Positions 1 through 64,000 of a DNA stretch of 64,000 nucleotides are shown here, one piece after another. The notes beneath the pieces were generated by a model. The model saw nothing but the letters and a program-made list of their open reading frames with translations. It had not been told where the DNA came from and did no database searches. Within the stretch, counting starts at the first letter, position 1. Every line of letters begins with the position of its first letter. The translations under genes were made by a program, and so were the position numbers. This DNA comes from a virus, in IMG/VR virus record IMGVR_UViG_3300008108_002889, positions 40,534-104,533 of that record. One strand, written 5' to 3'.

Positions 1-660
1 GAAGTTGGAACTTGGGACGAAGCAGAATCAATTAAGATTTTTTATAATACATTTATCAGTACTAAATTAGCATTAGTTAACATGATACAAGATGTTGCTG
101 AAACAAATGGTAATATCAATGTCGATGTAGTAACTGACGCCTTGGCAAAAAGTTCGTATCGCATTATGGGTCCTGCATACATGAAAGCGGGATTAGGTGA
201 TGGGGGCGCATGCCATCCTAGAGATAATATAGCATTAAGATATCTAGCAGATAAACTTGATCTAGGCTATGATTTGTTTGATGCTATTATGACAGCTAGA
301 GAAGTACAATCAGAACGTATTGCTAAAAAATGTTTGTCTTACGGTACAAATATTACTATAGTAGGTAAAGCATACAAGCCAGGAGTACACTATACTAATG
401 GAAGTCCTAGTCTGTTGGTAGGACATTACATTGAAAAACTAGGCGGTACTGTAAATTATTATGATGTGCATACTAACGATCTAGATCTTAAACCTGAGTG
501 GACTGAAGTTTACCTTATCGGGTATTGGGACAAATGGGTAAATCACGTGGTATTCCCTACAGGTTCTATAGTAATAGACCCTTGGCGAAAATTAAAAACT
601 GTTGATGGCGCCAACTTTGAAGTAATACATTACGGTAATTCTCGTCAAAAAAAAAATTAA
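1..660 (+). CDS. UDP-glucose/GDP-mannose 6-dehydrogenase family protein, 5' end outside window
   Basis: The frame is open from base 1, so the N-terminal NAD domain lies outside the window. What remains is the central helical domain, the catalytic cysteine motif GGACHPRD (window residues about 69-76, normally GGxCxPKD) and a C-terminal UDP-binding domain with GKAYKPG and a following SP. Family members oxidise a UDP- or GDP-sugar C6 alcohol to the uronic acid using two NAD+. It heads a plus-strand cluster of sugar-type enzymes, so a role in making an activated uronate for a glycan or base decoration is inferred. The stop lies just after a run of ten A (647-656); the -1 frame beyond it stays open into the next gene. 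Confidence 0.88.
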   Translation, partial: EVGTWDEAESIKIFYNTFISTKLALVNMIQDVAETNGNINVDVVTDALAKSSYRIMGPAYMKAGLGDGGACHPRDNIALRYLADKLDLGYDLFDAIMTAREVQSERIAKKCLSYGTNITIVGKAYKPGVHYTNGSPSLLVGHYIEKLGGTVNYYDVHTNDLDLKPEWTEVYLIGYWDKWVNHVVFPTGSIVIDPWRKLKTVDGANFEVIHYGNSRQKKN

Positions 661-779
661 TTTTAGATCAACAGACCGTTGGTCATAACATTGAATTTCT
701 AACAGATGTAATCGGTATCATTGGCCGAGAAACATTTTACGTTTATGCCGGAACATATTCTCATTGTTCTTTTCCTAAA

Positions 780-1787
780 ATGGATACAGAGCCAATAACA
801 GATTCTATTAAAGCAGCAATTAAAGACGGTTATAAAATAATTCTATTTGACAATATAAACGAAGCAGTTTATTTTGATCATATAAGAAAAATTCATCGAA
901 TTATTAGACAGATAAATGATTATAGTGTTTCCTATGTATATCTAACTTCAGCTCAAAATGGACAAGAAACTTATGAAGCCTATTGCCTAGAACAAAATAT
1001 AGAACCTGTAATTAAAATTTCTTGTATTAGTGTTTTTGAAAATGTAATGAAAGAAAATCTTTCAGTTTTTTATCGAGACACCAAACATCCTAAAATTGAA
1101 TATTTGATTCAAAAAAAATCTAAATTATTTTGCTGTCTTAACAAACAGTTAAGAGAACATCGAGCACGTATTTTTTATAAAATACTTGACGACAATTTTT
1201 TAGAAAAAACTTACTCATCTTTTGAATACGGTCTAGATGTAATACAACGATTATCAGGACTGTCGGAGTACAAAAGAATGTGGAAATTGTTCACGAGATA
1301 TCAAGATATATTTCCCTTACGTCTTAATGTACCAGACGATCGATACAATCCAATTGATGTAAGACTTGAAGATTTAACTTATCACAGCGATAGTTATTTT
1401 AGTTTAGTTACTGAAACTTTATTTTTTCAAGACCATAATGATTTTTTTCCGTTTATAGATGCCGGAGATTCTGTATTTTTAACAGAAAAAACATTTAGAC
1501 CAATCGCACTAAAGCACCCTTTTATTTTAGCATCAAGACCATTTTCTTTACAGTATTTAAAAAAGCTAGGATATAAAACTTTTAGTCCTTTGATTGACGA
1601 AAGTTATGACAGTGAACTTGACGATCATTTAAGATTAGAAATGATTTGGAAAGAAGTCCTACGTCTATGTGATTTTACAGATGATCATTGGATTAAATGG
1701 CAGACGGATATCAAAGATATCCTTGATCATAATTATCGAGTATTAATGGAAAAAACTCAGTATCGTTTAGATCAGACCGGAGTTTAG
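780..1787 (+). CDS. Orphan protein with TEKTFRPI/HPFI motif, paralogue of the gene at 6.0 kb
   Basis: I do not recognise this family. The C-terminal third has EKTFRPIALKHPFILA, then LGYKTFSPLIDESYD and a closing DHNYRVLMEKT. The gene at 6011-7267 has the matching EKLYQAIRYKRPFILV, MGFKTFSDFWDESYD and DHNYHCLLEKT, so the two are paralogues in one cluster. A glycosyltransferase-like role is possible from context only. The ATG at 780 has no Shine-Dalgarno sequence, and the frame is open and protein-like back to a stop at 636-638 without any ATG, GTG or TTG. The true N-terminus is therefore uncertain; it may be reached by -1 slippage on the A10 run at 647-656. Confidence 0.75.
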   Translation: MDTEPITDSIKAAIKDGYKIILFDNINEAVYFDHIRKIHRIIRQINDYSVSYVYLTSAQNGQETYEAYCLEQNIEPVIKISCISVFENVMKENLSVFYRDTKHPKIEYLIQKKSKLFCCLNKQLREHRARIFYKILDDNFLEKTYSSFEYGLDVIQRLSGLSEYKRMWKLFTRYQDIFPLRLNVPDDRYNPIDVRLEDLTYHSDSYFSLVTETLFFQDHNDFFPFIDAGDSVFLTEKTFRPIALKHPFILASRPFSLQYLKKLGYKTFSPLIDESYDSELDDHLRLEMIWKEVLRLCDFTDDHWIKWQTDIKDILDHNYRVLMEKTQYRLDQTGV

Positions 1788-1812
1788 AAAAAAAACGGTT
1801 AAAATTAAAACT

Positions 1813-1820
1813 GTTAAATA
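1813..1820 (+). promoter_or_regulatory. Putative late promoter GTTAAATA before the radical SAM gene
   Basis: GTTAAATA matches the GNTAAATA octamer repeated before virion and lysis genes in this window. It lies 18 bases before the TTG start; a start site about 6 bases after it would leave a short leader with TAGGAG. A weak AACGGTT/AACTGTT hairpin overlaps its 5' side. Confidence 0.4.
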
Positions 1821-1838
1821 TTTGATAGGAGAATTATA

Positions 1839-2795
1839 TTGGATTTTAATCTACAAGGACTTGCTAAAAAAGAAGTAGTCCTCCCCGAAAAGCCGCCAGA
1901 AGATCTAGCAGACGCACGTCATATGTCTATGATGAAGGCGATTGCTCCCTATGCAAAACCAACAGTACAGAAAAATCTCACTCCTGTTTATGTAGACTAC
2001 AAAACTAGAAACACTAAACTAGTATTGGTATTATGTCCAGAATGGAGTCCTTATATGCCGCCATTTAGTCTTGCTAGATTAAGTGGTGTAGCCAAGAGTG
2101 CAGGATATGAAACTCTTATTATGGATCTTAATGTTAAGGCATATCGTGCCCATCAAGAAGATTGGATCCCTAACAACAAACTACCATTTAGACTATGGGA
2201 TCCTGCAGCCAGTTGGCACTGGCTAGGTGAAACCTATATGAAAGACATACATCCTGTATTAGAACCAATTCTTGAACAGGCAATACAAGAAATAATAGAA
2301 ATGAATCCTCAAGTAGTAGGGTTTTCTATGTACTATATCAGCGAAGAACCTACAAAGTGGATGGCGCAAGAATTAAAGCGCAGAGCACCGCATATTAAAA
2401 TTGCAGTTGGCGGCCCTAACGCACACAAAAGTTGGTTTACTGTACATCCTTATTACGATTATGTTGTGGTGGGTGAAGGTGAAATTAATCTGCTAAAATT
2501 ATTAGAAGATGTAGAAAATGGTGTTGAACACAGTGGATCAGTTGTGCTTACTCAAGACGAATACGAGCGTGTTAATATTAATGGATTGCCGATGCCTGAT
2601 TACGAAAGCATCGACTTTAGTCTTTACGATCTACCCAACGGTGTTAACACAGAAATTAGTCGAGGTTGTACAGCTAAATGTACATTCTGCGAAGAAACAC
2701 ACTTTTGGAAATATCGTCAGCGTCAGCAGTTGAAGCTAAAGGTCTTAAAATTAATTGGACAGGTTATGCTCGTTGTGATGGCCGCATGGATCTAG
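1839..2795 (+). CDS. B12-binding radical SAM protein, N-terminal part (frame broken)
   Basis: Starts at TTG after TAGGAG with 8-base spacing. Residues about 65-240 look like a cobalamin-binding domain (PPFSLARLSGVAKSAGYET and a GEGEINLL segment). The radical SAM cluster motif CTAKCTFC (CX3CX2C) follows at about residue 278. After WKYRQRQ the frame leaves the family sequence and stops within about 25 codons; the family continues in the -1 frame at about 2721. Members bind a 4Fe-4S cluster and S-adenosylmethionine, and those with B12 often methylate or rearrange unactivated carbons. Its neighbours are sugar aminotransferase and amidinotransferase genes. As sequenced the product would be inactive. 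Confidence 0.8.
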   Translation: MDFNLQGLAKKEVVLPEKPPEDLADARHMSMMKAIAPYAKPTVQKNLTPVYVDYKTRNTKLVLVLCPEWSPYMPPFSLARLSGVAKSAGYETLIMDLNVKAYRAHQEDWIPNNKLPFRLWDPAASWHWLGETYMKDIHPVLEPILEQAIQEIIEMNPQVVGFSMYYISEEPTKWMAQELKRRAPHIKIAVGGPNAHKSWFTVHPYYDYVVVGEGEINLLKLLEDVENGVEHSGSVVLTQDEYERVNINGLPMPDYESIDFSLYDLPNGVNTEISRGCTAKCTFCEETHFWKYRQRQQLKLKVLKLIGQVMLVVMAAWI

Positions 2796-3976
2796 AGTAT
2801 TTTAAAGATCTAAAAGCCGGAGGCTGCATTATGCTAAACTACGGTATTGAAAGCGGCAGTCAAAGCGTATTAGACGACATGGCCAAAGGTGTTACTATTG
2901 CAGAAATGGAACAGAACTTCCGCGATGGTAAGGAAGTTGGTATCTATGCTGCTACAAACTGGATCGTAGGATTCCCTACAGAAACGCTACAAGACTTTGC
3001 TGATAGCATGACTCTGTTGTGGCGTATGCGTGACATGAATATCAACAATGTTGGCGCCGGTGTAGGCTACGGTCTAGGACCGGAAACTATTGTTGGGCAG
3101 AATACACATAAGTTTAATATCAGCGCACAAAAATATCAAGGACATTGGATCACTAGTGATTTTACCAAAGGTGGTACACATGTTATGACCAGAGTAAAGA
3201 CACTCCATATGTTCCTAGATTTAATGACGGGATGTACTGAAGTACCTTTTGGATACCCTGTAAGATTTAATCTAGCTAAAGAGCACTATAAAATACAATT
3301 AAACAATCCATACCTTATAAAAGAAATTGAATATGAAAAGTTTGATTACAATATAATTAAACCTAATCTTAATCCTTTTGCTGATGCACTAGTAAATGAG
3401 ATGTGGCCATTTTTCCGTATGCTATGGAAAACTCGAGGCGGGTATGAAGCTGAAATTTTATTTAATCCCACAATTGATCTAAAAGAATTTGGAACCCAAT
3501 ACGGTCCAGGAATGTATAACGCATTATTTAAATTTAAAATTTCAGATGACGGTCAATGGACTGCTGATTTTAAATACAAATTTGATCAAATTGATAATCC
3601 CTACGACGAAAGAGAGCCTCCGCCTAGAGGTCGTAAAGGACCATTCTATGCTCAGGATTATAGTCGCATGATGAGTAATACTGCAAAGCGAGCAAGGAAG
3701 TTAGCTAAACCAACATGGGATGTTGAAGCTGGCAGAAGTGGTGACGACTTTAATGTTCTTTTAGAAGAAGAAAGAATTTTAAATAACACAATAGATTTTA
3801 CCTTTCAGTATAGATATAGAGGCCAAGGTCATTGGGGTAATTTTAAAGAGTACGAAGTAGAAGTTCCAAATATTTCAAAAATGGAAGCTATTCCTGAAAA
3901 GGCAGCAATGCACTCTAATGTAGTAATTCCAATCTCTAGTATTAAGAACATAAAAGAAAATGTCCCCAATAGTTAA
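2678..3976 (+). CDS. B12-binding radical SAM protein, C-terminal part (frame broken)
   Basis: Family sequence begins near 2721 (AVEAKGLKINWTGYARCDGR) and continues through AGGCIMLNYGIESGSQ, the TIM-barrel part that holds SAM, then a long C-terminal domain rich in aromatic residues. The first codons given here are only the open part of this frame overlapping the upstream piece. Compared with other radical SAM proteins, the stretch between the cysteine motif and the WTGYARC strand is too short, missing roughly 30-40 residues. A small deletion, not a single-base slip, therefore best explains the break. Its stop overlaps the start of the aminotransferase gene by 17 bases, as expected for one operon. 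Confidence 0.78.
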   Translation: MYILRRNTLLEISSASAVEAKGLKINWTGYARCDGRMDLEYFKDLKAGGCIMLNYGIESGSQSVLDDMAKGVTIAEMEQNFRDGKEVGIYAATNWIVGFPTETLQDFADSMTLLWRMRDMNINNVGAGVGYGLGPETIVGQNTHKFNISAQKYQGHWITSDFTKGGTHVMTRVKTLHMFLDLMTGCTEVPFGYPVRFNLAKEHYKIQLNNPYLIKEIEYEKFDYNIIKPNLNPFADALVNEMWPFFRMLWKTRGGYEAEILFNPTIDLKEFGTQYGPGMYNALFKFKISDDGQWTADFKYKFDQIDNPYDEREPPPRGRKGPFYAQDYSRMMSNTAKRARKLAKPTWDVEAGRSGDDFNVLLEEERILNNTIDFTFQYRYRGQGHWGNFKEYEVEVPNISKMEAIPEKAAMHSNVVIPISSIKNIKENVPNS

Positions 3977-4550
3977 CTTTGAAAACACCATTGCAAAATA
4001 TTTTGGTTCTAAATATGCTGTTGCAACCGATAGTTGTACACACGCTATAGAACTTTGTCTACGACATATAAATCCTAGGTTAGTAACCTGTCCTACACAT
4101 ACCTATCTGTCTATACCAATGACATTTGAAAAATTAGGCTTGTCCTGGGAATTTGCAGACTCAATATGGCAAGACTATTATTTTATTGGTAATACTAATG
4201 TTATTGATGCAGCAGTTTTATGGAAAGAAAACAGCTACGTGCCGGATACATTTATGTGTTTAAGTTTCCAATATAAAAAACATCTTAACCTAGGACGAGG
4301 CGGAATTATTCTTACTGATAATTATTCTTCTGCGCAGACTCTTAAAAAAATGAGTTATGACGGTCGACTTCAAGACATGCCTTGGAAAGAACAGGACGTT
4401 GATATGTTTGGTTATCATTATTATATGACTCCTGAAACAGCAGAGCTAGGTATAGAAAAATTCAATCAAGTAAAAGATTTAACTCCAAAAAAATGGAGTA
4501 ATGCAGATTATCCTGATATATCAAAAATGAAGGTGTTCAATGTTAAGTAA
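3960..4550 (+). CDS. Compact DegT/DnrJ/EryC1/StrS-type PLP aminotransferase
   Basis: The N-terminus FGSKYAVATDSCTHAIELCL matches the cofactor-binding start of DegT sugar aminotransferases. FQYKKHLNLGRGG (about residues 101-113) matches the PLP-lysine loop, normally SFHxxKxxxxGEGG. The end YYMTPETAELGIEKFNQV matches the YRMxExxAAxG segment. At 196 residues it is about half the usual ~370 and lacks the C-terminal small domain. The family transfers an amino group from glutamate or glutamine to a keto-sugar or cyclitol. It overlaps the amidinotransferase start by 11 bases, so the two are probably translated together. Reduced size leaves activity uncertain. Confidence 0.78.
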   Translation: MSPIVNFENTIAKYFGSKYAVATDSCTHAIELCLRHINPRLVTCPTHTYLSIPMTFEKLGLSWEFADSIWQDYYFIGNTNVIDAAVLWKENSYVPDTFMCLSFQYKKHLNLGRGGIILTDNYSSAQTLKKMSYDGRLQDMPWKEQDVDMFGYHYYMTPETAELGIEKFNQVKDLTPKKWSNADYPDISKMKVFNVK

Positions 4551-5517
4551 AAATGAATGGGATCCATTAGAAACAGTTATAGTTGGTATTGCAGACGATG
4601 CTAAAATACCTTCCGTCGATATTAGTTTAAGAACTGTTAATTATGCAGATGTAAAAGATGTCAACGAAATTCCAGTAGGACCTTATCCACAACAAGTTAT
4701 TGATGAAGCCAATGAAGATTTAGAAAAATTTGTTGTTTTTTTAAAATCCTGCGGAGTAACTGTATTAAGACCAAACAAAAATGTTGTTCCTAATTACTAT
4801 AACTATTGTCCTAGAGACGGAGTGTTAGTACATGATAAATTAATTTTATCAACACCTCAACCATTAAAAGCAAGACACAATGAATATTTTGCCCTGCAAG
4901 AACATTTTGAAAACAACTATGTTGTAACGATTGCTAGATGTTCGCATGACGAAGATTTATATAATTTAAAATGTCTTGGAGATCCTAACACACTAGCACT
5001 TAACGAGACTGAGCCAGCTTTTGATGCAGCTAACATTTTAAGAGACAATGATAATTTATACTATCTAGTCAGTAACAGTGGCAACAAGCAAGGCGCTGAG
5101 TATCTACAAGAGTTACTGCCTAATAACAAAGTTTGGACTATCGAAGGTGTGTATAGTTATATGCATTTAGACAGTACTATCGGGTTACTTCGCGAAGGCC
5201 TAATGTTGTTAAATCCTGCTAGGATTAAAAGTATTGATCAGTTACCTAAACCATTACAGTCATGGGACTACATATGGTGTCCTGAACCTATTGATATTGG
5301 ACATTATCCTGGTTACTGTAATGCTAGCACATGGATTAATATGAATTTGTTCAGTGTTAATCCTAATCTAGTTGCATTAGAAGAAAATCAACACAACCTA
5401 CGTAAAGAATTAGAAAAATATGGTATTGAATGTGCAATGCTACCAATGAGGCAACAGCGTACATTAGGTGGAGGCTTTCATTGTGTCACCCTTGACATAC
5501 AAAGGAAGCATACATGA
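4540..5517 (+). CDS. Amidinotransferase (AGAT/StrB family)
   Basis: A 325-residue protein close to the usual family length. It shows the three catalytic motifs: EPAFDAAN with the aspartate (about residue 163), YMHLDSTI with the histidine (about 209) and GGGFHCVTLD with the nucleophilic cysteine (about 313). The family moves an amidino group from arginine to an amine, giving a guanidino compound; relatives make guanidinoacetate or the streptidine precursor. Direct coupling to a DegT aminotransferase suggests the acceptor is a newly made amino-sugar or amino-cyclitol. The stop overlaps the next start by 4 bases. The acceptor cannot be read from sequence. Confidence 0.87.
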   Translation: MLSKNEWDPLETVIVGIADDAKIPSVDISLRTVNYADVKDVNEIPVGPYPQQVIDEANEDLEKFVVFLKSCGVTVLRPNKNVVPNYYNYCPRDGVLVHDKLILSTPQPLKARHNEYFALQEHFENNYVVTIARCSHDEDLYNLKCLGDPNTLALNETEPAFDAANILRDNDNLYYLVSNSGNKQGAEYLQELLPNNKVWTIEGVYSYMHLDSTIGLLREGLMLLNPARIKSIDQLPKPLQSWDYIWCPEPIDIGHYPGYCNASTWINMNLFSVNPNLVALEENQHNLRKELEKYGIECAMLPMRQQRTLGGGFHCVTLDIQRKHT

Positions 5518-6014
5518 ACTTTTATACTGGACATGTTAATCCTTTTTGGGATAAAAGTTATAGGACTTTTTCTTACGTTAAACAACCAGTAACTGAACAA
5601 GAAATTGCCCAGTGGAAAGAAAAAGGTTATGACTGTATAAAAAGTTTTACAGGATCAATGTATGACAGTAAAAACCCATTGCCAAGTTGGGTAGAAAAGT
5701 TTAACAATATATTTGGTTTAAAAAATCAAACATATAATTTTTATAAAATGAGTACCCTAGAAATAATGCCTACTCATACTGACCATTTTAGAACTTATAC
5801 TAAATTGTTTAATGCAGTTCCAACAAATGTCTGTAGAGTTTTAATTATGTTAGAAGATTGGCAACCCGGACATTATTTAGAAATAGCAGATGTTGGCTAT
5901 GTAAATTGGAAAGCAGGCGACTATTTTTTCTGGCAATATGATGTTCCTCATGCAGCTAGTAATATAGGAGTAGAAGATAGATATACACTTCAGATTACAG
6001 GAGAACTGCTTTGA
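5514..6014 (+). CDS. 2-oxoglutarate/Fe(II) oxygenase-like hydroxylase
   Basis: A 166-residue double-stranded beta-helix type protein. It has an HxD pair in PTHTDHFRTY (about residue 84), a distal histidine in VPHAASN (about 143) and an arginine in DRYTLQITG, the order of iron and 2-oxoglutarate ligands in Asp/Asn beta-hydroxylase-like enzymes. Members hydroxylate small molecules or side chains using O2 and 2-oxoglutarate. It lies inside the decoration cluster with 4-base overlaps on both sides, so it probably acts on the same product as the aminotransferase and amidinotransferase. The substrate is unknown. Confidence 0.65.
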   Translation: MNFYTGHVNPFWDKSYRTFSYVKQPVTEQEIAQWKEKGYDCIKSFTGSMYDSKNPLPSWVEKFNNIFGLKNQTYNFYKMSTLEIMPTHTDHFRTYTKLFNAVPTNVCRVLIMLEDWQPGHYLEIADVGYVNWKAGDYFFWQYDVPHAASNIGVEDRYTLQITGELL

Positions 6015-7267
6015 TTACTAGCCCCCCTGAGCACGAATTAACACAACTACATTGGTTTAATATTCCGGGCATGTCAAACCGCGCTGAAACAGATGCAAAT
6101 CTTTTTATGAAGCAGGTTAGAAATTCTTCAGGCCTGGCTCCTCATGTGCCTGTGTTTGTTTACATGGGTAACGGAGAATTAACGGGATTAAAAAATATCA
6201 GTCATAGTATTGACGACATATCAATTATGAATAATTTAGGTTTGCATTTTTTCTTATACGAACCTATTTGTTCTCGTAAAGAACAGTATCATCACAACAG
6301 AGGATTTTACAGTGAATTTCCTTTTGAAACAAATGTACAAGAAATGCGAGCTGATGAGTTAGAAAGTATTAAAGAATATATTACACGTAATGGTTTAAAA
6401 AAAGTAATAGTAAATACCTGTGATTACAAAGCAGCTCACTATCATCCACATTATACAAAGATGATGAAGTTAGTAACAAATGATCTATTTTTAAAAAATT
6501 ATTCTTTATTTGAGAGTTTTCCTAATAACAAATTTACTAAAAAATTTATTTGTGTAAATTGGCGATACACAAAACATCGTCATCTAATTACTGCATTCTT
6601 ATCAACAGTTTCTTCTAACTACAGTTGGTATTTTAATTGTAATAACCAAGCATTTTCACATGATTTATTTTTTCCTCTACATCAATGGAAAAAAACAAAT
6701 AAAGAACTATATGATCAACTTAACTCTGGATTAGAAATTTTAAATTATCATTCTCCAGTATGTTTAGATATCAAAGCTAAAGCTTTAGTAGAAATAACTG
6801 ATAATACAGCATCTCATTATCCAGTGACAGATGATTATACTATCTATGAAACTCCTGCAATTAATAATCCTAGATTAAATCCATTAGAAAATTTTTACAA
6901 TGATAGTTTTTGTGATGTAATTAATGAAACAAGATTTGCACAGCATTGTGGTAATTACAGCGAAAAATTATATCAAGCCATAAGATATAAGCGTCCTTTT
7001 ATATTAGTAGCACCTCCTCATACTATAGAATATGCTAAAAGAATGGGCTTTAAAACATTTTCAGATTTTTGGGACGAAAGTTATGATCAAGAAACAAATC
7101 ATGAAAAGCGTATTATAAAAATTTTAAATTTAATTAATTACATAAATTCAAAAAGTATTAATGAGTTAAGAGAAATTTATAATCAAATGCAGGAAGTATT
7201 AGATCATAACTATCACTGTTTGTTAGAAAAAACAACTTTTAAAACAGTACAGAGGTTAGAGAAATGA
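6011..7267 (+). CDS. Orphan protein, paralogue of the gene at 0.8 kb
   Basis: Starts at TTG inside the TTGA overlap with the upstream stop, preceded by AGGAG at 7 bases. The C-terminal half has EKLYQAIRYKRPFILV, MGFKTFSDFWDESYD and DHNYHCLLEKT, shared with the 780-1787 product. The N-terminal ~200 residues show no motif I know. The repeated conserved block contains a Glu-Lys and a Pro-Phe followed by an acidic segment, which could be a nucleotide-sugar site, but I cannot assign a fold. Position among sugar-type enzymes suggests a transferase role by inference only. Confidence 0.72.
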   Translation: MITSPPEHELTQLHWFNIPGMSNRAETDANLFMKQVRNSSGLAPHVPVFVYMGNGELTGLKNISHSIDDISIMNNLGLHFFLYEPICSRKEQYHHNRGFYSEFPFETNVQEMRADELESIKEYITRNGLKKVIVNTCDYKAAHYHPHYTKMMKLVTNDLFLKNYSLFESFPNNKFTKKFICVNWRYTKHRHLITAFLSTVSSNYSWYFNCNNQAFSHDLFFPLHQWKKTNKELYDQLNSGLEILNYHSPVCLDIKAKALVEITDNTASHYPVTDDYTIYETPAINNPRLNPLENFYNDSFCDVINETRFAQHCGNYSEKLYQAIRYKRPFILVAPPHTIEYAKRMGFKTFSDFWDESYDQETNHEKRIIKILNLINYINSKSINELREIYNQMQEVLDHNYHCLLEKTTFKTVQRLEK

Positions 7268-7995
7268 AAGAAAAAGTTATGCTCATCTCTGGATGTAGTC
7301 ATGCAGCCGGCTCAGAAATAGATGGAAAATTAGATTCTGATTTTAACAGAAATAACTCATTCGGGAACTTATTAGCAAGTATGTTGGGTCGTAGACCTAT
7401 TAATATTTCGTCTCCGGGATCGGCTAATCCTACTATAGCTAGGTCTGTACTAGAATGGTTGCATAAAGAATATGACGTATCAACTATGGATTTGTTTATA
7501 TGCGTTGCATGGACTGAAAGTATACGTATGGAAATACCTTCAGAGCTAGGAACAAAATACATTATATCTGAAACTAACTCTTGGTTTGGAAACACTAATA
7601 ATGTATTCTATAGATTAAATCCTGGATTTAACGGAAACGCTGATTGGGAAAAACGTATAATACCATTCTATCAAAAGTTCATGGCATCAAATCAATCATA
7701 TTTAGAAATACAAAGTTTAAATCTTGCTCACCAAATGCAATCTTATTTTAAGTCAATGGACATTCCTTATGTCATGTGTAATACTATGCACTTTGCTAAA
7801 AGAGATCGATGGACTGACTTTTACTTAAAATTAATAGACGGATCCCGTTACATGGACTTTGATAATTCTTACAATGCCTTTTATCCCAAGTATGTGAGAG
7901 AAGGACATCAAAACTCACTGGCGCAGTATTGGCATCATGGAGGAAAACCTCACGAGCTCTACGCAAAAGAGCTATATAAGTTTATTACCTGGTAG
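7264..7995 (+). CDS. SGNH-hydrolase-like protein
   Basis: The N-terminus MLISGCSHAAGSEIDG resembles SGNH/GDSL block I with GCS(H) in place of GDS. SPGSANPTIARSV follows as a block II-like Gly/Asn segment, and LFICVAWTES as a block III-like strand. The C-terminus has a QYWHHGGKPH segment that could supply the histidine. SGNH enzymes act as esterases or acyltransferases, often on glycans. The 4-base overlap upstream places it in the decoration operon, where de-acetylation or acyl transfer on a sugar would fit. The catalytic serine assignment is inferred from motif order only. Confidence 0.55.
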   Translation: MKEKVMLISGCSHAAGSEIDGKLDSDFNRNNSFGNLLASMLGRRPINISSPGSANPTIARSVLEWLHKEYDVSTMDLFICVAWTESIRMEIPSELGTKYIISETNSWFGNTNNVFYRLNPGFNGNADWEKRIIPFYQKFMASNQSYLEIQSLNLAHQMQSYFKSMDIPYVMCNTMHFAKRDRWTDFYLKLIDGSRYMDFDNSYNAFYPKYVREGHQNSLAQYWHHGGKPHELYAKELYKFITW

Positions 7996-8001
7996 AATGA
8001 T

Positions 8002-11000
8002 ATGTACGATATTTTTGTTATTGGAAACAATCCAAACTGGAAAACTATCAAATCAAAATATCCGTTTGCTAAAAAAGCCAAAAATTTTGACGAAGCTAAA
8101 TCAAAAGCCCTTACTGCTATGTTCTGGACAGTATGGGACGATATAGAATTAAAAGAAGATTTTGATTTTTCTTCGTATTCAATTCCTAAATGGGATGAAG
8201 AATATGTGCATATTTTTAAAAATAACGAATATTTTGATGGATTGTCTTTGATCCCTCGTCACAAGTATATTAGTGACAGAGAATTAAAATATAGATTTTT
8301 CACTGATAAAAAAGAAATTGATTTAGTAGCAAGTTGTCCTAAACGCTACGATATTTTTTATGTAGACACATATGAAGAATATTGCGAAGCATTAGAAAAT
8401 TCAACTACTGATTTGTTTTGGTTAGTGCCTAGCGATGTTGATGTTGTTGACGAGTTTAAGTTTGATCTGTATTTCAGTCACCATAACAGTTACGAGAGAC
8501 AAGAAAATCATATGTTTCTCAACGGTGACACCTATGATGGTATTATACTAGCGTCGAAATTTAAACCAATAAGCGAACGAGAGTTCAAATATAGATTTTT
8601 AAGCGATCGAAAAGAGTGGGAAATTCTTGCCAGTCGACCTAAAGAATTTGAAAAGTTTAATATTAAGACCTACGAAGATTATCTATCTGCCTGTGATCAA
8701 TCAACAACAGATATGTTCTGGGGTGTTTGGTATGATATAGAAATTGTAGAAGATTTTACCTTTGATTATTATGCACCTCGTTATAATCAACACATTACGC
8801 ACATTTTTAAGAACGGTGATCACTACGATGGACTTTGCCTGTTCAGCAAGCATAATAAAGTAAGTGATAAAGAATTTAAGTATAGGTTCTTTAATGAAAA
8901 GAAAGAAGTTGACTACGTAGCCAGTTATCCTAAACCCTACGATAAGTTCAACATAGATACCTACGAAGAATATCTAGAAGCTATAGATAACTCAACAACT
9001 GACATGTTCTGGATAGTACCATCCAGTCTAAAAATATTAGACAATTTTAAACTTGACCTATACTACACACATCATGACACATATAATAGAACTATCAATC
9101 ATGTGTTTAGAAACGGTGATTTTTATGACGGCATTATGCTAACTCCTAGAGAACAGGAAATTAGCAAAAAAGAATTCAATTCATGGTTTGTTATCAATAG
9201 AAAAGAACACGATGAATTAGCCAGTATGCCAACAGCGTTTGATAAATTTGAAATTACTACATACAATGATTATCTAACAGCAGTGGAGAAATCTACAACA
9301 GGTATGTTCTGGGCTATATGGACTGATGTTAATGTAGTTGAAGATTTTGAATTTGATTATTATGTTCCTCGTTATAATCAACATATAACTCATGTGTTTA
9401 AAAACGGCGAGTATCTAGATGGCGTATGTTTGTTCAGCAAGCATTATCAAATTAGCAAAAAAGAATTTAAGTATAGATTCTTCAATGAAAAGAAAGAAGT
9501 AGATTACATAGCAAGTTATCCTAAACCATATGATAAATTTATTGTAGACACATACGAGCAATATTTAGAAGCTAAAACACAGACAACAACAGACATGTTT
9601 TATATGATTCCAAGCGATGTTAACGTATTGGAAGATTTTAAATTTAATGTACAATGTACACGATATGAAAATCATGCGTTGTTAAATGGCGATTACTATG
9701 ATGGTATTTTTTTAGTAAGCAAATATATAGAAATTTCACAGAAAGAAATTACTAATAAGTTTATCATAGATAGAAAAGAAGAAGAGATACTTGCCAGTTC
9801 TCCAGTTAAGTTTGAAGTATGGTATATTAATTCTTTTGAAGAATATCTCACAGCCTGTGAACAATCTAAAACAAGTATGTTTTGGTGTGTATGGCCGGAT
9901 GTTAATGTAGTTGAAGACTTTGACTTTGACTACTACGTTCCACGTTACAATCAACATATCACTCATGTATTTAAAAATGGCGAGCACTGGGACGGTGTCT
10001 GCCTGTTTAGCAAGTATAATAAAGTAAGCGAACGAGAATTCAAATATAGATTCTTTACTGATAAAAAAGAAGTTGATTATACTATTAGCTATCCTAAAAA
10101 TTATGACATATTCTATGTTAACACATACGAAGAATACGTAGATGCTGCACAATCTGCGACTACAGATCTATTCTGGTTAATACCAAATGATGTTGTAGTG
10201 GTCAATGACTACAAATTTGATTTATATTTTAGTCATCATGATACATACAGCCGCCAAGAAAATCATATGTTTCTCAACGGTGACACATATGATGGTGTTA
10301 TTTTAGCCAGCAAGTCTACACCAATAAGTGAACGAGAATTTACTTACAGATTTTTAAATGAAAGAAAAGAGTGGGATATACTTGTAAGTAGACCTCAACT
10401 CTTTGATAAATTTTACATTAAAACATACGAACAATATCTTAATGCCTGTAAGGAATCTAACAGCAACATGTTCTGGTGCGTATGGCATGATGTTGATGTA
10501 GTTGAAGACTTTGATTTTAATTACTATGTGCCTAAATATAATCAACACATTACGCACATTTTTAAGAACGGTGATCATTTTGATGGTATCTGTTTATTCA
10601 GTAAACATTTACCTGTAAGTGAACGAGAATTCAAATATAGATTCTTTACTGAAAAGAAAGAAATTGACTACGTAGCAAGTTATCCTAAACAGTATGATAT
10701 ATTTTATATTGACAGTTATGATGAATATTTAAATGCAGTAGACGAATCTCTTACAGATTTATTTTATATAGTTCCTAGCGATGTTATTACAGTTGACGAA
10801 TTTAAATTTGATCTTTATTTTAGCTATCATAACAGTTACGATAGAGAAGAAAATCATATGTTCCTCAATGGCGACACCTATGACGGTATTATACTTGCTA
10901 GCAAGTTTAAATCAATAAGTGAACGAGAATTTAAACATAGATTTTTACCAGATAAAAAAGAATGGGAAATACTTGCAAGCAGACCAAAAGAATTTAATAG

Positions 11001-12189
11001 ATTCGTTAACATCAAAACCTACGATGATTATCTCAATGCAGTAAAACAATCGACTACAGATATGTTTTGGTGTGTTTGGTATGATATAGATTTAGTTGAA
11101 GACTTTGACTTTGACTACTATGTTCCACGTTACAATCAACACATCACTCACGTATTTAAAAATGACGAGCACTGGGACGGTATATGCTTGATGTCAAAAC
11201 ATGAGTTAGTTACTGAACGAGAATTTAATTATAGATTCTTTAGTGAAAAGAAAGAAATAGAATTAGTAGCTAGTACTCCTAAACCGTATGACATATTCTA
11301 TATTAACAAGTATTCAGAATATCTCAATGCTGTTGAAACTTCAAATACTGATTTGTTCTGGATAGTACCTAACGATGTTGAAATTGTCAATGGGTTTAAC
11401 TTTGATCTTTATTTTAGCTATCATAACAGTTACGATAGAGAAGAAAATCACGTATTTAAAAACGGTGATACCTATGACGGAGTTATACTTGCTAGTAAGA
11501 AAAAACTTATTTCAGAAAAAGAATTTAATTTTAGATATCTAACTGATCGCAAAGAATGGATGGAGTTGGCTAGTAGACCTAAAATGTTCGATAAGTTCAA
11601 TATTTCTACATACAAAGATTATGTTCAAGCATGTGATTTATCTGAATCTAATATGTTCTGGGGTATATGGACTGACGTTGACGTAGTTGAAGACTTTGAC
11701 TTCGACTACTATGTTCCACGATATAATCAACACATCACTCACATATTTAAAAACGGAGAACATTGGGATGGTATCTGTTTGTTCAGCAAGGATGTACTAG
11801 TATCTGAAAAAGAATTTAAGTATAGATTCTTTAGTGAAAAGAAAGAAATAGAATTAGTAGCTAGCTATCCAAAGAAATATGATACATTTACAGTAACTAC
11901 ATATAGAGATTATCTAACAGCATTAGAAAAATCAACTACTGACTTGTTCTGGATGGTACCTAGTGAAGTAGAGCCTCTTGATACATTTGCCTTTGATACA
12001 TATTTTAGTCATCACAATACCTATGACAGAAATATGAATCACAGTTTTAAACACCTATTTAGAGGTGAAGAAAACTATAATGGTATTAACTTAATGAGCA
12101 AGCATGTTCCAATTACTGAAAAAGAAATCACATTCCGTTATATTGTAGAAAAGAAAGAATGGGATATCACAGCCAGTAAAGTTAAACCC
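8002..12189 (+). repeat. Fourteen coding tandem repeats of about 295 bp in an A/B alternation
   Basis: Seven A/B pairs, each about 590 bp, fill the first 86% of the giant gene. The regular alternation implies growth by duplication of a two-unit module after the A and B types had diverged. The first unit is the most diverged; the last B unit carries a small insertion before NYNGINLMSKH. The unit near 9540-9830 is shortened and lacks the HHNSY segment. Codons vary between copies, so the expansion is not very recent. Confidence 0.85.
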
Positions 12190-12870
12190 TATGACATTGT
12201 GTTTATCAGTTATAACGAAAGTAATGCTGACGAAAACTTTGATAGAGTTAAAACACTATATCCAAGAGTCAAACGTGTACATGGAGTTAAAGGCATTCAC
12301 CAGGCACACATCAAAGCAGCCGAACAGGCAGGTACAGATAACTTCTGGGTAGTTGACGGTGACGCAGTTGTAGTTGATGACTTCAAGTTTGACTATGAAA
12401 TACCTGTATGGGAACATGATACTGTACATGTATGGCGCAGTCAAAACCCAGTTAATAATCTAGTCTACGGTTACGGTGGTGTTAAACTATTGCCTAGACA
12501 ACTTACATTAGATATGGATGTAACTCGTCCCGATATGACAACCAGTATCAGTGACAAGTTTAAACCTGTTCAAGTGGTCAGTAACATAACTTCTTTTAAC
12601 ACAGATGAGTTTTCAACTTGGAAGTCAGCATTCCGTGAATGTGCTAAACTAGCAGGTAAAACAATTGATCGTCAGGTAGATGCAGAAACTGAAGAACGTT
12701 TGAATGTATGGTGTACAGAAGGTGCAGACAAGCCCTATGGTGAATTTGCCATAAAAGGCGCACTCGCCGGACGTAAGTTTGCTACAGAACATCCAGAGAA
12801 CTTATTTAAGATTAATGACTTTGATTGGTTATACGAGCAATTTTTAAATGAGAAAAATAACAGTAAGTGA
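8002..12870 (+). CDS. Giant protein of 14 alternating GT-like repeats with a C-terminal DxD domain
   Basis: 1622 residues. Residues 1 to about 1395 are 14 units of about 98 residues that alternate in two types. Type A carries RYNQHITHVFKNG and CLFSKH; type B carries HHNSYDRxENHMFLNGDTYDG and ILASK. Both share a TTDMFW core, a DF(D/K)F strand, an EREFKYRF segment and an ASxPK end. Residues about 1396-1622 form a different domain with VHGVKGIHQAHIKAA and NFWVVDGDAVVVDDF, resembling a GT-A glycosyltransferase with a DxD metal site. The repeat cores align with this segment, but VDGD has become VWxD or VPxD, so the units look like degenerate copies of the C-terminal domain. No signal peptide is seen. 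Function is unknown; a glycan-binding or scaffold role is inferred. Confidence 0.85.
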   Translation: MYDIFVIGNNPNWKTIKSKYPFAKKAKNFDEAKSKALTAMFWTVWDDIELKEDFDFSSYSIPKWDEEYVHIFKNNEYFDGLSLIPRHKYISDRELKYRFFTDKKEIDLVASCPKRYDIFYVDTYEEYCEALENSTTDLFWLVPSDVDVVDEFKFDLYFSHHNSYERQENHMFLNGDTYDGIILASKFKPISEREFKYRFLSDRKEWEILASRPKEFEKFNIKTYEDYLSACDQSTTDMFWGVWYDIEIVEDFTFDYYAPRYNQHITHIFKNGDHYDGLCLFSKHNKVSDKEFKYRFFNEKKEVDYVASYPKPYDKFNIDTYEEYLEAIDNSTTDMFWIVPSSLKILDNFKLDLYYTHHDTYNRTINHVFRNGDFYDGIMLTPREQEISKKEFNSWFVINRKEHDELASMPTAFDKFEITTYNDYLTAVEKSTTGMFWAIWTDVNVVEDFEFDYYVPRYNQHITHVFKNGEYLDGVCLFSKHYQISKKEFKYRFFNEKKEVDYIASYPKPYDKFIVDTYEQYLEAKTQTTTDMFYMIPSDVNVLEDFKFNVQCTRYENHALLNGDYYDGIFLVSKYIEISQKEITNKFIIDRKEEEILASSPVKFEVWYINSFEEYLTACEQSKTSMFWCVWPDVNVVEDFDFDYYVPRYNQHITHVFKNGEHWDGVCLFSKYNKVSEREFKYRFFTDKKEVDYTISYPKNYDIFYVNTYEEYVDAAQSATTDLFWLIPNDVVVVNDYKFDLYFSHHDTYSRQENHMFLNGDTYDGVILASKSTPISEREFTYRFLNERKEWDILVSRPQLFDKFYIKTYEQYLNACKESNSNMFWCVWHDVDVVEDFDFNYYVPKYNQHITHIFKNGDHFDGICLFSKHLPVSEREFKYRFFTEKKEIDYVASYPKQYDIFYIDSYDEYLNAVDESLTDLFYIVPSDVITVDEFKFDLYFSYHNSYDREENHMFLNGDTYDGIILASKFKSISEREFKHRFLPDKKEWEILASRPKEFNRFVNIKTYDDYLNAVKQSTTDMFWCVWYDIDLVEDFDFDYYVPRYNQHITHVFKNDEHWDGICLMSKHELVTEREFNYRFFSEKKEIELVASTPKPYDIFYINKYSEYLNAVETSNTDLFWIVPNDVEIVNGFNFDLYFSYHNSYDREENHVFKNGDTYDGVILASKKKLISEKEFNFRYLTDRKEWMELASRPKMFDKFNISTYKDYVQACDLSESNMFWGIWTDVDVVEDFDFDYYVPRYNQHITHIFKNGEHWDGICLFSKDVLVSEKEFKYRFFSEKKEIELVASYPKKYDTFTVTTYRDYLTALEKSTTDLFWMVPSEVEPLDTFAFDTYFSHHNTYDRNMNHSFKHLFRGEENYNGINLMSKHVPITEKEITFRYIVEKKEWDITASKVKPYDIVFISYNESNADENFDRVKTLYPRVKRVHGVKGIHQAHIKAAEQAGTDNFWVVDGDAVVVDDFKFDYEIPVWEHDTVHVWRSQNPVNNLVYGYGGVKLLPRQLTLDMDVTRPDMTTSISDKFKPVQVVSNITSFNTDEFSTWKSAFRECAKLAGKTIDRQVDAETEERLNVWCTEGADKPYGEFAIKGALAGRKFATEHPENLFKINDFDWLYEQFLNEKNNSK

Positions 12871-13777
12871 ATACGATGTAATCTATATTAGTTACGATGA
12901 GCCTAACGCTGATCGTAACTATGCTGCCTTGTGTAATAAAATACCTTGGGCCAAAAGAGTACATGGAGTTAAGGGTTCAGATGCCGCACACAAAGCCGCG
13001 GCAAAGTTATCCACAACTGATAGATTTATTACTATAGACGGAGACAATGTACTTACAGGAAAGTTTCTTAATCAAGTAATAGAAGTTCCTAACGATATTA
13101 ATTTTGAAAATTGTGTAATCAGTTGGCCTAGTTATAATGTTATCAACGGACTCATGTACGGCAATGGTGGCATTAAATGTTGGCCAAGACATGTAGTAGA
13201 AGGTATGCGTACACACGAACTTGCTGACGCTGACAATGTTAAAAGTCAAATAGACTTTTGTTGGGATTTAGAATATTTGCCACTGGATAAAAGTTTCAGT
13301 GAGATACACAATAACGGCAGTGCCCTACAAGCATGGAGAGCAGGATTCCGTGAAGGTGTAAAAATGAGTCTAGAGCAAGGCCAACGAGTCAAACATTTAA
13401 AAGATGTATGGCCGGGTAATTATCAAAGGTTAGGTATTTGGTCAATGGTAGGTGCAGATGTAGAACACGGTATTTGGAGTATACTAGGAGCTCGCCAAGG
13501 CTGCTACATGACACACTTTACTGATTGGAATTTTATCAATGTTCGAAACTTTGATTATCTCAATGCATTCTTCTATGATAGAGTTAAAGGTGAAGATCCT
13601 TTAGAACTAGCCAAAAAAATTGGGAACCTCATTAAACACGAGCTTCCCATAGATGATCCGTTAACAGCTATTCAAAGTAAATGGTTTAAAACATTTAATT
13701 TTAATATAACTAGAAAATCAGATAATGTGCAACATTACAGTGATTTAGACAACGGAAATATTTCTGCAATTACTTGA
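12848..13777 (+). CDS. GT-A glycosyltransferase-like protein with DGD motif
   Basis: 309 residues, homologous to the C-terminal domain of the preceding giant protein: IYISYDEPNADRNYAAL, RVHGVKGSDAAHKAAAK and RFITIDGDNVLTGKF near residue 62. DGD in a strand-turn context matches the metal and nucleotide-sugar site of GT-A enzymes. A GNGGIKCWPRHVVEG segment follows, equivalent to YGYGGVKLLPRQ in the giant protein. It overlaps the giant gene by 23 bases. Transfer of a sugar to a glycan, protein or DNA base is possible; no acceptor domain is seen. Its 3' end overlaps the convergent thyX gene by 43 bases. Confidence 0.65.
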   Translation: MRKITVSEYDVIYISYDEPNADRNYAALCNKIPWAKRVHGVKGSDAAHKAAAKLSTTDRFITIDGDNVLTGKFLNQVIEVPNDINFENCVISWPSYNVINGLMYGNGGIKCWPRHVVEGMRTHELADADNVKSQIDFCWDLEYLPLDKSFSEIHNNGSALQAWRAGFREGVKMSLEQGQRVKHLKDVWPGNYQRLGIWSMVGADVEHGIWSILGARQGCYMTHFTDWNFINVRNFDYLNAFFYDRVKGEDPLELAKKIGNLIKHELPIDDPLTAIQSKWFKTFNFNITRKSDNVQHYSDLDNGNISAIT

Positions 13778-14415
13778 CCGCAAATTTGAGCAATTTCCAT
13801 ATGTTCTTTTTGCGTACCATTAGCACTACGTAATTCAATGTAGTGCATCCAGCTACGCAGAGTACCATTCATATACATACGACTCATTGTAAGACCTTCG
13901 GGCAATAATGCACGGGCTTGTTCTTTAGCAATGCCGTTAGCAATAGCCCATTTGTATTCTTTTTCTACAGCATATAAAACACGCTTCTGAGCACGTTCCC
14001 ATTCGTAGGCCAATAATTTTTGTTGTTCGTCTTGCATGTCAAACTCAACAGAGTTTTGACGATTTTTACTATCTTGAAAACGTGCTTCACGCAGAGTAAA
14101 TGCTTCGCCAATTTCTTTAGTTGGATCCGCATATCGTTGACTAAACTCTTGGAAGCTAAAACTTCTATGACGCAGAACTTGTCGGGCAATATCTCTAGTG
14201 GTTTCAATTTCAATACAAACTGAAACCATTTCGAGTGGCGACCAATGTTGGTGTTTGATCAAATATTTGATGAGTTTTTCGCTAGTCTCTGTGTTAAATT
14301 GATTACTAGGATTACTTACTCTCGCACAAAATGCTACTAGATCTAGTGCATCGTTGATGTTTTGATTGCGAAATTCTTCTGTAGGTTGACTATATGAAAC
14401 GAGTCTGACTTTCAT
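13735..14415 (-). CDS. thyX: Flavin-dependent thymidylate synthase ThyX
   Basis: 226 residues, normal family length. It has the ThyX motif RHRSFSFQEFSQRY (RHRxxSxxxxSxR) at about residues 82-95, plus the GLTMSRMYMNGTLRSW end segment. ThyX makes dTMP from dUMP with methylene-tetrahydrofolate, FAD and NADPH. With the dCMP deaminase at 54 kb it can turn host deoxycytidylate into thymidylate for phage DNA. It is the last gene of the minus-strand region; its stop overlaps the 3' end of the plus-strand cluster, and no terminator was seen there. Its start shares ATGA with the upstream stop. Confidence 0.95.
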   Translation of the reverse strand: MKVRLVSYSQPTEEFRNQNINDALDLVAFCARVSNPSNQFNTETSEKLIKYLIKHQHWSPLEMVSVCIEIETTRDIARQVLRHRSFSFQEFSQRYADPTKEIGEAFTLREARFQDSKNRQNSVEFDMQDEQQKLLAYEWERAQKRVLYAVEKEYKWAIANGIAKEQARALLPEGLTMSRMYMNGTLRSWMHYIELRSANGTQKEHMEIAQICGQVIAEIFPLSKSL

Positions 14416-14750
14416 TTTAACTTTCTTTTATTTAAAAAACGTTTAGTATGTCTAGTAATGTCTTTTTTAATTCTGTCTGTGTCGAGCCGAAAATCTATAT
14501 TTTCAATATTTGATTCGTATTCTTTAATTATTTCTTTGATGTGGGATTCAAAGGAATCCCAATCGTCAGTCATAATTTTATTAGCTCTTATTTCCCAAAC
14601 TTTTGCATTTTTAAATGTAATAGTTATAGTATGCAAGTATGTCAGTGGAAGTACATTACATGTAATCTCACCAAACACTTCTGGCCATATATCTATTACA
14701 TCTTTGGGCAGTGGTTTCCCATTACGCACTTTTCTTTTTAGTGGGGACAA
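14412..14750 (-). CDS. Conserved phage orphan (start uncertain)
   Basis: The conserved-looking core is NGKPLPKDVIDIWPEVFGEI followed by LTYLHTITITFKNAKVWEI, then a lysine-rich helical tail. The frame is open up to an ATG at 14843, but that start has no ribosome binding site and would overlap the upstream gene by 122 bases. TTG at 14750 or GTG at 14729 fits better and keeps the overlap short. No enzymatic motif is visible. The stop overlaps the thyX start by 4 bases. Function unknown. Confidence 0.6.
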   Translation of the reverse strand: MSPLKRKVRNGKPLPKDVIDIWPEVFGEITCNVLPLTYLHTITITFKNAKVWEIRANKIMTDDWDSFESHIKEIIKEYESNIENIDFRLDTDRIKKDITRHTKRFLNKRKLK

Positions 14751-15372
14751 GTTCTTCGGCCATTCGTCTAAATTGAGCTGCTTCTTTGGCCAATTTATCC
14801 GCCTTGCCTCGATAGAATTTTGCCTTTTCTTCGGCTGGTGCATTTTCGTTTAGAGCATTTACTGCTGGTTGTTCATCTTGGGTAACGCTAGCAGATGTTG
14901 TTCTTGCGACATTGTCATTACTAGTGTTGTTGGATATATCCTTGACTGTGGCAATCTCAGACACTTCGACCTTATTACTGTTAAGCTCTTTAACTGCTAA
15001 ATCATCAATAGCCACGCCTCGTTGTTGAGCAATAACTGCGTTCAACTCGTCTAATCCAATCTTTGCTTGGAAGTTAGGTGTCATTTCGATTGCATCAGTT
15101 GGTAGTCGAACTAGACGACCTTGCGTGTGTAACGCAGGCAGCATAGTACTACCGTCTGAGAATTTGGCTCGAGAAAGTACTTCAGCAAATTCGTTAGAAC
15201 TTTGCCCGGATGCAGATTCAACTAATTGAATAAGTGCATCGTGATAATCATCAGGTAAGTTTTCTGTTGGTACTACTAGGCAGTGATATGCATCACCGGG
15301 TAAAGTTCTAAAAGCTACAAGACATTTTCTTCCTGTGGCTTTTATTCTACCTACGTGTTTAAGATCTACCAT
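14722..15372 (-). CDS. Orphan with N-terminal globular domain and basic C-terminal helix
   Basis: 216 residues after AAGGAG. The N-terminal 130 residues (KHVGRIKATGRKCLVAFRTL, then LPGDAYHCLVVPTENLPDDY) look folded. A low-complexity Asn/Thr/Ser/Ala linker follows, then a charged helix ending in VPTKKKSA. I do not recognise the family. It is the last of a run of small genes after the two tandem paralogues at 15.4-15.8 kb, which have the same kind of Glu/Ala-rich linker, so a shared assembly is possible. No catalytic motif seen. Confidence 0.7.
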   Translation of the reverse strand: MVDLKHVGRIKATGRKCLVAFRTLPGDAYHCLVVPTENLPDDYHDALIQLVESASGQSSNEFAEVLSRAKFSDGSTMLPALHTQGRLVRLPTDAIEMTPNFQAKIGLDELNAVIAQQRGVAIDDLAVKELNSNKVEVSEIATVKDISNNTSNDNVARTTSASVTQDEQPAVNALNENAPAEEKAKFYRGKADKLAKEAAQFRRMAEELVPTKKKSA

Positions 15373-15381
15373 AATATCTCC

Positions 15382-15618
15382 TTAATTTGACTCAGCAGTT
15401 TGTTGCTGTGCCTGTGCTTGAACGGCAGTTAAAAACTTGTTGAGCTTGTCGTATAAAACGCCTACGCTGGAAAGTTCTTCACCTTTAAATGCACCTCGTG
15501 TAGTGACTACATCGATTAAATTTTTAATAGCGGCTAAATCAGAGATTGTTAATTCTGGATTAGCAGCCGGTGCTTGTGGTACTTCAGTTTGATCTACTGC
15601 TTGAGCTTCGTCAGTCAT
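15382..15618 (-). CDS. Small orphan, tandem paralogue 2
   Basis: 78 residues: an acidic, proline-containing N-terminus, then a conserved core LTISDLAAIKNLIDVVTTRG with AFKGEELSSVG and LYDKLNKFL, then a glutamine-rich tail. The upstream gene has the same core in the same order, so this pair arose by tandem duplication. Two amphipathic helices are likely. Function unknown. Its start overlaps the upstream stop by one base (TAATG). Confidence 0.75.
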   Translation of the reverse strand: MTDEAQAVDQTEVPQAPAANPELTISDLAAIKNLIDVVTTRGAFKGEELSSVGVLYDKLNKFLTAVQAQAQQQTAESN

Positions 15619-15830
15619 TATTTGACTCCTTGTGGTTGTTTAGAAATTGTATCTAAAAAGCTGGTTAGCTTATTGTATGCTTGTCCAACTGCAACCATTT
15701 CATTTGGCTTAAATGCGCCTCTAGACGAAGCAACATCAATAATACTTTTAAGTGCTGCCAAATCATTGAGTGTCAGTTGTGCAGACTCAGCTGGTGTATT
15801 GTTTTCTACATTAGTAACTTCTTCAGTCAT
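15618..15830 (-). CDS. Small orphan, tandem paralogue 1
   Basis: 70 residues with core LTLNDLAALKSIIDVASSRG, AFKPNEMVAVG and AYNKLTSFLD, aligned without gaps to the downstream paralogue. AAGGAG precedes the ATG by 7 bases. The copies differ mainly at their acidic N-termini and polar C-termini, as would suit partners that share a binding surface. Function unknown. Confidence 0.75.
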   Translation of the reverse strand: MTEEVTNVENNTPAESAQLTLNDLAALKSIIDVASSRGAFKPNEMVAVGQAYNKLTSFLDTISKQPQGVK

Positions 15831-15872
15831 GATATCTCCTTACATCAATTATATATGCTTATAATTTATCTA

Positions 15873-16151
15873 TTAAGTTAAATGTGGACAGGCAAGTCTG
15901 AAAAAACTGAGTTCTTTTTCTTGCTCAAATCCAACTTTAGTAGTGAATACTATTGTATTGTCAATCAAGTCAATTGATTGCCCTACATAGTATCTTCCGT
16001 TAAGATTATGATATATCCACGTGTCTAGCATCTTCACAACAGTTGGTGTATATCTATTGTGTGCAGTATAGTGAAAATGATGGGCTGGGAAGTTAACCTT
16101 CCGCAAGCCCAGAGCATTAAGTGGATTTACTTTACCGTTTTTTAGTGCCAT
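15873..16151 (-). CDS. Small orphan next to the VWA protein
   Basis: 92 residues with no known motif: a basic start, FPAHHFHYTAHNRYTP with four histidines, then a hydrophobic beta-like half (YYVGQSIDLIDNTIVFTTKV). It abuts the VWA gene (TAATG). Co-transcription with VWA and MoxR suggests a role with that pair, by position only. The histidine cluster might bind metal, but no known zinc pattern is matched. Confidence 0.65.
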   Translation of the reverse strand: MALKNGKVNPLNALGLRKVNFPAHHFHYTAHNRYTPTVVKMLDTWIYHNLNGRYYVGQSIDLIDNTIVFTTKVGFEQEKELSFFRLACPHLT

Positions 16152-17320
16152 TAATTTTTTGACTCGTAGTAGGCATAAGCGCCAAATGGCGGTACAATTT
16201 TATCATTGCCATGGATAATGAATACAGTATCACAGTAATTTTCATCACCCCAGCTACCCCAAGGATAACCGTCTGTAAACATGATAAACTTTTTAGGACT
16301 GATATCGTGCTCTTTCATATAGTCCCAGTTTGCATCAAATTCAGTACCACCACCGCCCATTACTTCATATTCCATAATGTCGTCGCCGTAGCCGTCAAAG
16401 TCTTGTTCATTGTAGACTTTGGTATCAAAGCACCACAGTTTAATCTTATAGTCTTTGTACTCGTCCATAATGCCTTTGATTTCTGAAATAAAATCTTTAG
16501 CTTGGTCATCGCCGATTGATCCACTCATATCAATAGCAATACAAATGTCAATAGTTTCATCGTAGTTAGTGCCTGGCAAAATAGCATTCATGTGCCATGC
16601 TTTACGATTAGGACGCATAAAGGTATAGTCATTCTTGATAGTACTTTGAATTTGCTGGCGAAGAATTTCACGCCAATTCATTTTAGGCTCAGTCAATTCG
16701 CGGATCATGCGTTGGATCTCTGCAGGAGTATTTCCTGCACCCGCTGCCTGAGCAGCCTGCATCATCTGCTCTTTAATTTCGTCACGGATCTTTTTAAGTT
16801 CATCTTTGCTGTATTGTGGGCGACCATCCTTGCCGTCTTTTTCCCAATCAATGTGTTCGTCTAACAGTTGACCCAGTGCGGCAAGTTCTTGCTCGTCCAA
16901 GTCGTTATAGATCTCGTCATAGATCTGTTCTGTACTTTTACCATAGTGTTTAGGATCATGGAAAATTTTAATACCTTTAGGACTGTCGCCAATGCGATCA
17001 CGAACAAGGGTACCGTTAACACTATAATCTGCGGCCGCATTCCAAATGCGAGGATCGCGTCCTTCAACTCGCATCATATGCTCAAATACATTGTGAAGAA
17101 TTTCATGAGCTACTACGAACTCAACTTCTTTAACGCTCATCTTTTCAAAAAACTCGCGATTAAAATACAAGTGGCGTCCGTCTGTAGCGGCAGTCATACA
17201 CCAATCACTGGCTTCCTCAATTTTAAGACGAGTAGCCATGTTGCCAAAGAACGGATGACGAAGTAGCAGTCCTACACGGGCTACTACAATTTTGTCAATA
17301 ACTGGATCTAGTTGAGTCAT
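16151..17320 (-). CDS. VWA-like protein with HExxH (DUF2201-type), partner of MoxR ATPase
   Basis: 389 residues. The N-terminal half carries a zinc metallopeptidase-like motif VVAHEILHNVFEH (about residues 88-100). The C-terminal third is a von Willebrand A fold with MIDAS motif DMSGS in CIAIDMSGSIGDD (about 268-272) and a later FTDGYPWG segment. The family pairs with MoxR-type AAA+ ATPases, as here, in chaperone or metal-insertion machines that remodel other proteins. It follows the MoxR gene and has its own exact-consensus promoter. A conformational adaptor for host proteins early in infection is inferred; peptidase activity is not proven. Confidence 0.85.
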   Translation of the reverse strand: MTQLDPVIDKIVVARVGLLLRHPFFGNMATRLKIEEASDWCMTAATDGRHLYFNREFFEKMSVKEVEFVVAHEILHNVFEHMMRVEGRDPRIWNAAADYSVNGTLVRDRIGDSPKGIKIFHDPKHYGKSTEQIYDEIYNDLDEQELAALGQLLDEHIDWEKDGKDGRPQYSKDELKKIRDEIKEQMMQAAQAAGAGNTPAEIQRMIRELTEPKMNWREILRQQIQSTIKNDYTFMRPNRKAWHMNAILPGTNYDETIDICIAIDMSGSIGDDQAKDFISEIKGIMDEYKDYKIKLWCFDTKVYNEQDFDGYGDDIMEYEVMGGGGTEFDANWDYMKEHDISPKKFIMFTDGYPWGSWGDENYCDTVFIIHGNDKIVPPFGAYAYYESKN

Positions 17321-17346
17321 AATTTGCTCCTGTTTATACAGTATAT

Positions 17347-17375
17347 ATTATAACAGGACCCGAAGGTCCTGTCAA
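17347..17375 (-). promoter_or_regulatory. Exact sigma70 promoter of the VWA gene, with a hairpin in its spacer
   Basis: On the minus strand TTGACA (17375-17370), 17-base spacer, TATAAT (17352-17347). The spacer holds ACAGGACC-TTCG-GGTCCTGT, a perfect 8-bp stem that begins inside the -35 box and ends at the -10 box. Confidence 0.9.
17353..17372 (-). terminator. TTCG-tetraloop hairpin after the MoxR gene
   Basis: An 8-bp perfect stem (17353-17360 with 17365-17372) and a TTCG loop, 20 bases downstream of the MoxR stop. What follows is TATAATATATA, not a pure T run, so termination may be partial. It shares its bases with the VWA promoter. Confidence 0.6.
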
Positions 17376-17392
17376 ATGGTACCACAACCAAA

Positions 17393-18484
17393 TTAACGCT
17401 TTTCAGTAGCGGCAGCAATGAAGCGACCGTATTTGGCATGGAAGTCATCAAAGCATTTGATCTCATCTGGATCCAAAGGCAATTGATATTGAGTAAGTGC
17501 AAGTTTAGTACCCATAACAACCAATTCAGTTTCAAAGTTATTCATCATAAATTCGAAGAAGTAGTTAACTTGGTCATTCCAATCTTTGGCATTCTTATCT
17601 GCAGAATCTTTCAATTCGTAGCATAGGCTAACAGTCAAAGAGTACATGGCACTAATTTCTTTAGTGTCCATCTTCTTTACCTTGCCTTTTAAGATGTGAG
17701 TAGGATCAGGCAGCTTACTTGCAATCTTGCGGTGAGCCATGAACTTAACAGCAAGACCTTCACCAACTGCACCTGCTACCAAGTCAGTCAAAGTGCCTTC
17801 GTCTTCATCGTCATCAAACAACAGCTCGGATACAAAGGTCCATGAACGGGGAGTAGCAAAGGCACGTGAAGCAGCCTTTGGGTCAAAGTCGTAGAGGTCT
17901 TTCTTGCTGAAAGTAAGGAAGCCAACAACATCCTTGTGGATACGATTGTCAGTAGCCCACTGGAAGTAATCTTCCCAGTCTACTTTCATTTCCAAGTGAA
18001 CAAAGCGGTTAGCCAACGGAGCAGGCATACGATAAGTAACACCTTTGTCAGTTTCACGGTTACCTGCGGCAACGATGAGCACGTTGTCAGGCAAGCGGTA
18101 AGTACCAACACGACGATTCAACACTAACTGATAGGCCGCCGCCTGCACAGCAGGAGCCGCAGAGTTCATTTCGTCCATGAACAAAATGATCTTGTCATGT
18201 TTTGCTGCCAACTCTGCATCTGGCAATTCGATAGGAGGAGCCCATTCCATACGATTGGACTCAGAATTAAAATAGGGGATACCTTTAATGTCAGTGGGTT
18301 CCCAAAGACTCAAACGGATATCAATTACATGAGCGTCGAGTTCCTCGCCCATTTGTTTGACAATATCAGACTTGCCAATACCCGGGGGGCCCCAAAGGAA
18401 CAACGGACGATTGGCTTTAAAGGCACGACGCAGACTCTTTTTTGCGGCCTTTGGGCCAACGGTACGTGAACTAATCTCGCTCAT
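17393..18484 (-). CDS. MoxR-type AAA+ ATPase
   Basis: 363 residues. Walker A GPPGIGKS at about residues 32-39, Walker B IILFMDEMNSA near 100-110, then a MoxR-like ANRFVHLEM segment and a C-terminal lid. Members hydrolyse ATP to remodel partner proteins through a VWA adaptor, here the next gene. In phage T4-like genomes such ATPases have no fixed known role; action on host complexes or virion proteins is inferred. The start has AGGAG at good distance and a 5'-leader of about 48 bases from an exact-consensus promoter, with a small AGAAC/GTTCT hairpin at 18515-18529. Confidence 0.88.
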   Translation of the reverse strand: MSEISSRTVGPKAAKKSLRRAFKANRPLFLWGPPGIGKSDIVKQMGEELDAHVIDIRLSLWEPTDIKGIPYFNSESNRMEWAPPIELPDAELAAKHDKIILFMDEMNSAAPAVQAAAYQLVLNRRVGTYRLPDNVLIVAAGNRETDKGVTYRMPAPLANRFVHLEMKVDWEDYFQWATDNRIHKDVVGFLTFSKKDLYDFDPKAASRAFATPRSWTFVSELLFDDDEDEGTLTDLVAGAVGEGLAVKFMAHRKIASKLPDPTHILKGKVKKMDTKEISAMYSLTVSLCYELKDSADKNAKDWNDQVNYFFEFMMNNFETELVVMGTKLALTQYQLPLDPDEIKCFDDFHAKYGRFIAAATEKR

Positions 18485-18537
18485 AAAAACTCCTAGTTAG
18501 GTTAAAAACTTTATAGAACTAACTGTTCTATGTATCT

Positions 18538-18566
18538 ATTATACTGCCGTTGCATCTAGTTGTCAA
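18538..18566 (-). promoter_or_regulatory. Exact sigma70 promoter of the MoxR gene
   Basis: TTGACA (18566-18561), 17-base spacer, TATAAT (18543-18538) on the minus strand, in the gap after the upstream gene. Consensus strength suggests immediate-early transcription by unmodified host RNA polymerase. Confidence 0.92.
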
Positions 18567-18582
18567 CGCCTTTTTGGAGTTT

Positions 18583-18981
18583 TTAGTCAGTTTGGGCGAT
18601 ATCTTTTTGATTGTTTATAGCTTTGATTAGCCCGTATTTTCGAATGTCGTCCGAAAACATATATAGCTCAAATGCCTTTTTCTCGTTGAAAACGGTAAGA
18701 CTTTGATTGGTTAAAAAATAAGGACTGTCCAAAAACTGATCAAAAAATATTATAGTTTGAGGACTCAGTTCAATTTTTTCGTTAAATGGAATTTCGTATT
18801 CTTTTAGATTTAGTTCGCTCACTATGAATTCGTAGCCTTCTAAACTTAAACGTAACCCGCCACCCTCTTTGGTTCGTTTACTTTGCCACCATTTGTGAAG
18901 ATGCAGCCGTACATTTGCTTCGTCCGTACTACGACTCATCTCCTTAAGGAAAATTTTAGTAAATGTTTCTCTAGATATCAT
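18583..18981 (-). CDS. Conserved-type orphan, 132 aa
   Basis: An N-terminal part rich in charged helices (MSRSTDEANVRLHLHKWWQS, then KRTKEGGGLRLSLEGYEFIV) resembles small DNA- or protein-binding phage proteins, with a hydrophobic aromatic C-terminal half (FFDQFLDSPYFLTNQ). I recognise no family. The start overlaps the upstream stop by ATGA. It is the last gene before the promoter of the MoxR/VWA unit. Confidence 0.7.
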   Translation of the reverse strand: MISRETFTKIFLKEMSRSTDEANVRLHLHKWWQSKRTKEGGGLRLSLEGYEFIVSELNLKEYEIPFNEKIELSPQTIIFFDQFLDSPYFLTNQSLTVFNEKKAFELYMFSDDIRKYGLIKAINNQKDIAQTD

Positions 18982-19262
18982 TTAAGTATTTCACCAGCAG
19001 TCAGTTTGACCACTTGGAAATCGTCACTGTTAAACATTCTATTCAGCTTCTTGGCTAGATTAATAGCATGTCCAGGATTGGAGAAACTTACTTTTTTGTA
19101 TTTTGGTCCAGGATAGCTGGTGAGGCTATTAAAGCTTTTGAGATTAAATGGCTGATTTTTGTAAAACACAGCCCATATAGCTTCTGAATCTAATACTTGT
19201 TCTGTCTTATACGTTTTTTTATTTGTATATTCGAGCAAAACTTTTGGTTTTGGCCTACTCAT
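18978..19262 (-). CDS. Small basic orphan, 94 aa
   Basis: A basic N-terminus (MSRPKPKVLLEYTNKKTYKT), a central EAIWAVFYKNQPFNLKSFNS segment and a helix HAINLAKKLNRMF. High lysine content would suit nucleic-acid binding, but no motif proves it. It is the first gene behind a late-type octamer, and its ribosome binding site AAAAGGA lies in the loop of a 7-bp hairpin. Confidence 0.68.
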   Translation of the reverse strand: MSRPKPKVLLEYTNKKTYKTEQVLDSEAIWAVFYKNQPFNLKSFNSLTSYPGPKYKKVSFSNPGHAINLAKKLNRMFNSDDFQVVKLTAGEILK

Positions 19263-19265
19263 GTT

Positions 19266-19298
19266 ATATGCGTCCTTTTAACTACGCATATATTTATC
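19266..19298 (-). promoter_or_regulatory. Late promoter GATAAATA overlapping a hairpin around the ribosome binding site
   Basis: GATAAATA at 19298-19291 on the minus strand. ATATGCG (19291-19285) pairs with CGCATAT (19272-19266); the loop holds AAAAGGA. A late transcript starting about 6 bases after the octamer would lack most of the left arm. Confidence 0.5.
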
Positions 19299-19307
19299 CG
19301 TTTTTAG

Positions 19308-19541
19308 TTATAGACCGCCACCGTCTAGCTTAATTACAATTTCCTCGGATTGAGCAGCCTGCATTTTATTCAGTAATCCGTCGTAATTTTCTAGTAGTTT
19401 AGCACTTACTTCTGCCAGACAAAGTGCCAATAGTTTAGCATTTTTAATATCTAGCTTTATTTCACGTTGCTGTCCTAGTTCAGCGGCCTTTACCTGCTGT
19501 ATAAACTGCTGAATAGGAATAGTATTAATCGGATCTGGCAT
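19308..19541 (-). CDS. Small orphan, 77 aa
   Basis: A mostly helical protein: an N-terminal NTIPIQQFIQQVKAAELGQQ segment, then LDIKNAKLLALCLAEVSAKL, suggesting a short coiled coil, and a glycine-rich end. It overlaps the upstream gene by 17 bases. No family recognised; it may be a small assembly or adaptor protein. Confidence 0.65.
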   Translation of the reverse strand: MPDPINTIPIQQFIQQVKAAELGQQREIKLDIKNAKLLALCLAEVSAKLLENYDGLLNKMQAAQSEEIVIKLDGGGL

Positions 19542-20004
19542 TTGATAGCACCTGTTTCATTTCTAATTCTGTTTTAAACGGACCTTTGTTTTCGTAACGT
19601 TCAATAGTAATTAGCTTTGGACAGAAGCTCTTAACCCAGCCTTTATCAAATCTAATTACATAGTATCCTGCACAGTAAAGACTTTTACTATCCGGACTCT
19701 TTGTAAACAACGGTAACTTCTTTTGAACATTAAACATTGGATTGTAAGGATGGCAGCTAGTCGGATAACTGTAAACATCTCTTACTACCTCGTTACTCAT
19801 GGTAGTTTTAATCTTTGCTTGAAAAAAATCCTTACCAAATGCTTTGATAATTTCTTCCTTTTTACCAAAGAAACTTGAACCATCTTTGCTACTCAAAACA
19901 AATCTATTATTTTCTTTTTTAGATAGCGTACCGATCTTTTCACCGTTTTGTTCAACGATCCAAAATTTTCCATCTACAATAGGTTTAGCTTGAAATTCTG
20001 TCAT
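19525..20004 (-). CDS. Orphan, 159 aa
   Basis: The start at MTEFQAKPIVDGKFWIVEQN is chosen because AAGGA lies 8 bases before it; an ATG 13 codons earlier lies inside the FEN gene without such a site. The sequence reads as a beta-rich domain (EKIGTLSKKENNRFVLSSKD) with a C-terminal GYYVIRFDKGWVKSFCPKL segment. No catalytic motif recognised. Its close coupling to the FEN nuclease suggests a replication or repair context by position only. Confidence 0.68.
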   Translation of the reverse strand: MTEFQAKPIVDGKFWIVEQNGEKIGTLSKKENNRFVLSSKDGSSFFGKKEEIIKAFGKDFFQAKIKTTMSNEVVRDVYSYPTSCHPYNPMFNVQKKLPLFTKSPDSKSLYCAGYYVIRFDKGWVKSFCPKLITIERYENKGPFKTELEMKQVLSNARSD

Positions 20005-20008
20005 TGTG

Positions 20009-20974
20009 TTATTCCTTGTATTTTGCCTGTAGGGGTTCTGCATATTGCTGAATACTATCCATCATTCTTTTCATATCATATAGCTGACAGAACTTAAGAA
20101 GACGTATGCCTACTTGATCAACGGTTTTAGTTTTACTATTTTCAGTAATAGTCTCTTTAATAATAGATTTAATATGATCCGGTTGATGCTTTAAATCAAT
20201 TAGTCGACGATTGCGTTCATAGTCGTCGAGCACACGGTGTTCTTCACCTTCGTGGTCGACCCAACGTTGCAACATCATGTTGTTCCACGCGAAGCCTTTA
20301 TTGGTTCTATCGTTAAATGCTTCTTGTAATTTATTTTTACGTACTTTAGGGTATGCTGAAAAGACGTTATCACTGCTATCGCCTCGCATACATTTTTCAA
20401 ATAAGATCCATTCTGGATTAGGAATGTCTTTAGGCTCTTTAGTTTTTGTATCAACTACTAGTTTGCCTTTCTTATCAAATATGCCTTCAATAGTAGTAAG
20501 TGTCTCTGCTACACCGTTGTACTGCTTAACATTAGGTGCGATCAGCTGATGAAAGTCGCTGTCTGTTGAGATAATCACATGATCATCATTGGGATGATCG
20601 GCAATCCAACCAGCAATAAGATCATCTGCTTCTAACACTGAATTTTGAAGTACAGTAGAGTTAGTCTTATTGATAACAAAATCTTTGAACGCATCAAACG
20701 TTTCCCAGAATAATTTATCTTCTTCTTGTTCCTTAACCGTCATTGCCGCACGAGTTTCTGCTCGATTAGCTTTGTAAGGCTTGTAGTAGTCTTTGCGCCA
20801 CGACCGACCTTCAAGACAGAACACAACATGACTACCATTAAAGTCTTGCCAAGCTTTCTTAATACTGTTGAATGTAATATGTAAGGCCATGCCTAACTTA
20901 ATGTCAGCATCACCACGAATAACGTGACGAGCACGAAAGAATGTATTAGCTGTGTCTACTAAAATATATGTCAT
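20009..20974 (-). CDS. FEN-family 5'-3' exonuclease / RNase H (T4 Rnh-like)
   Basis: 321 residues, close to T4 RNase H (305). Acidic metal-binding motifs run in order: ILVDTANTFFRAR at the N-terminus, VLEADDLIAGW near 110, STDSDFHQL near 137 and CMRGDSSDNV near 198. An arched-helix region WRKDYYKPYKANRAE lies between. The enzyme removes RNA primers and 5' flaps on the lagging strand, working with the polymerase and clamp encoded about 13 kb away. The start shares ATGA with the upstream stop. Confidence 0.9.
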   Translation of the reverse strand: MTYILVDTANTFFRARHVIRGDADIKLGMALHITFNSIKKAWQDFNGSHVVFCLEGRSWRKDYYKPYKANRAETRAAMTVKEQEEDKLFWETFDAFKDFVINKTNSTVLQNSVLEADDLIAGWIADHPNDDHVIISTDSDFHQLIAPNVKQYNGVAETLTTIEGIFDKKGKLVVDTKTKEPKDIPNPEWILFEKCMRGDSSDNVFSAYPKVRKNKLQEAFNDRTNKGFAWNNMMLQRWVDHEGEEHRVLDDYERNRRLIDLKHQPDHIKSIIKETITENSKTKTVDQVGIRLLKFCQLYDMKRMMDSIQQYAEPLQAKYKE

Positions 20975-21420
20975 GAAACCTCTGATTTGCCTTTTGAAAT
21001 TGGAATAACATTTATAAATCCTGCGCCACGAGTAGTGTCTTGACCTTCCTCACCTAAAATGTTTCTAGCCAAATCTCTAAACCAACGATCTACAATTTCT
21101 TCATCCGGATCACCGTCAAAGCCGTATCCAGCCTGTTTCAATTGTAACACAAACTCTGCATTCCAGTCAAGCTCAAAAAAGCCGTTGCGAATATTGTCTT
21201 TGTTTACATGGGTGTCTAACACCGCCACCCAAGGTTCGCCTTTGGCAGTAGCACGTTCTTTAGGTGTAAGTTTAGCCAGTTCTTCTTCTTTAAGAGCTTT
21301 CTGAAGCGATGCTTCTACTTCTTGTTTAGATTTTTCTGCCTCTTCAAGTTTTTGACGAGCAACGACAACAGCTTCTTCTAATTGGTCAAGACCAAATATT
21401 TTTCTTAATAAGTTTTTCAT
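20971..21420 (-). CDS. Orphan with N-terminal coiled coil
   Basis: Starts at ATG within the QueE stop (TAATG), GGGGGA upstream. Residues 1-65 form a charged coiled coil (LEEAVVVARQKLEEAEKSKQ). Residues 70-149 look globular (GEPWVAVLDTHVNKDNIRNG, FELDWNAEFVLQLKQAGYGF, EIVDRWFRDLARNILGEE). A similar DWNxxFV arrangement occurs in other phage orphans, but I know no function. It lies between QueE and the FEN nuclease, so may be expressed early to middle. Confidence 0.7.
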   Translation of the reverse strand: MKNLLRKIFGLDQLEEAVVVARQKLEEAEKSKQEVEASLQKALKEEELAKLTPKERATAKGEPWVAVLDTHVNKDNIRNGFFELDWNAEFVLQLKQAGYGFDGDPDEEIVDRWFRDLARNILGEEGQDTTRGAGFINVIPISKGKSEVS

Positions 21421-22292
21421 TATTTCCCCCATCCGTTACCCCATAAGTCAACGTGTAAACGTGGACTATAGTAGTAACCTCTTTTTAATGCTTCATCTGC
21501 AATGTGTATTCTATTGTTGTCATAAACACTGACAACTCCGCCTACTGGCATAAGATACACAGGCCCTCTAAATCCTGCACGTCTATAAACCCCAACTGCA
21601 CGATCTACTTCTTCTAAATCTTCTAGTGTAGACACTACAAATTTAAGATACACAAAACCCACTTCCTGATAGTCAATAATTACTTCAGGCTTAATAGTAT
21701 CATTCCAGTCTTCACCACTGGCACTTAATTTTGGACTTACACTAAAGGTAACTTCTCTACCTGTATGCTCATTCCAATTCCATGCAATGAATACCTTTAA
21801 CTGCTCATAGAGCTTTTGAGTGCCATTAGTTTCAAAAGTTACATTCCATAGATCCTGCATAAGAGGATTCTTTAATAATGGAGTATATAACTGTTGCCAT
21901 CCTAGCAACGGCTCTCCGCCAGTGATAACTAAATGAACATCATTACCGTTGTCCTGTGTCCAGCGTTTGTTAGGTGTAAGATCTAACATTTTGCCTATAC
22001 ATTCATCTAATGAATAGTAAGGACTTAAATCCTTAAATGCTGGATGCCAGCTGGCATAGCTGTCACAGCCTGTAGTTACCAACGGCAGCTCTTCAAAAGT
22101 TTTCCATTTGTTAAAAGAAATCTGTTGCTCTGCTACAGCATCTGCTTCAGTAGTTAACTGGCCTTTAGGCATGCCAAATCCAGCACACTTAAAGTTACAT
22201 CCAAATGTACGCAAGAAAACAGAAGGGACACCTACAAAGCGTCCTTCTCCTTGCGCCGAATAAAACATTTCACTTACTTTGATCTTTTCCAT
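21420..22292 (-). CDS. queE: QueE-like 7-carboxy-7-deazaguanine synthase with a spread cysteine motif
   Basis: 290 residues, longer than typical QueE (~210-240). The N-terminus MFYSAQGEGRFVGVPSVFLR is the QueE substrate-binding start. The cluster cysteines read GCNFKC, then 39 residues, then TTGCDSYAS, giving CX3CX39C instead of CX3CX2C. GGEPLLGWQ follows as the GGEP SAM motif near 128. QueE ring-contracts carboxy-tetrahydropterin to 7-carboxy-7-deazaguanine. FolE lies 2.2 kb upstream; QueD-like and DpdA-like genes are further upstream in the same strand, so the product is probably for DNA. The ferredoxin at 54.5 kb could supply electrons. Confidence 0.87.
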   Translation of the reverse strand: MEKIKVSEMFYSAQGEGRFVGVPSVFLRTFGCNFKCAGFGMPKGQLTTEADAVAEQQISFNKWKTFEELPLVTTGCDSYASWHPAFKDLSPYYSLDECIGKMLDLTPNKRWTQDNGNDVHLVITGGEPLLGWQQLYTPLLKNPLMQDLWNVTFETNGTQKLYEQLKVFIAWNWNEHTGREVTFSVSPKLSASGEDWNDTIKPEVIIDYQEVGFVYLKFVVSTLEDLEEVDRAVGVYRRAGFRGPVYLMPVGGVVSVYDNNRIHIADEALKRGYYYSPRLHVDLWGNGWGK

Positions 22293-22620
22293 GTTTGTTC
22301 CTCAATTCTTCTACGTCCTTTACTGCTAATTGTAACACATTTGCATAGTTAAGAGCAACCTGTTTACGCATAATAATACAAGTTTCGAGCTCAGTATATC
22401 CTTTGGTTAATAGATTCCAAATGTGCCGCCATCGAGATTTGGACCAAAAGTTTGTTCTAGTTTTTGTGTAAATGGTTACATTAACACCTGTGTCTTCTGC
22501 TTCAATGTCAATTGTATGTGTACAGTCGTCGTTGGCACACTCACATACTGCTTTATACATCTTTGATGTGCCCCAGTCGGTGACCAGTAGCACACCCTGT
22601 GCTGGGGTCTGTGGATTCAT
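22270..22620 (-). CDS. Orphan with Cys/His cluster, 116 aa
   Basis: The N-terminal part contains CECANDDCTH, a possible zinc site, then a beta-rich IDIEAEDTGVNVTIYTKTRT. The second half is a basic, Trp-containing helical region (FWSKSRWRHIWNLLTKGYTE). Overlaps QueE by 23 bases. Function unknown; position suggests co-expression with QueE. It could be a small nucleic-acid-binding or regulatory protein, but no known family was recognised. Confidence 0.68.
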   Translation of the reverse strand: MNPQTPAQGVLLVTDWGTSKMYKAVCECANDDCTHTIDIEAEDTGVNVTIYTKTRTNFWSKSRWRHIWNLLTKGYTELETCIIMRKQVALNYANVLQLAVKDVEELRNKHGKDQSK

Positions 22621-22907
22621 AATTTTAATTGTTCCATTGTTGCAATTTTACTAATTCTATCACCAAAGTCTTGATCGTTAGTAATAATGTAAGTAGTAGA
22701 ATCATTGCGATCACTCCTGCGATCATAACGTCTAAACTCTACAACTTTCCCGCCTACAGCACTAAACACCTTAAAGTGTAAGATAGGGTCGTCACAGACT
22801 ACGTCACATTCGTCTCTACCGATTAATCGAGGAACTTTAGATTGAACTTCTACATAATCTTGACCTTGATGTGCCCACTTGGCTATCAATCTTTTAAACC
22901 ATTTCAT
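22617..22907 (-). CDS. Small orphan, 96 aa
   Basis: A basic amphipathic N-terminus (MKWFKRLIAKWAHQGQDYVE) is followed by an all-beta middle with two DRxD segments (IGRDECDVVCDD, then YDRRSDRNDSTTYIITNDQD). The N-terminal helix could attach to a membrane or DNA. No family recognised. It is linked by 4-base overlaps to both neighbours, so it belongs to the QueE-HIT operon. Confidence 0.66.
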   Translation of the reverse strand: MKWFKRLIAKWAHQGQDYVEVQSKVPRLIGRDECDVVCDDPILHFKVFSAVGGKVVEFRRYDRRSDRNDSTTYIITNDQDFGDRISKIATMEQLKL

Positions 22908-23143
22908 GCTAACCTTTCACTTAATAATATACGACATAAATTGGCATCTTTTTTTGTTTTAAAAGTAAATGTCATATAGTCTGGATAAGGTTTGTAATAA
23001 AACCTTCCACCGGGCAATCCAAATACTTCTAGTACACTGGCACACGTTTCATTCCACCAATGACTGTTTTGATTGTGCCACTTGACAGTAATTACTTGAT
23101 CACTAGGTATATCATTTTGATACCACTCTGGTTTAGTAGGCAT
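22904..23143 (-). CDS. Small orphan, start at MPTKPEW preferred
   Basis: The conserved-looking protein begins MPTKPEWYQNDIPSDQ and has paired aromatic residues (TVKWHNQNSHWWNE) and a YYKPYPDYMTFTFKT strand. An ATG at 23194 is also possible: it has AGGAGG at 8 bases, but the extra 17 residues are lysine-rich and overlap the HIT gene. Function unknown; the sequence suggests a small alpha/beta domain. Confidence 0.6.
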   Translation of the reverse strand: MPTKPEWYQNDIPSDQVITVKWHNQNSHWWNETCASVLEVFGLPGGRFYYKPYPDYMTFTFKTKKDANLCRILLSERLA

Positions 23144-23153
23144 ATCTATTTTT

Positions 23154-23552
23154 TTATGTTTCTTTTTTGTAGTTACCACGTTCTGGAATAACATGTCTTA
23201 CGCCTCCTCTAGGATCTTCCATATCGCCATTGCGTCTAGGAATCATATGTACATGAGGCCACATAACTGTTTGACCACTTGCTTCACCGTAGTTAATACC
23301 TACATTAAAACCGTCCCACTCGCCTAGTTCAACACCTCTACGACCTTCGCGTAGTGCATCATCCATAGCCTGCATTACAATAGTCACTGTATTGTATTTG
23401 GGGACAAACAATAGATGTCCTTCTGTTACAGGATATTTGTCTCTGTACACAGCAATATGGAAGTCTTCTCGGACAATATCATCCCAAGGTGCTTCGCTGT
23501 CGTCTTTATCGTCAGGACCGTCAAAAAATTTATCTGTCATTTTTTTATTCAC
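23154..23552 (-). CDS. HIT-family nucleotide-binding protein with altered triad
   Basis: 132 residues. The triad region reads QTVMWPHVHMIPRR near residue 103, compared with the usual QTVxHxHxHxIPR. The middle and last histidines are kept and the first is a Trp-Pro. The middle histidine is the nucleophile in HIT hydrolases, so some activity is possible. HIT proteins split nucleoside phosphoramidates or dinucleoside polyphosphates. A conserved DPRGGVRHVIP tail follows. It sits between FolE and QueE and may handle a nucleotide by-product, but that is inference. Confidence 0.82.
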   Translation of the reverse strand: MNKKMTDKFFDGPDDKDDSEAPWDDIVREDFHIAVYRDKYPVTEGHLLFVPKYNTVTIVMQAMDDALREGRRGVELGEWDGFNVGINYGEASGQTVMWPHVHMIPRRNGDMEDPRGGVRHVIPERGNYKKET

Positions 23553-23767
23553 TTACATGTTTCTAAAAAATCATCTAACTTTTTAGCGGCTTCATCAAAT
23601 TCTACAGCCCATACTTTAGCATAGATAGTATCGTCTTCAATTCGCATATCAAATGGTACGACTCCGTTAAATCTAAAATTATCCGGTACATTGGTGCAAA
23701 TAGTAAACTCTTGCAAGTTCTTTGCACGACTGATAAACTGATCCATTATATCTTTAGCAGTATTCAT
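23549..23767 (-). CDS. Small orphan, 72 aa
   Basis: A compact alpha/beta sequence with MDQFISRAKNLQEFTICTNV at the start and AVEFDEAAKKLDDFLETC at the end. No motif recognised. Flanked by 4-base and 1-base overlaps, so it is translated with its neighbours in the FolE-QueE operon. Confidence 0.66.
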   Translation of the reverse strand: MNTAKDIMDQFISRAKNLQEFTICTNVPDNFRFNGVVPFDMRIEDDTIYAKVWAVEFDEAAKKLDDFLETCK

Positions 23768-24276
23768 TATTCTTCCTCAGGTTTTGGAAATGCTGGACTA
23801 AATGGCCATGATGTACTTGGATTTGGTCTAGGTTTTAATTTAACATTTTCTTCAATAACTTCGCCTGTTAGCTCATCACATAAACTAACTTGGTACGGTG
23901 CAATAATATGAACAGCACAGTCTTCTTCTTGCCAATCGTGTTCACCATCGTAGAGCCAACCGGCACCACCTTCATAGTAAAGTTCTTTGAGTTCTTGTTG
24001 TTCTAATTCTTTAATATCGTCGCTGAATTCCCATTCAACACTGATGCTGTCGTCAAACTCACAGCCCCAACCTACATCTGGTTTGGCATAGGCAACATTG
24101 TCACCATCCCAGGGAAGATTACAGTCAAGATCCGCTTCAATAAAGCCCTGACCCCAACGATAAGTTTCGTCAATGTTAAACCAACTTACTGTACCATCTG
24201 GGTTCTCACGAAACATTTCTACATGATAGACAATGCTTTTCTTTTCAAGTGGTTTAATTAAATAAACTTGACTCAT
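23767..24276 (-). CDS. Acidic orphan, 169 aa
   Basis: Very acidic and aromatic, with repeated Asp/Glu/Trp segments (PWDGDNVAYAKPDVGWGCEF, EEDCAVHIIAPYQVSLCDEL) and a proline-rich C-terminus. High negative charge recalls phage DNA-mimic inhibitors, but nothing here proves that role. It has no recognised domain. Its ATG follows directly after the stop of the small membrane gene upstream. Confidence 0.66.
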   Translation of the reverse strand: MSQVYLIKPLEKKSIVYHVEMFRENPDGTVSWFNIDETYRWGQGFIEADLDCNLPWDGDNVAYAKPDVGWGCEFDDSISVEWEFSDDIKELEQQELKELYYEGGAGWLYDGEHDWQEEDCAVHIIAPYQVSLCDELTGEVIEENVKLKPRPNPSTSWPFSPAFPKPEEE

Positions 24277-24453
24277 TTAAATTCCCCGGTAAGCATCAAA
24301 AATAAGAGCACCGCCAATTGTAAATCCTACTATAGCAAGTCCATAGTTACCGCTTACTAATGCACTGATTCCAGACAGTATGTTTAGCCCACCAATTGTA
24401 AGGCTAATTTCTTTTCTGTTACGTCCAACCCATATAAAAAATTTATCCATCAT
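24277..24453 (-). CDS. Small two-helix membrane protein, 58 aa
   Basis: AAGGAG precedes ATGATG. The product begins MMDKFFIWVGRNRKEISLTI and has two hydrophobic segments (about residues 16-34 and 39-54) separated by SGNYG, then DAYRGI and stop. It fills the gap between FolE and the acidic orphan, with tight spacing on both sides. The cytoplasmic basic N-terminus suggests an inner-membrane protein with both ends inside. Function unknown. Confidence 0.72.
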   Translation of the reverse strand: MMDKFFIWVGRNRKEISLTIGGLNILSGISALVSGNYGLAIVGFTIGGALIFDAYRGI

Positions 24454-24462
24454 ATTATCTCC

Positions 24463-25287
24463 TTAACGTGGTGCAAACTCTTGTTGCAGTTTAATATTAT
24501 CAAAGAACTCTTTCTTTGTATGAGGATCATCTTTAAATGTTCCTTTTAATACAGTAGTTTGAGTCAATGACGAGTGTGCCATAATGCCGCGGTTCTCGCA
24601 ACAACCATGCACAGCTTGTACATAGACTGCTACGTTCTCTGAGTCAGTAGCTTTACTAATCTCGCGGGCGATGTCGTTACAAAGTTCCTCCTGGAGAGTA
24701 CCTCGTCTAGCACACCACTGTGCGATACGTGTATATTTCGATAAGCCAATAAGTTTATTAGCGGCAATAATACCAATATAGGCAACACCACTAACAGGCT
24801 GATGATGATGACTACACATACTACGAAGCTCGCTACGTACAACCAGCATACCCTCATAGCGGTCTGCCGAATCGTTTGGAAATGCGGTTGCATCTGGTCC
24901 TGGTTCATATCGTCCTGCCATTATTTCGTTGAAGTACATCTTGGCAAGTCTACGTGCTGTGCCTTTTGAATTAGGATCGTTTTCACGATCGATCAGCAAT
25001 CGATCAAGCACTAGTTCAAATGCTTCGGTTGCTTCGTCAATGAGTTGATTTTTCTTTTCTTCGTCAACATAGTCACTGATATTGTCACCTGCCCAGAATC
25101 TCTTTTTATCACGTTTCATCTTAAAGCGAAGTGTGTCTGCTAGATATGCTTCTTCGTAGCCCTTGTCGCTCATGTCCTCGCCGGCTTTAATATAGACTTT
25201 TTTGTCCAGTGGCAAATATTCGTCAGCTTTAAATTTTCGATCAATGGGTGTATTCATTACAGGATCTGGGGTAAAATCATTTGTCAA
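24463..25287 (-). CDS. folE: GTP cyclohydrolase I (FolE)
   Basis: 274 residues, starting at TTG with GGAG 9 bases upstream. Zinc and catalytic motifs are present: SMCSHHHQPVSG near residue 157 and AVHGCCENRGI near 225. The N-terminal ~60 residues are an extension. FolE opens GTP to dihydroneopterin triphosphate, the first step to tetrahydrofolate and to queuosine-type deazapurines. With QueE, a QueD-like protein and DpdA on the same strand, the second route is favoured. It could also support folate supply for ThyX. A probable promoter lies in the gap upstream. Confidence 0.93.
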   Translation of the reverse strand: MTNDFTPDPVMNTPIDRKFKADEYLPLDKKVYIKAGEDMSDKGYEEAYLADTLRFKMKRDKKRFWAGDNISDYVDEEKKNQLIDEATEAFELVLDRLLIDRENDPNSKGTARRLAKMYFNEIMAGRYEPGPDATAFPNDSADRYEGMLVVRSELRSMCSHHHQPVSGVAYIGIIAANKLIGLSKYTRIAQWCARRGTLQEELCNDIAREISKATDSENVAVYVQAVHGCCENRGIMAHSSLTQTTVLKGTFKDDPHTKKEFFDNIKLQQEFAPR

Positions 25288-25328
25288 TTTATTGTTCTCC
25301 GAGTTATTGTCGTGGATGACTATTGTAC

Positions 25329-25357
25329 ATTGTACACGATTATTTAGGTTTTTGCAA
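25329..25357 (-). promoter_or_regulatory. Probable sigma70-type promoter of folE
   Basis: TTGCAA (25357-25352), 17-base spacer, TACAAT (25334-25329) on the minus strand. TACAAT occurs twice, 7 bases apart. CCTAAATA in the spacer resembles the late octamer, so both promoter types may overlap here. Confidence 0.5.
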
Positions 25358-26155
25358 CCTCAAAAGATCGTTTTTCTTTACTGCTGCCTTCAAAGTATTT
25401 AGGTTTACATTCTTTTTAGCGGCAAATTTAATAAGAGCTTCTGTGTCTTTGGGAAAACATGCTCCACCAAATCCAAATTGGCCATCTGGACCTGGTACAA
25501 TCATATGGCTACCTCCTAGTCTAGAATCACTCATAAGGAGTATAGACAGTTTCCGCCAATCGAATCCTAAACTATCTGCTAATTCATACATTTCATTCAT
25601 AAACACTACTTTGGTAGCAAGAAATGAGTTTATTATGTATTTTGTTAGTGCAGCCTCGCCAATTGAAGTATATGCAGCCGCTTTAATTGGCTGTACAAAT
25701 TTCAGTATTCTTTCTGCTTCTCTTTGATAGGCCAATACAGATCCACCAATTATAACATATTCTTGTGTGAGAAAGTCGTGTAATGCATTAGCCGCAGTTA
25801 GGAATTCTGGAACATGTACTAGATTAGGATATATTTCTTGTGATCTTTGGTAAAAGTCTGGAGTAGCAGTAGTTTTACTGATAATAAGATTTTTATAATC
25901 TTTGAGCAGATATAATACTGAATTGAGTATGCTAGTATCACATTCTCCGCTGGGCTTACTAGGACTAGGAACACAGACAAACACAGCTTCACAGTCCATA
26001 AGATCTTGATATGTGCCAGTAGATTTGCTAGGGTCTGCATCTACGCAGATTATTTGCGCCATAGTATCGCTATAAGCTCGAGCAATAGCACCGCCTACAT
26101 ATCCTGCGCCTACAATACCAATTTTGGGACCAGGAAATAAAGTCATTGTAGTCAT
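25340..26155 (-). CDS. Short UDP-sugar dehydrogenase-like protein lacking the UDP-binding domain
   Basis: 271 residues. The N-terminal Rossmann motif KIGIVGAGYVGGAIARAY, the central helix and the active-site GGACFPKDTEAL near residue 231 are present. The protein then ends at LKAAVKKNDLLRLQKPK, without the C-terminal ~150-residue nucleotide-sugar domain found in full enzymes of about 400 residues. An oxidised sugar could still be made if the substrate site is supplied in trans, but loss of activity is equally possible. It is distinct from the family member at 1-660. Its start shares ATGA with the upstream stop. Confidence 0.85.
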   Translation of the reverse strand: MTTMTLFPGPKIGIVGAGYVGGAIARAYSDTMAQIICVDADPSKSTGTYQDLMDCEAVFVCVPSPSKPSGECDTSILNSVLYLLKDYKNLIISKTTATPDFYQRSQEIYPNLVHVPEFLTAANALHDFLTQEYVIIGGSVLAYQREAERILKFVQPIKAAAYTSIGEAALTKYIINSFLATKVVFMNEMYELADSLGFDWRKLSILLMSDSRLGGSHMIVPGPDGQFGFGGACFPKDTEALIKFAAKKNVNLNTLKAAVKKNDLLRLQKPK

Positions 26156-26418
26156 TGGTAGTGTCCCTTATTAAAATCCCAGTGACGACTGTCGTAAAAA
26201 TTAAAATCAAAACAGTAACTTAAAAAACCAATGTCAATGTTTAGTCCCGAATGATCTTGTCTAAATGTCCAATTAATATTAATAGATATTATACTATTAT
26301 CCTTATACAGTTGAAACTCAACAAATTTATGTGCGAATGGTGTGCTACGAGCACACCCCCACAAACGTTTAAAGTTTCTATTGAAAGGATTCCTAATATT
26401 CAGATTAATATTGATCAT
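26152..26418 (-). CDS. Small orphan, 88 aa
   Basis: An Asn/Ile-rich start (MININLNIRNPFNRNFKRLW) is followed by a beta-rich, aromatic core with FRQDHSGLNIDIGF and a histidine-containing end (YDSRHWDFNKGHY). The alternating hydrophobic pattern suggests a beta sandwich. No family or motif recognised. 4-base overlaps on both sides show it is part of the same operon. Confidence 0.66.
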   Translation of the reverse strand: MININLNIRNPFNRNFKRLWGCARSTPFAHKFVEFQLYKDNSIISININWTFRQDHSGLNIDIGFLSYCFDFNFYDSRHWDFNKGHYQ

Positions 26419-26606
26419 GTTATTGGACCTGGTTGTACATTTTTAAATCGTTTCCTACAGGCATTTTTTACATCTTCTGGAATATCAGGATGCCATTCGG
26501 CCATTCCGCAATCGTAGATACGAACCCGTTCTTCCGGCATAGGAATAGCCGCTAGAACTACTATCCATATTACAGTAGCTATTAAAAAGCCAAGAAAAAA
26601 TTTCAT
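26415..26606 (-). CDS. Small membrane-anchored protein, 63 aa
   Basis: Starts at MKFFLGFLIATVIWIVVLAA, a single hydrophobic segment with a basic residue before it, followed by a soluble part (PMPEERVRIYDCGMAEWHPD). The start overlaps the phosphoribosyltransferase stop; an earlier ATG 13 codons upstream lies deeper in that gene and lacks a clear ribosome site. Likely an inner-membrane anchor or signal-anchor protein with a periplasmic C-terminus containing two cysteines. Function unknown. Confidence 0.62.
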   Translation of the reverse strand: MKFFLGFLIATVIWIVVLAAIPMPEERVRIYDCGMAEWHPDIPEDVKNACRKRFKNVQPGPIT

Positions 26607-27190
26607 TTTAGCCAATACTCTTCCCAGGGATAGACCAGCCAGCAATCATCCTCTGCTTTGTTAACTTCCCAAACAGAATAATCTACTGTTTCATTGCTGG
26701 CTAGATTATTAGTTAGTGTAGCAAATCTTACGTTATTACTCCAAACATGTTGCCAATCTGGATCTTCAGGCAAACAACTAGATTGCCAGTCCTTTTTAAT
26801 CCATGCAATAGTAGTGCCTTGATCATTAATATCATCTACAACAAGAATATTTTTATATCCCGTTGCTTCGGGCATTTCTAACAAACTTGATGCGGCATCT
26901 AAAACAGCCCCAATGTCGGTTTCATCTGCAATATGAATTTCTTGTCTGGGATATCCAAATGCATCTTCAGCCATACTGCAATCGCTAACACACTCGCCAC
27001 CGTCTCGCAGACTAACCTGCAAAGGTTTCATTGGCACATTAATATAGTGACTCAATAATGTAGCAGGTATTAATCCGCCTCGACTAATACCTACTATATA
27101 ATCTGGACGCCAGTTGTCTTTAGATAGTTGTCGAGCAATGTCTAAACATGCTCCTTCTATCTGTGCCCAACTGTAATGTATTTTTTTCAT
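26603..27190 (-). CDS. Phosphoribosyltransferase (purine type)
   Basis: 195 residues. It has the PRPP-binding loop NILVVDDINDQGTT near residues 115-128 and the type I PRTase start YIVGISRGGLIPA (residues about 32-44), followed by LQVSLRD. Such enzymes join a free base to PRPP to give a nucleotide, usually hypoxanthine, guanine or xanthine. In a phage with deazaguanine genes it may recycle displaced guanine, which DpdA-type exchange would release; this link is inferred. It overlaps both neighbours by 4 bases. Confidence 0.85.
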   Translation of the reverse strand: MKKIHYSWAQIEGACLDIARQLSKDNWRPDYIVGISRGGLIPATLLSHYINVPMKPLQVSLRDGGECVSDCSMAEDAFGYPRQEIHIADETDIGAVLDAASSLLEMPEATGYKNILVVDDINDQGTTIAWIKKDWQSSCLPEDPDWQHVWSNNVRFATLTNNLASNETVDYSVWEVNKAEDDCWLVYPWEEYWLK

Positions 27191-27582
27191 TTTTTAAGTT
27201 CTTCCCACATTCTATATTTAGAAAGTGTATTAATGTAATCATCGTACTTTTGTTTAAGTAACGGATAATTTTTTTCAAGTATAACATCACGTTCAGGAAT
27301 CTGCAAGACTTTTTCGATTGTGTCTAACCGTTCTTCCAAGTCCCGTCCGTTAAGCACCATTTTACCTTTGACTTCTAGCGTAGCAGGGTCTCCGCTTACC
27401 TTCATTACTCCGTCGCTTATGTTATAGTTAGGTGACACAGTAGCCCAATTAGTTGCTCCTGAACCGTTGGTAGTTAAAAACGGTCCTGCGGTAGTATTGG
27501 TAGTATATCCGACTGTTAGTGGCGGTACAGCGCCGTAGCCTGGACTAACCGCGGAGTTTACGTTCTTGTAAATAGTCGCCAT
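27187..27582 (-). CDS. Virion-type orphan with C-terminal helical module
   Basis: The N-terminal half is Gly/Thr/Asn-rich (PLTVGYTTNTTAGPFLTTNG), typical of beta-structured virion or fibre proteins. The C-terminal part has LEVKGKMVLNGRDLEERLDT followed by a helical module with a tyrosine-rich YDDYINTLSKYRMWEEL end. The gene at 27999 has a comparable layout, suggesting a shared interaction. Overlaps the upstream cupin gene by 38 bases. Function unknown. Confidence 0.62.
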   Translation of the reverse strand: MATIYKNVNSAVSPGYGAVPPLTVGYTTNTTAGPFLTTNGSGATNWATVSPNYNISDGVMKVSGDPATLEVKGKMVLNGRDLEERLDTIEKVLQIPERDVILEKNYPLLKQKYDDYINTLSKYRMWEELKK

Positions 27583-28024
27583 TTGGAATCCATTTATTGT
27601 TTACGAGAAATCCCCATTCTCTTTTTTGCGGACCAGGCATAAACAAAGTCCAACAATCTACACTAGGGTCAAGCTCGATACGATGATAACTAGTAGCACC
27701 ACATATACGAAAACTTCCAGGCCCTCTCCATACACACATTTCGGCGATCTTGTTACCTCCACTGTCAAACTGTGGAAGCCATTCATAGTACCCTCCTTTA
27801 AGAATTAGAGTAGCGTAAGGCCATGGATGGTCATGCACATCATCGGGATCTGACTTAAGAAATTTGTGTAGAAACACGTTAAATGGAAACCATGTTCTGT
27901 CTTTAAGAAAAACATAGTACCGTTCAAGATACGGTTCTTCACTGACACGATCCATAATGATTCTTTTGCGATCATTACGTTCTAAAAATCTAAAGAATTT
28001 ATTTTTTAGGAGTCGGATTATCAT
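27545..28024 (-). CDS. Cupin-like protein
   Basis: 159 residues. The core has HDHPWPYATLILKGGYYEWL (near residue 64) and a later SYHRIELD, the two-histidine pattern of a cupin-fold metal site, with GxxWTLFMPG strands. Members bind a metal and act as isomerases, dioxygenases or sugar epimerases; dTDP-sugar epimerases share this fold. The DDVHDHPW pattern occurs in many phage proteins of unknown function. It is placed between two virion-type orphans and next to the GT4 gene. Confidence 0.68.
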   Translation of the reverse strand: MIIRLLKNKFFRFLERNDRKRIIMDRVSEEPYLERYYVFLKDRTWFPFNVFLHKFLKSDPDDVHDHPWPYATLILKGGYYEWLPQFDSGGNKIAEMCVWRGPGSFRICGATSYHRIELDPSVDCWTLFMPGPQKREWGFLVNNKWIPNGDYLQERKLRG

Positions 28025-28391
28025 AGTCGTCCTTTACTAGTTTATAGATAGTTTCAAAATTTCGTAATGCAATTTCTAAACTAGGATATTGTTTACACAT
28101 ATCTTTAATTCTATCCCATTCTGGGAATTTATCTACCCATTCATTCTGTTCATTTGTCCAGATGTTAGTAAAACCGTCTGTTAAAGTTATTGTATCAGTG
28201 GTGTTAATAGTATAAACAGAACCTGCACCACTACCTGTTAATGTAACAATGCCCCCACTGTAAGATGACATTGTATCACTGGGCAATGTAATAGTGACAC
28301 TGTCTGTATCTACACCAGTGCCACCGGCACTGATCATTACTTCGTTAAGTAAATCGTCTGTATAATTCTTTGGCTGAGAAGAATTGCTCAT
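27999..28391 (-). CDS. Virion-type orphan, 130 aa
   Basis: The N-terminal part is Ser/Thr/Gly-rich beta sequence (TDSVTITLPSDTMSSYSGGI, TINTTDTITLTDG), followed by a helical C-terminus (FPEWDRIKDMCKQYPSLEIA, LRNFETIYKLVKDDY). The split resembles the 27187-27582 product. A neck-appendage or fibre-linked role is possible. The stop overlaps the cupin start by 26 bases and the start overlaps the glycosyltransferase end by 47 bases. Confidence 0.62.
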   Translation of the reverse strand: MSNSSQPKNYTDDLLNEVMISAGGTGVDTDSVTITLPSDTMSSYSGGIVTLTGSGAGSVYTINTTDTITLTDGFTNIWTNEQNEWVDKFPEWDRIKDMCKQYPSLEIALRNFETIYKLVKDDYDNPTPKK

Positions 28392-29415
28392 GTAAATCCC
28401 CCGTTTGTTTACGAAGCATAGGTAATCTAGTTTTATAATTATCCATATGGATCATAATAGCACGACAGAGATCCGGACGGTACACGGTGTATGCATCGTA
28501 GTTTTCTGTCCACTTGCTAGGATACTTAAATGTATCGTAATACATTTCTTTGTATGATAGTCTATCGGGCACCATAGGAATAGCATCAACGATAGCACCC
28601 TCGTAACAGCTAATACCTAGTGTTTCTTGTAAGTTGGCACTGAACACTAACTTTGCTTCACCTAGTAAATTGTGATATTCATTTTTTGTCAGCTGTTGAT
28701 CCTGACAAACTACGAATTCATATTGCGGCAAATGATGTTTTAAATCTCTAAAGATTTCTACTTGCTTCTCAGGTGCAATACGATGCGGGAACAAGATAAG
28801 ATCTCTCTTGGGCATATTCTTATATGGAGTAAGTGTATCTTCCATATATTCCATAGGCCATCCTGTGCGTACAATTTTATTTTTATCGATATATGAAAGT
28901 TTTGCTGTGTCAAAATCTATGCTTAATAGATTGTGTGCAAACATATCAATATGGAAGTCAGTGGCAAAGTAGTTGTGATCAAATGCATGAAAGAAACTCT
29001 TCTCTGCATTTCTAACCCAAGGCTTATCTCCAACAAGACGTCCTAGGAAGTCTTGAGGATCATAACTGCCAGCATGCCATAATCCATGAGTAACTACCGG
29101 AATACCCAACAGTTCACTCATGTATTTTAAGTTTATGATGCCAGGGTGCCAAGCATCAGTAAACAAAAAATGATCCCCTGGCTTAACTGATCCGGATGTA
29201 AATAAGCGACTAAATTCTTCAACTTGGCAAGACTTATAGATATTAGTGCCGCCAAAATTGAGAAAGGCACCAGGAGTAGTGGCACGAGGAACATCTTCAG
29301 GACCAGAGATAACTTGAATCTGATGTCCAGATTTTTTAAGAAGTTTAGGTACATGTTCTTTCCATTGCGCTGTGTAGCGAGTTTCAACAGCTTCTAAATC
29401 AACAATATAGATCAT
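28345..29415 (-). CDS. GT-B glycosyltransferase (GT4-like)
   Basis: 356 residues with a two-lobed layout. The second lobe carries DLILFPHRIAPEKQVEIFRD near residue 205 (donor-side start) and ETLGISCYEGAIVDAIPMVP near 265, the E-x7-E-like nucleotide-sugar motif of GT4. LTKNEYHNLLGEAKLVFSAN precedes it. Such enzymes transfer a sugar from a nucleotide donor to a glycan, lipid or base. The phage DNA or virion could be the acceptor; the truncated UDP-sugar dehydrogenase 2.2 kb away would fit. No membrane segments are evident. Overlaps the upstream stop by 4 bases. Confidence 0.82.
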   Translation of the reverse strand: MIYIVDLEAVETRYTAQWKEHVPKLLKKSGHQIQVISGPEDVPRATTPGAFLNFGGTNIYKSCQVEEFSRLFTSGSVKPGDHFLFTDAWHPGIINLKYMSELLGIPVVTHGLWHAGSYDPQDFLGRLVGDKPWVRNAEKSFFHAFDHNYFATDFHIDMFAHNLLSIDFDTAKLSYIDKNKIVRTGWPMEYMEDTLTPYKNMPKRDLILFPHRIAPEKQVEIFRDLKHHLPQYEFVVCQDQQLTKNEYHNLLGEAKLVFSANLQETLGISCYEGAIVDAIPMVPDRLSYKEMYYDTFKYPSKWTENYDAYTVYRPDLCRAIMIHMDNYKTRLPMLRKQTGDLHEQFFSAKELYRRFT

Positions 29416-29687
29416 TGACGGTTAAAGTTTCTATTGTTGTTGTAATTGTTACCACCACTGCGATTGTATTCGCCACGTGGTTTGCGCTCACCGTTCCAGG
29501 GTTTCTTTGGACGAGTACTGTAGTAGTAGTTGTTCCAGATCTGACTATTCCTATTGTAGAGATTAGCCTCGTTAAAGTCGCACATTTCAAATTTACAGAA
29601 ATTGTGGAACGCTTCTAGATCATCAAAGATCTTTACAATGTCAGGGCGGGTTTCAAAGTAAGAAACGTTTTTATAATTAATAGCCAT
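29412..29687 (-). CDS. Small orphan with RGG/asparagine-rich tail
   Basis: 91 residues. The first 60 look folded (MAINYKNVSYFETRPDIVKI, FDDLEAFHNFCKFEMCDFNE). The last 30 are Arg, Gly and Asn rich (RPKKPWNGERKPRGEYNRSG, then asparagine repeats), as in RNA-binding tails. The gene follows the QueD-like gene by 16 bases. Function unknown; RNA or DNA binding through the tail is plausible. Confidence 0.68.
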   Translation of the reverse strand: MAINYKNVSYFETRPDIVKIFDDLEAFHNFCKFEMCDFNEANLYNRNSQIWNNYYYSTRPKKPWNGERKPRGEYNRSGGNNYNNNRNFNRQ

Positions 29688-29703
29688 GATAGCCTCTTTC
29701 TAG

Positions 29704-30093
29704 TTAGTACTTAATAAATGAACCATTTTCTCCGTCTTCGGAGACCTCAATCCAAATCTCACGACCTGGATACTTATTGGAAATGCTGTCGTATAAATCG
29801 CCTGACATCATTTCGCAACTCTTGTAGTCTAGTTGGAGTGTACCTGAACTGTACAGATTTTCCAACCAGCGTTTAAACTGAATAAACTCAATATCACGAT
29901 CATCGTGTGTAACACCAATCCACACTTTAAAGTGGAAGATGTGACGATGCGGATATCCTAGAAAACTTACATCATATTCATCACCTGTAGCAAGTGCTGG
30001 ATCTGTAAGTGCGGCTGGATACTTGTGCATACCTTCTTTGCGGAAGGTGACCCAAATCATTTTGTTAGGACGAACGTCTTGCCGAATAATCAT
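29704..30093 (-). CDS. QueD/6-pyruvoyl-tetrahydropterin synthase-like protein
   Basis: 129 residues, the size of QueD (~120). The core HRHIFHFKVWIGVTHDDRDI resembles the zinc-binding HGHxxxxxV strand and following acidic loop of the T-fold family. EFIQFKRWLENL matches the DFxxLK helix; a CEMMSGDLYDSI segment could hold the catalytic part and IWIEVSEDGEN the last strand. QueD makes carboxy-tetrahydropterin, the QueE substrate. FolE and QueE are in the same strand, so a QueD is expected here. Motif matches are partial, so the call is tentative. Confidence 0.5.
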   Translation of the reverse strand: MIIRQDVRPNKMIWVTFRKEGMHKYPAALTDPALATGDEYDVSFLGYPHRHIFHFKVWIGVTHDDRDIEFIQFKRWLENLYSSGTLQLDYKSCEMMSGDLYDSISNKYPGREIWIEVSEDGENGSFIKY

Positions 30094-30293
30094 TTAATTA
30101 ATGCCTCGGATACTAATTTAAGATCGGATTCTTCCATGAAGAATTCGTATGTTGATTCACTATCGACGTTACCATCTTTGTCTTTAGTTGCTTGAATAAA
30201 ATGAACAGCAAACAAACCTTTAGGGTTAGCACACTCCCATTTTTTAATCCGAAGTTGAAATCCGGGACTATCTTTGACAATGATTTCTTTCAT
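30090..30293 (-). CDS. Small orphan, 67 aa
   Basis: A compact beta-rich sequence (MKEIIVKDSPGFQLRIKKWE, then FAVHFIQATKDKDGNVDSES) ending in a helix FFMEESDLKLVSEALI. It is translationally coupled to the QueD-like gene (ATGA overlap), so it may bind to it or modulate it. No family recognised. Confidence 0.66.
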   Translation of the reverse strand: MKEIIVKDSPGFQLRIKKWECANPKGLFAVHFIQATKDKDGNVDSESTYEFFMEESDLKLVSEALIK

Positions 30294-30808
30294 TTTAATA
30301 CCTTGTCATTTTTGTATTGTAACCAGTCTGTGAACTTACTGCGATCCATTAGTGTATGTAGACTGTGGGACCATACACCGGGATTAGTTGCCTTAAAATC
30401 TTTATCATCGATTTTAAGCATTGTATTATAATTCCATAATTTAATATAGGGAATTGGCACACGAATTTGCGGAATAAAATTATCATACTCACAGTATCCG
30501 CTTTCGTGGAATTCTTCAACTTGACTCATAGGAATATCTAATGAGCAAAGATATTCTGCATCTAGAAAATGGAAAATCATCTCTTCCCATTCTTTGTGCT
30601 CAATAAAATTACTAGGGTTAAAACTGTGATTAGCACCAAAGAAAATATGTTTAATATTTTGATTAGACAATGCACCTTCAATAGCATCAATTGGTTGAAC
30701 ACCTACTACAAACAATGTGTTCATATTATATGCTGGGGTATGTTCTACTTCTTGTCCAAAGAAGAATACAGCATTGTCTAACTCTCCGTCTGTATAATCA
30801 CGCTTCAT
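30290..30808 (-). CDS. Orphan between QueD-like and DpdA genes, 172 aa
   Basis: An alpha/beta sequence with LFVVGVQPIDAIEGALSNQN, IKHIFFGANHSFNPSNFIEH and a later NFIQ-type RVPIPYIKLWNYNTML segment. Two histidines and aromatic residues sit on the GANHSF segment. The strand-loop pattern suggests a Rossmann-like fold but no nucleotide motif is clear. Its place between deazaguanine genes makes a part in that route possible, for example an accessory of the transglycosylase; this is position only. Confidence 0.66.
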   Translation of the reverse strand: MKRDYTDGELDNAVFFFGQEVEHTPAYNMNTLFVVGVQPIDAIEGALSNQNIKHIFFGANHSFNPSNFIEHKEWEEMIFHFLDAEYLCSLDIPMSQVEEFHESGYCEYDNFIPQIRVPIPYIKLWNYNTMLKIDDKDFKATNPGVWSHSLHTLMDRSKFTDWLQYKNDKVLK

Positions 30809-31058
30809 TCTTTTCAGCCTTTGAGTTTTCGTACTGTTTCATAAGTCTTGTTACTGCTTCCATACGTTCTTGGAACACATCTGGAGCACCTTCTGCGGCA
30901 CGAGTCATATCCCAGTCACTTGGGTAATGACGCAACATAGCTCGTGCATGTTCTCTTATAATTTTTGGAACTCGTGGAGTGTGCTGTGGATTACAAAGAT
31001 CCAACAAAAATCTTCTAGTTTGTACTACGGAACGATACCGTTCATCGGGCAATGTCAT
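30798..31058 (-). CDS. BPSL0761-like small protein
   Basis: 86 residues. RSVVQTRRFLLDLCNPQHTP followed by VRHYPSDWDM-like RAMLRHYPSDWDMTRAAE resembles the BPSL0761 family of proteobacterial small proteins (QTRxFLxxL ... RxLLRHYP). Function of that family is unknown. Presence here is a hint of a proteobacterial host or past transfer. Overlaps the upstream and downstream genes by a few bases, so it is not a free-standing cargo gene. Confidence 0.6.
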   Translation of the reverse strand: MTLPDERYRSVVQTRRFLLDLCNPQHTPRVPKIIREHARAMLRHYPSDWDMTRAAEGAPDVFQERMEAVTRLMKQYENSKAEKNEA

Positions 31059-31699
31059 TCTTTTACCTGTGATTCTAGCTGGTTTAATTTTGATTCTTCC
31101 TCGTCAGTGAATTCATCACTGTGTTCAGATTGTACAGTCTCTGTATCTACTTCGTCAAAGAATTTGGTATAATTAGCCGACGAATTAGTCATTTTCTTAC
31201 CAGTATTGCCCCGAGTACCAATAATGGTATCAAAATATCTTCGGAACTCTTCGATAATAGCCAACGCTTCACCTTTATTACTTGTGGCAAAAATGGCTTC
31301 GACTACATCCTTAAAGAAGATTCGATCAAATTTTTCTTGAACTAACATACTAGGTATTTTACCAGAATCGTATTGACGATTGGCTTCTTGTACTGCATTA
31401 ACGTGCATCCAAACATTATAACCCATCATAATAGCATAGCTAAATGAATCCCAAGATGTCTTGCCTTCTTTGCCAATCTTATTTAGGTCGCCTGGTGCGT
31501 AGATACAAATATCCTTTATTTCAATTTGATCAATAATTGGGCTTGATTCAAATGCACTAAAAATTTTATCTTGTATTACTGCATCTTTGAAGAGTCTTGT
31601 GTCTTGGGCATATTTTTTGTCGTCTGCCGAAGCCTGCATACGGTAAACCCATTTCTTTCTGTCTTCTATCGTTGAATATCGGTTAATAAAGTTGCCCAT
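31055..31699 (-). CDS. Orphan, 214 aa
   Basis: The N-terminal part (KKWVYRMQASADDKKYAQDT) is basic and helical, the middle has APGDLNKIGKEGKTSWDSFS and YNVWMHVNAVQEANRQYDSG, and the tail is very acidic (HSDEFTDEEESKLNQLESQV). No family recognised. The acidic tail could bind a clamp or a basic partner. It overlaps the DpdA-like stop by 34 bases, suggesting coupled translation with that gene. Confidence 0.66.
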   Translation of the reverse strand: MGNFINRYSTIEDRKKWVYRMQASADDKKYAQDTRLFKDAVIQDKIFSAFESSPIIDQIEIKDICIYAPGDLNKIGKEGKTSWDSFSYAIMMGYNVWMHVNAVQEANRQYDSGKIPSMLVQEKFDRIFFKDVVEAIFATSNKGEALAIIEEFRRYFDTIIGTRGNTGKKMTNSSANYTKFFDEVDTETVQSEHSDEFTDEEESKLNQLESQVKE

Positions 31700-32505
31700 T
31701 CTAATTTAGAAGTGCCCAGGAAGTGCATCCAATCCTGCTGACCCTTTTCAAGGAGTCCGTCGAATCGTAATTCCACTAGTCTACGTAGAACCAAGTGTAC
31801 ATCGCACATATTTTGTCCACCCATTGACCATCCGTTGAACGCACGATCGCCATAGATTTTAGTATCGCAGTACTTCTTCATACGATCGTACCAATCATCA
31901 GCATCTGGGTGATTTTCGCCTTGTAGAACATTAAGGAACTTGCAGTTACCATTACGATTGTTAATAAACCAATCATTATTAATATAAGTTCCCTGTACTG
32001 CTTCTGGGTAACTAGTAATTCCTGTTGCAGCCTTTCCTACAGGACTACGAGCAACCCATGCTGGAATATCCAGCACCATACCATAGTCCATTAGCGTGTC
32101 CATCCAAGTTAAAACTTGTTCACGTTTCTTTTGTGCTTTAGGACAGTTAGGATCTTTCCAATCAGCAGGCCAAACACCTTTACCAATCTGGAATCCACCT
32201 GAGTCACCTAGCACCCAACTTGTAGCGCGATTACGATTGCGGAACATATCTTCGCTTTCGTCTTGCTTGTTAAGATCTAAATTAGCATGACCTGCTGAAT
32301 ACAAACAATGGTCGTAGTAAAATTGACCTTTATCTGGGTCTAAATAGTTTAAACTCTCAACACCATTTTTAAACGATTTAGGAATACGAGCAGGGTCTAC
32401 ATAATTGCTGTATCTCTGCTTGCCTATAAATGTACTATAAAATCCTGACGTTGCTGGCAGGAAGTATGCATAGTCATTTTGAGTTGCTGTTAAATTTTTA
32501 TTCAA
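31666..32505 (-). CDS. dpdA: DpdA-like DNA-guanine transglycosylase (TGT superfamily)
   Basis: 279 residues from a TTG start. The TGT-type active-site motif VLGDSGGFQIGKGVW lies near residue 98, followed by VLDIPAW, CKFLNVLQGENHP (TGT VQGG-like strand) and GWSMGGQNM (GLxVGG-like loop). DpdA proteins swap guanine in DNA for a 7-deazaguanine, making phage DNA resistant to many restriction enzymes. With FolE, QueE and a QueD-like gene on the same strand this gives a modification route. No zinc-site cysteines of bacterial tRNA TGT are seen, as expected for phage DpdA. The start follows GGGGC weakly and overlaps the DUF2061 gene by 8 bases. Confidence 0.8.
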   Translation of the reverse strand: MNKNLTATQNDYAYFLPATSGFYSTFIGKQRYSNYVDPARIPKSFKNGVESLNYLDPDKGQFYYDHCLYSAGHANLDLNKQDESEDMFRNRNRATSWVLGDSGGFQIGKGVWPADWKDPNCPKAQKKREQVLTWMDTLMDYGMVLDIPAWVARSPVGKAATGITSYPEAVQGTYINNDWFINNRNGNCKFLNVLQGENHPDADDWYDRMKKYCDTKIYGDRAFNGWSMGGQNMCDVHLVLRRLVELRFDGLLEKGQQDWMHFLGTSKLEWATLLTDIQR

Positions 32506-32677
32506 CTTTGCCCCACTTTATTTTTAACCAAACTCTTTCGTGGATATAATGAGCTACAGTGAGTATAACATGTATCAAAATAGCTGTAGATAATCCAGTA
32601 AACGGTATAGTCATTATAGTCGCAATGATGCGCCAACCTACCGTCCTTGCCAGTGTTCTTGAATGTGTTTCACTCAT
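32498..32677 (-). CDS. DUF2061-like small membrane protein, 59 aa
   Basis: Starts in the TAATG overlap with the clamp gene stop. The sequence MSETHSRTLARTVGWRIIAT continues through two hydrophobic stretches and ends HERVWLKIKWGKVE. The R-T-x-x-W-R start and the H-E-R-x-W-x-x-I-x-W-G end are hallmarks of DUF2061 membrane proteins of bacteria. Function is unknown. It sits between replication and modification genes, and its ends suggest both termini in the cytoplasm. Confidence 0.78.
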   Translation of the reverse strand: MSETHSRTLARTVGWRIIATIMTIPFTGLSTAILIHVILTVAHYIHERVWLKIKWGKVE

Positions 32678-33408
32678 TACTTGCTCTGTGCTGGCAGAAT
32701 GTAGTTGTACTCTGCTAGACCGCTGTTAACAGTAATCTGCATTGCACCTGCGTCGGCAATACGCATAGTCTTGTCACCGTCAAGATTAAGAATGCTCATT
32801 ACCTGTGTAACCGGCCATGCCCACGATTGTTTAAGTTTAGATTTAACATCTGCATGGAAAGTAAATGAACCTGCGTGTGTTGAAGCATCACCGAAGAAGA
32901 ATACCAAGTTGCCGCCTTCTGTTTTAACTTGGAAAACAGTTTCTTCTGTATGTGCCTGCGCCTGTAGCTTAAGACGTTGAATACTAGTAACTGTAGGTTC
33001 AAACTCAATATCCCAAGTAGCACCTTTGAACTTAACTGTCTTAAGCTTTTCATTGATAATTTCAGCGTTCATAAAGCGATAGTCGTTGACAAAGTCGCCT
33101 GACTGATTTTCAAAGTGTAGACTTACTGGCACAGTTTTGCCATTGCGTTCTGCCTGCATAACTTCAATAGTGGCGTTATCTTTGTACTCGGGATTCTTAA
33201 GGTGTAGATTAAGTTTGTCCAAGTTTGGCATACCAAACACTCCGTCGAACTCACCAATTACGGCATGTGTCTTTCCGTTAAGAATAACTGAACGGTCTTC
33301 TGCCATAGATTCAATTATTGTAGTATCATCTTCGCCTGTAATTTTAATCAGAGGAAGAATTCCTAGGCTGTGTGTATGTGCTACGATGTCTGTTAAAATG
33401 TCTTTCAT
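32677..33408 (-). CDS. 45: DNA polymerase sliding clamp (gp45-like)
   Basis: 243 residues, close to T4 gp45 (228). The N-terminal strand-helix layout, the central FVNDYRFMNAEIINEKLKTV and FFFGDASTHAGSFTFHADVK segments and overall acidic surface match phage T4-type clamps. Three copies encircle DNA and hold the polymerase; in T4 gp45 also activates late transcription through gp33 and gp55, which fits the late octamers seen here. A TTGACT/TATACT promoter lies directly upstream. It is loaded by the gp44-like ATPase at 55 kb. Confidence 0.87.
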   Translation of the reverse strand: MKDILTDIVAHTHSLGILPLIKITGEDDTTIIESMAEDRSVILNGKTHAVIGEFDGVFGMPNLDKLNLHLKNPEYKDNATIEVMQAERNGKTVPVSLHFENQSGDFVNDYRFMNAEIINEKLKTVKFKGATWDIEFEPTVTSIQRLKLQAQAHTEETVFQVKTEGGNLVFFFGDASTHAGSFTFHADVKSKLKQSWAWPVTQVMSILNLDGDKTMRIADAGAMQITVNSGLAEYNYILPAQSK

Positions 33409-33426
33409 GATAGTTTCCTTTGTAAT

Positions 33427-33455
33427 AGTATATAGGTTTTTTTGTTAAAAGTCAA
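33427..33455 (-). promoter_or_regulatory. Sigma70-like promoter of the clamp gene
   Basis: TTGACT (33455-33450), 17-base spacer, TATACT (33432-33427) on the minus strand. The -35 box overlaps the last codons of the polymerase gene. One mismatch from consensus in each box. Confidence 0.75.
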
Positions 33456-36108
33456 ACAATTTATTGAAGGTATTGGTCTGTTCGGTTGACCTAATGTCCC
33501 AATTAAGTACACCAATTAGGTTACCCAATTTATTATCAATAATTGTAGCTTCCATTTCTTCGTGATCAAACGGTAAGTCTTTGAACCACTGTGGTAGCCG
33601 TAGTTCATCTACCGGATAAGCTACCGAAGTAAATCCCAACGGATTATCTTTGATCTTACAGACAATTACTTTGGCACCGTCTGTGATCTGCATTGAGTAC
33701 TTGTCGCCATACATACGTTTGAGCGTATTCCAGTTAATGCTGGCTCGAACGTGTCCAGGCATATTAGTCTTGCCGTTCTTTTCTTCTTTGCCCTGATAGG
33801 CAGTGATATTGTTAGCACGTTTAGGGCTACCCTTTTCCCATCCTGGACGAGCTTTGAAGTTAGTACGGAATTCAGTAATATGATCTAATACCTGTTCTTC
33901 TGTGGCACCAGTTAAGACTTTCTCCAAAATATCACTTAAGAAGTTTTGAATAAATTCTGGCGTATCACTACGTTTCAGATCCAAGCCCATGGCCTTGATC
34001 TTACCCGGCTTACCTTCAATGTCTTGACGCTTGCCTTCTTTGTCATAGTACAAGACAGCATAACGTTTCTTGGTAATGAACAAACTCTTTGAACCAACAA
34101 TCTCACGACCAGCTTTGATAACTTCACCACGAGATTTAGGACAGTGGAAAGCATCTAACATAAACTGTGGGAATGTATTGTTGACTTCATCTCCAATTTG
34201 ATCATAGAGTTGGATCACAGTTTCTTTAGTCCAAGGAATGTGTCCTGCTTCAATTTCTTTCTTTAGTGTTTTGTATGCACTAAAATAACATGAGTCAGTG
34301 TCGCCGTAGATAATTGCTTTGCCTACGTGATTGTATTCCCCAGTGATAATCTCATTGACCTTTGATGCCATATGCTTGGCAATCTGTCTTCCTGTTAAAG
34401 TAGTGCTCTGACCAATACGCTTATCAAAAAAACGACAACCGGGGTTAAGAATAGCACCATATAAGGAATTGAGGTTAATCTTCTTAACCAACTGACGTTT
34501 GTCCCAATATTCTTCTTCAACTTTATTACCTGCTTGAATACATTCTTTGAGTTTGGCCTGCATCTCTTTACGTTCAGCATACCAGCGTTTTAACAACCCG
34601 GGAATAATACCTTCTTTTTCATAGGTAAAGATTGTTCCGTTAGCACTCAACATAAATGATTGACCGCTGTCAAAGATTAATCTATTAACTTCGGCAGCAC
34701 TTAATACATCAACTGCACCGTCTTGCCAGTCGATAGTAATCTCAGAGCCAATCTCTTTGTTCATCACTGCGGTATACTCTAATGAACCAAAGATACCTTC
34801 CCAAGCAGCCGCAAAGCTTTTACCTTTGGCAGTTAATCCGTCAATGTACTCTTTGGTCATTGTAGGACGTAGTTGACCTACAATAGTTTCTGGTCCCATG
34901 TTCAATGCACGAATAGCACTTGGATACAAGGAGTTAATGTCTAATGAGCCAACCCAGTCTTGCAGACCTTCTTTGGGATAGGCAACATAAGCACCAGCGG
35001 CAGCAGTATCTTCGCTTTCATCACGCTTGGGTCGATTAGGAACTTGAAAACCTCTACGATGGCATTCGTTGATAATAGCCTGTTCAGTAACAGCCACAGC
35101 ACCCATTGTGGTCTGTAGTAGCACAGTACATTCGTGTGCCAGTTTGTTGCTTAAATCGATGAACTTGAGCTTTTGATCCAGTTTGTTGAGCAAGGCACAG
35201 TCTTGCCTGTTGTATTCGACAAACTTGCGGAAGTCATTGTTGTAGAGTTGATCCAGTGTACCTTCGTAGACTGTTTTTGATTCTCCAATCTCCATCTCTC
35301 CGATGGCATCCAATCGATAGGTGTGTCGTTCTTCATAGGTGTATTTTCTGTAAAGTTCTAGACTGTCAAGATGCACACGACCATGTAGATCATATGTAGT
35401 GGCAGTTTTACCATACTTTTCATATTCACGTTTTTTAGGATATTGATCCCACAAGCAAAGTCTGCGTGTGTCGTCTTTGCTCAATACTTTGGTAATGCGG
35501 TTAACAGTATAGGGCATATCAAAGCCCTCGCTGTTCCAACCACTTAAAATATCCGCATCTTGAATAAGATTCAAGAACGTGTCCAGCATGTCTGCTTCAT
35601 TGTCAAAGATATGTGTGTTGGGAAAATCTCTGACTAGTTCTTCTGCTTGGGCAATAGTCATGCCTTTTGGAGGCACAGCAAGACAAACTAATGTATCTAA
35701 CCATTGTAGGTGGACAGCAATGGCAGTAATTGGCATGAATGCATCATCTGGCGATGCATAGCCACGTTCTGGATCGAAGTCCACCTCAATATCCCAAAAA
35801 GCTACATTGAGTTTTGGTGCGTCTTGATTAAGATAGTTTTCACTCAAGCATACAAATATTGGATTAATATCTGCTTCGTAGAGTGTTTTGTTGTTGTGAA
35901 TCGCAAGTTCTTTGCGAAAGTCTTTGGTGTTTTTACAAACGATGCGACTTAAAGGGTCTCCATGAATACTTTGGAATTTACCTCTAGCATCTGGATAATA
36001 AAACGTATAACGAACTGGAAATTCTTTAAAGACTCGATTTCCATCTTTATCACGTTCCACTACTTTAATAATATCAGCATCACGCTGAAAGAGTGCGTCT
36101 ACGTACAA
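33445..36108 (-). CDS. 43: Family B DNA polymerase (gp43-like)
   Basis: 887 residues, near T4 gp43 (898). Exonuclease motifs: FWDIEVDFD (about 105), WNSEGFDMPY (about 196) and YNRQDCALL (about 298). Polymerase motifs: SLDINSLYPSAI (A, about 395), KKINLNSLYGA (B, about 545) and IIYGDTDS (C, about 602). The C-terminus ends in a FNKLFDF peptide, the type of tail that binds the clamp. Starts at TTG after AGGAG. It replicates the phage genome together with clamp, loader and FEN nuclease. No intein or split is seen. Confidence 0.97.
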   Translation of the reverse strand: MYVDALFQRDADIIKVVERDKDGNRVFKEFPVRYTFYYPDARGKFQSIHGDPLSRIVCKNTKDFRKELAIHNNKTLYEADINPIFVCLSENYLNQDAPKLNVAFWDIEVDFDPERGYASPDDAFMPITAIAVHLQWLDTLVCLAVPPKGMTIAQAEELVRDFPNTHIFDNEADMLDTFLNLIQDADILSGWNSEGFDMPYTVNRITKVLSKDDTRRLCLWDQYPKKREYEKYGKTATTYDLHGRVHLDSLELYRKYTYEERHTYRLDAIGEMEIGESKTVYEGTLDQLYNNDFRKFVEYNRQDCALLNKLDQKLKFIDLSNKLAHECTVLLQTTMGAVAVTEQAIINECHRRGFQVPNRPKRDESEDTAAAGAYVAYPKEGLQDWVGSLDINSLYPSAIRALNMGPETIVGQLRPTMTKEYIDGLTAKGKSFAAAWEGIFGSLEYTAVMNKEIGSEITIDWQDGAVDVLSAAEVNRLIFDSGQSFMLSANGTIFTYEKEGIIPGLLKRWYAERKEMQAKLKECIQAGNKVEEEYWDKRQLVKKINLNSLYGAILNPGCRFFDKRIGQSTTLTGRQIAKHMASKVNEIITGEYNHVGKAIIYGDTDSCYFSAYKTLKKEIEAGHIPWTKETVIQLYDQIGDEVNNTFPQFMLDAFHCPKSRGEVIKAGREIVGSKSLFITKKRYAVLYYDKEGKRQDIEGKPGKIKAMGLDLKRSDTPEFIQNFLSDILEKVLTGATEEQVLDHITEFRTNFKARPGWEKGSPKRANNITAYQGKEEKNGKTNMPGHVRASINWNTLKRMYGDKYSMQITDGAKVIVCKIKDNPLGFTSVAYPVDELRLPQWFKDLPFDHEEMEATIIDNKLGNLIGVLNWDIRSTEQTNTFNKLFDF

Positions 36109-36176
36109 ATTTTTCTCCTATGCAATTTACGGCTTGCAAATACCAACTATGCGGATTATGGCCCGCCTGCCCTTCT

Positions 36177-36206
36177 ATTATATATTTAATAATCTAACAT
36201 ATCCAA
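36177..36206 (-). promoter_or_regulatory. Possible sigma70 promoter of the polymerase gene
   Basis: TTGGAT (36206-36201), 18-base spacer, TATAAT (36182-36177). The -10 overlaps the stop of the upstream membrane-protein gene; a leader of about 60 bases with GC-rich inverted segments precedes the TTG start. Confidence 0.5.
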
Positions 36207-36465
36207 TGACATCAATAGTGACTAACAATAAGTAGTTAGCTACCATGCCTGTGCTTCTGCGAGTCCATGATGCCCAAGCAAAAATTGCACATTGTAGAAT
36301 GAATATTGGATAGAGATAAAAGAACAAGGGATCAGTTGCCCCGGCTGCTAGTGTAAGTGAACAGCCAAGGCTCATAAACCATGCTGTAATCTCTAGTGTA
36401 AATCGGGTAGGCCATTCTCGATAGTCTGTCCTTGCCCAATTGTAAATGCCTTTTATAAATTCCAT
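36178..36465 (-). CDS. Small membrane protein, 95 aa
   Basis: A basic start (MEFIKGIYNWARTDYREWPT) is followed by three hydrophobic segments near residues 24-43, 47-67 and 74-94. The spacing suggests a three-helix inner-membrane protein with N-terminus inside. No family recognised. It is the last gene of the unit that starts at the strong promoter at 36.78 kb. Confidence 0.68.
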   Translation of the reverse strand: MEFIKGIYNWARTDYREWPTRFTLEITAWFMSLGCSLTLAAGATDPLFFYLYPIFILQCAIFAWASWTRRSTGMVANYLLLVTIDVIGYVRLLNI

Positions 36466-36731
36466 TAGTCCTTGGGCAATCTGTTAGTGACACCTAGAAT
36501 CATTTCGATTTCGTTCCAATCGTTTTCGTGATCCTTCCAATTGTCTTTGTGGGCAATGGTAATGGCTTTGTTAATAATTGAAGGTTTAATTTCTAATTCT
36601 TCGGCTACAGCTTTAACCGTTTCTTTAAGACCTTCTTTGAGATCTTCAATTTCTCGTAAGACGGTTGAACCTTCGTTGATTAATCTTTCTAATTTGGCTT
36701 TCTCTTCTGGCCCATACATACGTGATGACAT
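36465..36731 (-). CDS. DsbA-like double-stranded DNA-binding protein (tentative)
   Basis: 88 residues, all helical: LERLINEGSTVLREIEDLKE, then TVKAVAEELEIKPSIINKAI and THKDNW-type IAHKDNWKDHENDWNEIEMI. T4 DsbA (89 residues), a DNA-binding protein linked to late promoters, has the same size, a helical repeat and a HKDN segment at the same place. If the match holds, it would assist transcription at the GNTAAATA promoters. AAAAGGAG and an exact-consensus promoter precede it, predicting early and strong expression. Confidence 0.5.
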   Translation of the reverse strand: MSSRMYGPEEKAKLERLINEGSTVLREIEDLKEGLKETVKAVAEELEIKPSIINKAITIAHKDNWKDHENDWNEIEMILGVTNRLPKD

Positions 36732-36754
36732 AGGTTCTCCTTTTGTGTCCTATA

Positions 36755-36783
36755 ATTATATACTAGTTATCTGTGTATGTCAA
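36755..36783 (-). promoter_or_regulatory. Exact sigma70 promoter of the DsbA-like gene
   Basis: TTGACA (36783-36778), 17-base spacer, TATAAT (36760-36755) on the minus strand, 10 bases past a strong terminator. Leader about 18 bases with AAAAGGAG. Confidence 0.93.
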
Positions 36784-36793
36784 CAGGAAAAAG

Positions 36794-36821
36794 AAAAAGG
36801 CAAGCCAAAGCTTGCCTTTTT
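36794..36821 (-). terminator. Strong intrinsic terminator after the LysM-protein gene
   Basis: Arms 36794-36805 and 36810-36821 pair perfectly (12 bp, core GGCAAGC/GCTTGCC), loop TTTG, then CTTTTT on the minus strand. A-rich bases on the other side could allow use in both directions. Confidence 0.92.
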
Positions 36822-36836
36822 ATGGACTTCTTATTA

Positions 36837-39323
36837 TCAGCGTAGGCCGGCAATGGATAGTATTCTATCAAGTTCCTCTGCTACAGGCTGAAGTTGCGGA
36901 TAGTTTTTAATTTTTCCATTCTGTATCTCTGCTTTATAAAACATATCTGCTTTTCTTTCATCGCTTGGAGATAACTTGCCATCCTTGTCTTGTTTGTATC
37001 CTTTGGCTTTTACTATGGCTAGATACTCTTGAGTACTTCTTGCCTTGATAATATCTAATCTTTCAATTCTTACTTGACCACTTGATGCTGCCGCTGGATT
37101 AGCTGGCGCTGCCTGCTGTTGTCCACCTGCTGCCTGCTGTTGTCCACCTGCTGCTGGTGCAGCCGGGGCATCTGGTTTCTTCCAATTACTAGGGGGGTTA
37201 GCTAAAACTTTATCAACTTCTGCTCTGAGCTCTTTTGGAACATTGTCAATTGTTTGCACTTTTCCGGCTTTATCTTTAGCACCAGTAAACACACTAAAAG
37301 CCCAGTCATTAGCTGCTTTGGTAGGGCTTACATAGGGCTGTGCTTTTGCTTGTTGAGTATTTGTTGCCGCTGGATTAGCTGGATTAGCTGCCGCTGGATT
37401 AGCTGGATTAGCTGCCGCAGCATTTGGTTTACCAATCCTGTCCATACCACCGGGAGGAGTACCTTTGTACTTGCCTGCGGCAATACCATCTAAAGTATCT
37501 CCTTTGGCTACAACATACTCTTTGTCACCGGGTAGTTTGATTGTTTGGCCGACGCGAATCTTATTAACGTCTTTGATTTCAGGATTTAACTTTTGAATTT
37601 CTTGACTGCCTGCGCTGCCTTTGTATCCTGAAGCTGTTTTTGTAGCATCTGCTGGGTTGTTTATCTGCGTAGGAGATGCAGATGCTTGGAATTCTTTCAC
37701 TGCTGCTAAAACTTCTGGAGGGATGCCTTCTGCACCACTGTTAACAGTATTGATAACTTCTTGACTTATTGCTTGTAATTCTTTTTCTTCGGCTGGATCA
37801 AGTGCTTCAGACAATACTGATTCTTCTAGCATTTTGAGTCGAGACATTAAATTAGCTAGAGATTCTTGCGTTCCAACAGCCGTTTGACTAGCCTGTGCTG
37901 GGTTAGTCACTGTTGTTGGTCCACCAGCACTTGCTTTCTTTTTATTCATAAGGAAAACAAATCGATCCATCTTTTCTTGTGCAGTAGATTGTGGTGTTGT
38001 TGGCTTACTGCCTTTTTCACCACCCGCTGTTGTAGTATTACCACCCGCTGTTGTAGTATTACCACCCGCTGTTGTAGTATTACCACCCGCTGTTGTAGTA
38101 TTACCACCTGGCTGCTGTGATAAATCAACAGTTGATCCGCCTGCGGGCGTAGCCTGCCATCGATTTTCTCCGTCGTAGGTCCCAACTACTTTGCCGTCTT
38201 TGTCAACAGCAACAACTTTGCCGCCTTCCATTTTTAATTCTGTAGCGTTTCTGAATGCAGGAAGCGTTTTACTGAACGGAACATTTAACGGTACTCCGGG
38301 TCCGTATTTTACACCAGCTTGATGCTCTATTTTTGCTCTTTTAGCAGCATCGTCATCACCTGCTTGTGCTGTACCTGCTTGTGCTGTACCTGCTTGTGCT
38401 GTTGTTGCTTTTTTAGCGTCAGCAGCCTTTTTAGCATCTAATACTTTCTGAGCTGCGTTAAGGGCCGCGACTACTTCGGGATCGTCACCCATGTCGCCAA
38501 GTTCTTTCATAATGGCATTGATTTGAGAAACTAAATCTCCTCCACCGCCTGGCAAAGCAGGAGTAAAAGGAGTCCCACCAGCCGGCCCAGCGTTTGCAGG
38601 TACGGGATCGTTAGTGTAAATATTCATCCCGTTGACGGTTTTCATGCTGGCTGGTCTTGAAGGATCTGCTTTTTCTGATAGCCCAAATTCTTTTAATAGT
38701 GATTCTGCAATTTTATAGTCAACTTTACCAACACCTGGATCTGTGTTGCCGCCTTGAACTTCTGCATTTAATTTTGCCACTAGATCATTTAACTGCTTGA
38801 GTTTGTCTGCTTTAAATTTGGCACTAGTTTGATCTGCCCCAACTTTAGCACTAGTTGCTTTTTCTGCATCAAAACCTTGTTGAGCTTTCCCGCCAGACAA
38901 AACATTAACTAAACCACTTGGCCCGCTGGCATTGCCGGGAATTAACCCTAATGCTGCTAATGCTTTAGTAGCTTCTGAATTAGGAGGTGCTATTTGTACG
39001 GCAGTTGTTGGTTTCTGTGTGTAAGAATTTATGTCTCCGCGTTTGTCATCAGCAACTACAAATTCACCTTTGCTGTTAAACAGGCCTGGAAGTTTATGCT
39101 GTGCAGCCAGTTTAGCTAGGGCAACATTACCTGCGGTTCTCGGATCTAGTTTAAATATTCCACCAAACCTGCCAGTTTTTTTGTCAGCTTCTGCCTTGGC
39201 CATAGCATCCTTCTCAACAGCCTGTACCTGTTGAAGTGTAAGCTGTTCCATGAGAGTTTGCTCCATAAGAGTCTTCTTCTTATCTATTTTTTCTAATTTA
39301 GCAAGTAGATCATTAAAGTTCAT
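36837..39323 (-). CDS. Large low-complexity virion-type protein with split LysM segment
   Basis: 828 residues. The N-terminus MNFNDLLAKLEKIDKKKTLM resembles a short capsid-targeting leader. Residues about 60-280 are Ala/Lys/Asp rich. Gly-Asn-Thr and Ala-Gly-Thr tandem repeats follow. A LysM-like segment lies near 575-620: NPEIKDVNKIRVGQTIKLPG, then EYVVAKGDTLDGIA, that is, the end of one LysM unit joined to the start of another. Ala/Pro/Gln linkers lead to a final helical domain (STQEYLAIVKAKGYKQDKDG). LysM binds peptidoglycan, so a role in entry or in crossing the wall is likely. Preceded by a late octamer. Confidence 0.7.
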   Translation of the reverse strand: MNFNDLLAKLEKIDKKKTLMEQTLMEQLTLQQVQAVEKDAMAKAEADKKTGRFGGIFKLDPRTAGNVALAKLAAQHKLPGLFNSKGEFVVADDKRGDINSYTQKPTTAVQIAPPNSEATKALAALGLIPGNASGPSGLVNVLSGGKAQQGFDAEKATSAKVGADQTSAKFKADKLKQLNDLVAKLNAEVQGGNTDPGVGKVDYKIAESLLKEFGLSEKADPSRPASMKTVNGMNIYTNDPVPANAGPAGGTPFTPALPGGGGDLVSQINAIMKELGDMGDDPEVVAALNAAQKVLDAKKAADAKKATTAQAGTAQAGTAQAGDDDAAKRAKIEHQAGVKYGPGVPLNVPFSKTLPAFRNATELKMEGGKVVAVDKDGKVVGTYDGENRWQATPAGGSTVDLSQQPGGNTTTAGGNTTTAGGNTTTAGGNTTTAGGEKGSKPTTPQSTAQEKMDRFVFLMNKKKASAGGPTTVTNPAQASQTAVGTQESLANLMSRLKMLEESVLSEALDPAEEKELQAISQEVINTVNSGAEGIPPEVLAAVKEFQASASPTQINNPADATKTASGYKGSAGSQEIQKLNPEIKDVNKIRVGQTIKLPGDKEYVVAKGDTLDGIAAGKYKGTPPGGMDRIGKPNAAAANPANPAAANPANPAATNTQQAKAQPYVSPTKAANDWAFSVFTGAKDKAGKVQTIDNVPKELRAEVDKVLANPPSNWKKPDAPAAPAAGGQQQAAGGQQQAAPANPAAASSGQVRIERLDIIKARSTQEYLAIVKAKGYKQDKDGKLSPSDERKADMFYKAEIQNGKIKNYPQLQPVAEELDRILSIAGLR
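37371..37421. repeat. Short coding repeat encoding PAAANPANPAA
   Basis: Near-identical copies of a 24-bp unit (gctggattagctgccgctgg-type) in the LysM-protein gene, encoding Asn-Pro-Ala linkers. Such DNA can slip and change length. Confidence 0.7.
38020..38103. repeat. Four perfect 21-bp tandem repeats in the LysM-protein gene
   Basis: Four identical 21-bp units from 38020, each encoding Ala-Gly-Gly-Asn-Thr-Thr-Thr on the minus strand; a fifth, diverged unit follows. Perfect identity implies recent slippage or recombination. Confidence 0.92.
38361..38400. repeat. 15-bp tandem repeats encoding AGTAQ
   Basis: About 2.7 copies of a 15-bp unit, encoding Gln-Ala-Gly-Thr-Ala in the same gene as the 21-bp repeat. 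Confidence 0.85.
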
Positions 39324-39346
39324 AGTCTGTTTCCAATTTTATCAAA

Positions 39347-39354
39347 TATTTATC
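39347..39354 (-). promoter_or_regulatory. Late promoter GATAAATA of the LysM-protein gene
   Basis: GATAAATA on the minus strand, 24 bases before the ATG; predicted start near 39341, with TTGGAAAC as a weak ribosome site. Confidence 0.65.
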
Positions 39355-39446
39355 AGTGCTCACTTTACATTACACGGTAGCGAATCGCTTCTTGTAGGCA
39401 GCAGCCGCCTGACACCTCCGTAGAGTAACGGTCCCAAGGTAGGTGT
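39355..39446 (-). other. Structured gap between two minus-strand genes
   Basis: Reading the minus strand: ACACCT pairs with AGGTGT around an inner CCGT/ACGG; then a GC-rich AGGCGGCTGCTGCCT segment and an AGCGATTCGCT palindrome. No convincing open frame was found. It may be a terminator, an RNA regulatory leader or spacer. Confidence 0.3.
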
Positions 39447-40187
39447 TTATCCAATATTCTTATCAATTCCTCTGCTAGCTACGCCTCCACGCTTACGCTT
39501 ATTGGCTAATTCGTCTATTCCGTGACGAATCTGTTCTAAATTTTGTTCTAATCCCATAAACATGCCACCCTTTGACAGTTTACATATTTGTTCCCACACA
39601 GCTAACTCATCAGAGTCTGACATTTTAGCCAGCTCTTGTAGCTGACGTCTAGCCTGTACAATTCTACTCTTAAGAGTCATTGGGTTGGCTTTTTCATGAC
39701 TGTGTATCATAGGATCGTTGGGATCGTCTGTGGCTGCTAATGGTGCTTCTCTTACACTTAATCTTTTAGCAGCTTGATTTTTAGCTCTGCGATTTAATGC
39801 TTCTGGAGGCAGTTGACTTTGACTTATATGTTTACTTAAACGAGGAACACCTTCGTTGATCTTATTAGCTACAATCTCGGCCAGTTGACGACTGCGTTCT
39901 TTTGATCTTACAGCTGATTCTTCAAATTCTTGTTCAACTTTTTTAAAGTATTTGCCTACCATGCTAGGTTTGGCATCTTTAGCAACATTGAGCACAGGAC
40001 TAGTAATACTTTTACGAGGTTCTGGATCAATGTAAGTCTGTACTGCCATTGCTTCGGCAGTGGTCAAACGATTAAGAGGACCTTTGCCCTCCATGACCTG
40101 CAAGAAACGTTTCATGTCATTAGAACCTTCCACAGGCTTCTTGGCAGAAGCACCATCAAAAGCCTGTAGAATTTTCTTCATGTTCAT
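39447..40187 (-). CDS. Virion-type orphan with capsid-targeting-like N-terminus
   Basis: 246 residues. Starts MNMKKILQAFDGASAKKPVE and again NDMKRFLQVMEGKGPLNRL, a doubled Met-Lys-x-(I/F)-Leu-Gln pattern. The rest is charged and helical with RKSITSPVLNVAKDAKPS, EESAVRSKERSRQLAEIVAN and SDSDELAVWEQICKL segments. Highly basic parts suggest DNA or scaffold contact. No known domain. It sits inside the block of head-type orphans, 2 bases from the next gene. A core or internal head protein is plausible. Confidence 0.65.
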   Translation of the reverse strand: MNMKKILQAFDGASAKKPVEGSNDMKRFLQVMEGKGPLNRLTTAEAMAVQTYIDPEPRKSITSPVLNVAKDAKPSMVGKYFKKVEQEFEESAVRSKERSRQLAEIVANKINEGVPRLSKHISQSQLPPEALNRRAKNQAAKRLSVREAPLAATDDPNDPMIHSHEKANPMTLKSRIVQARRQLQELAKMSDSDELAVWEQICKLSKGGMFMGLEQNLEQIRHGIDELANKRKRGGVASRGIDKNIG

Positions 40188-40189
40188 AG

Positions 40190-41326
40190 TTATGCTGCTT
40201 TCTTTTTAGCAATGGCAATCGCTGCCTGCTGTTTAAGATTTTTAGACTTACCAGCTTCCATCATGCTACCACATTCTTTTAGGCCGTGTACTGGACAGCT
40301 TTTACCTTTTGGTGTGTGATTGCATTTGTTTTCTTTTACTGGTCTTGTTGGTTGAGCTTGATTTGCAAGATCATTTGCAGCACCGGCTCTGGCAGTTCTT
40401 GCAGCCTGTGGATCAGGCATAGTATTTTCCATCTTCTTACCAAACTTCTCACCGCCTTTCATACCCCAGGTGTTGCCCTTGTGTTTAGGTAACTTAATTT
40501 CACGGGCTTTGTCAGCTTTCTTTTCAGCAGCAGATTTTTGTTTTACTTTGCTGGTTGGTTCGCCGTGTTCTTCATCTGAGTGACTGGTATTAACGTGCTT
40601 AACACCTGTAGCAGTTTTAGTCAATACTCCAGTGCGTGTTTTTTTAGAATCGCCTGTCTTCTTAAGCTCACTTGACTCTTCTTTGACAGCCTTGCCACCT
40701 TTTTCGTCTTTGCCTAAACGTCCAGCAACAACATCACCACGTGTTACTTTGTCGTAGGGTTTAGCGTTGTTAGCTAGGTTGCCGTCACCCTTTTTAGATT
40801 TAGCAGCTTCTCTAACAGGTTTGGCCAATGCAGGGTTTGTAGGACCCATGGCTTTCTGACCAGTCTTGGGATTAATATCTCCCCAGCGGATACCTTTGTT
40901 TGGACCAGCAACAATTACAGGATACTTTCCGTCTTTGCCTTTTGGAGGAGGAGCACTTTCACCATCTGGATCATAAGGCAGTTGCAAGCCTGACTCGTCC
41001 ATGTTTTGTGCAGCTTTTTTAAGTTTATTTAATTTTTGTTTTGCTTCAACTAGCTTCTGACGGAACTCAGCTTTAACAGATTCTGAGTACATGTCGCTGT
41101 TTTCAATTTTGTTACCGTATTCGCTAAACTTCATTTCGTACTCCATGTAATGATATACGCTGGCTACATAGTCAGCGGCTTTGGTAATTTTAGCCTGTAC
41201 CCATCCTTCTAGTTGATCACCGTCTCTGATCATTTTAAAAAGTTTAAAGCTATAATTAGCCATCTTATAAAGATCAGCTCTAGCCATAGCAGCTTCGTGA
41301 TCATCTGGACGCATATTTAAATCCAT
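40190..41326 (-). CDS. Head-block orphan with Cys/His tail
   Basis: 378 residues. Residues 1-115 are helical (KMANYSFKLFKMIRDGDQLE, ADYVASVYHYMEYEMKFSEY). A long lysine-rich, low-complexity middle follows, then a Cys/His segment NKCNHTPKGKSCPVHGLKEC near 345-362 that could bind zinc, and a final KQQAAIAIAKKKA helix. Several small phage proteins share the KGKSCPVHG segment. The basic middle suggests DNA packing inside the head. It is preceded by a late octamer and TTGGAG. Confidence 0.65.
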   Translation of the reverse strand: MDLNMRPDDHEAAMARADLYKMANYSFKLFKMIRDGDQLEGWVQAKITKAADYVASVYHYMEYEMKFSEYGNKIENSDMYSESVKAEFRQKLVEAKQKLNKLKKAAQNMDESGLQLPYDPDGESAPPPKGKDGKYPVIVAGPNKGIRWGDINPKTGQKAMGPTNPALAKPVREAAKSKKGDGNLANNAKPYDKVTRGDVVAGRLGKDEKGGKAVKEESSELKKTGDSKKTRTGVLTKTATGVKHVNTSHSDEEHGEPTSKVKQKSAAEKKADKAREIKLPKHKGNTWGMKGGEKFGKKMENTMPDPQAARTARAGAANDLANQAQPTRPVKENKCNHTPKGKSCPVHGLKECGSMMEAGKSKNLKQQAAIAIAKKKAA

Positions 41327-41347
41327 GTTGAATTCTCCAATTTTTAA

Positions 41348-41355
41348 TATTTATC
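41348..41355 (-). promoter_or_regulatory. Late promoter GATAAATA overlapping a stop codon
   Basis: CGATAAATA on the minus strand; its TAA is the stop of the upstream gene. The ATG lies 22 bases on, with TTGGAG as ribosome site. Confidence 0.65.
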
Positions 41356-41614
41356 GTTTAATGGGCGGCCCGCCAAATAAGCTAACACCTTTTACATTGT
41401 GTGCTCCTTTAGCTGTACCGTCGGAATTTTTAGGTTGTATAATTTTAGGCTGTGGCGGACTTTTCTTTCCGCTGCCTGTACTTGGGCTACCTGTATAACT
41501 CTTTTTGCCACGAGCTTTGCCCGGGCTAATATGTGGGTTAACAACAGTGCCTATATTTGCTGTGCTAGTAGCACCAGCTGATGCAAATTCATTAATAAGT
41601 TCTCGTATTTTCAT
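41351..41614 (-). CDS. Small basic protein with capsid-targeting-like N-terminus
   Basis: 87 residues. Starts MKIRELINEFASAGATSTAN; the first ten residues recall T4 internal-protein leaders, with a possible cleavage after LINE. The rest is Gly/Ser/Lys/Pro rich (GKARGKKSYTGSPSTGSGKK) and basic, as in internal head proteins that are packed with DNA. No domain recognised. The stop codon is shared with the late promoter of the next gene. Confidence 0.65.
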   Translation of the reverse strand: MKIRELINEFASAGATSTANIGTVVNPHISPGKARGKKSYTGSPSTGSGKKSPPQPKIIQPKNSDGTAKGAHNVKGVSLFGGPPIKR

Positions 41615-41624
41615 AGTTTAGTCC

Positions 41625-41843
41625 TTAAATTGGTTTTTCACCTGTTAGTTTTGGCAGACTAAACCAAAGTTTAAACCATTCGGGGGTTCCGGGTTTAATA
41701 TCGTGTTTCTTTTGTAATTCGCCTTTTTCGTTACCTGTTAGGCTTATATTACTGCCACCGTAAGGATCTATAGGATCATATTTTAAATAACCCTTAAATT
41801 CATTTATTCCAGCAAGACGTTTTAACTGTTTTAGTTCATCCAT
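41625..41843 (-). CDS. Small orphan starting MDELKQLKRLAG
   Basis: 72 residues, starting in the TAATG overlap with the Dps-like stop; an ATG nine codons earlier is inside that gene. MDELKQLKRLAGINEFKGYL is an amphipathic leader, then YDPIDPYGGSNISLTGNEKG and a WFKLWFSLPKL end. The leader fits the group of short targeting-like N-termini in this block. Function unknown. Confidence 0.65.
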   Translation of the reverse strand: MDELKQLKRLAGINEFKGYLKYDPIDPYGGSNISLTGNEKGELQKKHDIKPGTPEWFKLWFSLPKLTGEKPI

Positions 41844-42277
41844 TATTTTAATGTAGCTTTCAACATCCATCCGTGTTTCTTATGTGCATCTATTCGACCA
41901 GCAACAAAGTCACTGAATCCAAATTGCTTATATTTTTCACTGATTTCAAATAAAACCTGTAACATTGCAATCATTTTTTCGTTATCTTGCAATAGTTCAA
42001 CAACCATCTGCTTGCTGTCAAGCATTTCAGTTTCATCGTCTATCTGTGACAGCATAGTAAATCTTTGAAAACTAGCAGGAGTGTAAGTACCCATGGCGCG
42101 AATCTCTTCGGCAAAGGTATCGATACTGCCATAGGCTTCTTCGTAGATTTTACCAAATAAATTATGTAGAGGTTCAAAGAACATACCTTCTACATTCCAA
42201 TGAAAGTTCTGTGCTTTAATAACAAAACTATATGTGCTGGCAAAAGCAATTTTAGCAGCTTTATGTAACTCTTCCAT
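41843..42277 (-). CDS. dps: Dps/ferritin-like protein
   Basis: 144 residues, near Dps size (~160). AQNFHWNVEGMFFEPLHNLF holds the two histidines and SIDTFAEEIRAMG the Asp and Glu that form the inter-subunit ferroxidase site of Dps. SDFVAGRIDAHKKHGWML is the last Dps helix. Dps assembles into 12-mers that oxidise iron and shield DNA. Here it lies among head-type orphans and a targeting-like leader is not present. It might protect packaged or injected DNA or serve as iron store in the infected cell; both are inferred. Confidence 0.85.
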   Translation of the reverse strand: MEELHKAAKIAFASTYSFVIKAQNFHWNVEGMFFEPLHNLFGKIYEEAYGSIDTFAEEIRAMGTYTPASFQRFTMLSQIDDETEMLDSKQMVVELLQDNEKMIAMLQVLFEISEKYKQFGFSDFVAGRIDAHKKHGWMLKATLK

Positions 42278-42279
42278 TT

Positions 42280-43170
42280 TTATTCCTTGACTCTTCTTTC
42301 TGCTACCTTAACCGGCATTTCTTTTTCTGATTTCTTACTATTAAACGGTATTTCTTTTTCTGCGTTCTTTTCAAATCCACTAGGCGATGATTTGTTTGCT
42401 GAGATATCGCTAGGTGCTTCTGGCTTCACTGGTTTTTTTACAGGAGTAATAGGTTTTTCTTTTTCAGCTTTGGATTTTTCAGCTTTGGATTTTTCAGCTT
42501 TGGCTTTTTCAGATTTAGATTTTTCAGCTTTGGCTTTTTCTTTTTCAGCTTTGGCTTTTTCTCTTTCGTCTTTTTTCCTAGATTCTTCTTCTTCTGCGTC
42601 CATGTACGGTAACAGGTATTGTCTTACTAGTTCAAAATAAGATCGTCCCGCAACTATAATATCTGGTTGACCATCTAGAGCATATTTTTCAAAGTCGTCT
42701 TTATTATTTTCTCTTACAGCTTTACGAACTAAAGATGCTTCGCTCTTACGTTTTGCTTCAGCCCAGACAATATTTTTAAATTTATAATAACCATGCGGTC
42801 CTTCAACACCGTTTTGTTTCTGAATCATTGGTAGATATATTTTCATATCTTTGTCATCAGTGACTACACGTAGAGTTGTTCCTTCACCGTGTTGCTTGTA
42901 GGCCATTACAGCAAGAGTAAACCAAGTTTGAGTAGCAACAAGATGCTCAACAATTTCTGGATAGAGTTTTTTCATTGCTTCTACTTTGATGCTAAATGGT
43001 AATGGATCTTTAGGACCTTGTGTACTTTGATTTGTACCAATATACCAAGCTGGAAACTTTGATGCTTCTACCCATGCAGCCACGTGGCCGAAGTGTGGAG
43101 GATTAAATCTTCCAAACATAATAGCTACAGATCTGTCTGTGCCAACTTCAAATAGTTCTCTTAAAAGCAT
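42280..43170 (-). CDS. Nucleotidylyltransferase (NMNAT/cytidylyltransferase-like) with KAEK-repeat tail
   Basis: 296 residues. VAIMFGRFNPPHFGHVAAW at residues 15-33 carries the HxGH nucleotide-transfer motif. KSEASLVRKAV near 145 matches the second (S)xxxxR substrate motif. It then has about 50 residues of Lys-Ala-Glu repeats and a polar tail. Such enzymes attach AMP or CMP to a phosphate, for example NMN to NAD. The first residues MLLRELFEVGTD look like a targeting leader. NAD supply, or carriage into the host with the DNA, is inferred. Confidence 0.78.
   Translation of the reverse strand: MLLRELFEVGTDRSVAIMFGRFNPPHFGHVAAWVEASKFPAWYIGTNQSTQGPKDPLPFSIKVEAMKKLYPEIVEHLVATQTWFTLAVMAYKQHGEGTTLRVVTDDKDMKIYLPMIQKQNGVEGPHGYYKFKNIVWAEAKRKSEASLVRKAVRENNKDDFEKYALDGQPDIIVAGRSYFELVRQYLLPYMDAEEEESRKKDEREKAKAEKEKAKAEKSKSEKAKAEKSKAEKSKAEKEKPITPVKKPVKPEAPSDISANKSSPSGFEKNAEKEIPFNSKKSEKEMPVKVAERRVKE
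42460..42560. repeat. Repeats of about 15 bp encoding KAEKS/KAEKE
   Basis: Imperfect units of the form agctttggattttt or agctttggctttttc, encoding Glu-Lys-Ser/Ala-Lys-Ala. They make a highly charged helix or coiled coil and can slip. Confidence 0.8.
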
Positions 43171-43173
43171 ATT

Positions 43174-43533
43174 TTATTTCCGAAATTTTCCGTAATGGCC
43201 TTCTTTAACATTTGTACTTTCTAATTTATGTATTGCAGCACAGACTTCTTCGCACATCTCTTCAGAAAGTGAATCTTTTAATCCCTCTACTTGAAATTTA
43301 TTTTGATATTGTTCAAATGCTTTACTAACTAATTTCTTAAAAGCTCTGGGGTGAATTTGTTTGCCTTCTTCGCAATATTTTTTAAATTTAAGCATTGCTG
43401 GAAAATATTCTTTTCTATAAAACGAAGGTTCGTTATTCATGTAAAAAATAAGATCGTCGGTGAGATCAAATTCCAATTCCTTTTCAGGATTAGATTCGCT
43501 AGTAGCGGGAAAAAACATTTCATTAATACGCAT
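43174..43533 (-). CDS. Small head-block orphan, 119 aa
   Basis: Starts MRINEMFFPATSESNPEKEL, a targeting-like leader, then DLTDDLIFYMNNEPSFYRKE and YFPAMLKFKKYCEEGKQIHP, helical and charged, ending in HYGKFRK. No family recognised. Co-located with the nucleotidylyltransferase and the hairpin-controlled gene upstream. An internal or scaffold role is inferred from the block. Confidence 0.65.
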   Translation of the reverse strand: MRINEMFFPATSESNPEKELEFDLTDDLIFYMNNEPSFYRKEYFPAMLKFKKYCEEGKQIHPRAFKKLVSKAFEQYQNKFQVEGLKDSLSEEMCEEVCAAIHKLESTNVKEGHYGKFRK

Positions 43534-43536
43534 ATA

Positions 43537-44586
43537 TTACCAAGCCCTACATGACCAATAACGTGCCTTCCAACGTGGACCAGGATTGTCGCAGTTGTGA
43601 CGGGCACGGAAGTTTTTGCGGCGACCAGGAATATGCTTTTTAATGCTTAATTTCTTGTCACCAAAATTTACTTTAACTACTTTACCATTGGGTTTACGCA
43701 CATAAACTTTAGACTTTTTAACATCACCCTTCATAGGCTTGCCTAAAGGCACAGTACGCCCTTGATAGTCAGCTTCAGTAATTAGCTCAACACTTGATTC
43801 TCCAAGCATTTTTATGGCTTCGCTATCTAATGCAATAAGAATACTGTCTTCCCAGCTTTCTAATACAGTGGTTTCGATAACTGTATCTTCACTGATCTCT
43901 ATTTCAAATCCATCTCCGGGATGAACATCGCCTTCTAATTCTATTTGTTCAATATATTCAACTAATTTTTTACTTTTTATGTTTGTTGATTCTTGTGTAG
44001 GAGACGGTATTGGTGTAGACGGAGTTTGAGCAGCTGGCTGTGCAGGACTTAAACTAAAATCTTTAGGTATAAATTTTAAAACTTCTTCTGGAGACATGCC
44101 TGTGTTTAATGCAATTTTTGCCGTGCCCTGCGGATCATCAAAATGTGTAATCATCGGCAGTAGGTTCTTTGTCACTTCGTCTTGGCTCATAGGTGCTTGT
44201 CCAAACTCTTGTTCTTGTTTTTTAAAACGTGCTATAGCTTGCGGGTCTACAAGAGTTTTCAATATTTCCAAATTACTAACAGTAAAATCTTGTCCTGGTA
44301 CTCGGCCTTGAACCTCTACTTTAGGTTTGTTCAGATCAGCTGGACTAACTGTATTGTTGGCCTTAAAGTCTGCCATGGCCTTTTCGTATTCAGCTCTAGA
44401 TTTGCTGCCAATCTTTTGATACCGTGTCCAGCCCTTTTGTGGGCCATCTGGTATAATAGTTTTAGTATATCCAGGGCGATCAGGTGCAGGTCCAGGCGGT
44501 ATCGGTGCATTAGGCCCAATGCCTGGTGGCGGCCCTTCATTTAGAATGTCTAAATAGCTACGTAGTATATGTGAATGCACCGACAT
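43537..44586 (-). CDS. Virion-type orphan with basic Cys/Trp C-terminal domain (DUF5872-like)
   Basis: 349 residues. N-terminus MSVHSHILRSYLDILNEG, targeting-like, then Pro-rich linkers. The middle (EGDVHPGDGFEIEISEDTVI) is an acidic beta segment. The C-terminal 80 residues, KSKVYVRKPNGKVVKVNFGD through RKNFRARHNCDNPGPRWKAR and YWSCRAW, resemble a small basic domain seen in many phage structural proteins (DUF5872 as I recall). Two cysteines there may bind metal. Its ribosome site AAGGGA is buried in a 13-bp hairpin. Confidence 0.68.
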   Translation of the reverse strand: MSVHSHILRSYLDILNEGPPPGIGPNAPIPPGPAPDRPGYTKTIIPDGPQKGWTRYQKIGSKSRAEYEKAMADFKANNTVSPADLNKPKVEVQGRVPGQDFTVSNLEILKTLVDPQAIARFKKQEQEFGQAPMSQDEVTKNLLPMITHFDDPQGTAKIALNTGMSPEEVLKFIPKDFSLSPAQPAAQTPSTPIPSPTQESTNIKSKKLVEYIEQIELEGDVHPGDGFEIEISEDTVIETTVLESWEDSILIALDSEAIKMLGESSVELITEADYQGRTVPLGKPMKGDVKKSKVYVRKPNGKVVKVNFGDKKLSIKKHIPGRRKNFRARHNCDNPGPRWKARYWSCRAW

Positions 44587-44590
44587 AAGA

Positions 44591-44628
44591 AGTCCCTTAT
44601 TTCTTTATATTTATCGAAATAAGGGACT
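44591..44628 (-). promoter_or_regulatory. Late promoter inside a 13-bp hairpin that hides the ribosome site
   Basis: Minus strand: arm 44628-44616, loop 44615-44604, arm 44603-44591; all 13 pairs match. The loop begins GATAAATA (44615-44608). Starting 6 bases on, near 44602, a late transcript keeps AAGGGA but loses the left arm. A read-through transcript would fold and hide it. Confidence 0.8.
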
Positions 44629-44632
44629 AGTG

Positions 44633-45271
44633 TTACGCTTTAATTACTGATTCTATTTTGCTTACATACGTGCCTACAAACATCCTAACCATGGTCATAG
44701 CCTTATCAGTACGTACATAGAAGTAGCTACCGCCATAACTACGTGTTTTACACAGGTCTTTTTCAGCTCTTTTTGTAAGACGTATATTCTTATTTTGTCT
44801 AGCCCATGTTACAAATGTACTGTTATCCTGTGTAGTTTTACCTAGGAAAACTTTATAATCATAGTCTAATTTTTTAACAATTACTGCTCCTTCTTTTAAT
44901 GAAGGATTAGTCTTGTTAGGCATACAAACATAGCTTACTCGAGCTGGATCCAACCCAGCTAACGCTTCGATAGATTTGCTGTTGTTGCTGTAAAAGTTAA
45001 GATAAGGATGCTCAACTCTTACATTGTAATCACTAGAATTCACCAAAGCTTTTTGTAGATTAAAGCAATACTCAATGTCTTCGTTAGATTTAATTTTGAG
45101 CCATAACGGTCGCTGCCCTGTTTTTAGTAGCTTGAGTCTTGCCTCAACAAAATCTAAATCGTTTCCTCTAAACCAATTCGCGGCAGGACACACAAGTACT
45201 ATTTTGTATTGGTACTTGTTTGAAAATAGACTTACTGTGTCCTTGATTAGAATTGATTTATCAAGCCTCAA
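44633..45271 (-). CDS. Orphan, 212 aa, coupled to clpA
   Basis: Starts at TTG inside the clpA stop region, so the start is uncertain. The sequence has a beta-strand IVLVCPAANWFRGNDLDFVE, then a helix with VEARLKLLKTGQRPLWLKIK and a C-terminal KRAEKDLCKTRSYGGSYFYV segment, an alpha/beta layout with basic residues near the end. No motif recognised. It may be a partner or substrate adaptor for ClpA, by position only. Confidence 0.62.
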   Translation of the reverse strand: MRLDKSILIKDTVSLFSNKYQYKIVLVCPAANWFRGNDLDFVEARLKLLKTGQRPLWLKIKSNEDIEYCFNLQKALVNSSDYNVRVEHPYLNFYSNNSKSIEALAGLDPARVSYVCMPNKTNPSLKEGAVIVKKLDYDYKVFLGKTTQDNSTFVTWARQNKNIRLTKRAEKDLCKTRSYGGSYFYVRTDKAMTMVRMFVGTYVSKIESVIKA

Positions 45272-47504
45272 TTGCTAACATCCTTGGGAGTTTAGGTTTA
45301 GAAGTTAGTAAAAGTTCACCGTTCTTCTCTGCAATTACCAATGTACCGCCGTCTTTTAACTCTCCGAACAGCATCATACGAGCTAACGGACGTTTAATTT
45401 CTTTGTCAATGACACGTTGTAATGGTCTTGCACCCATCTTACTATCAAAGCCTTTTTCGATTAACCAATCAATTGCTTCATCAGTGACTTTAACTTTGAC
45501 ATTCTTTTCTTTGATCTGATCGCGAAGTTCAATAATAAACTTACCAACAATTTTAATCATTGTTTCTTTAGTCAGCTTACCAAATGTAACCACAGCGTCT
45601 AAACGATTGCGGAATTCAGGGGCAAAGAATTTCTTCAAAGCTTTGTCTTCATATGTGCGCTCTTGACTGCCAAAGCCAATTTGATTCTTTTCAGATTCGG
45701 CTGCACCAGCATTTGTAGTAATGATAAGAATTAAATTGCGGCAGTCTGCTTGTTTGCCATTTGACCCTGTGATAAAACCATTGTCCATCATCTGCAATAA
45801 AATAGTTGAAACATCAGGATGTGATTTTTCAATTTCGTCTAATAGCAGTACGCAGTTAGGTGATTCTTGAATCTTGGTAATAAGTAGACCTGCGTTCTCT
45901 TCAAAGCCAACGTAGCCTGGCGGTGAGCCGATCAATTTACTTACAGAGTGTTTCTCTTGATATTCACTCATGTCAAAACGCACAAGTTTAACGCCAAGAT
46001 TTTTTGCCAGTACTTTGGCTGTTTCAGTTTTACCTGTACCTGTTGGGCCCATGAACACAAAACTACCAACTGGCTTGTTTTCAGGTTTAAGTCCTGCACG
46101 GCTAACAAGAATCTTATCTACAATTTCTATAATTGCGTTGTCTTGTCCGTAGACTTCTTGTTTGAGATTACCTTCAAGCGATGCTAGGTTTCCAGTTTCT
46201 TGTTCTGCAATCTGCTCAACTGGCATTTGAATCATTCTTGCAATTTCAAATTGAATAGAATCTTCGTTGACAATTCTTTCATCTGCAAGTTTAAGATTAA
46301 ATCTACTGCAAGCACAGTCAATTAGATCAATTGCTTTGTCTGGTAGCTTTTTGTCGCTTTGATATTTCACGCTTAATTTAATAGATGCACGGATAGCATC
46401 ATCTTTGATCTTAACATTGTGAAACTGTTCGTAGTACTTTTTAACACCCTTGAGAATCTGTAGTGTCATTTCCTGCGTAGGCTCGTCAACAGTAATGCGT
46501 TGGAATCGACGCATCAGCGCACGATCCTTTTCAAAGTGCTTGCGGTATTCTTCCCAAGTAGTTGACGCAACAACTTTAACATTACCTTTGGCCAATGCTG
46601 GCTTCATCATGTTAGCAAGGTCGTTGGCATTGTTATTAGCAGATCCTGCACCGCTGATCATGTGTGCTTCGTCGATGAACAACACAGTCTTGCCTTTTTT
46701 GCTCAAACCTTTTAGTACTGCTTTAAATCTTTCCTCAAAGTCACCGCGATATTTACTGCCTGCAAGCATGGCACTTACGTCTAAACTAAAAACTGTATAG
46801 CCTTTGAGAAACTCAGGTACAGCACCACTGACAATATTATAGGCCAAGCCTTCTGCAATGGCAGTTTTACCAACGCCTGGGTCACCTACTAGAATACAAT
46901 TATTCTTACTGCGACGGCCTAATGCCAAGGCAATGTTTTCTAGTTCTTCAACACGACCAATGACAGGATCAATTTTGCCTTTTCTTACCAGCTCATTAAG
47001 GTTGCTGGTAAAAGATTTAATAGCTCGTTCTCCAGCGTTGTCACGAGGATCTTCTTCTTCAACAGGCTCAACTTCGTTGTTTAGATAATCTGCAAACTTT
47101 TCTTTATCGATATCAGCTTGTTGAATATAGTAACTAGCCCAGCTACGTTTTTCACTCATCATGGCAAGGAAAACGTCTGTGCTTTCGATACGTTGACGAC
47201 CGTTAAACAACACCTGTGTAAAAGCACGGTTAAGAACACGCTCAACTGTTTGAGTTTTACGAGGCTTAATGTCTGTGGTTGTATTGTTAATGATCTCGTC
47301 ACATTTATTTTTAAGATAGTGTTCGAGATTCTTTTTAATGTATTCTGGATCGGCACCATAACCCTGCACACAATTAAAAAAGCTATCTTCACAGAGCATT
47401 GAGAATAATAAATGCTCTATAGTAAGATAATCGTGCTTTAACTGTTTGGCAACATTAATTGCTTTTTCAAATACTAGCTGAAGCTCGCTGCTGGGTTCTA
47501 CCAT
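45261..47504 (-). CDS. clpA: ClpA-like AAA+ unfoldase
   Basis: 747 residues, close to E. coli ClpA (758). An N-domain with two Clp-N repeats (QLKHDYLTIEHLLFSMLCED near 16-35), then AAA+ domain 1 with Walker A GDPGVGKT near residue 207 and domain 2 with GPTGTGKT near 488. NQIGFGSQE near 615 is the ClpP-binding IGL/F loop. No clpP is present in the window. It would unfold proteins and feed host ClpP, redirecting host proteolysis. It lies downstream of def and dnaJ and shares their promoter. Confidence 0.9.
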   Translation of the reverse strand: MVEPSSELQLVFEKAINVAKQLKHDYLTIEHLLFSMLCEDSFFNCVQGYGADPEYIKKNLEHYLKNKCDEIINNTTTDIKPRKTQTVERVLNRAFTQVLFNGRQRIESTDVFLAMMSEKRSWASYYIQQADIDKEKFADYLNNEVEPVEEEDPRDNAGERAIKSFTSNLNELVRKGKIDPVIGRVEELENIALALGRRSKNNCILVGDPGVGKTAIAEGLAYNIVSGAVPEFLKGYTVFSLDVSAMLAGSKYRGDFEERFKAVLKGLSKKGKTVLFIDEAHMISGAGSANNNANDLANMMKPALAKGNVKVVASTTWEEYRKHFEKDRALMRRFQRITVDEPTQEMTLQILKGVKKYYEQFHNVKIKDDAIRASIKLSVKYQSDKKLPDKAIDLIDCACSRFNLKLADERIVNEDSIQFEIARMIQMPVEQIAEQETGNLASLEGNLKQEVYGQDNAIIEIVDKILVSRAGLKPENKPVGSFVFMGPTGTGKTETAKVLAKNLGVKLVRFDMSEYQEKHSVSKLIGSPPGYVGFEENAGLLITKIQESPNCVLLLDEIEKSHPDVSTILLQMMDNGFITGSNGKQADCRNLILIITTNAGAAESEKNQIGFGSQERTYEDKALKKFFAPEFRNRLDAVVTFGKLTKETMIKIVGKFIIELRDQIKEKNVKVKVTDEAIDWLIEKGFDSKMGARPLQRVIDKEIKRPLARMMLFGELKDGGTLVIAEKNGELLLTSKPKLPRMLAIEA

Positions 47505-48000
47505 TACGTTTCCTTTGTTTTTTAATAGCTAAATCTAATTTAAATTTGCTTACTTTAGAAATAAAGCATACGCCATTCAAATGATCTAATTCGTGTAAAA
47601 AGCATCTTGCATCGATGCCGTCAAGTCTTATTATAACAGGATTTTTATCTCTGTCAAAAAATTCGACTACAATGTTTTCTGGACGTCTTACTGCTAACAG
47701 CAGATTTGGAAAACTCAGACAGCCTTCGTAGTCTTGAGTTTCGTCATCGCTGGTAGCAATAACTTTAGGATTGAATACTGCAAAGGGTTCTGTTACGCCC
47801 TGCAGATTTCTTGTGTACATTGTAAACACTCGAGCTTCTATTCCGCATTGTGGTGCGGCAAGCCCAATACCGTTTTCAGCATACATAAGTTTGACCATTT
47901 CTTCTTCTAGGTCTTTAGGATCCATTACCGGATTATCAAAATCAAATTCCGGCATAGTTCTGTTTAATATATCATTTGGATGTGAGACTAATTTCAGCAT
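47467..48000 (-). CDS. def: Peptide deformylase
   Basis: 177 residues, typical length. Three motifs are present: GIGLAAPQCG near residue 45, EGCLSF near 93 and FLHELDHLNG near 132 (HExDH), whose cysteine and histidines bind the metal. It removes the formyl group from new proteins. Phage deformylases are known from marine T4-like phages, where they may favour processing of particular proteins. It overlaps both dnaJ (29 bases) and clpA (38 bases), so the three genes are translated from one mRNA. Confidence 0.95.
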   Translation of the reverse strand: MLKLVSHPNDILNRTMPEFDFDNPVMDPKDLEEEMVKLMYAENGIGLAAPQCGIEARVFTMYTRNLQGVTEPFAVFNPKVIATSDDETQDYEGCLSFPNLLLAVRRPENIVVEFFDRDKNPVIIRLDGIDARCFLHELDHLNGVCFISKVSKFKLDLAIKKQRKRNGRTQQRASASI

Positions 48001-48823
48001 ATAATTTTTCTAGCTTATCTTTAAGGTCCGGATCTTTTACTGCCGGGATTTGCATTTTAATTTTAATAATAAGGTCTCCGTGAAAGTTACTGTTTATGTT
48101 TTTGAAACCTAACCCTGCAGATGCAAAATCGCTGTGCGGATCAACACCCGGGGGCAGGTTAAATCTTATATTTTTACCACCCGGAACTTCTACTAGTTTA
48201 GTACATCCTAGCATGGCTTCAAATGGATCAACTGCAACATAGGCAATAAGGTGATCGCCTAATCGTTCGTATATTTGACTTGGTTCAACAACCACAGTGA
48301 CTAGTAAATCACCACGGGGCAACTGGAGTATGCTATCGTCACCCATGCCAGTGTATCGAATAGTCTGACCACTTTGTATACCCGGCGGTACTTTAATCAG
48401 TACATTTTGATTTTTACCGGATGGCAATTTGTAATTGGCTTCTAACTCTGTGCCGGTATAACTTTTATCAAAGGCAATTCGTATGTTGATATTTAAATCA
48501 CGATTTTTAGCTCGACGCTGACCTTGCCTAAAGATTTCTTCAAAAGGATGTCCTCTTCCAAATCCCTGCCCAAACATAGCACCAACATCAAACCATCCCG
48601 GCCCTGCGCCAGCATGTCCAAACCCCTGTCCGTTCTTTTCTGCATCGTAGATAGATTTTTTATCAGGGTCGCTTAACGTATCGTAGGCCTGTGATATTTC
48701 TTGGAACTTTTTCGTATCACCACCTTTATCGGGATGATGTTTGGCTGCAAGCTTCCTGTAAGATCGCTTTATTTCATCCAAAGATGCGTTTTCGTTAACT
48801 TCTAAAATTTTATAGTAATCCAT
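47972..48823 (-). CDS. dnaJ: DnaJ/CbpA-type co-chaperone
   Basis: 283 residues. J-domain at MDYYKILEVNENASLDEIKR with the HPD motif in KHHPDKGGD (residues about 30-38). A Gly/Phe region (GQGFGHAGAGPGWF) follows, then two beta-sandwich C-terminal domains (GTELEANYKLPSGKNQNVLI). There is no zinc finger, so it is class B like CbpA. It stimulates host DnaK ATPase. The start at MDYY is preferred because a consensus promoter occupies the 40 bases upstream; an earlier ATG at 48865 would lie within that promoter. Confidence 0.93.
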   Translation of the reverse strand: MDYYKILEVNENASLDEIKRSYRKLAAKHHPDKGGDTKKFQEISQAYDTLSDPDKKSIYDAEKNGQGFGHAGAGPGWFDVGAMFGQGFGRGHPFEEIFRQGQRRAKNRDLNINIRIAFDKSYTGTELEANYKLPSGKNQNVLIKVPPGIQSGQTIRYTGMGDDSILQLPRGDLLVTVVVEPSQIYERLGDHLIAYVAVDPFEAMLGCTKLVEVPGGKNIRFNLPPGVDPHSDFASAGLGFKNINSNFHGDLIIKIKMQIPAVKDPDLKDKLEKLYAEISLTSK

Positions 48824-48829
48824 AGCACT

Positions 48830-48858
48830 ATTATATATTAAAAAACTGACAATGTCAA
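48830..48858 (-). promoter_or_regulatory. Exact sigma70 promoter of the dnaJ-def-clpA operon
   Basis: TTGACA (48858-48853), 17-base spacer, TATAAT (48835-48830) on the minus strand. TGACATTGTCA is a palindrome over the -35 box. The ATG begins 6 bases after TATAAT, predicting a leaderless mRNA. Confidence 0.93.
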
Positions 48859-48868
48859 CATACAAATG

Positions 48869-48896
48869 ACAAAAGGCATATCTCTATGCCTTTTGT
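48869..48896 (-). terminator. Intrinsic terminator after the small exported-protein gene
   Basis: 12-bp perfect stem (48869-48880 with 48885-48896), loop GAGA, stem core GGCATA/TATGCC followed by TTTTGTC on the minus strand. The A-rich 5' arm may allow use in both directions. Confidence 0.85.
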
Positions 48897-48913
48897 TTGA
48901 AGTCAAAAATATT

Positions 48914-49144
48914 TTACTTTTTTGCTGGTGGAATTTCAGTTCCTTCGAGCTTTTTACGCACTTTGACCTGTTTACATTCTTCAACAACCTTGCCGTCCTT
49001 GCCTTTGACTTCTTTTCCGTCTTTGTCTTTCTTTGGATGACAAACAGTCTTCATTTCGCCTTTTCCTGGACCTTCTTTGTCATCGGCGGCATAAGCACCG
49101 CCAATTAATGCTAGACTTGTTACTAATGCTAAAATAAATTTCAT
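48914..49144 (-). CDS. Small exported lysine-rich protein
   Basis: 76 residues. MKFILALVTSLALIGGAYAA is a clear signal peptide with a predicted cut after AYA. The mature protein is lysine-rich with two cysteines (KTVCHPKKDKDGKEVKGKDG, EECKQVKVRKK), so a disulfide in the periplasm is likely. Function unknown. It lies next to the holin-like gene, so it may act on the envelope during lysis or superinfection exclusion; this is position only. RBS: AAGGAGTAG. Confidence 0.75.
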   Translation of the reverse strand: MKFILALVTSLALIGGAYAADDKEGPGKGEMKTVCHPKKDKDGKEVKGKDGKVVEECKQVKVRKKLEGTEIPPAKK

Positions 49145-49154
49145 AATCTACTCC

Positions 49155-49751
49155 TTAAATTTCTGGATCATATTGTGGTGGAGGTGCTTTCTTTCCTCCC
49201 CATCCTGTAGTTACTCCGGCTGCTGGTGCTGCTCCGAACCCGCTAGCCGCTGGCGCTCCAAATCCTGAACCGCCACCAAAGCCGCCTGATGACGCTGATG
49301 TAGGTGCGCCTCCAAAGCCGCCTGTACCACCCAGGGGTTGGGATCCCCAGGAATTTGTAACTGGTGCTGGTGAACCAAATCCACCGGCTGCGGACTGTCC
49401 GACTGGCGCAGGTGGTTGATATGTTGTTCCGACATTCGATGGTAATTGGACTCCGCCATTATTTGCTCCTCCTAGTTTTTCCTGTGTACGACCGTAGGCC
49501 GCAATACCTAGAACAGCACCCATGGCAATGTGATATAATCCAGCACCTTGTAGGGTAATAGGTTGCCATTGTACGTTTACCTGTCCCTTACTTACACTTT
49601 GTAAAATTGACCATAGTACTGGAAAAATAACAAAGTCTGCAATGCAGGTCAACATGTATGACCATCCCATCATAGGACGCCATTTACTGTTCATCCAATC
49701 TTCTTTCTTCTTTTCAGAAGCACTCATTTTTTCATATTCTTTATCGCTCAT
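49155..49751 (-). CDS. Holin-like protein with Gly/Phe/Ala-rich tail
   Basis: 198 residues. SKWRPMMGWSYMLTCIADFV opens a hydrophobic segment; a second lies at LYHIAMGAVLGIAAYG, matching the phage holin family with three helices (WRPxxGW start). The tail of about 95 residues is Gly/Phe/Ala/Pro rich (GGFGGAPTSASSGGFGGG), unusual for a holin and likely disordered in the cytoplasm. Holins set the time of lysis by opening the inner membrane. It ends the lysis cassette. Confidence 0.72.
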   Translation of the reverse strand: MSDKEYEKMSASEKKKEDWMNSKWRPMMGWSYMLTCIADFVIFPVLWSILQSVSKGQVNVQWQPITLQGAGLYHIAMGAVLGIAAYGRTQEKLGGANNGGVQLPSNVGTTYQPPAPVGQSAAGGFGSPAPVTNSWGSQPLGGTGGFGGAPTSASSGGFGGGSGFGAPAASGFGAAPAAGVTTGWGGKKAPPPQYDPEI

Positions 49752-49761
49752 CGCTCACCTC

Positions 49762-50280
49762 TTATAAACTAAATGGAAGCCAAAGCCATAGTGCTTGACT
49801 TACAAACAAACTACCAGCTGTTCCTACAACTAGACTTATCCAAAACATTGGCATACTCACAGCAAGAATACTGGCTGTAAGTAGAACAATGGCAATCTGT
49901 AGAACACTACCACCCCACGTAAACCAAGGAGATTTTTGTCTAGCCTGCTCTCTTTCAGTTTCTAATGCTTTAGCCTTCTGCATAATTTCTTTTTTGTCTG
50001 CCTCCATACGAGCAGCTTCTGCTAGAAACTTTTCTCTGTTAGCAGGAATTTTTGATTCAACCGCAGCAGTTTCATACAACACCTGACGTACATTCTTTGC
50101 CTGATACCATGCCCATTGATTGTTAGCGGCAATAGTGTTATTCATAATTTTACTGCTATTCTGTCCGCCAATCATTGTGCTGATTGCTAAAATAGCAGCT
50201 AAAAATACAATGACAAATCCTGCTTTGTCTTTGATCTTTGCTTCACGCTCTGATCGTGATAATGGTTTAACTTCGCTCAT
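49762..50280 (-). CDS. DUF4337-like membrane protein of the lysis block
   Basis: 172 residues. A first helix GFVIVFLAAILAISTMIGGQ, then NNQWAWYQAKNVRQVLYETA typical of DUF4337, a coiled coil, and two C-terminal helices (LQIAIVLLTASILAVSMPMF and a second). The function of this family is unknown. Location between the endolysin and holin suggests a role in membrane timing or an antiholin. Its start overlaps the endolysin stop by one base. Confidence 0.72.
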   Translation of the reverse strand: MSEVKPLSRSEREAKIKDKAGFVIVFLAAILAISTMIGGQNSSKIMNNTIAANNQWAWYQAKNVRQVLYETAAVESKIPANREKFLAEAARMEADKKEIMQKAKALETEREQARQKSPWFTWGGSVLQIAIVLLTASILAVSMPMFWISLVVGTAGSLFVSQALWLWLPFSL

Positions 50281-50912
50281 TAGTGTGCTCCTAAAACATG
50301 CAGGGCGTGATTATAGTGTTTGATACGATCGTCCAAACCAATAGTACCACCGTTAATGCGTTTAGTCAATGTAAGAATGTCGTCTTTATCTGCCCATTGA
50401 TTAAGTTTATTTGTTTCCCAGAACCAGCAAGCTGATTGTACAGCACCTTCAAACGTTGCTAGATATTCTGGTATTTCTTCAACGGGTGTCTCAATACTGT
50501 CAGCAAACGCTTGATAGTTATTTTTACCAGTAAGTTGAATAAGCCCGCGACCTAGATAACGGAAACCGTCTCCCGTTTCTTCTGGCCCATTGCCCATACG
50601 TCCTCCGTAGACTCTGTTGGCAATGGCTTCTTGCTTGTTTGGCAATGCTGCAAATTGTGCAGCCATTGCATCTGTTGGGAAGTATTTAGGAAAAATTTTA
50701 CGTAGAGTTGCTGCCTTGTAATTTAAATTTTCCTTTAGCATTCTAAAGCCCCCGCTTTCGTGGGCGCATTGTGCTACAAACGCTGCTACTCTTCGTGGTG
50801 TATTAATGTCATAGTCTGGCAAACAAATTGCCAATGCTTCGTACCAATGATCCACGTAGGGATTACCCGGAATAAGCTGTGCTAGCTGTTCCTGACTTAA
50901 TATAAAACTCAT
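50280..50912 (-). CDS. GH19 chitinase-like endolysin
   Basis: 210 residues. VAAFVAQCAHESGGFRMLKE carries the catalytic glutamate of GH19 (near residue 53), DGFRYLGRGLIQLTGKNNY the substrate segment (near 115-134). The end has the FWETNKLNQWAD helix. GH19 endolysins cut peptidoglycan glycan strands. No signal peptide is seen, so export needs the holin-like protein. A late octamer lies 27 bases before the start with TTAGGAGCG. Confidence 0.9.
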   Translation of the reverse strand: MSFILSQEQLAQLIPGNPYVDHWYEALAICLPDYDINTPRRVAAFVAQCAHESGGFRMLKENLNYKAATLRKIFPKYFPTDAMAAQFAALPNKQEAIANRVYGGRMGNGPEETGDGFRYLGRGLIQLTGKNNYQAFADSIETPVEEIPEYLATFEGAVQSACWFWETNKLNQWADKDDILTLTKRINGGTIGLDDRIKHYNHALHVLGAH

Positions 50913-50937
50913 TGTCGCTCCTAATTATAATGTATAG

Positions 50938-51204
50938 TTATTTAACTGAATCGAACACCTTTTTCTGTTCGTCGTACCATTCTTTCCAACCATCAACTTT
51001 ATTTGAACATTGATAATAAAGTGTATAGTTGTTAACTACTACTTTTAACAAGTCGGTAATCGCTACCTTATCACCGACTATTTGTTGCAGTTCCGGGCAT
51101 TGTTCCATAAAAGTTTTAGGAACTTCCGGAAAGTTTCTTTTAACAGGAGTTACTGTAGAGCATCCTGCTAAAAATATTGCAAAGATTACTGCAAGATGTT
51201 TCAT
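50938..51204 (-). CDS. Outer-membrane lipoprotein spanin (o-spanin)
   Basis: 88 residues. MKHLAVIFAIFLAGCSTVTP has a lipobox LAGC, so Cys15 would be lipidated. The mature part is helical with NFPEVPKTFMEQCPELQQIV and CSNKVDGWKEWYDEQKKVFD. It follows the i-spanin gene by ATGA overlap, the usual order. The pair spans the periplasm and fuses inner and outer membranes at lysis. Presence implies a Gram-negative host. Confidence 0.85.
   Translation of the reverse strand: MKHLAVIFAIFLAGCSTVTPVKRNFPEVPKTFMEQCPELQQIVGDKVAITDLLKVVVNNYTLYYQCSNKVDGWKEWYDEQKKVFDSVK
50939..50946 (-). promoter_or_regulatory. Late promoter GTTAAATA of the endolysin gene
   Basis: GTTAAATA on the minus strand, overlapping the stop of the o-spanin gene. 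Predicted start near 50933; leader has AGGAG. Confidence 0.55.
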
Positions 51205-51746
51205 TTCTTGTTATCCTTTACAATTTGATTTAACTCTTTAATTGCAGCCTTATTGTGTTCATCAACTATAATTTGAGGAACAGGACAGCTTTTAAGAGCG
51301 TGCTCAAGTTCTTTTTGTCTAGCTGCAAATTTATCACGTTCAGCTTGACTCATATCTTTAGTGATCTCTATAGTATCGCCTTTTACTAGCCTGTCGATGT
51401 ATTGTATCTGTGCCTGTGCTTTTTCTTTAACTATTCGATCTTTGTAAACAATTTTTTCTTCAATCTTTACATTAGTCTCTTTAGATTTATCTTCAGCTAC
51501 TCGAACTTTTTCTTCTAATTCTTTTACCCTAGCCTGCCATTTTTCTTCATTGGCAATTACGCCTTGGAAGTATACACCTACTAGTAAAAGTATTATAGAA
51601 ATTACTTTAATAGGTAATGCATTGTTTGAAATAAACGGAATCTTTTTAAGAATCCAAGATGCAATTAAACCAATGACGCCTGCAATTAAAACAAGAGACC
51701 AAAACCAATCAGGTAGAAGGCTCAACATCCAAGTTAGTTGCCACAT
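51201..51746 (-). CDS. Inner-membrane spanin (i-spanin)
   Basis: 181 residues. Two hydrophobic segments at WFWSLVLIAGVIGLIASWIL and LPIKVISIILLLVGVYFQGV, then a long charged coiled coil (KWQARVKELEEKVRVAEDKS). This is the Rz-type layout, with a periplasmic coiled coil that meets the o-spanin. An extra first helix is somewhat unusual. Starts in TAATG overlap with the upstream gene. Confidence 0.75.
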   Translation of the reverse strand: MWQLTWMLSLLPDWFWSLVLIAGVIGLIASWILKKIPFISNNALPIKVISIILLLVGVYFQGVIANEEKWQARVKELEEKVRVAEDKSKETNVKIEEKIVYKDRIVKEKAQAQIQYIDRLVKGDTIEITKDMSQAERDKFAARQKELEHALKSCPVPQIIVDEHNKAAIKELNQIVKDNKK

Positions 51747-52459
51747 TATAATTTCTCCAGTGCTACTGCAAAGTTCCCATTTTCAAATACAAATGTTTGG
51801 TTAATTTTAGTTATGTTATAGCTTCCAATATACTTGGTTAGATAAAGAGTCTCAGCTATGTCTTTGCTTTCAATCATTATTCTACCTGGAAGACTTTCAT
51901 AGACTTCAGCTCTAGGCCCAGCGCCTTTAATACGCATACGTAAGGGTTCTGCATATTTCTTTTGAAATACTAGATCGTCATTGTCTACACTTATGCTTTC
52001 AAGATAGCTTTTGTTAAAGAAGTTACTGAAATTATTCAAAGTATTTTCTTTGATTTTTATTTCGTAGTCGTTGGGACTAGTTGGAATCATTTCGTTGAGA
52101 TTGTCTAATGATAACGAGTTAAAACTTTTATAATATCTAAATTTAAAATCTTTATTGCCAGTTAAGTTAGTAACACCGTACATAATTTCTTGAATTTGTT
52201 CGGCAACTCTTTTATTTCTTTCTAATTCAACAAACACTTTATACTTGCCATCATTGAGTTCGCCTGGACTTGCGTCAGCATCTAATACAAAATCATAGCC
52301 GCGTTCAACAAAATTCACAAGGTCTTCTGCTGGCTCTTTATCTTCAACGGTAAAACTTAACACTACAATGTCTTTGTCATTGCCCATTTTTGAAGCATAG
52401 CTATCGATCTCAAATATGTTTTCAATTAGATCGCGCAAATCGTTTTCTTTTAAACTCAT
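51746..52459 (-). CDS. Conserved-type orphan, 237 aa
   Basis: Starts MSLKENDLRDLIENIFEIDS after AGGAG; an in-frame ATG 14 codons earlier lies within the upstream gene. The middle (VLSFTVEDKEPAEDLVNFVE, YDFVLDADASPGELNDGKYK) is alpha/beta; the end reads KYIGSYNITKINQTFVFENG. No known motif. It precedes the lysis block and follows the orphan at 52.5 kb, with which it probably forms a late unit. Possibly a virion protein. Confidence 0.68.
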   Translation of the reverse strand: MSLKENDLRDLIENIFEIDSYASKMGNDKDIVVLSFTVEDKEPAEDLVNFVERGYDFVLDADASPGELNDGKYKVFVELERNKRVAEQIQEIMYGVTNLTGNKDFKFRYYKSFNSLSLDNLNEMIPTSPNDYEIKIKENTLNNFSNFFNKSYLESISVDNDDLVFQKKYAEPLRMRIKGAGPRAEVYESLPGRIMIESKDIAETLYLTKYIGSYNITKINQTFVFENGNFAVALEKL

Positions 52460-52460
52460 A

Positions 52461-53042
52461 TTAAACTCCTGCACCCGGTACTGGAGCCGCAGGCATTCCA
52501 CCTGCCGGGGCCCCGCCTGCTACAGCAGCACCCATTCCGGACTGTGCTGTCATTTCGTCAGCTTGTTCAGCTGGTGCAGCCTGTTTCCCTTCAGTGCTAC
52601 CGATACCAATGCTTTCTCTCATTTTTGTCATGTGACCTTCAAAGATATCTGAAACAAGTTTGCGCGGCATCGTAATTTCTACTACCCACACAGGATTGCG
52701 ATCTAGTTTGCCCTTTTGAGTACCTGGACGTAGATCTTCGTGTGTCTTTACTTCACGTGGCTCTAACAGGTGTGTGCGCTCGTAACGTACTTTACACCCG
52801 TAGTCTAGCAGGCGCTTTGCAGCCATAGGATCGGGCATTTTTTCCATAGGCCACATAAAGCTGGCTTTGATCCAATGACGTTCTACAATAGGACCTTCGG
52901 CAAGCTCACCGTCTAGCCAATTTTTATATACGTACATATCCATTTCGTCTAGCACACGTTCAAAGTCTTTAAGTGTGCTTAAACTAGAATTGGCACTGTA
53001 GATTGATTCTACATTTTTAATAACATCTAAAATATCTCTCAT
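52461..53042 (-). CDS. Conserved-type orphan with Ala/Gly/Pro tail, 193 aa
   Basis: MRDILDVIKNVESIYSANSS then LSTLKDFERVLDEMDMYVYK and NWLDGELAEGPIVERHWIKA form a helical domain. VKTHEDLRPGTQKGKLDRNP and VWVVEITMPRKLVSDIFEGH follow. The last 45 residues are Ala/Gly/Pro rich (GMPAAPVPGAGV end). No known family. A late octamer and TAGGACTG precede the start. Probably a virion-related protein; function unknown. Confidence 0.7.
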   Translation of the reverse strand: MRDILDVIKNVESIYSANSSLSTLKDFERVLDEMDMYVYKNWLDGELAEGPIVERHWIKASFMWPMEKMPDPMAAKRLLDYGCKVRYERTHLLEPREVKTHEDLRPGTQKGKLDRNPVWVVEITMPRKLVSDIFEGHMTKMRESIGIGSTEGKQAAPAEQADEMTAQSGMGAAVAGGAPAGGMPAAPVPGAGV

Positions 53043-53067
53043 TTTCAGTCCTAGAAATTTCTATACT

Positions 53068-53075
53068 TATTTAGC
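53068..53075 (-). promoter_or_regulatory. Late promoter GCTAAATA for the 52.5-53.0 kb unit
   Basis: GCTAAATA on the minus strand, 26 bases before the ATG. A perfect TAGAAATTTCTA palindrome lies between octamer and start. Confidence 0.5.
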
Positions 53076-53118
53076 TGGCTTTAAATCATATCTTATCATA
53101 TTACTTTTGGGTTTATTT

Positions 53119-53126
53119 GTTAAATA
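53119..53126 (+). promoter_or_regulatory. Possible late promoter GTTAAATA of phoH
   Basis: GTTAAATA on the plus strand, within a TTTATTT-GTT-AAATAAA hairpin. The phoH ATG is about 78 bases on, so the leader would contain the hairpin annotated next. Confidence 0.4.
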
Positions 53127-53131
53127 AAAAT

Positions 53132-53175
53132 GTAGGACCTCTGTAGTTATCAAGGGCGGTCGCTACAAGTCCTGC
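53132..53175 (+). ncRNA. Two-part stem in the phoH leader
   Basis: GTAGGAC (53132-53138) pairs with GTCCTGC (53169-53175, one G-U); TGTAG (53142-53146) pairs with CTACA (53163-53167); the 16-base loop is TTATCAAGGGCGGTCG. TTTTAACTTTT follows the stem, as in a terminator or attenuator. No known riboswitch class matched. Confidence 0.45.
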
Positions 53176-53204
53176 TTTTAACTTTTAAAAAGTGGGAGAA
53201 CTGA

Positions 53205-53930
53205 ATGAGTAAAAACCGCGTAAAAAAACGTTTTACTTCAAATGTTAATGTGATTGACTTCCAATCGCACCAAACTGTGCCTCAAAAGAAGCGTAGAGTT
53301 GCACTACTACCTCGCAATAAGAACCAAGAAACATACCTACAGAAGCTACAAGATGATCATAAGAACATCGTGTTTGCTATCGGCCCAGCAGGCACGGGTA
53401 AAACTCTGTTGGCAGTCTTAAACGGGATTAAGTTATTGCAAGAAGGTGTAATTGATAAAATCATAGTAACAAGACCCGCCGTTTCCGTAGATGAAGATAT
53501 TGGGTTCTTACCAGGTACGCTTAATGAAAAGATGGCTCCGTGGACAAGACCTATTTTTGATGTTTTAGGAGAATACTATCAGACTAAAGAGATAGCCGCC
53601 ATGCTTGAAGATGGCACAATTGAAATCAGCCCACTTGCTTATATGCGTGGACGCACATTTAAGAATGCTTATATCATAGCAGACGAAATGCAAAATGCCA
53701 CGCAAAATCAAATGAAAATGTTACTAACTAGACTAGGTGAAAACAGCACCATGGTCGTTACAGGAGATTTAGCCCAAGCAGATAGATTAAAAGATAATGG
53801 ACTTATCGATTTTATCGGAAAGATTGAAGGACGCAAAACCCAACACATTGATGTTGTGCGCTTTGATCAACGAGATATCGAAAGACACCGAGCAGTCGCA
53901 GAAGTTCTAAACTTATACGGTGACGAATAA
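53205..53930 (+). CDS. phoH: PhoH-like ATPase
   Basis: 241 residues. Walker A GPAGTGKTLLA near residue 65 and Walker B AYIIADEMQNAT near 151, with TRPAVSVDEDIGFLPG between, identify the PhoH P-loop family (superfamily 1 helicase-like). PhoH is widespread in marine phages; its role is unsettled, with RNA-related or phosphate-stress roles proposed. It is the only plus-strand gene between 13.8 and 64 kb and has a structured leader. GTGGGAG precedes the ATG. Confidence 0.92.
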   Translation: MSKNRVKKRFTSNVNVIDFQSHQTVPQKKRRVALLPRNKNQETYLQKLQDDHKNIVFAIGPAGTGKTLLAVLNGIKLLQEGVIDKIIVTRPAVSVDEDIGFLPGTLNEKMAPWTRPIFDVLGEYYQTKEIAAMLEDGTIEISPLAYMRGRTFKNAYIIADEMQNATQNQMKMLLTRLGENSTMVVTGDLAQADRLKDNGLIDFIGKIEGRKTQHIDVVRFDQRDIERHRAVAEVLNLYGDE

Positions 53931-53954
53931 AAAAGGGCTCTTCGGAGCCCTTTT
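53931..53954. terminator. Bidirectional terminator between phoH and dCMP deaminase
   Basis: AAAAGGGCTC (53931-53940), TTCG, GAGCCCTTTT (53945-53954): a 10-bp perfect stem with T and A runs on the two sides, between convergent genes. Confidence 0.93.
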
Positions 53955-54459
53955 ATGTTTGCGTTATTTCAATTCCTGATGCTTCGAGGAATTTGATGCC
54001 TGCGTCATCTCTATAGTTTTGATTAAAATAAACACGGCGAATACCTGACTGATAAATCAGTTTGGCACAGTCTAGGCAAGGAGCGTGAGTAATAAAAATA
54101 TCAGCATCCAAGCCACTGTTACTCGATCGTGCAAGTTTAGCGATTGCATTAGTTTCCGCATGTAGTACCTCTGGTTTAGTTTTTAAGCCGTAACGAACAT
54201 TTCGTTGAGCACCTTCGTGCCAGCCTTCGTAAGGATACTGTTCCACAATCTCTTCAGGACTCAGCCAACCACCTGCACCTGAATCCCATTTAATATCTTC
54301 ACAGTTATTGTCCCAGCCTGCAGGCATACCGTTATAGCCGTAGCTGATAACTGTATCGTCTTTAACAATCACGGCACCAACATGTAGACGACGTGCATGA
54401 CTTAACTCTGATGCACGTTTTGCCCAGTCCATGTATAGGTCTATATACTTTTGTTTCAT
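53953..54459 (-). CDS. dCMP deaminase
   Basis: 168 residues. [14 protein letters not shown] has the HAE zinc and proton-transfer motif (near residue 105) and [11 protein letters not shown] the PCxxC zinc cysteines (near 132). [20 protein letters not shown] is the start of the deaminase fold. It turns dCMP into dUMP for thymidylate by ThyX. The N-terminus extends with an acidic insert ([20 protein letters not shown]). Starts in ATGA overlap with the ferredoxin stop. Confidence 0.92.
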
Positions 54460-54779
54460 TCTTCTAGGAGATCGATCTTATTAGGCTTGTCTTTCCACTC
54501 GGCAGCATCAGGCAGCGCATCTTTTCTTTTAGTAATTGAAGGCCACTGTTTGCTTAACCTAGTGTTAAGTTCATTCCAAAATACAACGTCAACAGTAACA
54601 TCATTGTCTTGAACAATAGCATCAATAGGGCATTCTGGAATACAAACACCACAGTCAATACATTCGTCGGGATCAATAACAAGAAAGTTTGGCCCTTCTT
54701 TAAAACAGTCAACGGGGCACACTTCAACACAGTCAGTGTGTTTACACTTAATGCAATTTTCAGTTACTAAATGTGTCAT
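54456..54779 (-). CDS. fdxA: 7Fe/8Fe ferredoxin (FdxA-like)
   Basis: 107 residues, the length of Fdx[21 protein letters not shown] gives CxxCxxxxCxxxCP and [16 protein letters not shown] gives CxxCxxCxxxCP, binding a 3Fe-4S/4Fe-4S pair. A tail of about 40 residues follows. It supplies low-potential electrons. In this phage QueE and the radical SAM protein need such donors. Its place between the clamp loader and dCMP deaminase is unusual. Overlaps both neighbours by 4 bases. Confidence 0.92.
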
Positions 54780-55699
54780 TGTGATAGTCTCGCAAGTCTA
54801 ATAAGTGTAGCAGCCAAATTGATTTCAGGATCAATAACCAGTGTATGATCAACTAATCCTTGTTTGATAGTAAGGATAGCAGAGTCTTGTGTTTGTTCAT
54901 CTTTGCCAAACAATTCAATATTATCATACATCCAACGATAGATATCGTCCATCTCTTCTGGTCTAGCCTTACCGCACAGCAGTTTTCTAGCTTCGTTTAT
55001 CTTACCTTTCTTAAACAACTCAACCATTTCAATACGATAATCTAATGTGCCAATATCATTGGTATTAGGTTTTATCAGTTTATCTTCTTGGGTGTTTTGC
55101 TGTACAAGATTGATACATTTGCGTAGATCTGGGTAGGTTACTTTAACAAAAGTATCTAGTGTATCTAAATCAAACTCTACACCTTCTTCAACTAGGATAG
55201 TAGCTACACGAGCTGTAAATTCAGTAGCGTCAATTTTCTCAAAGTGGAACTGCTGGCAACGACTATGAATAGCTGGTATAATTTTATTTTGATGATTACA
55301 GGTTAAAATAAATCTGCTGGTGCTAGCGTACTCTTCCATTACTCCACGCATTGCTGCCTGGGCATCTGGAGTAAGTTCGTCAGCTTCGTCTAACAACACT
55401 ACTTTAAATGGACCAAAAGGCATCATCTGAATAAAGTTTGTAATTCGATGTCGTACTTCACCAATACCACGTTCACGACTAGCGTTAATTTCTAAAATGT
55501 CATATTCTGGTATCTCCATTTCGTGGAGAACCATTTTAGCCATAGTAGTTTTACCAATGCCTGGACTACCACTTAACAGTAAATGCGGTATGCTTTTATC
55601 TTTGATCCAAGACAGTACTGTTTTCTTTTGAAATTCATCACGCCATACATAACCATCAACGGTCTTTGGCCGATACTTTTCCACCCATAGTTCTTTCAT
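54776..55699 (-). CDS. 44: Clamp loader ATPase (gp44-like)
   Basis: 307 residues, T4 gp44 is 319. Walker [13 protein letters not shown] near residue 44, Walker [12 protein letters not shown] near 100, and the SRCQQFHF arginine-finger motif near 147 identify the RFC/gp44 family. The C-terminal helical collar follows. It opens and loads the gp45-like clamp. No clear gp62 gene is next to it; the small gene upstream may be unrelated. Overlaps the upstream gene by 44 bases. Confidence 0.93.
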
Positions 55700-55928
55700 T
55701 TGAAGTCCTTTGCCTCTGTTTTAAGTTAAATTTTTCAGTTATTGTATCTAAACTTTTCTGTATTGTACACTCTACTGTGCCTAGATCGTAAGTGGTAAAG
55801 GCACAATGCGCAGGAGTATTACTCACTGCGTCTAAACATTCTTCTACTACTAAATCAATTAGTTTGTTCAAACGGTCTCTTTCATAGGTACTGCTAAATC
55901 CCGCCTTCCCAATTAATTCCTCTTTCAT
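55656..55928 (-). CDS. Small orphan before the clamp loader, 90 aa
   Basis: MKEELIGKAGFSSTYERDRL then NKLIDLVVEECLDAVSNTPA, mainly helical, then HCAFTTYDLGTVECTIQKSL. ATG two codons upstream is also possible. Function unknown; the place and overlap with the loader suggest a replication role, for example a small loader partner in place of gp62, but size and sequence do not prove this. Confidence 0.62.
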   Translation of the reverse strand: MKEELIGKAGFSSTYERDRLNKLIDLVVEECLDAVSNTPAHCAFTTYDLGTVECTIQKSLDTITEKFNLKQRQRTSNERTMGGKVSAKDR

Positions 55929-56100
55929 AATCACTCCTTGTTTTTTTCTCTACATTTTTTTGATGCTTATATTCTCGTTTAAGCCACCATTTATATCTGG
56001 CAAAATATTCGCCCATGGTGTATCTGGGCTCGTTATAAATGTCGTGCTCGTTACAATTTTCCAGCCAAAGTTCTCGAAGCCATGTACGAAAAGATTGCAT
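55894..56100 (-). CDS. Small orphan, 68 aa
   Basis: MQSFRTWLRELWLENCNEHD then EPRYTMGEYFARYKWWLKRE, basic, tryptophan-rich and helical. Overlaps its neighbours on both sides. No family recognised. The second gene behind the leaderless promoter at 56.36 kb. Confidence 0.65.
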   Translation of the reverse strand: MQSFRTWLRELWLENCNEHDIYNEPRYTMGEYFARYKWWLKREYKHQKNVEKKTRSDYERGINWEGGI

Positions 56101-56345
56101 TATTTGTCACCTTTAAGAGTTTGCCACATTCTTTTTTGATCCTGTTCTTTAAGCCATTGCTCTTCGTCTTGGCCAAAGTCTGTGGAACGGTTTACTGCAT
56201 CATCAACTAGCCATTTGATCTGCCACAGGTCTTGCTTCGAATACCATGCAGTAAATCCGTCATTATGCCTTGAATTAATTTCAATGACCAGCGAGTTTAT
56301 TTGAGAAGCAATGTCTCCAATGTCCCAATTTTTTTTGAATCCCAT
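56100..56345 (-). CDS. Small orphan with leaderless promoter, 81 aa
   Basis: MGFKKNWDIGDIASQINSLV then NDGFTAWYSKQDLWQIKWLV, a helical acidic protein with several tryptophans. The ATG begins six bases after TATAAT, predicting a leaderless mRNA. Function unknown. It starts the operon that includes the clamp loader, ferredoxin and dCMP deaminase. Confidence 0.68.
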   Translation of the reverse strand: MGFKKNWDIGDIASQINSLVIEINSRHNDGFTAWYSKQDLWQIKWLVDDAVNRSTDFGQDEEQWLKEQDQKRMWQTLKGDK

Positions 56346-56351
56346 GTGAAC

Positions 56352-56380
56352 ATTATAACGAAAAAGAAAGGGTCTGTCAA
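56352..56380 (-). promoter_or_regulatory. Exact sigma70 promoter with its -35 box in a terminator loop
   Basis: TTGACA (56380-56375), 17-base spacer, TATAAT (56357-56352) on the minus strand. TTGACA is the six-base loop of the upstream gene's terminator hairpin; ATG follows TATAAT by six bases. Confidence 0.93.
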
Positions 56381-56388
56381 GACCCTTT
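56361..56388 (-). terminator. Intrinsic terminator after mazG, overlapping the next promoter
   Basis: AAAGGGTC (56388-56381), loop TTGACA, GACCCTTT (56374-56367), then CTTTTT on the minus strand: an 8-bp perfect stem. Confidence 0.88.
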
Positions 56389-56391
56389 GAG

Positions 56392-56760
56392 TTATTTAGA
56401 CAAATACTGTCTTAACTCCGGGGGCACCCACCCTACGGGTTTCAATACCTTACCGTCTTCACGCTTACGAACTTTACCAGTTTCTTTATTGATCTTGGCA
56501 AAATTTGTTTTCATGACTTCTTTCCAAGCGCCTTCGCCGTCTGCACCCATGCTGTGTATAGCACCAACAGTAACTACTAGAATGTCTATAAGTGCATCTA
56601 GCTGTTCTATTTGATCGCCTTGACTATGGGCCTGCATGAGTTCTGCAACTTCTTCTTTGATTAGCCCATAATACATTGTATATTGACTAATGTTTTTTTC
56701 GCCTACTGTTTGATCGCAGGCTCGCATAAACTTCTCTTGATCTCTAAATGGATTAGTCAT
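56392..56760 (-). CDS. MazG-like nucleotide pyrophosphohydrolase
   Basis: 122 residues, starting at MTNPFRDQEKFMRACDQTVG, six bases after the GroES-like stop begins; longer starts overlap that gene. LIKEEVAELMQAHSQGD carries the EExxE and QLDALIDILVVTVGA the ExxD-like metal-binding pair of the all-alpha NTP pyrophosphatases. Such enzymes hydrolyse dNTPs or alarmones such as ppGpp. A role in keeping host growth genes on is discussed for phage MazG. Here it may also clear modified or damaged nucleotides; inferred. Confidence 0.82.
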   Translation of the reverse strand: MTNPFRDQEKFMRACDQTVGEKNISQYTMYYGLIKEEVAELMQAHSQGDQIEQLDALIDILVVTVGAIHSMGADGEGAWKEVMKTNFAKINKETGKVRKREDGKVLKPVGWVPPELRQYLSK

Positions 56761-56761
56761 G

Positions 56762-57136
56762 TTATACCCTGTAAGCTTCAACTGGCGGAGCAGTTCCGCT
56801 GTCCATGCCCAGGTACGCATCAGATGGGCGTTCATCAGCTCGGAGTAAAATTGCGTTTGTATCAACTCTTCGAATTATAATCTCGTTGCCATTGTCATCA
56901 ACTTTGATGCCTCGTGTCCAACGGCCGTGTTCAATGTAAATCCATTCTCCAACTTTTACATCGTGTTGGTCAGGACCAATAGCCCACACTCGACACCATC
57001 TGGGTTTAACTCCGTGGCTTTTACCATCATCGCTTTGAATTATAATTCCGCTGGCAGTAGTTTGCTCTTCGAAATTCATGTCAGCGACTAATATATTATC
57101 CCGAAGTGGGACGATATTTCCTTTAACTACGTTCAT
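56762..57136 (-). CDS. GroES/gp31-like co-chaperonin
   Basis: 124 residues. VKGNIVPLRDNILVADMNFE and ASGIIIQSDDGKSHGVKPRW match the GroES start (P-x-R-D and T-x-x-G-I). GEWIYIEHGRWTRGIKV is the following strand and NEIIIRRVDTNAIL the GroES-type C-terminal strand (residues up to about 100), then a polar tail of about 25 residues. It would cap host GroEL to fold phage proteins, as gp31 does in T4. Four more proteostasis genes lie at 45-49 kb. Confidence 0.85.
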   Translation of the reverse strand: MNVVKGNIVPLRDNILVADMNFEEQTTASGIIIQSDDGKSHGVKPRWCRVWAIGPDQHDVKVGEWIYIEHGRWTRGIKVDDNGNEIIIRRVDTNAILLRADERPSDAYLGMDSGTAPPVEAYRV

Positions 57137-57143
57137 AAAAGCC

Positions 57144-57359
57144 TCAATTGCTGTTTGATTTGCCTACATAATAATCATTGACAATTTCTTCACGCTTGCG
57201 AATAATTTTGCCGCCAGGTCCAATTTCGTCACCACGGGCATTCACTCTAGCATTACCAACTGCTAGTGTAGATTCGTTGCGGCTACGAAGCTTGTCTAAA
57301 TCAACTTCTTTGCCCTGCATGGTGCGATAAACTTGTTTTGGTGCTTCTTTTTGTGCCAT
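57144..57359 (-). CDS. Conserved-type small basic protein, 71 aa
   Basis: PKQVYRTMQGKEVDLDKLRS then NESTLAVGNARVNARGDEIG and PGGKIIRKREEIVNDYYVGK. It is basic, with a glycine-rich core likely to bind nucleic acid or the virion. The TMQGKEVDxDKLRxRNExTLAVGNxxVNARGDE pattern is familiar from related phages, function unknown. RBS: AAGGAGACC. Confidence 0.7.
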   Translation of the reverse strand: MAQKEAPKQVYRTMQGKEVDLDKLRSRNESTLAVGNARVNARGDEIGPGGKIIRKREEIVNDYYVGKSNSN

Positions 57360-57385
57360 GATAGGTCTCCTTGTTATATATGTAC

Positions 57386-57886
57386 TTATCTTAAAAATTC
57401 ACGCCAGTCTAAATTATATTTCAAACTGTCTATTTTATGTACTTCTAGCAGATATAGCGTATAACTGGCTACACTACTACCCCTACCAACTCCCCATACT
57501 ATGTTGTTTTTTCGGCAGGTATCAACAAAATACTTGAGCCAGCGTAATAGATTTAACATATTTCTTGCTCTGTATTCTTGAAGTTCGTCTATAAGTCTTT
57601 GATAATTTTCTTTTGGACACTGATTTACAAGAAATCCTTCGATGTCCATGTTTTTATATTCATCGGGCATTAACCAATTTTGTTGAAGTGCTTGATCAAA
57701 ATCTTCAACAGGATATTCTCTGTCAATGTTGTTAGTTAACAGTATATCTTCAAATTGGGAAAGTTTTTTGATATCATCAGTGTCATCACAGATAAGACCT
57801 TGCAGTTTATCAAACTGATTTTGATATATCAGATTGATTAGGTCCCTTTCTTCAAAGATCGGATTTTTGTATTTGTCAAATTTCAT
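57386..57886 (-). CDS. Fragment-like protein of bacterial DNA polymerase III alpha (family C)
   Basis: 166 residues. The C-terminal part NIVWGVGRGSSVASYTLYLL then VHKIDSLKYNLDWREFLR matches the start of the Pol III alpha palm (GxGRGSxxxSxxxYxLxIxxxDPLxxxLxFERFL). The protein stops right there, before the catalytic PDxDxDF aspartates, and has no PHP domain ahead. It cannot be a polymerase. It may bind nucleic acid or interfere with host replisome contacts. Adjacent genes are ordinary phage genes. Codon use looks normal. Confidence 0.78.
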   Translation of the reverse strand: MKFDKYKNPIFEERDLINLIYQNQFDKLQGLICDDTDDIKKLSQFEDILLTNNIDREYPVEDFDQALQQNWLMPDEYKNMDIEGFLVNQCPKENYQRLIDELQEYRARNMLNLLRWLKYFVDTCRKNNIVWGVGRGSSVASYTLYLLEVHKIDSLKYNLDWREFLR

Positions 57887-57895
57887 TGTGTAAGT

Positions 57896-58129
57896 TTAAC
57901 TTACATTTATTAATTTGTCAAGTCCTTGATCTCTATTTTGGTATTGTTGCTCGAGAAGTTTTGATCTTCTTGTCGAAAGCTCTTCTCTGTATAAACCTAT
58001 AAAGGTAGAAATTTGTTGTTTGACTGCAGGATTTTGAGCGATCCAATATTTTTTAGTCAGATCCTGCAATCTATTTTCAATCTCTGTTTCTTTAAGCTGG
58101 CTAAAATCTTCAGACAAAGGGTGTATCAT
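57896..58129 (-). CDS. Small helical orphan, 77 aa
   Basis: MIHPLSEDFSQLKETEIENR then LQDLTKKYWIAQNPAVKQQI and FIGLYREELSTRRSKLLEQQ: three charged helices, likely coiled coil. It is located between the fibre-type genes and the Pol III alpha fragment. Might be an accessory of the virion unit upstream. Function unknown. Confidence 0.68.
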   Translation of the reverse strand: MIHPLSEDFSQLKETEIENRLQDLTKKYWIAQNPAVKQQISTFIGLYREELSTRRSKLLEQQYQNRDQGLDKLINVS

Positions 58130-59448
58130 GCAAACTCGCCAATAAATTTAATATAAACAACATTGTCGTATGGATCTTTCCATGCTTCAATTACTTTTCT
58201 TCTTGATGTATCTGCACTAACAGTAAATGGTGCTACTATAGACTGTGCATTTCTAGTAACAGTAAGATTGGAACCAAATGCTACTGCCTGTCCAGAATCC
58301 CATGTAACAGTAAGGATTGTTCTAGGAACTTGAGTAAGTGTACCAGATGCTGTTGAAAAAGTTTGAATTGCTGTGCCACCGTGATTCGTAGCTATTCTAA
58401 TTCTTGTTCCGCTGATAATTGCAGAAACAAAATAGTCAGTTAACGATAATAGACCACCGAACCCTGTACCAGTGAAGCTAATTGGCATACCAACATACAT
58501 GTTTGTTGAATCAATTGTCACAGTATTTGCATCGCCTGATAATGGAAAAGAAGCATTTTGAGACCCACCGGTATATGCACCAGTGGTTGCTATTGCAACA
58601 TAACTTACTGGGCTACTAGATAGTTTTATATCTCCGCCAACTTTATAAGCATAGTATGTTTGCGTAATACTTAATTCTGGTACTCCGGTGATGCTTGCTA
58701 ATTTAACTGGATCACCATCTGTAACAGATGCAATGCTACTACTCATAGTTACAAAAGTATCAGCCCCAACTACAATATTAGAGTATCCAATGGTTAATGT
58801 AGCTGTAGTACCGGTTGCATTACCGGTCATTGGTGTTACTGCTGAAACTGTTACAGTTCCAGTAATGCCTGTTCCGTATACAGTGTTACCAACTTCAAAT
58901 ATTCCTGATGTAAGGTTAGAATTAATATAGGTAAGTCTAGTTGTATTTGATAGTACGGATTTTAATTCTCGTACTGCACCAGTAGCAACTGCTAGGTTTT
59001 GACCAATTTCATATTTAACTGTGCCGCCACCGGTAGTAGCAAATGTAATAGTTCTTTGCGTACCGTCACTTCTTAATTCTAGGCGGATACGTCCGTATTT
59101 GTCGTTACCGGGCCAACCTTCAAAAGTAATAAGTCTATCAGCACCTGCTACTTCAATAAGCTGATATTCACCGTTGGTAAGACTTACTGCTAGGTTTGAA
59201 GTAGCAGTAGTTTGATACGCACCTCCCCACGCACGACTTAATACTAGATTATCTAATATATTTCCGTTAAAGTTATTAGTACCGTTTATTTTGGCTGTGG
59301 TATCTTGTAATGTTGTAATTTCGCTAGCCGCAGTAGACAAGCCGGTTTTAATAACATTAAAGTTATCTCTAAATCCTTGACTGTCGTTGTCAACTCCTGC
59401 TACTGGAAAATTAGCATCTATAGTGTTTGCTACTATTGCACTGGTCAT
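58126..59448 (-). CDS. Virion fibre-like protein
   Basis: 440 residues. The N-terminus SAIVANTIDANFPVAGVDND then SQGFRDNFNVIKTGLSTAAS and EITTLQDTTAKINGTNNFNG is a pattern typical of T4-like structural proteins that bind the baseplate or tail. The rest is Thr/Ser/Gly/Val-rich beta sequence (TVSAVTPMTGNATGTTATLT), ending DNVVYIKFIGEFA. No enzymatic domain is seen. It overlaps the large adhesin gene by 4 bases, so both are made together. Confidence 0.72.
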   Translation of the reverse strand: MTSAIVANTIDANFPVAGVDNDSQGFRDNFNVIKTGLSTAASEITTLQDTTAKINGTNNFNGNILDNLVLSRAWGGAYQTTATSNLAVSLTNGEYQLIEVAGADRLITFEGWPGNDKYGRIRLELRSDGTQRTITFATTGGGTVKYEIGQNLAVATGAVRELKSVLSNTTRLTYINSNLTSGIFEVGNTVYGTGITGTVTVSAVTPMTGNATGTTATLTIGYSNIVVGADTFVTMSSSIASVTDGDPVKLASITGVPELSITQTYYAYKVGGDIKLSSSPVSYVAIATTGAYTGGSQNASFPLSGDANTVTIDSTNMYVGMPISFTGTGFGGLLSLTDYFVSAIISGTRIRIATNHGGTAIQTFSTASGTLTQVPRTILTVTWDSGQAVAFGSNLTVTRNAQSIVAPFTVSADTSRRKVIEAWKDPYDNVVYIKFIGEFA

Positions 59449-62400
59449 GTTAATGTGGTCCTATCGTTTCTAAATACAAGATATTTATCCGTGTCGTAGG
59501 CACCGTCTACAGAATCAATTATGTAGCGATCTACGGTGTAATCTAGTATTTTTGGGTCAAAATTACTGTTCTTAATGTTTAACAGTATTTCAGCAGACTT
59601 ACCTGGTAAGCAAAAGCACAACGGTACCGCAGCAGTATAATTTAATTCTGTTGCTGATCCGGGCTGAATACTACGCATCCATAACGGTAAGTAATTTCTT
59701 TCAGATTTAGTATTTGGCATATTACGTATTCTATAACGCCACAAGCTTATACTGCTTGGGAATCTAAATGTTGTTTCAGGATCTCCAACATAAACATCAG
59801 TTCTATCAATGGTAGAATTGAATGGTATTGGCCTATTCCAAAATTGTGTATCTAGTTCCTGCGGTCCATCATAAAATTGATTATTTTGATCTACTGTTAC
59901 TAGTCTATTGTTGTCTTGTAACTTTAATAACAACGGTAATGTTTTACCGTTTTTCTCTAACGTGTCTATCATTTCTATGTAAACTACTTCGTAGACAATG
60001 TCGTTAGTGCCAGTCGTTTTAGCCACCGCAGATTTAATCTCACCAAATCTGAATCTTTTTGCCTTGTGATTTTTGCCCATGGCACTGATATATTCTGCAG
60101 CCAGTCTTGTTTCTATACCTGCATAGACTAACATACGCAGATCTTTTTGTATACCATAACTTTTATCGTAGGGTCTGTAGATATATTTCTGATCAAATAT
60201 ATTAACATTATTCATGAATGATTTAAAAAGTTCTCGCTGATTTGGTTTTAAGAAAGGCTTAACTGTAATATTGCTGTAGTTTACATCGTTTGGTGTTTCT
60301 ACTGTTAATGTAAATGTTTTTTCTACTGCACTAAATCTCAAAGGATCAGCAGCTTCAACAGTGAATGTGTATTCTCTGTCAAACGTAGTAGTGTTTTTTG
60401 CACCATCTAAAATAAAAGTATTTCCGTCAATGGCAGTAAGACTTAAATCAGTAACAGGGAATTCATAAAGGTCCCATTTAATTGGATCAAAAGATAATCC
60501 GCTATTGTGAGCTTCATTTGATTTATAATAACTAGGGCTAGCTGTTGCTGATCCAATGGCTTTGGCCATTGTTGTAGTTCTGCCTTTGTTTTCGTAGCTG
60601 AAATAATTTAATGGAAGAACCTGCGTTTGTCCTTCAAATGATGCTATACCAACGCTTACACCAATAATACCAGAACCAAAGAATCCTGGATCATTGGGGT
60701 AGCCTAGTGTAAGGCTATCGATAGTACTTGACAATGCCAGCCATCTTCCGTTATAGGTACTGGTACTTTGTCCACGTATTTCATAGTAAAATTCTAACCC
60801 CGATGAAGTAACAAATGTTAAATCGTGAAGCCCGTCAACTCCGCCAAGTTGGCTACCACTGACAGTAATAGAATCTCCAGGCTTATATCCTACACCTGGA
60901 TCAATTAATTTAATTGTAGTAACACCTCTGTATATAGGATTTATTAAATTAGAAACTTTTTCAACTCTAAATACTGCTCCAGTTCCAGTTCCGGATGTAG
61001 AAGATGCAGAAACAACTGGCCAAACAAAACTGCTAGTTGATATAGCATTGCCTTCTGCTAGAGTAAACACTGGAGCCAATGGCATTAAATTTTGATCAAC
61101 AATATCAAATTTTACTCTCCAAATTGATCCGGTTTGTTCTTTATCTATTACTGACAACACTTTGACAGGATCTAAATTTATTTTTACTGAATCGTAAAAA
61201 TTAAAACTGTCAGTGTCAGTTATAACTTTAGTCAATGCTCCGTTTTTAAAATTATGATCTGTAGTAGTTACAACTGTAGCTATGTTTTTTCTTCTTATTA
61301 TAGATCTAATTTCAGCAGTATTGTCTTGCTTTACTACATCTCCTACAGCATAATTTTTGCTAGGTTTCCAGTAGCTTTTATATATTACTTGATCGTTAAC
61401 CTCGTTTACTTTACCAACTATTTCACCATCAAAGTTTAAACTTAAACCAGCTGGCAGTTTACCGCTAGTTACTCGATATAAAATCTGCGGACTAAATGTG
61501 CTAGTTGCATGGACAAATAAATCACTGACATATCCAGCATTAATACTGCCGAGGCTGCTAGGACTGTTCCATGTCATTACACTTTCAACTTCGCCTAATA
61601 TTTTGACAGTAAACAGTCTTCGACTAGATGCAGTTTCGCTGCTTTGACCAAACCTAGTTGCTTTAATAGTAAAATTAAACTCTCTAGTCACTGCTGATTG
61701 GTAAGGTACAACACCAAATACTTCTCCAGTGTTTCCATCGAAACTCATACCGGGAGGTAGTTTACTCTTATCACCAATGTAGATTGCTGTACTATCTGGA
61801 ATAGACATGTCAAGGTTAGGAATAACAGTAATCCTGTAAGTGTCCCCACCTACGGTATCTACGCCTATGATATCATAGGTTTTTCCAGTCGCGCCTGGAA
61901 AGTCGCCAGCAAAGCTTACAAATTGTCCTATTTTTGGAACATCGGAAGCTCTTTCAAACCTTATAAAATTTAAACCTTGTCTATTATCAGATGCAGATTC
62001 TTTTCTTACAATACCGCTGATCCTTGCATTAACATCACAATAACTAAAATTAATTGGGCCTAAATCTGTAAATCCTTCAAAAATATCTATTTTAAAAGTT
62101 TGATAGTTGTTAGCTCTTCTAATTCCCAAGTTAGCCGGTGTGGTAAAGATAGGCGTTCTTACATAAGTAACGTCAGCGGTAAAAGTTCCGCTACCTGAGC
62201 TAGTAATAGTATTGTCTGCTCTAAAGAAATCATCTCCTACTACAAATATTCTATACTTGCGTTTGTTAACAGTATCACCGTCAGTGATAGTGGCTATAAA
62301 TTCGTAGTTTCTGTTTAGCTTTCTAGGTTTAGTTGTAGGTACAAAAAAGTCAAAAACAGTTGAATCGTAGACAAACGAGTCGTATCCGTTTGACGGTCTA

Positions 62401-62981
62401 AATCCAAAGTCATAGGCTACGCTGTCGTAGAGATCTGTATCAAAAGGACCGTTACCTGATTTAGCAGGAATCTGTAGCAACGGCTGTATAAAACCTGTTA
62501 TTCTGCCACTGCTGGTCATTAATAGACCTGGAGGAAGTTCTCCTTCTCCGCTGGCTATAAAATAATTTAATTTTTGTCCAACAGCAGTATCGGTATCAGA
62601 CGCACCTAATTGAAAATCAATATAACTTGTTTCTAGAACAAAATATGCGTTATTTGAGCCGACTGGTAATGGGCCCGACGGTGATATCCATTGAGGCTCA
62701 TCTGCTCCTGCAACCGTCATGTAAAAAGTTCTATCGCTTATTCCGGATGTAGCAGTGGCTCTTATTACAAATTTAAATTCAGTAGTACGAGGAACTTCGT
62801 AGGGTGTTCCTACTATTTTATATCCAGAGATTCTTAACCCGGGGGGAAGTTTGCCCGCAATTACAGAAAATGTAACTCCGGGCGTATTATTAGTGGGTAA
62901 ATTTATGTCTACAGTTTCGCGTTCTTGTCGAATACCAAAACTGTAGCCAGAATCTTGAATCCAAATAGATAATGCCATCAT
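59445..62981 (-). CDS. Large adhesin-like virion protein with He_PIG repeats
   Basis: 1178 residues. At least four He_PIG-like Ig units are marked by LPPGLRISGYKIVGTPYE, LPPGLLMTSSGRITGFIQ, LPPGMSFDGNTGEVFGVV and LPAGLSLNFDGEIVGKVN, followed by YTFTVEAADPLRFS-like strands. The C-terminal ~250 residues are a different domain (KDLRMLVYAGIETRLAAEYI). No signal peptide. Ig-like and cadherin-like folds in phage tail proteins aid binding to cell-surface sugar. A hairpin over its ribosome site and a late octamer control it. The companion subtilase gene lies just upstream. Confidence 0.85.
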   Translation of the reverse strand: MMALSIWIQDSGYSFGIRQERETVDINLPTNNTPGVTFSVIAGKLPPGLRISGYKIVGTPYEVPRTTEFKFVIRATATSGISDRTFYMTVAGADEPQWISPSGPLPVGSNNAYFVLETSYIDFQLGASDTDTAVGQKLNYFIASGEGELPPGLLMTSSGRITGFIQPLLQIPAKSGNGPFDTDLYDSVAYDFGFRPSNGYDSFVYDSTVFDFFVPTTKPRKLNRNYEFIATITDGDTVNKRKYRIFVVGDDFFRADNTITSSGSGTFTADVTYVRTPIFTTPANLGIRRANNYQTFKIDIFEGFTDLGPINFSYCDVNARISGIVRKESASDNRQGLNFIRFERASDVPKIGQFVSFAGDFPGATGKTYDIIGVDTVGGDTYRITVIPNLDMSIPDSTAIYIGDKSKLPPGMSFDGNTGEVFGVVPYQSAVTREFNFTIKATRFGQSSETASSRRLFTVKILGEVESVMTWNSPSSLGSINAGYVSDLFVHATSTFSPQILYRVTSGKLPAGLSLNFDGEIVGKVNEVNDQVIYKSYWKPSKNYAVGDVVKQDNTAEIRSIIRRKNIATVVTTTDHNFKNGALTKVITDTDSFNFYDSVKINLDPVKVLSVIDKEQTGSIWRVKFDIVDQNLMPLAPVFTLAEGNAISTSSFVWPVVSASSTSGTGTGAVFRVEKVSNLINPIYRGVTTIKLIDPGVGYKPGDSITVSGSQLGGVDGLHDLTFVTSSGLEFYYEIRGQSTSTYNGRWLALSSTIDSLTLGYPNDPGFFGSGIIGVSVGIASFEGQTQVLPLNYFSYENKGRTTTMAKAIGSATASPSYYKSNEAHNSGLSFDPIKWDLYEFPVTDLSLTAIDGNTFILDGAKNTTTFDREYTFTVEAADPLRFSAVEKTFTLTVETPNDVNYSNITVKPFLKPNQRELFKSFMNNVNIFDQKYIYRPYDKSYGIQKDLRMLVYAGIETRLAAEYISAMGKNHKAKRFRFGEIKSAVAKTTGTNDIVYEVVYIEMIDTLEKNGKTLPLLLKLQDNNRLVTVDQNNQFYDGPQELDTQFWNRPIPFNSTIDRTDVYVGDPETTFRFPSSISLWRYRIRNMPNTKSERNYLPLWMRSIQPGSATELNYTAAVPLCFCLPGKSAEILLNIKNSNFDPKILDYTVDRYIIDSVDGAYDTDKYLVFRNDRTTLT

Positions 62982-63017
62982 AGCTCCGTTTTATGTATTT
63001 ACCTAAAAATGGAACTA
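62981..63017 (-). promoter_or_regulatory. Late promoter GGTAAATA inside a hairpin over the start of the adhesin gene
   Basis: Minus strand: left arm 63017-63006, loop 63005-62993, right arm 62992-62981. Eleven of twelve pairs form (one G-U, one A-C mismatch). The loop contains GGTAAATA (63003-62996); the right arm holds CGGAG and the A of the first ATG. Confidence 0.72.
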
Positions 63018-63021
63018 TAAT

Positions 63022-64000
63022 TTATCGGAACCTACGTATTCGACTCCTTGGCCATGCAGCTCCTGTAGTAGGTCTAGCGCCCACCGCCTGTTTAGGTACC
63101 ATTGTTCCTGTGTCTAAACGTTCTCTTTTATAATACAAGAACTTATTAGGTGCACCTTGTAAATCTGTAGTATCTGCAGGGCCACCATTAGTAGCAGTAA
63201 TCTGACCATTTTTAGCTACACTTAATATATACTCTTTGGCTTGTGTTTGATTCCAAAAAGGATTGTTTTCCAGAGCACAGGCTAACACACCGCAGACCTG
63301 CGGGCTGGCCATACTAGTTCCACTAAATTTTCCTAGATAGTAAGTAGTACCCGAACTTCTAGAATCACTTACTCCGCTGGTCAGTGAGCTGATAATATTA
63401 GTGCCCGGTGCCCATATGTCTACACCAGGACCACAATCACTGTAAGATGCTTTGTAATCACCTGAGGTTACATCTATAGAACCAACACAGATATTTGGTA
63501 TGTTATAACCCTGGTCGCCAACTGGCCTTTGCGGATCAAATACGTCATTGGCTGTTGGACTAGTTCCTCTCATGTAATAGTAAGGTTCTGCAACACTACC
63601 TGGATATCTAGTAGCCATTTCAAAAGTATTGTCCCAATCGGGATCACCAGGTAGGCAATGTTTCCAACGACCGTTACCGGCAGCACCGACATACATAATT
63701 CCTTCTTGGATAGCGTCTTCTATATCACTGTCTAGTGCAGCAACACGTTTAGGAATTCGTTGACCAGAAATAAATCCCCAAGTGTTCAACTGTTCTGTAC
63801 TAAATCCTGTACCTGAACTCTTTGCTGCATTGCTGCCAATTTGTAGATCAATCTGATCTGGTGTAGCTTCGTAGAATACATATTCACAGACCATAGTAGG
63901 GCTACCGAGTGTTCCAGTAGTACCAGTTGATCCTTCCATACGTACTCTGTAAGTTCTTGATCCTGCTACTACATTTATAACACCAGTCATAACGTTATGG
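63022..64000 (-). CDS. Subtilase (S8) serine protease, 5' end outside window
   Basis: Reading frame is open to the window edge; the first in-frame ATG is at 63990, but no stop lies beyond it. AAGNGRWKH matches the oxyanion-hole AAGN and FSGTSMASPQVCGVLACALE the catalytic Ser motif GTSMASP. The Asp and His motifs (DTG and HGT) are not in the visible part and must lie in the missing N-terminal region. Subtilases in virions can cut host proteins or their own fibre. It precedes the adhesin gene, suggesting that it matures the tail fibre. Ends at RIRRFR. Confidence 0.88.
   Translation of the reverse strand, partial: HNVMTGVINVVAGSRTYRVRMEGSTGTTGTLGSPTMVCEYVFYEATPDQIDLQIGSNAAKSSGTGFSTEQLNTWGFISGQRIPKRVAALDSDIEDAIQEGIMYVGAAGNGRWKHCLPGDPDWDNTFEMATRYPGSVAEPYYYMRGTSPTANDVFDPQRPVGDQGYNIPNICVGSIDVTSGDYKASYSDCGPGVDIWAPGTNIISSLTSGVSDSRSSGTTYYLGKFSGTSMASPQVCGVLACALENNPFWNQTQAKEYILSVAKNGQITATNGGPADTTDLQGAPNKFLYYKRERLDTGTMVPKQAVGARPTTGAAWPRSRIRRFR

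Follow-up and report, generated by a model that had tools for sequence, protein, structure and literature searches.

The locus and its hairpin

The window, meaning the whole 64,000-nucleotide (64-kb) stretch that was analysed, covers positions 40,534 to 104,533 of IMG/VR virus record IMGVR_UViG_3300008108_002889. On its minus strand, the gene for a 349-aa protein is preceded by a perfect inverted repeat in which all 13 positions of the two arms are complementary (Table 1). Read 5' to 3' on that strand, the order is AGTCCCTTATTTC (left arm), GATAAATATAAA (loop), GAAATAAGGGACT (right arm), TCTT and the start codon ATG (44586-44584). The loop contains the octamer GATAAATA (44615-44608), so that the first-pass annotation, which reported a 13-bp hairpin with a T4-type late octamer in its loop, is confirmed. 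A search of the phage collection returned nothing for the orphan gene just upstream, the source of any read-through RNA, and this gene belongs to no Pfam family.

Table 1. Coordinates of features at the locus (positions are those of the window)
Feature	Position	Strand	Remarks
Perfect sigma-70 promoter TTGACA-17-TATAAT, ahead of DnaJ gene	48830..48858	-	12/12; kept in G002, G005, G006, G007
Second perfect sigma-70 promoter, within peptide deformylase gene	47630..47657	-	12/12; 16-bp spacer
Early-type genes: DnaJ, peptide deformylase, ClpA-like ATPase	45261..48823	-	
Upstream orphan gene	44633..45271	-	212 aa; stops 4 nt short of the hairpin
Hairpin, left (5') arm	44616..44628	-	44628-44616 read 5' to 3'
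Hairpin, loop	44604..44615	-	12 nt
Late-promoter octamer, within loop	44608..44615	-	-13 to -6 in the T4 register (PMC2988020)
Predicted late transcription start (+1)	44602	-	From octamer register; 16-nt leader
Hairpin, right (3') arm	44591..44603	-	Inverted repeat of left arm
Shine-Dalgarno AAGGGA, within right arm	44593..44598	-	6 nt from ATG
Regulated gene	43537..44586	-	349 aa; basic domain at the C terminus (phrog_7595), preceded by a putative gp21-type site, ITE/A

The repeat (44591-44628) is the only one of its class in the window (perfect, with arms of at least 13 and a loop of at most 20), and dinucleotide shuffles of the window (n=12) yielded none. The fold of the hairpin region has a z of -4.2 relative to shuffles (computed on the plus strand, the palindrome being identical either way). 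A search against Rfam returned a single sub-threshold match to mir-1 on the opposite strand (18.1 bits compared with a gathering threshold of 45.6, E 0.22), which is noise.

Late-promoter octamer and late sigma factor

The octamer sits 21 nt ahead of the gene (44586-43537). It differs by one base from T4 TATAAATA and fits NATAAATA, the late-promoter consensus of S-PM2 (PMC2984593). In T4 the first base of the octamer is -13, and nine T4 sites have A replacing T there (PMC2988020). Placed in the T4 register, +1 would fall at 44602, inside the right arm, in agreement with the earlier prediction that the start lies at that arm.

The distribution of the motif supports its identification as a genuine late-promoter sequence that is enriched ahead of genes. 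Only 5 copies of ATAAATA occur in the window, where 27 would be expected; each of them is on the minus strand, has the form GATAAATAT and lies a short distance ahead of a gene on that strand. Among the 45 copies of GATAAATA in six related phages (G000 and the records of L004, L008, L014, L016 and L017), 39 fall 12-45 nt ahead of an ATG; this zone accounts for 1.9% of the sequence. Eight larger relatives encode gp55, the late sigma factor of T4 (E 1e-27 to 1e-23), and 6 encode gp23. A tblastn search with proteins of Pelagibacter phage HTVC008M matched gp55, gp21, gp20 and gp23 in G005 and G007. A search with proteins of the same phage gave no match for gp55, gp33 or gp45 in the window's own record, a 109-kb fragment; the DNA polymerase and clamp loader of this fragment are T4-like.

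Early promoters and expected read-through from upstream

The DnaJ promoter lies 3.8-4.2 kb from the octamer in five phages, and no strong terminator-like site occurs between the two in any of the five. The promoter internal to the deformylase gene scores 12/12 in four phages, namely that of the window and G001, G006 and G007; in the relatives it is at L103:11887, L117:3793 and L130:15581. Given conserved early promoters and no strong terminator, early RNA is expected to cross into gene 43537-44586.

The DnaJ start codon is only 6-8 nt past the -10 box of its perfect sigma-70 promoter in 5/5 phages (48858-48821 in the window), and the early DnaJ mRNA is therefore probably leaderless. Directly upstream of the DnaJ promoter is a terminator-like hairpin (48896-48869).

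Cost of opening the Shine-Dalgarno sequence

We computed the cost of opening the Shine-Dalgarno (SD) sequence twice for each leader, once in an RNA extending 50 nt to the 5' side of the octamer and once in an RNA starting 6 nt past it. The earlier annotation had proposed that AAGGGA is free in late mRNA and folded in mRNA arriving from upstream. The computed values bear this out: opening costs ~16.5 kcal/mol in the read-through RNA of the window leader versus 0.6 kcal/mol in the predicted late RNA. A start at 44602 leaves out the left arm, thus the SD would be free in late RNA, with the caveat that this RNA may fold a weak 6-bp hairpin across it.

Such a difference is exceptional among late leaders. 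The median cost difference is 0.6 for the 109 NNTAAATA sites that precede ATGs in the six phages, among which the leaders of the window gene and its homologues rank 1, 2, 3, 4, 7 and 9. Each of the six phages thus has its copy of this leader ranked ninth or better (hypergeometric P ~4e-8). T4 served as a positive control. Read-through RNA gave 14.5 kcal/mol for e, 12.2 for I-TevI, 11.7 for I-TevII and 10.5 for 49 (1.5 for gene 49 in late RNA), and two other late genes, 34 and 36, gave 2.4-4.0 kcal/mol in the same computation. T4 soc was left out of the quantitative control, as the octamer rule chose TTTAAATA, too near the ATG. The precedents named in the first-pass annotation (e, soc, 49 and I-TevI) were correctly cited (PMC3014915), and e, 49 and I-TevI score like the window leader in this test.

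Conservation of the leader and alternative roles of the hairpin

Leaders of close homologues retain the left arm, octamer and right arm although both arms vary in sequence. Examples of arm pairs are ATCCCTCTTAC/GTAAGAGGGAT in L004, AACCCTTTTAC/GTAAAAGGGTT in L009 and GGTCCCCTATTTC/GAGATAGGGGATT in L136. In 14 leaders, aligned by hand, standard pairs occupy 158/171 cells (92%). When right arms were re-dealt among leaders in 5000 shuffles, which ignore relatedness, the mean was 80% and the maximum 89.5%. Five pairs have changes on both sides, and pairing is poor in one leader (L007). Comparison of these sequences thus supports covariation of the arms between relatives. Where the gene is present in the close clade, the right arm of its leader includes the SD. 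In distant homologues the octamer is present and an SD-hiding hairpin is absent, thus the switch would be confined to one clade.

In L135-L137 (~3640-3700) the gene is lost, ACG stands at the former ATG and the next gene is a homologue of window gene 43533-43174. The hairpin and octamer are retained, with pairing preserved across all three and a T-rich tract present. Hiding an SD cannot be the only role of the hairpin in these phages, and a second role such as termination or insulation is possible.

This bears on the leading alternative, in which the main role of the hairpin is intrinsic termination of the early ClpA-44633 transcript, the loop promoter restarts transcription beyond it, and the SD is hidden incidentally or as a second lock on that boundary. 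The persistence of a paired hairpin and T-rich tract in L135-L137 fits such a role, as do runs of ~6 T or more directly past the GGG arm in L007-L010, L016, L017 and L021. In the window, however, the tail is TCTTATG, which breaks the T tract, and the classical terminator score is -33.7, so that SD hiding is the better reading there. The score is negative in every leader except L015, and the T tract varies, whereas leaders with the gene always have the SD in the arm. A scan for terminator patterns omits the hairpin, although its loop limit of 8 would exclude a 12-nt loop anyway. We consider it unlikely that termination is the main function. With T tracts in relatives and a hairpin that outlasts the gene, termination of early RNA may be an additional one.

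A second alternative accepts the octamer as a real late promoter and assigns the hairpin to protection of the upstream RNA 3' end or to marking a processing site. The survival of the hairpin after gene loss in L135-L137 would also fit this reading, but it leaves aside the placement of the SD in the right arm of close-clade leaders with the gene and the outstanding position of this leader among the 109 late leaders, and we judge it very improbable. That a palindrome surrounds the promoter by chance has nothing in its favour except the small size of the element and is ruled out by the uniqueness of the repeat in the window, its conservation and the covarying arms.

The regulated gene and its product

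A Pfam search identified no domain in the 349-aa protein. Matches to phrog_7595, and to proteins from phages of Pelagibacter, Roseobacter, Flavobacterium and Methylophilales, fall in its C-terminal 80 residues. The depositor's name for distant homologues, 'HVA1 family', is without Pfam support here.

The first-pass annotation had called the gene a head-block orphan. Its placement in a head block did not hold, as the gene is at ~20 kb and gp20-gp23 at ~111-117 kb in the relative G005, a distance of ~90 kb. The protein itself does look head-targeted. The motif L/I-x-E occurs within residues 7-20 in 76% of 83 family members, compared with 38% for shuffled sequences and 22% for a set of 418 other phage proteins; in the window protein the N-terminal motif is YLDILNE/GP. 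L/I-x-E is the gp21 motif, and its position corresponds to that of the capsid-targeting sequence in T4 (PMC9026906). A second, nearly invariant site, E-A, is found directly ahead of the conserved domain (E69-A70 is invariant in the family alignment), with L or I at the required position before it in 47/75. Cleavage at this site would free 78 residues with a pI of 11.0 (23 K/R, 4 D/E) from an acidic leader with a pI of 4.7. On the basis of these motifs, the product is probably an internal head protein that is processed by gp21 and packaged. Packaging in the head would account for late-only expression of the gene. The AlphaFold2 model for the family (mean pLDDT 62, pTM 0.41) was of too low a quality for a fold search.

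Starts resembling LRELFE are present in other proteins of these phages (e.g., window 42280-43170). In Methylophilales phage Melnitz (L088, 4342-6294) a cytidylyltransferase is fused to the basic C-terminal domain. The genes for the cytidylyltransferase and the basic domain are adjacent in HTVC008M, and one gene lies between them in the window.

Proposed switch

We propose that host sigma-70 starts an early RNA ~4.2 kb upstream, which would cover the DnaJ, deformylase, ClpA and 44633 genes before entering gene 43537-44586. In this read-through RNA the hairpin would fold and mask AAGGGA, presumably blocking translation. Polymerase carrying gp55 would initiate at ~44602 and make a 16-nt leader without the left arm. 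In this late RNA, AAGGGA would be free, 6 nt ahead of the AUG, and the gene would be translated. As a result, the protein, probably one that undergoes processing and is packaged in the head, would be made only late. We consider it likely that the leader acts in this way, as the first-pass annotation had proposed, with a predicted 5' end, a presumed translational block and a putative head role for the protein.

A broader version is that the element is a double-acting boundary. The hairpin would terminate the upstream RNA (as the T6-T7 tracts of relatives suggest) and hide the next start, and the promoter in the loop would open a clean late unit. The insulator would have been kept after gene loss in L135-L137, and the arrangement would reserve a gp21-processed, head-packaged basic family for late expression. 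We offer this only tentatively and hold it to be rather doubtful.

Comparison with known systems

A switch of this type is already known from T4, and the evidence supports its occurrence on this conserved gene family as new. SD-hiding leaders of the same arrangement precede T4 e, soc, 49 and I-TevI (PMC3014915) and other T4 homing endonuclease genes (PMC2988022). In the leader of e (lysozyme), a late promoter is upstream of the SD, a helix in read-through RNA hides the SD and late RNA is without the 5' strand (PMC3014915). T4 e has two late promoters, whereas the window gene has a single octamer, entirely enclosed by the loop of a perfect 13-bp stem. Likewise, soc and 49 are late genes that lie within units transcribed early and have a structure that hides the SD (PMC3014915).

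In I-TevI and I-TevII, and also in segB and Aeh1 mobE, the octamer lies between the arms and the SD is in the right arm (PMC2988022); the I-TevII leader reads CCTCG-TATAAATA...CGAGG. Unlike these homing endonucleases, which are intronic or free inserts, the window gene is a conserved phage gene for a probable head protein.

The protein resembles T4 IPI-IPIII, internal head proteins with a capsid-targeting sequence, in its N-terminal L/I-x-E and its predicted small basic mature part (78 aa with a pI of 11.0 predicted for the window protein, 76 residues in mature IPI; PMC3012670). The likeness is one of motif and size, and the window family differs in having the second, nearly invariant E-A.

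Significance and other leaders

These observations would extend the T4 switch to uncultivated phages and to a conserved gene, with covariation over many leaders. Polymerase and capsid proteins of these phages have ~26-36% identity to those of a marine T4-like phage. The arrangement also provides a sequence rule for recognizing late-only genes in early operons without transcriptomics (a late octamer flanked by complementary arms, the 3' one containing the SD) and directs attention to a new protein family, probably internal to the head.

Other leaders have arms downstream of the octamer (L038, L040, L043, L047, L052, L070, L074, L128:10408, L115 minus 1062 and window 19298-19262). Late RNA from these would open with a short stem (e.g., AGTATC...GATACT), with the SD in or near the loop. 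The stems finish at or just short of the ATG, and their letters covary. In G007 (L103:60-130) a second late promoter lies between arms, GATAATCC-TATAAATA...-GGATTATC, the right one of which contains the SD. This promoter precedes the gene for an 861-aa protein, whose homologue in the virus of the window is encoded at 59445-62981.
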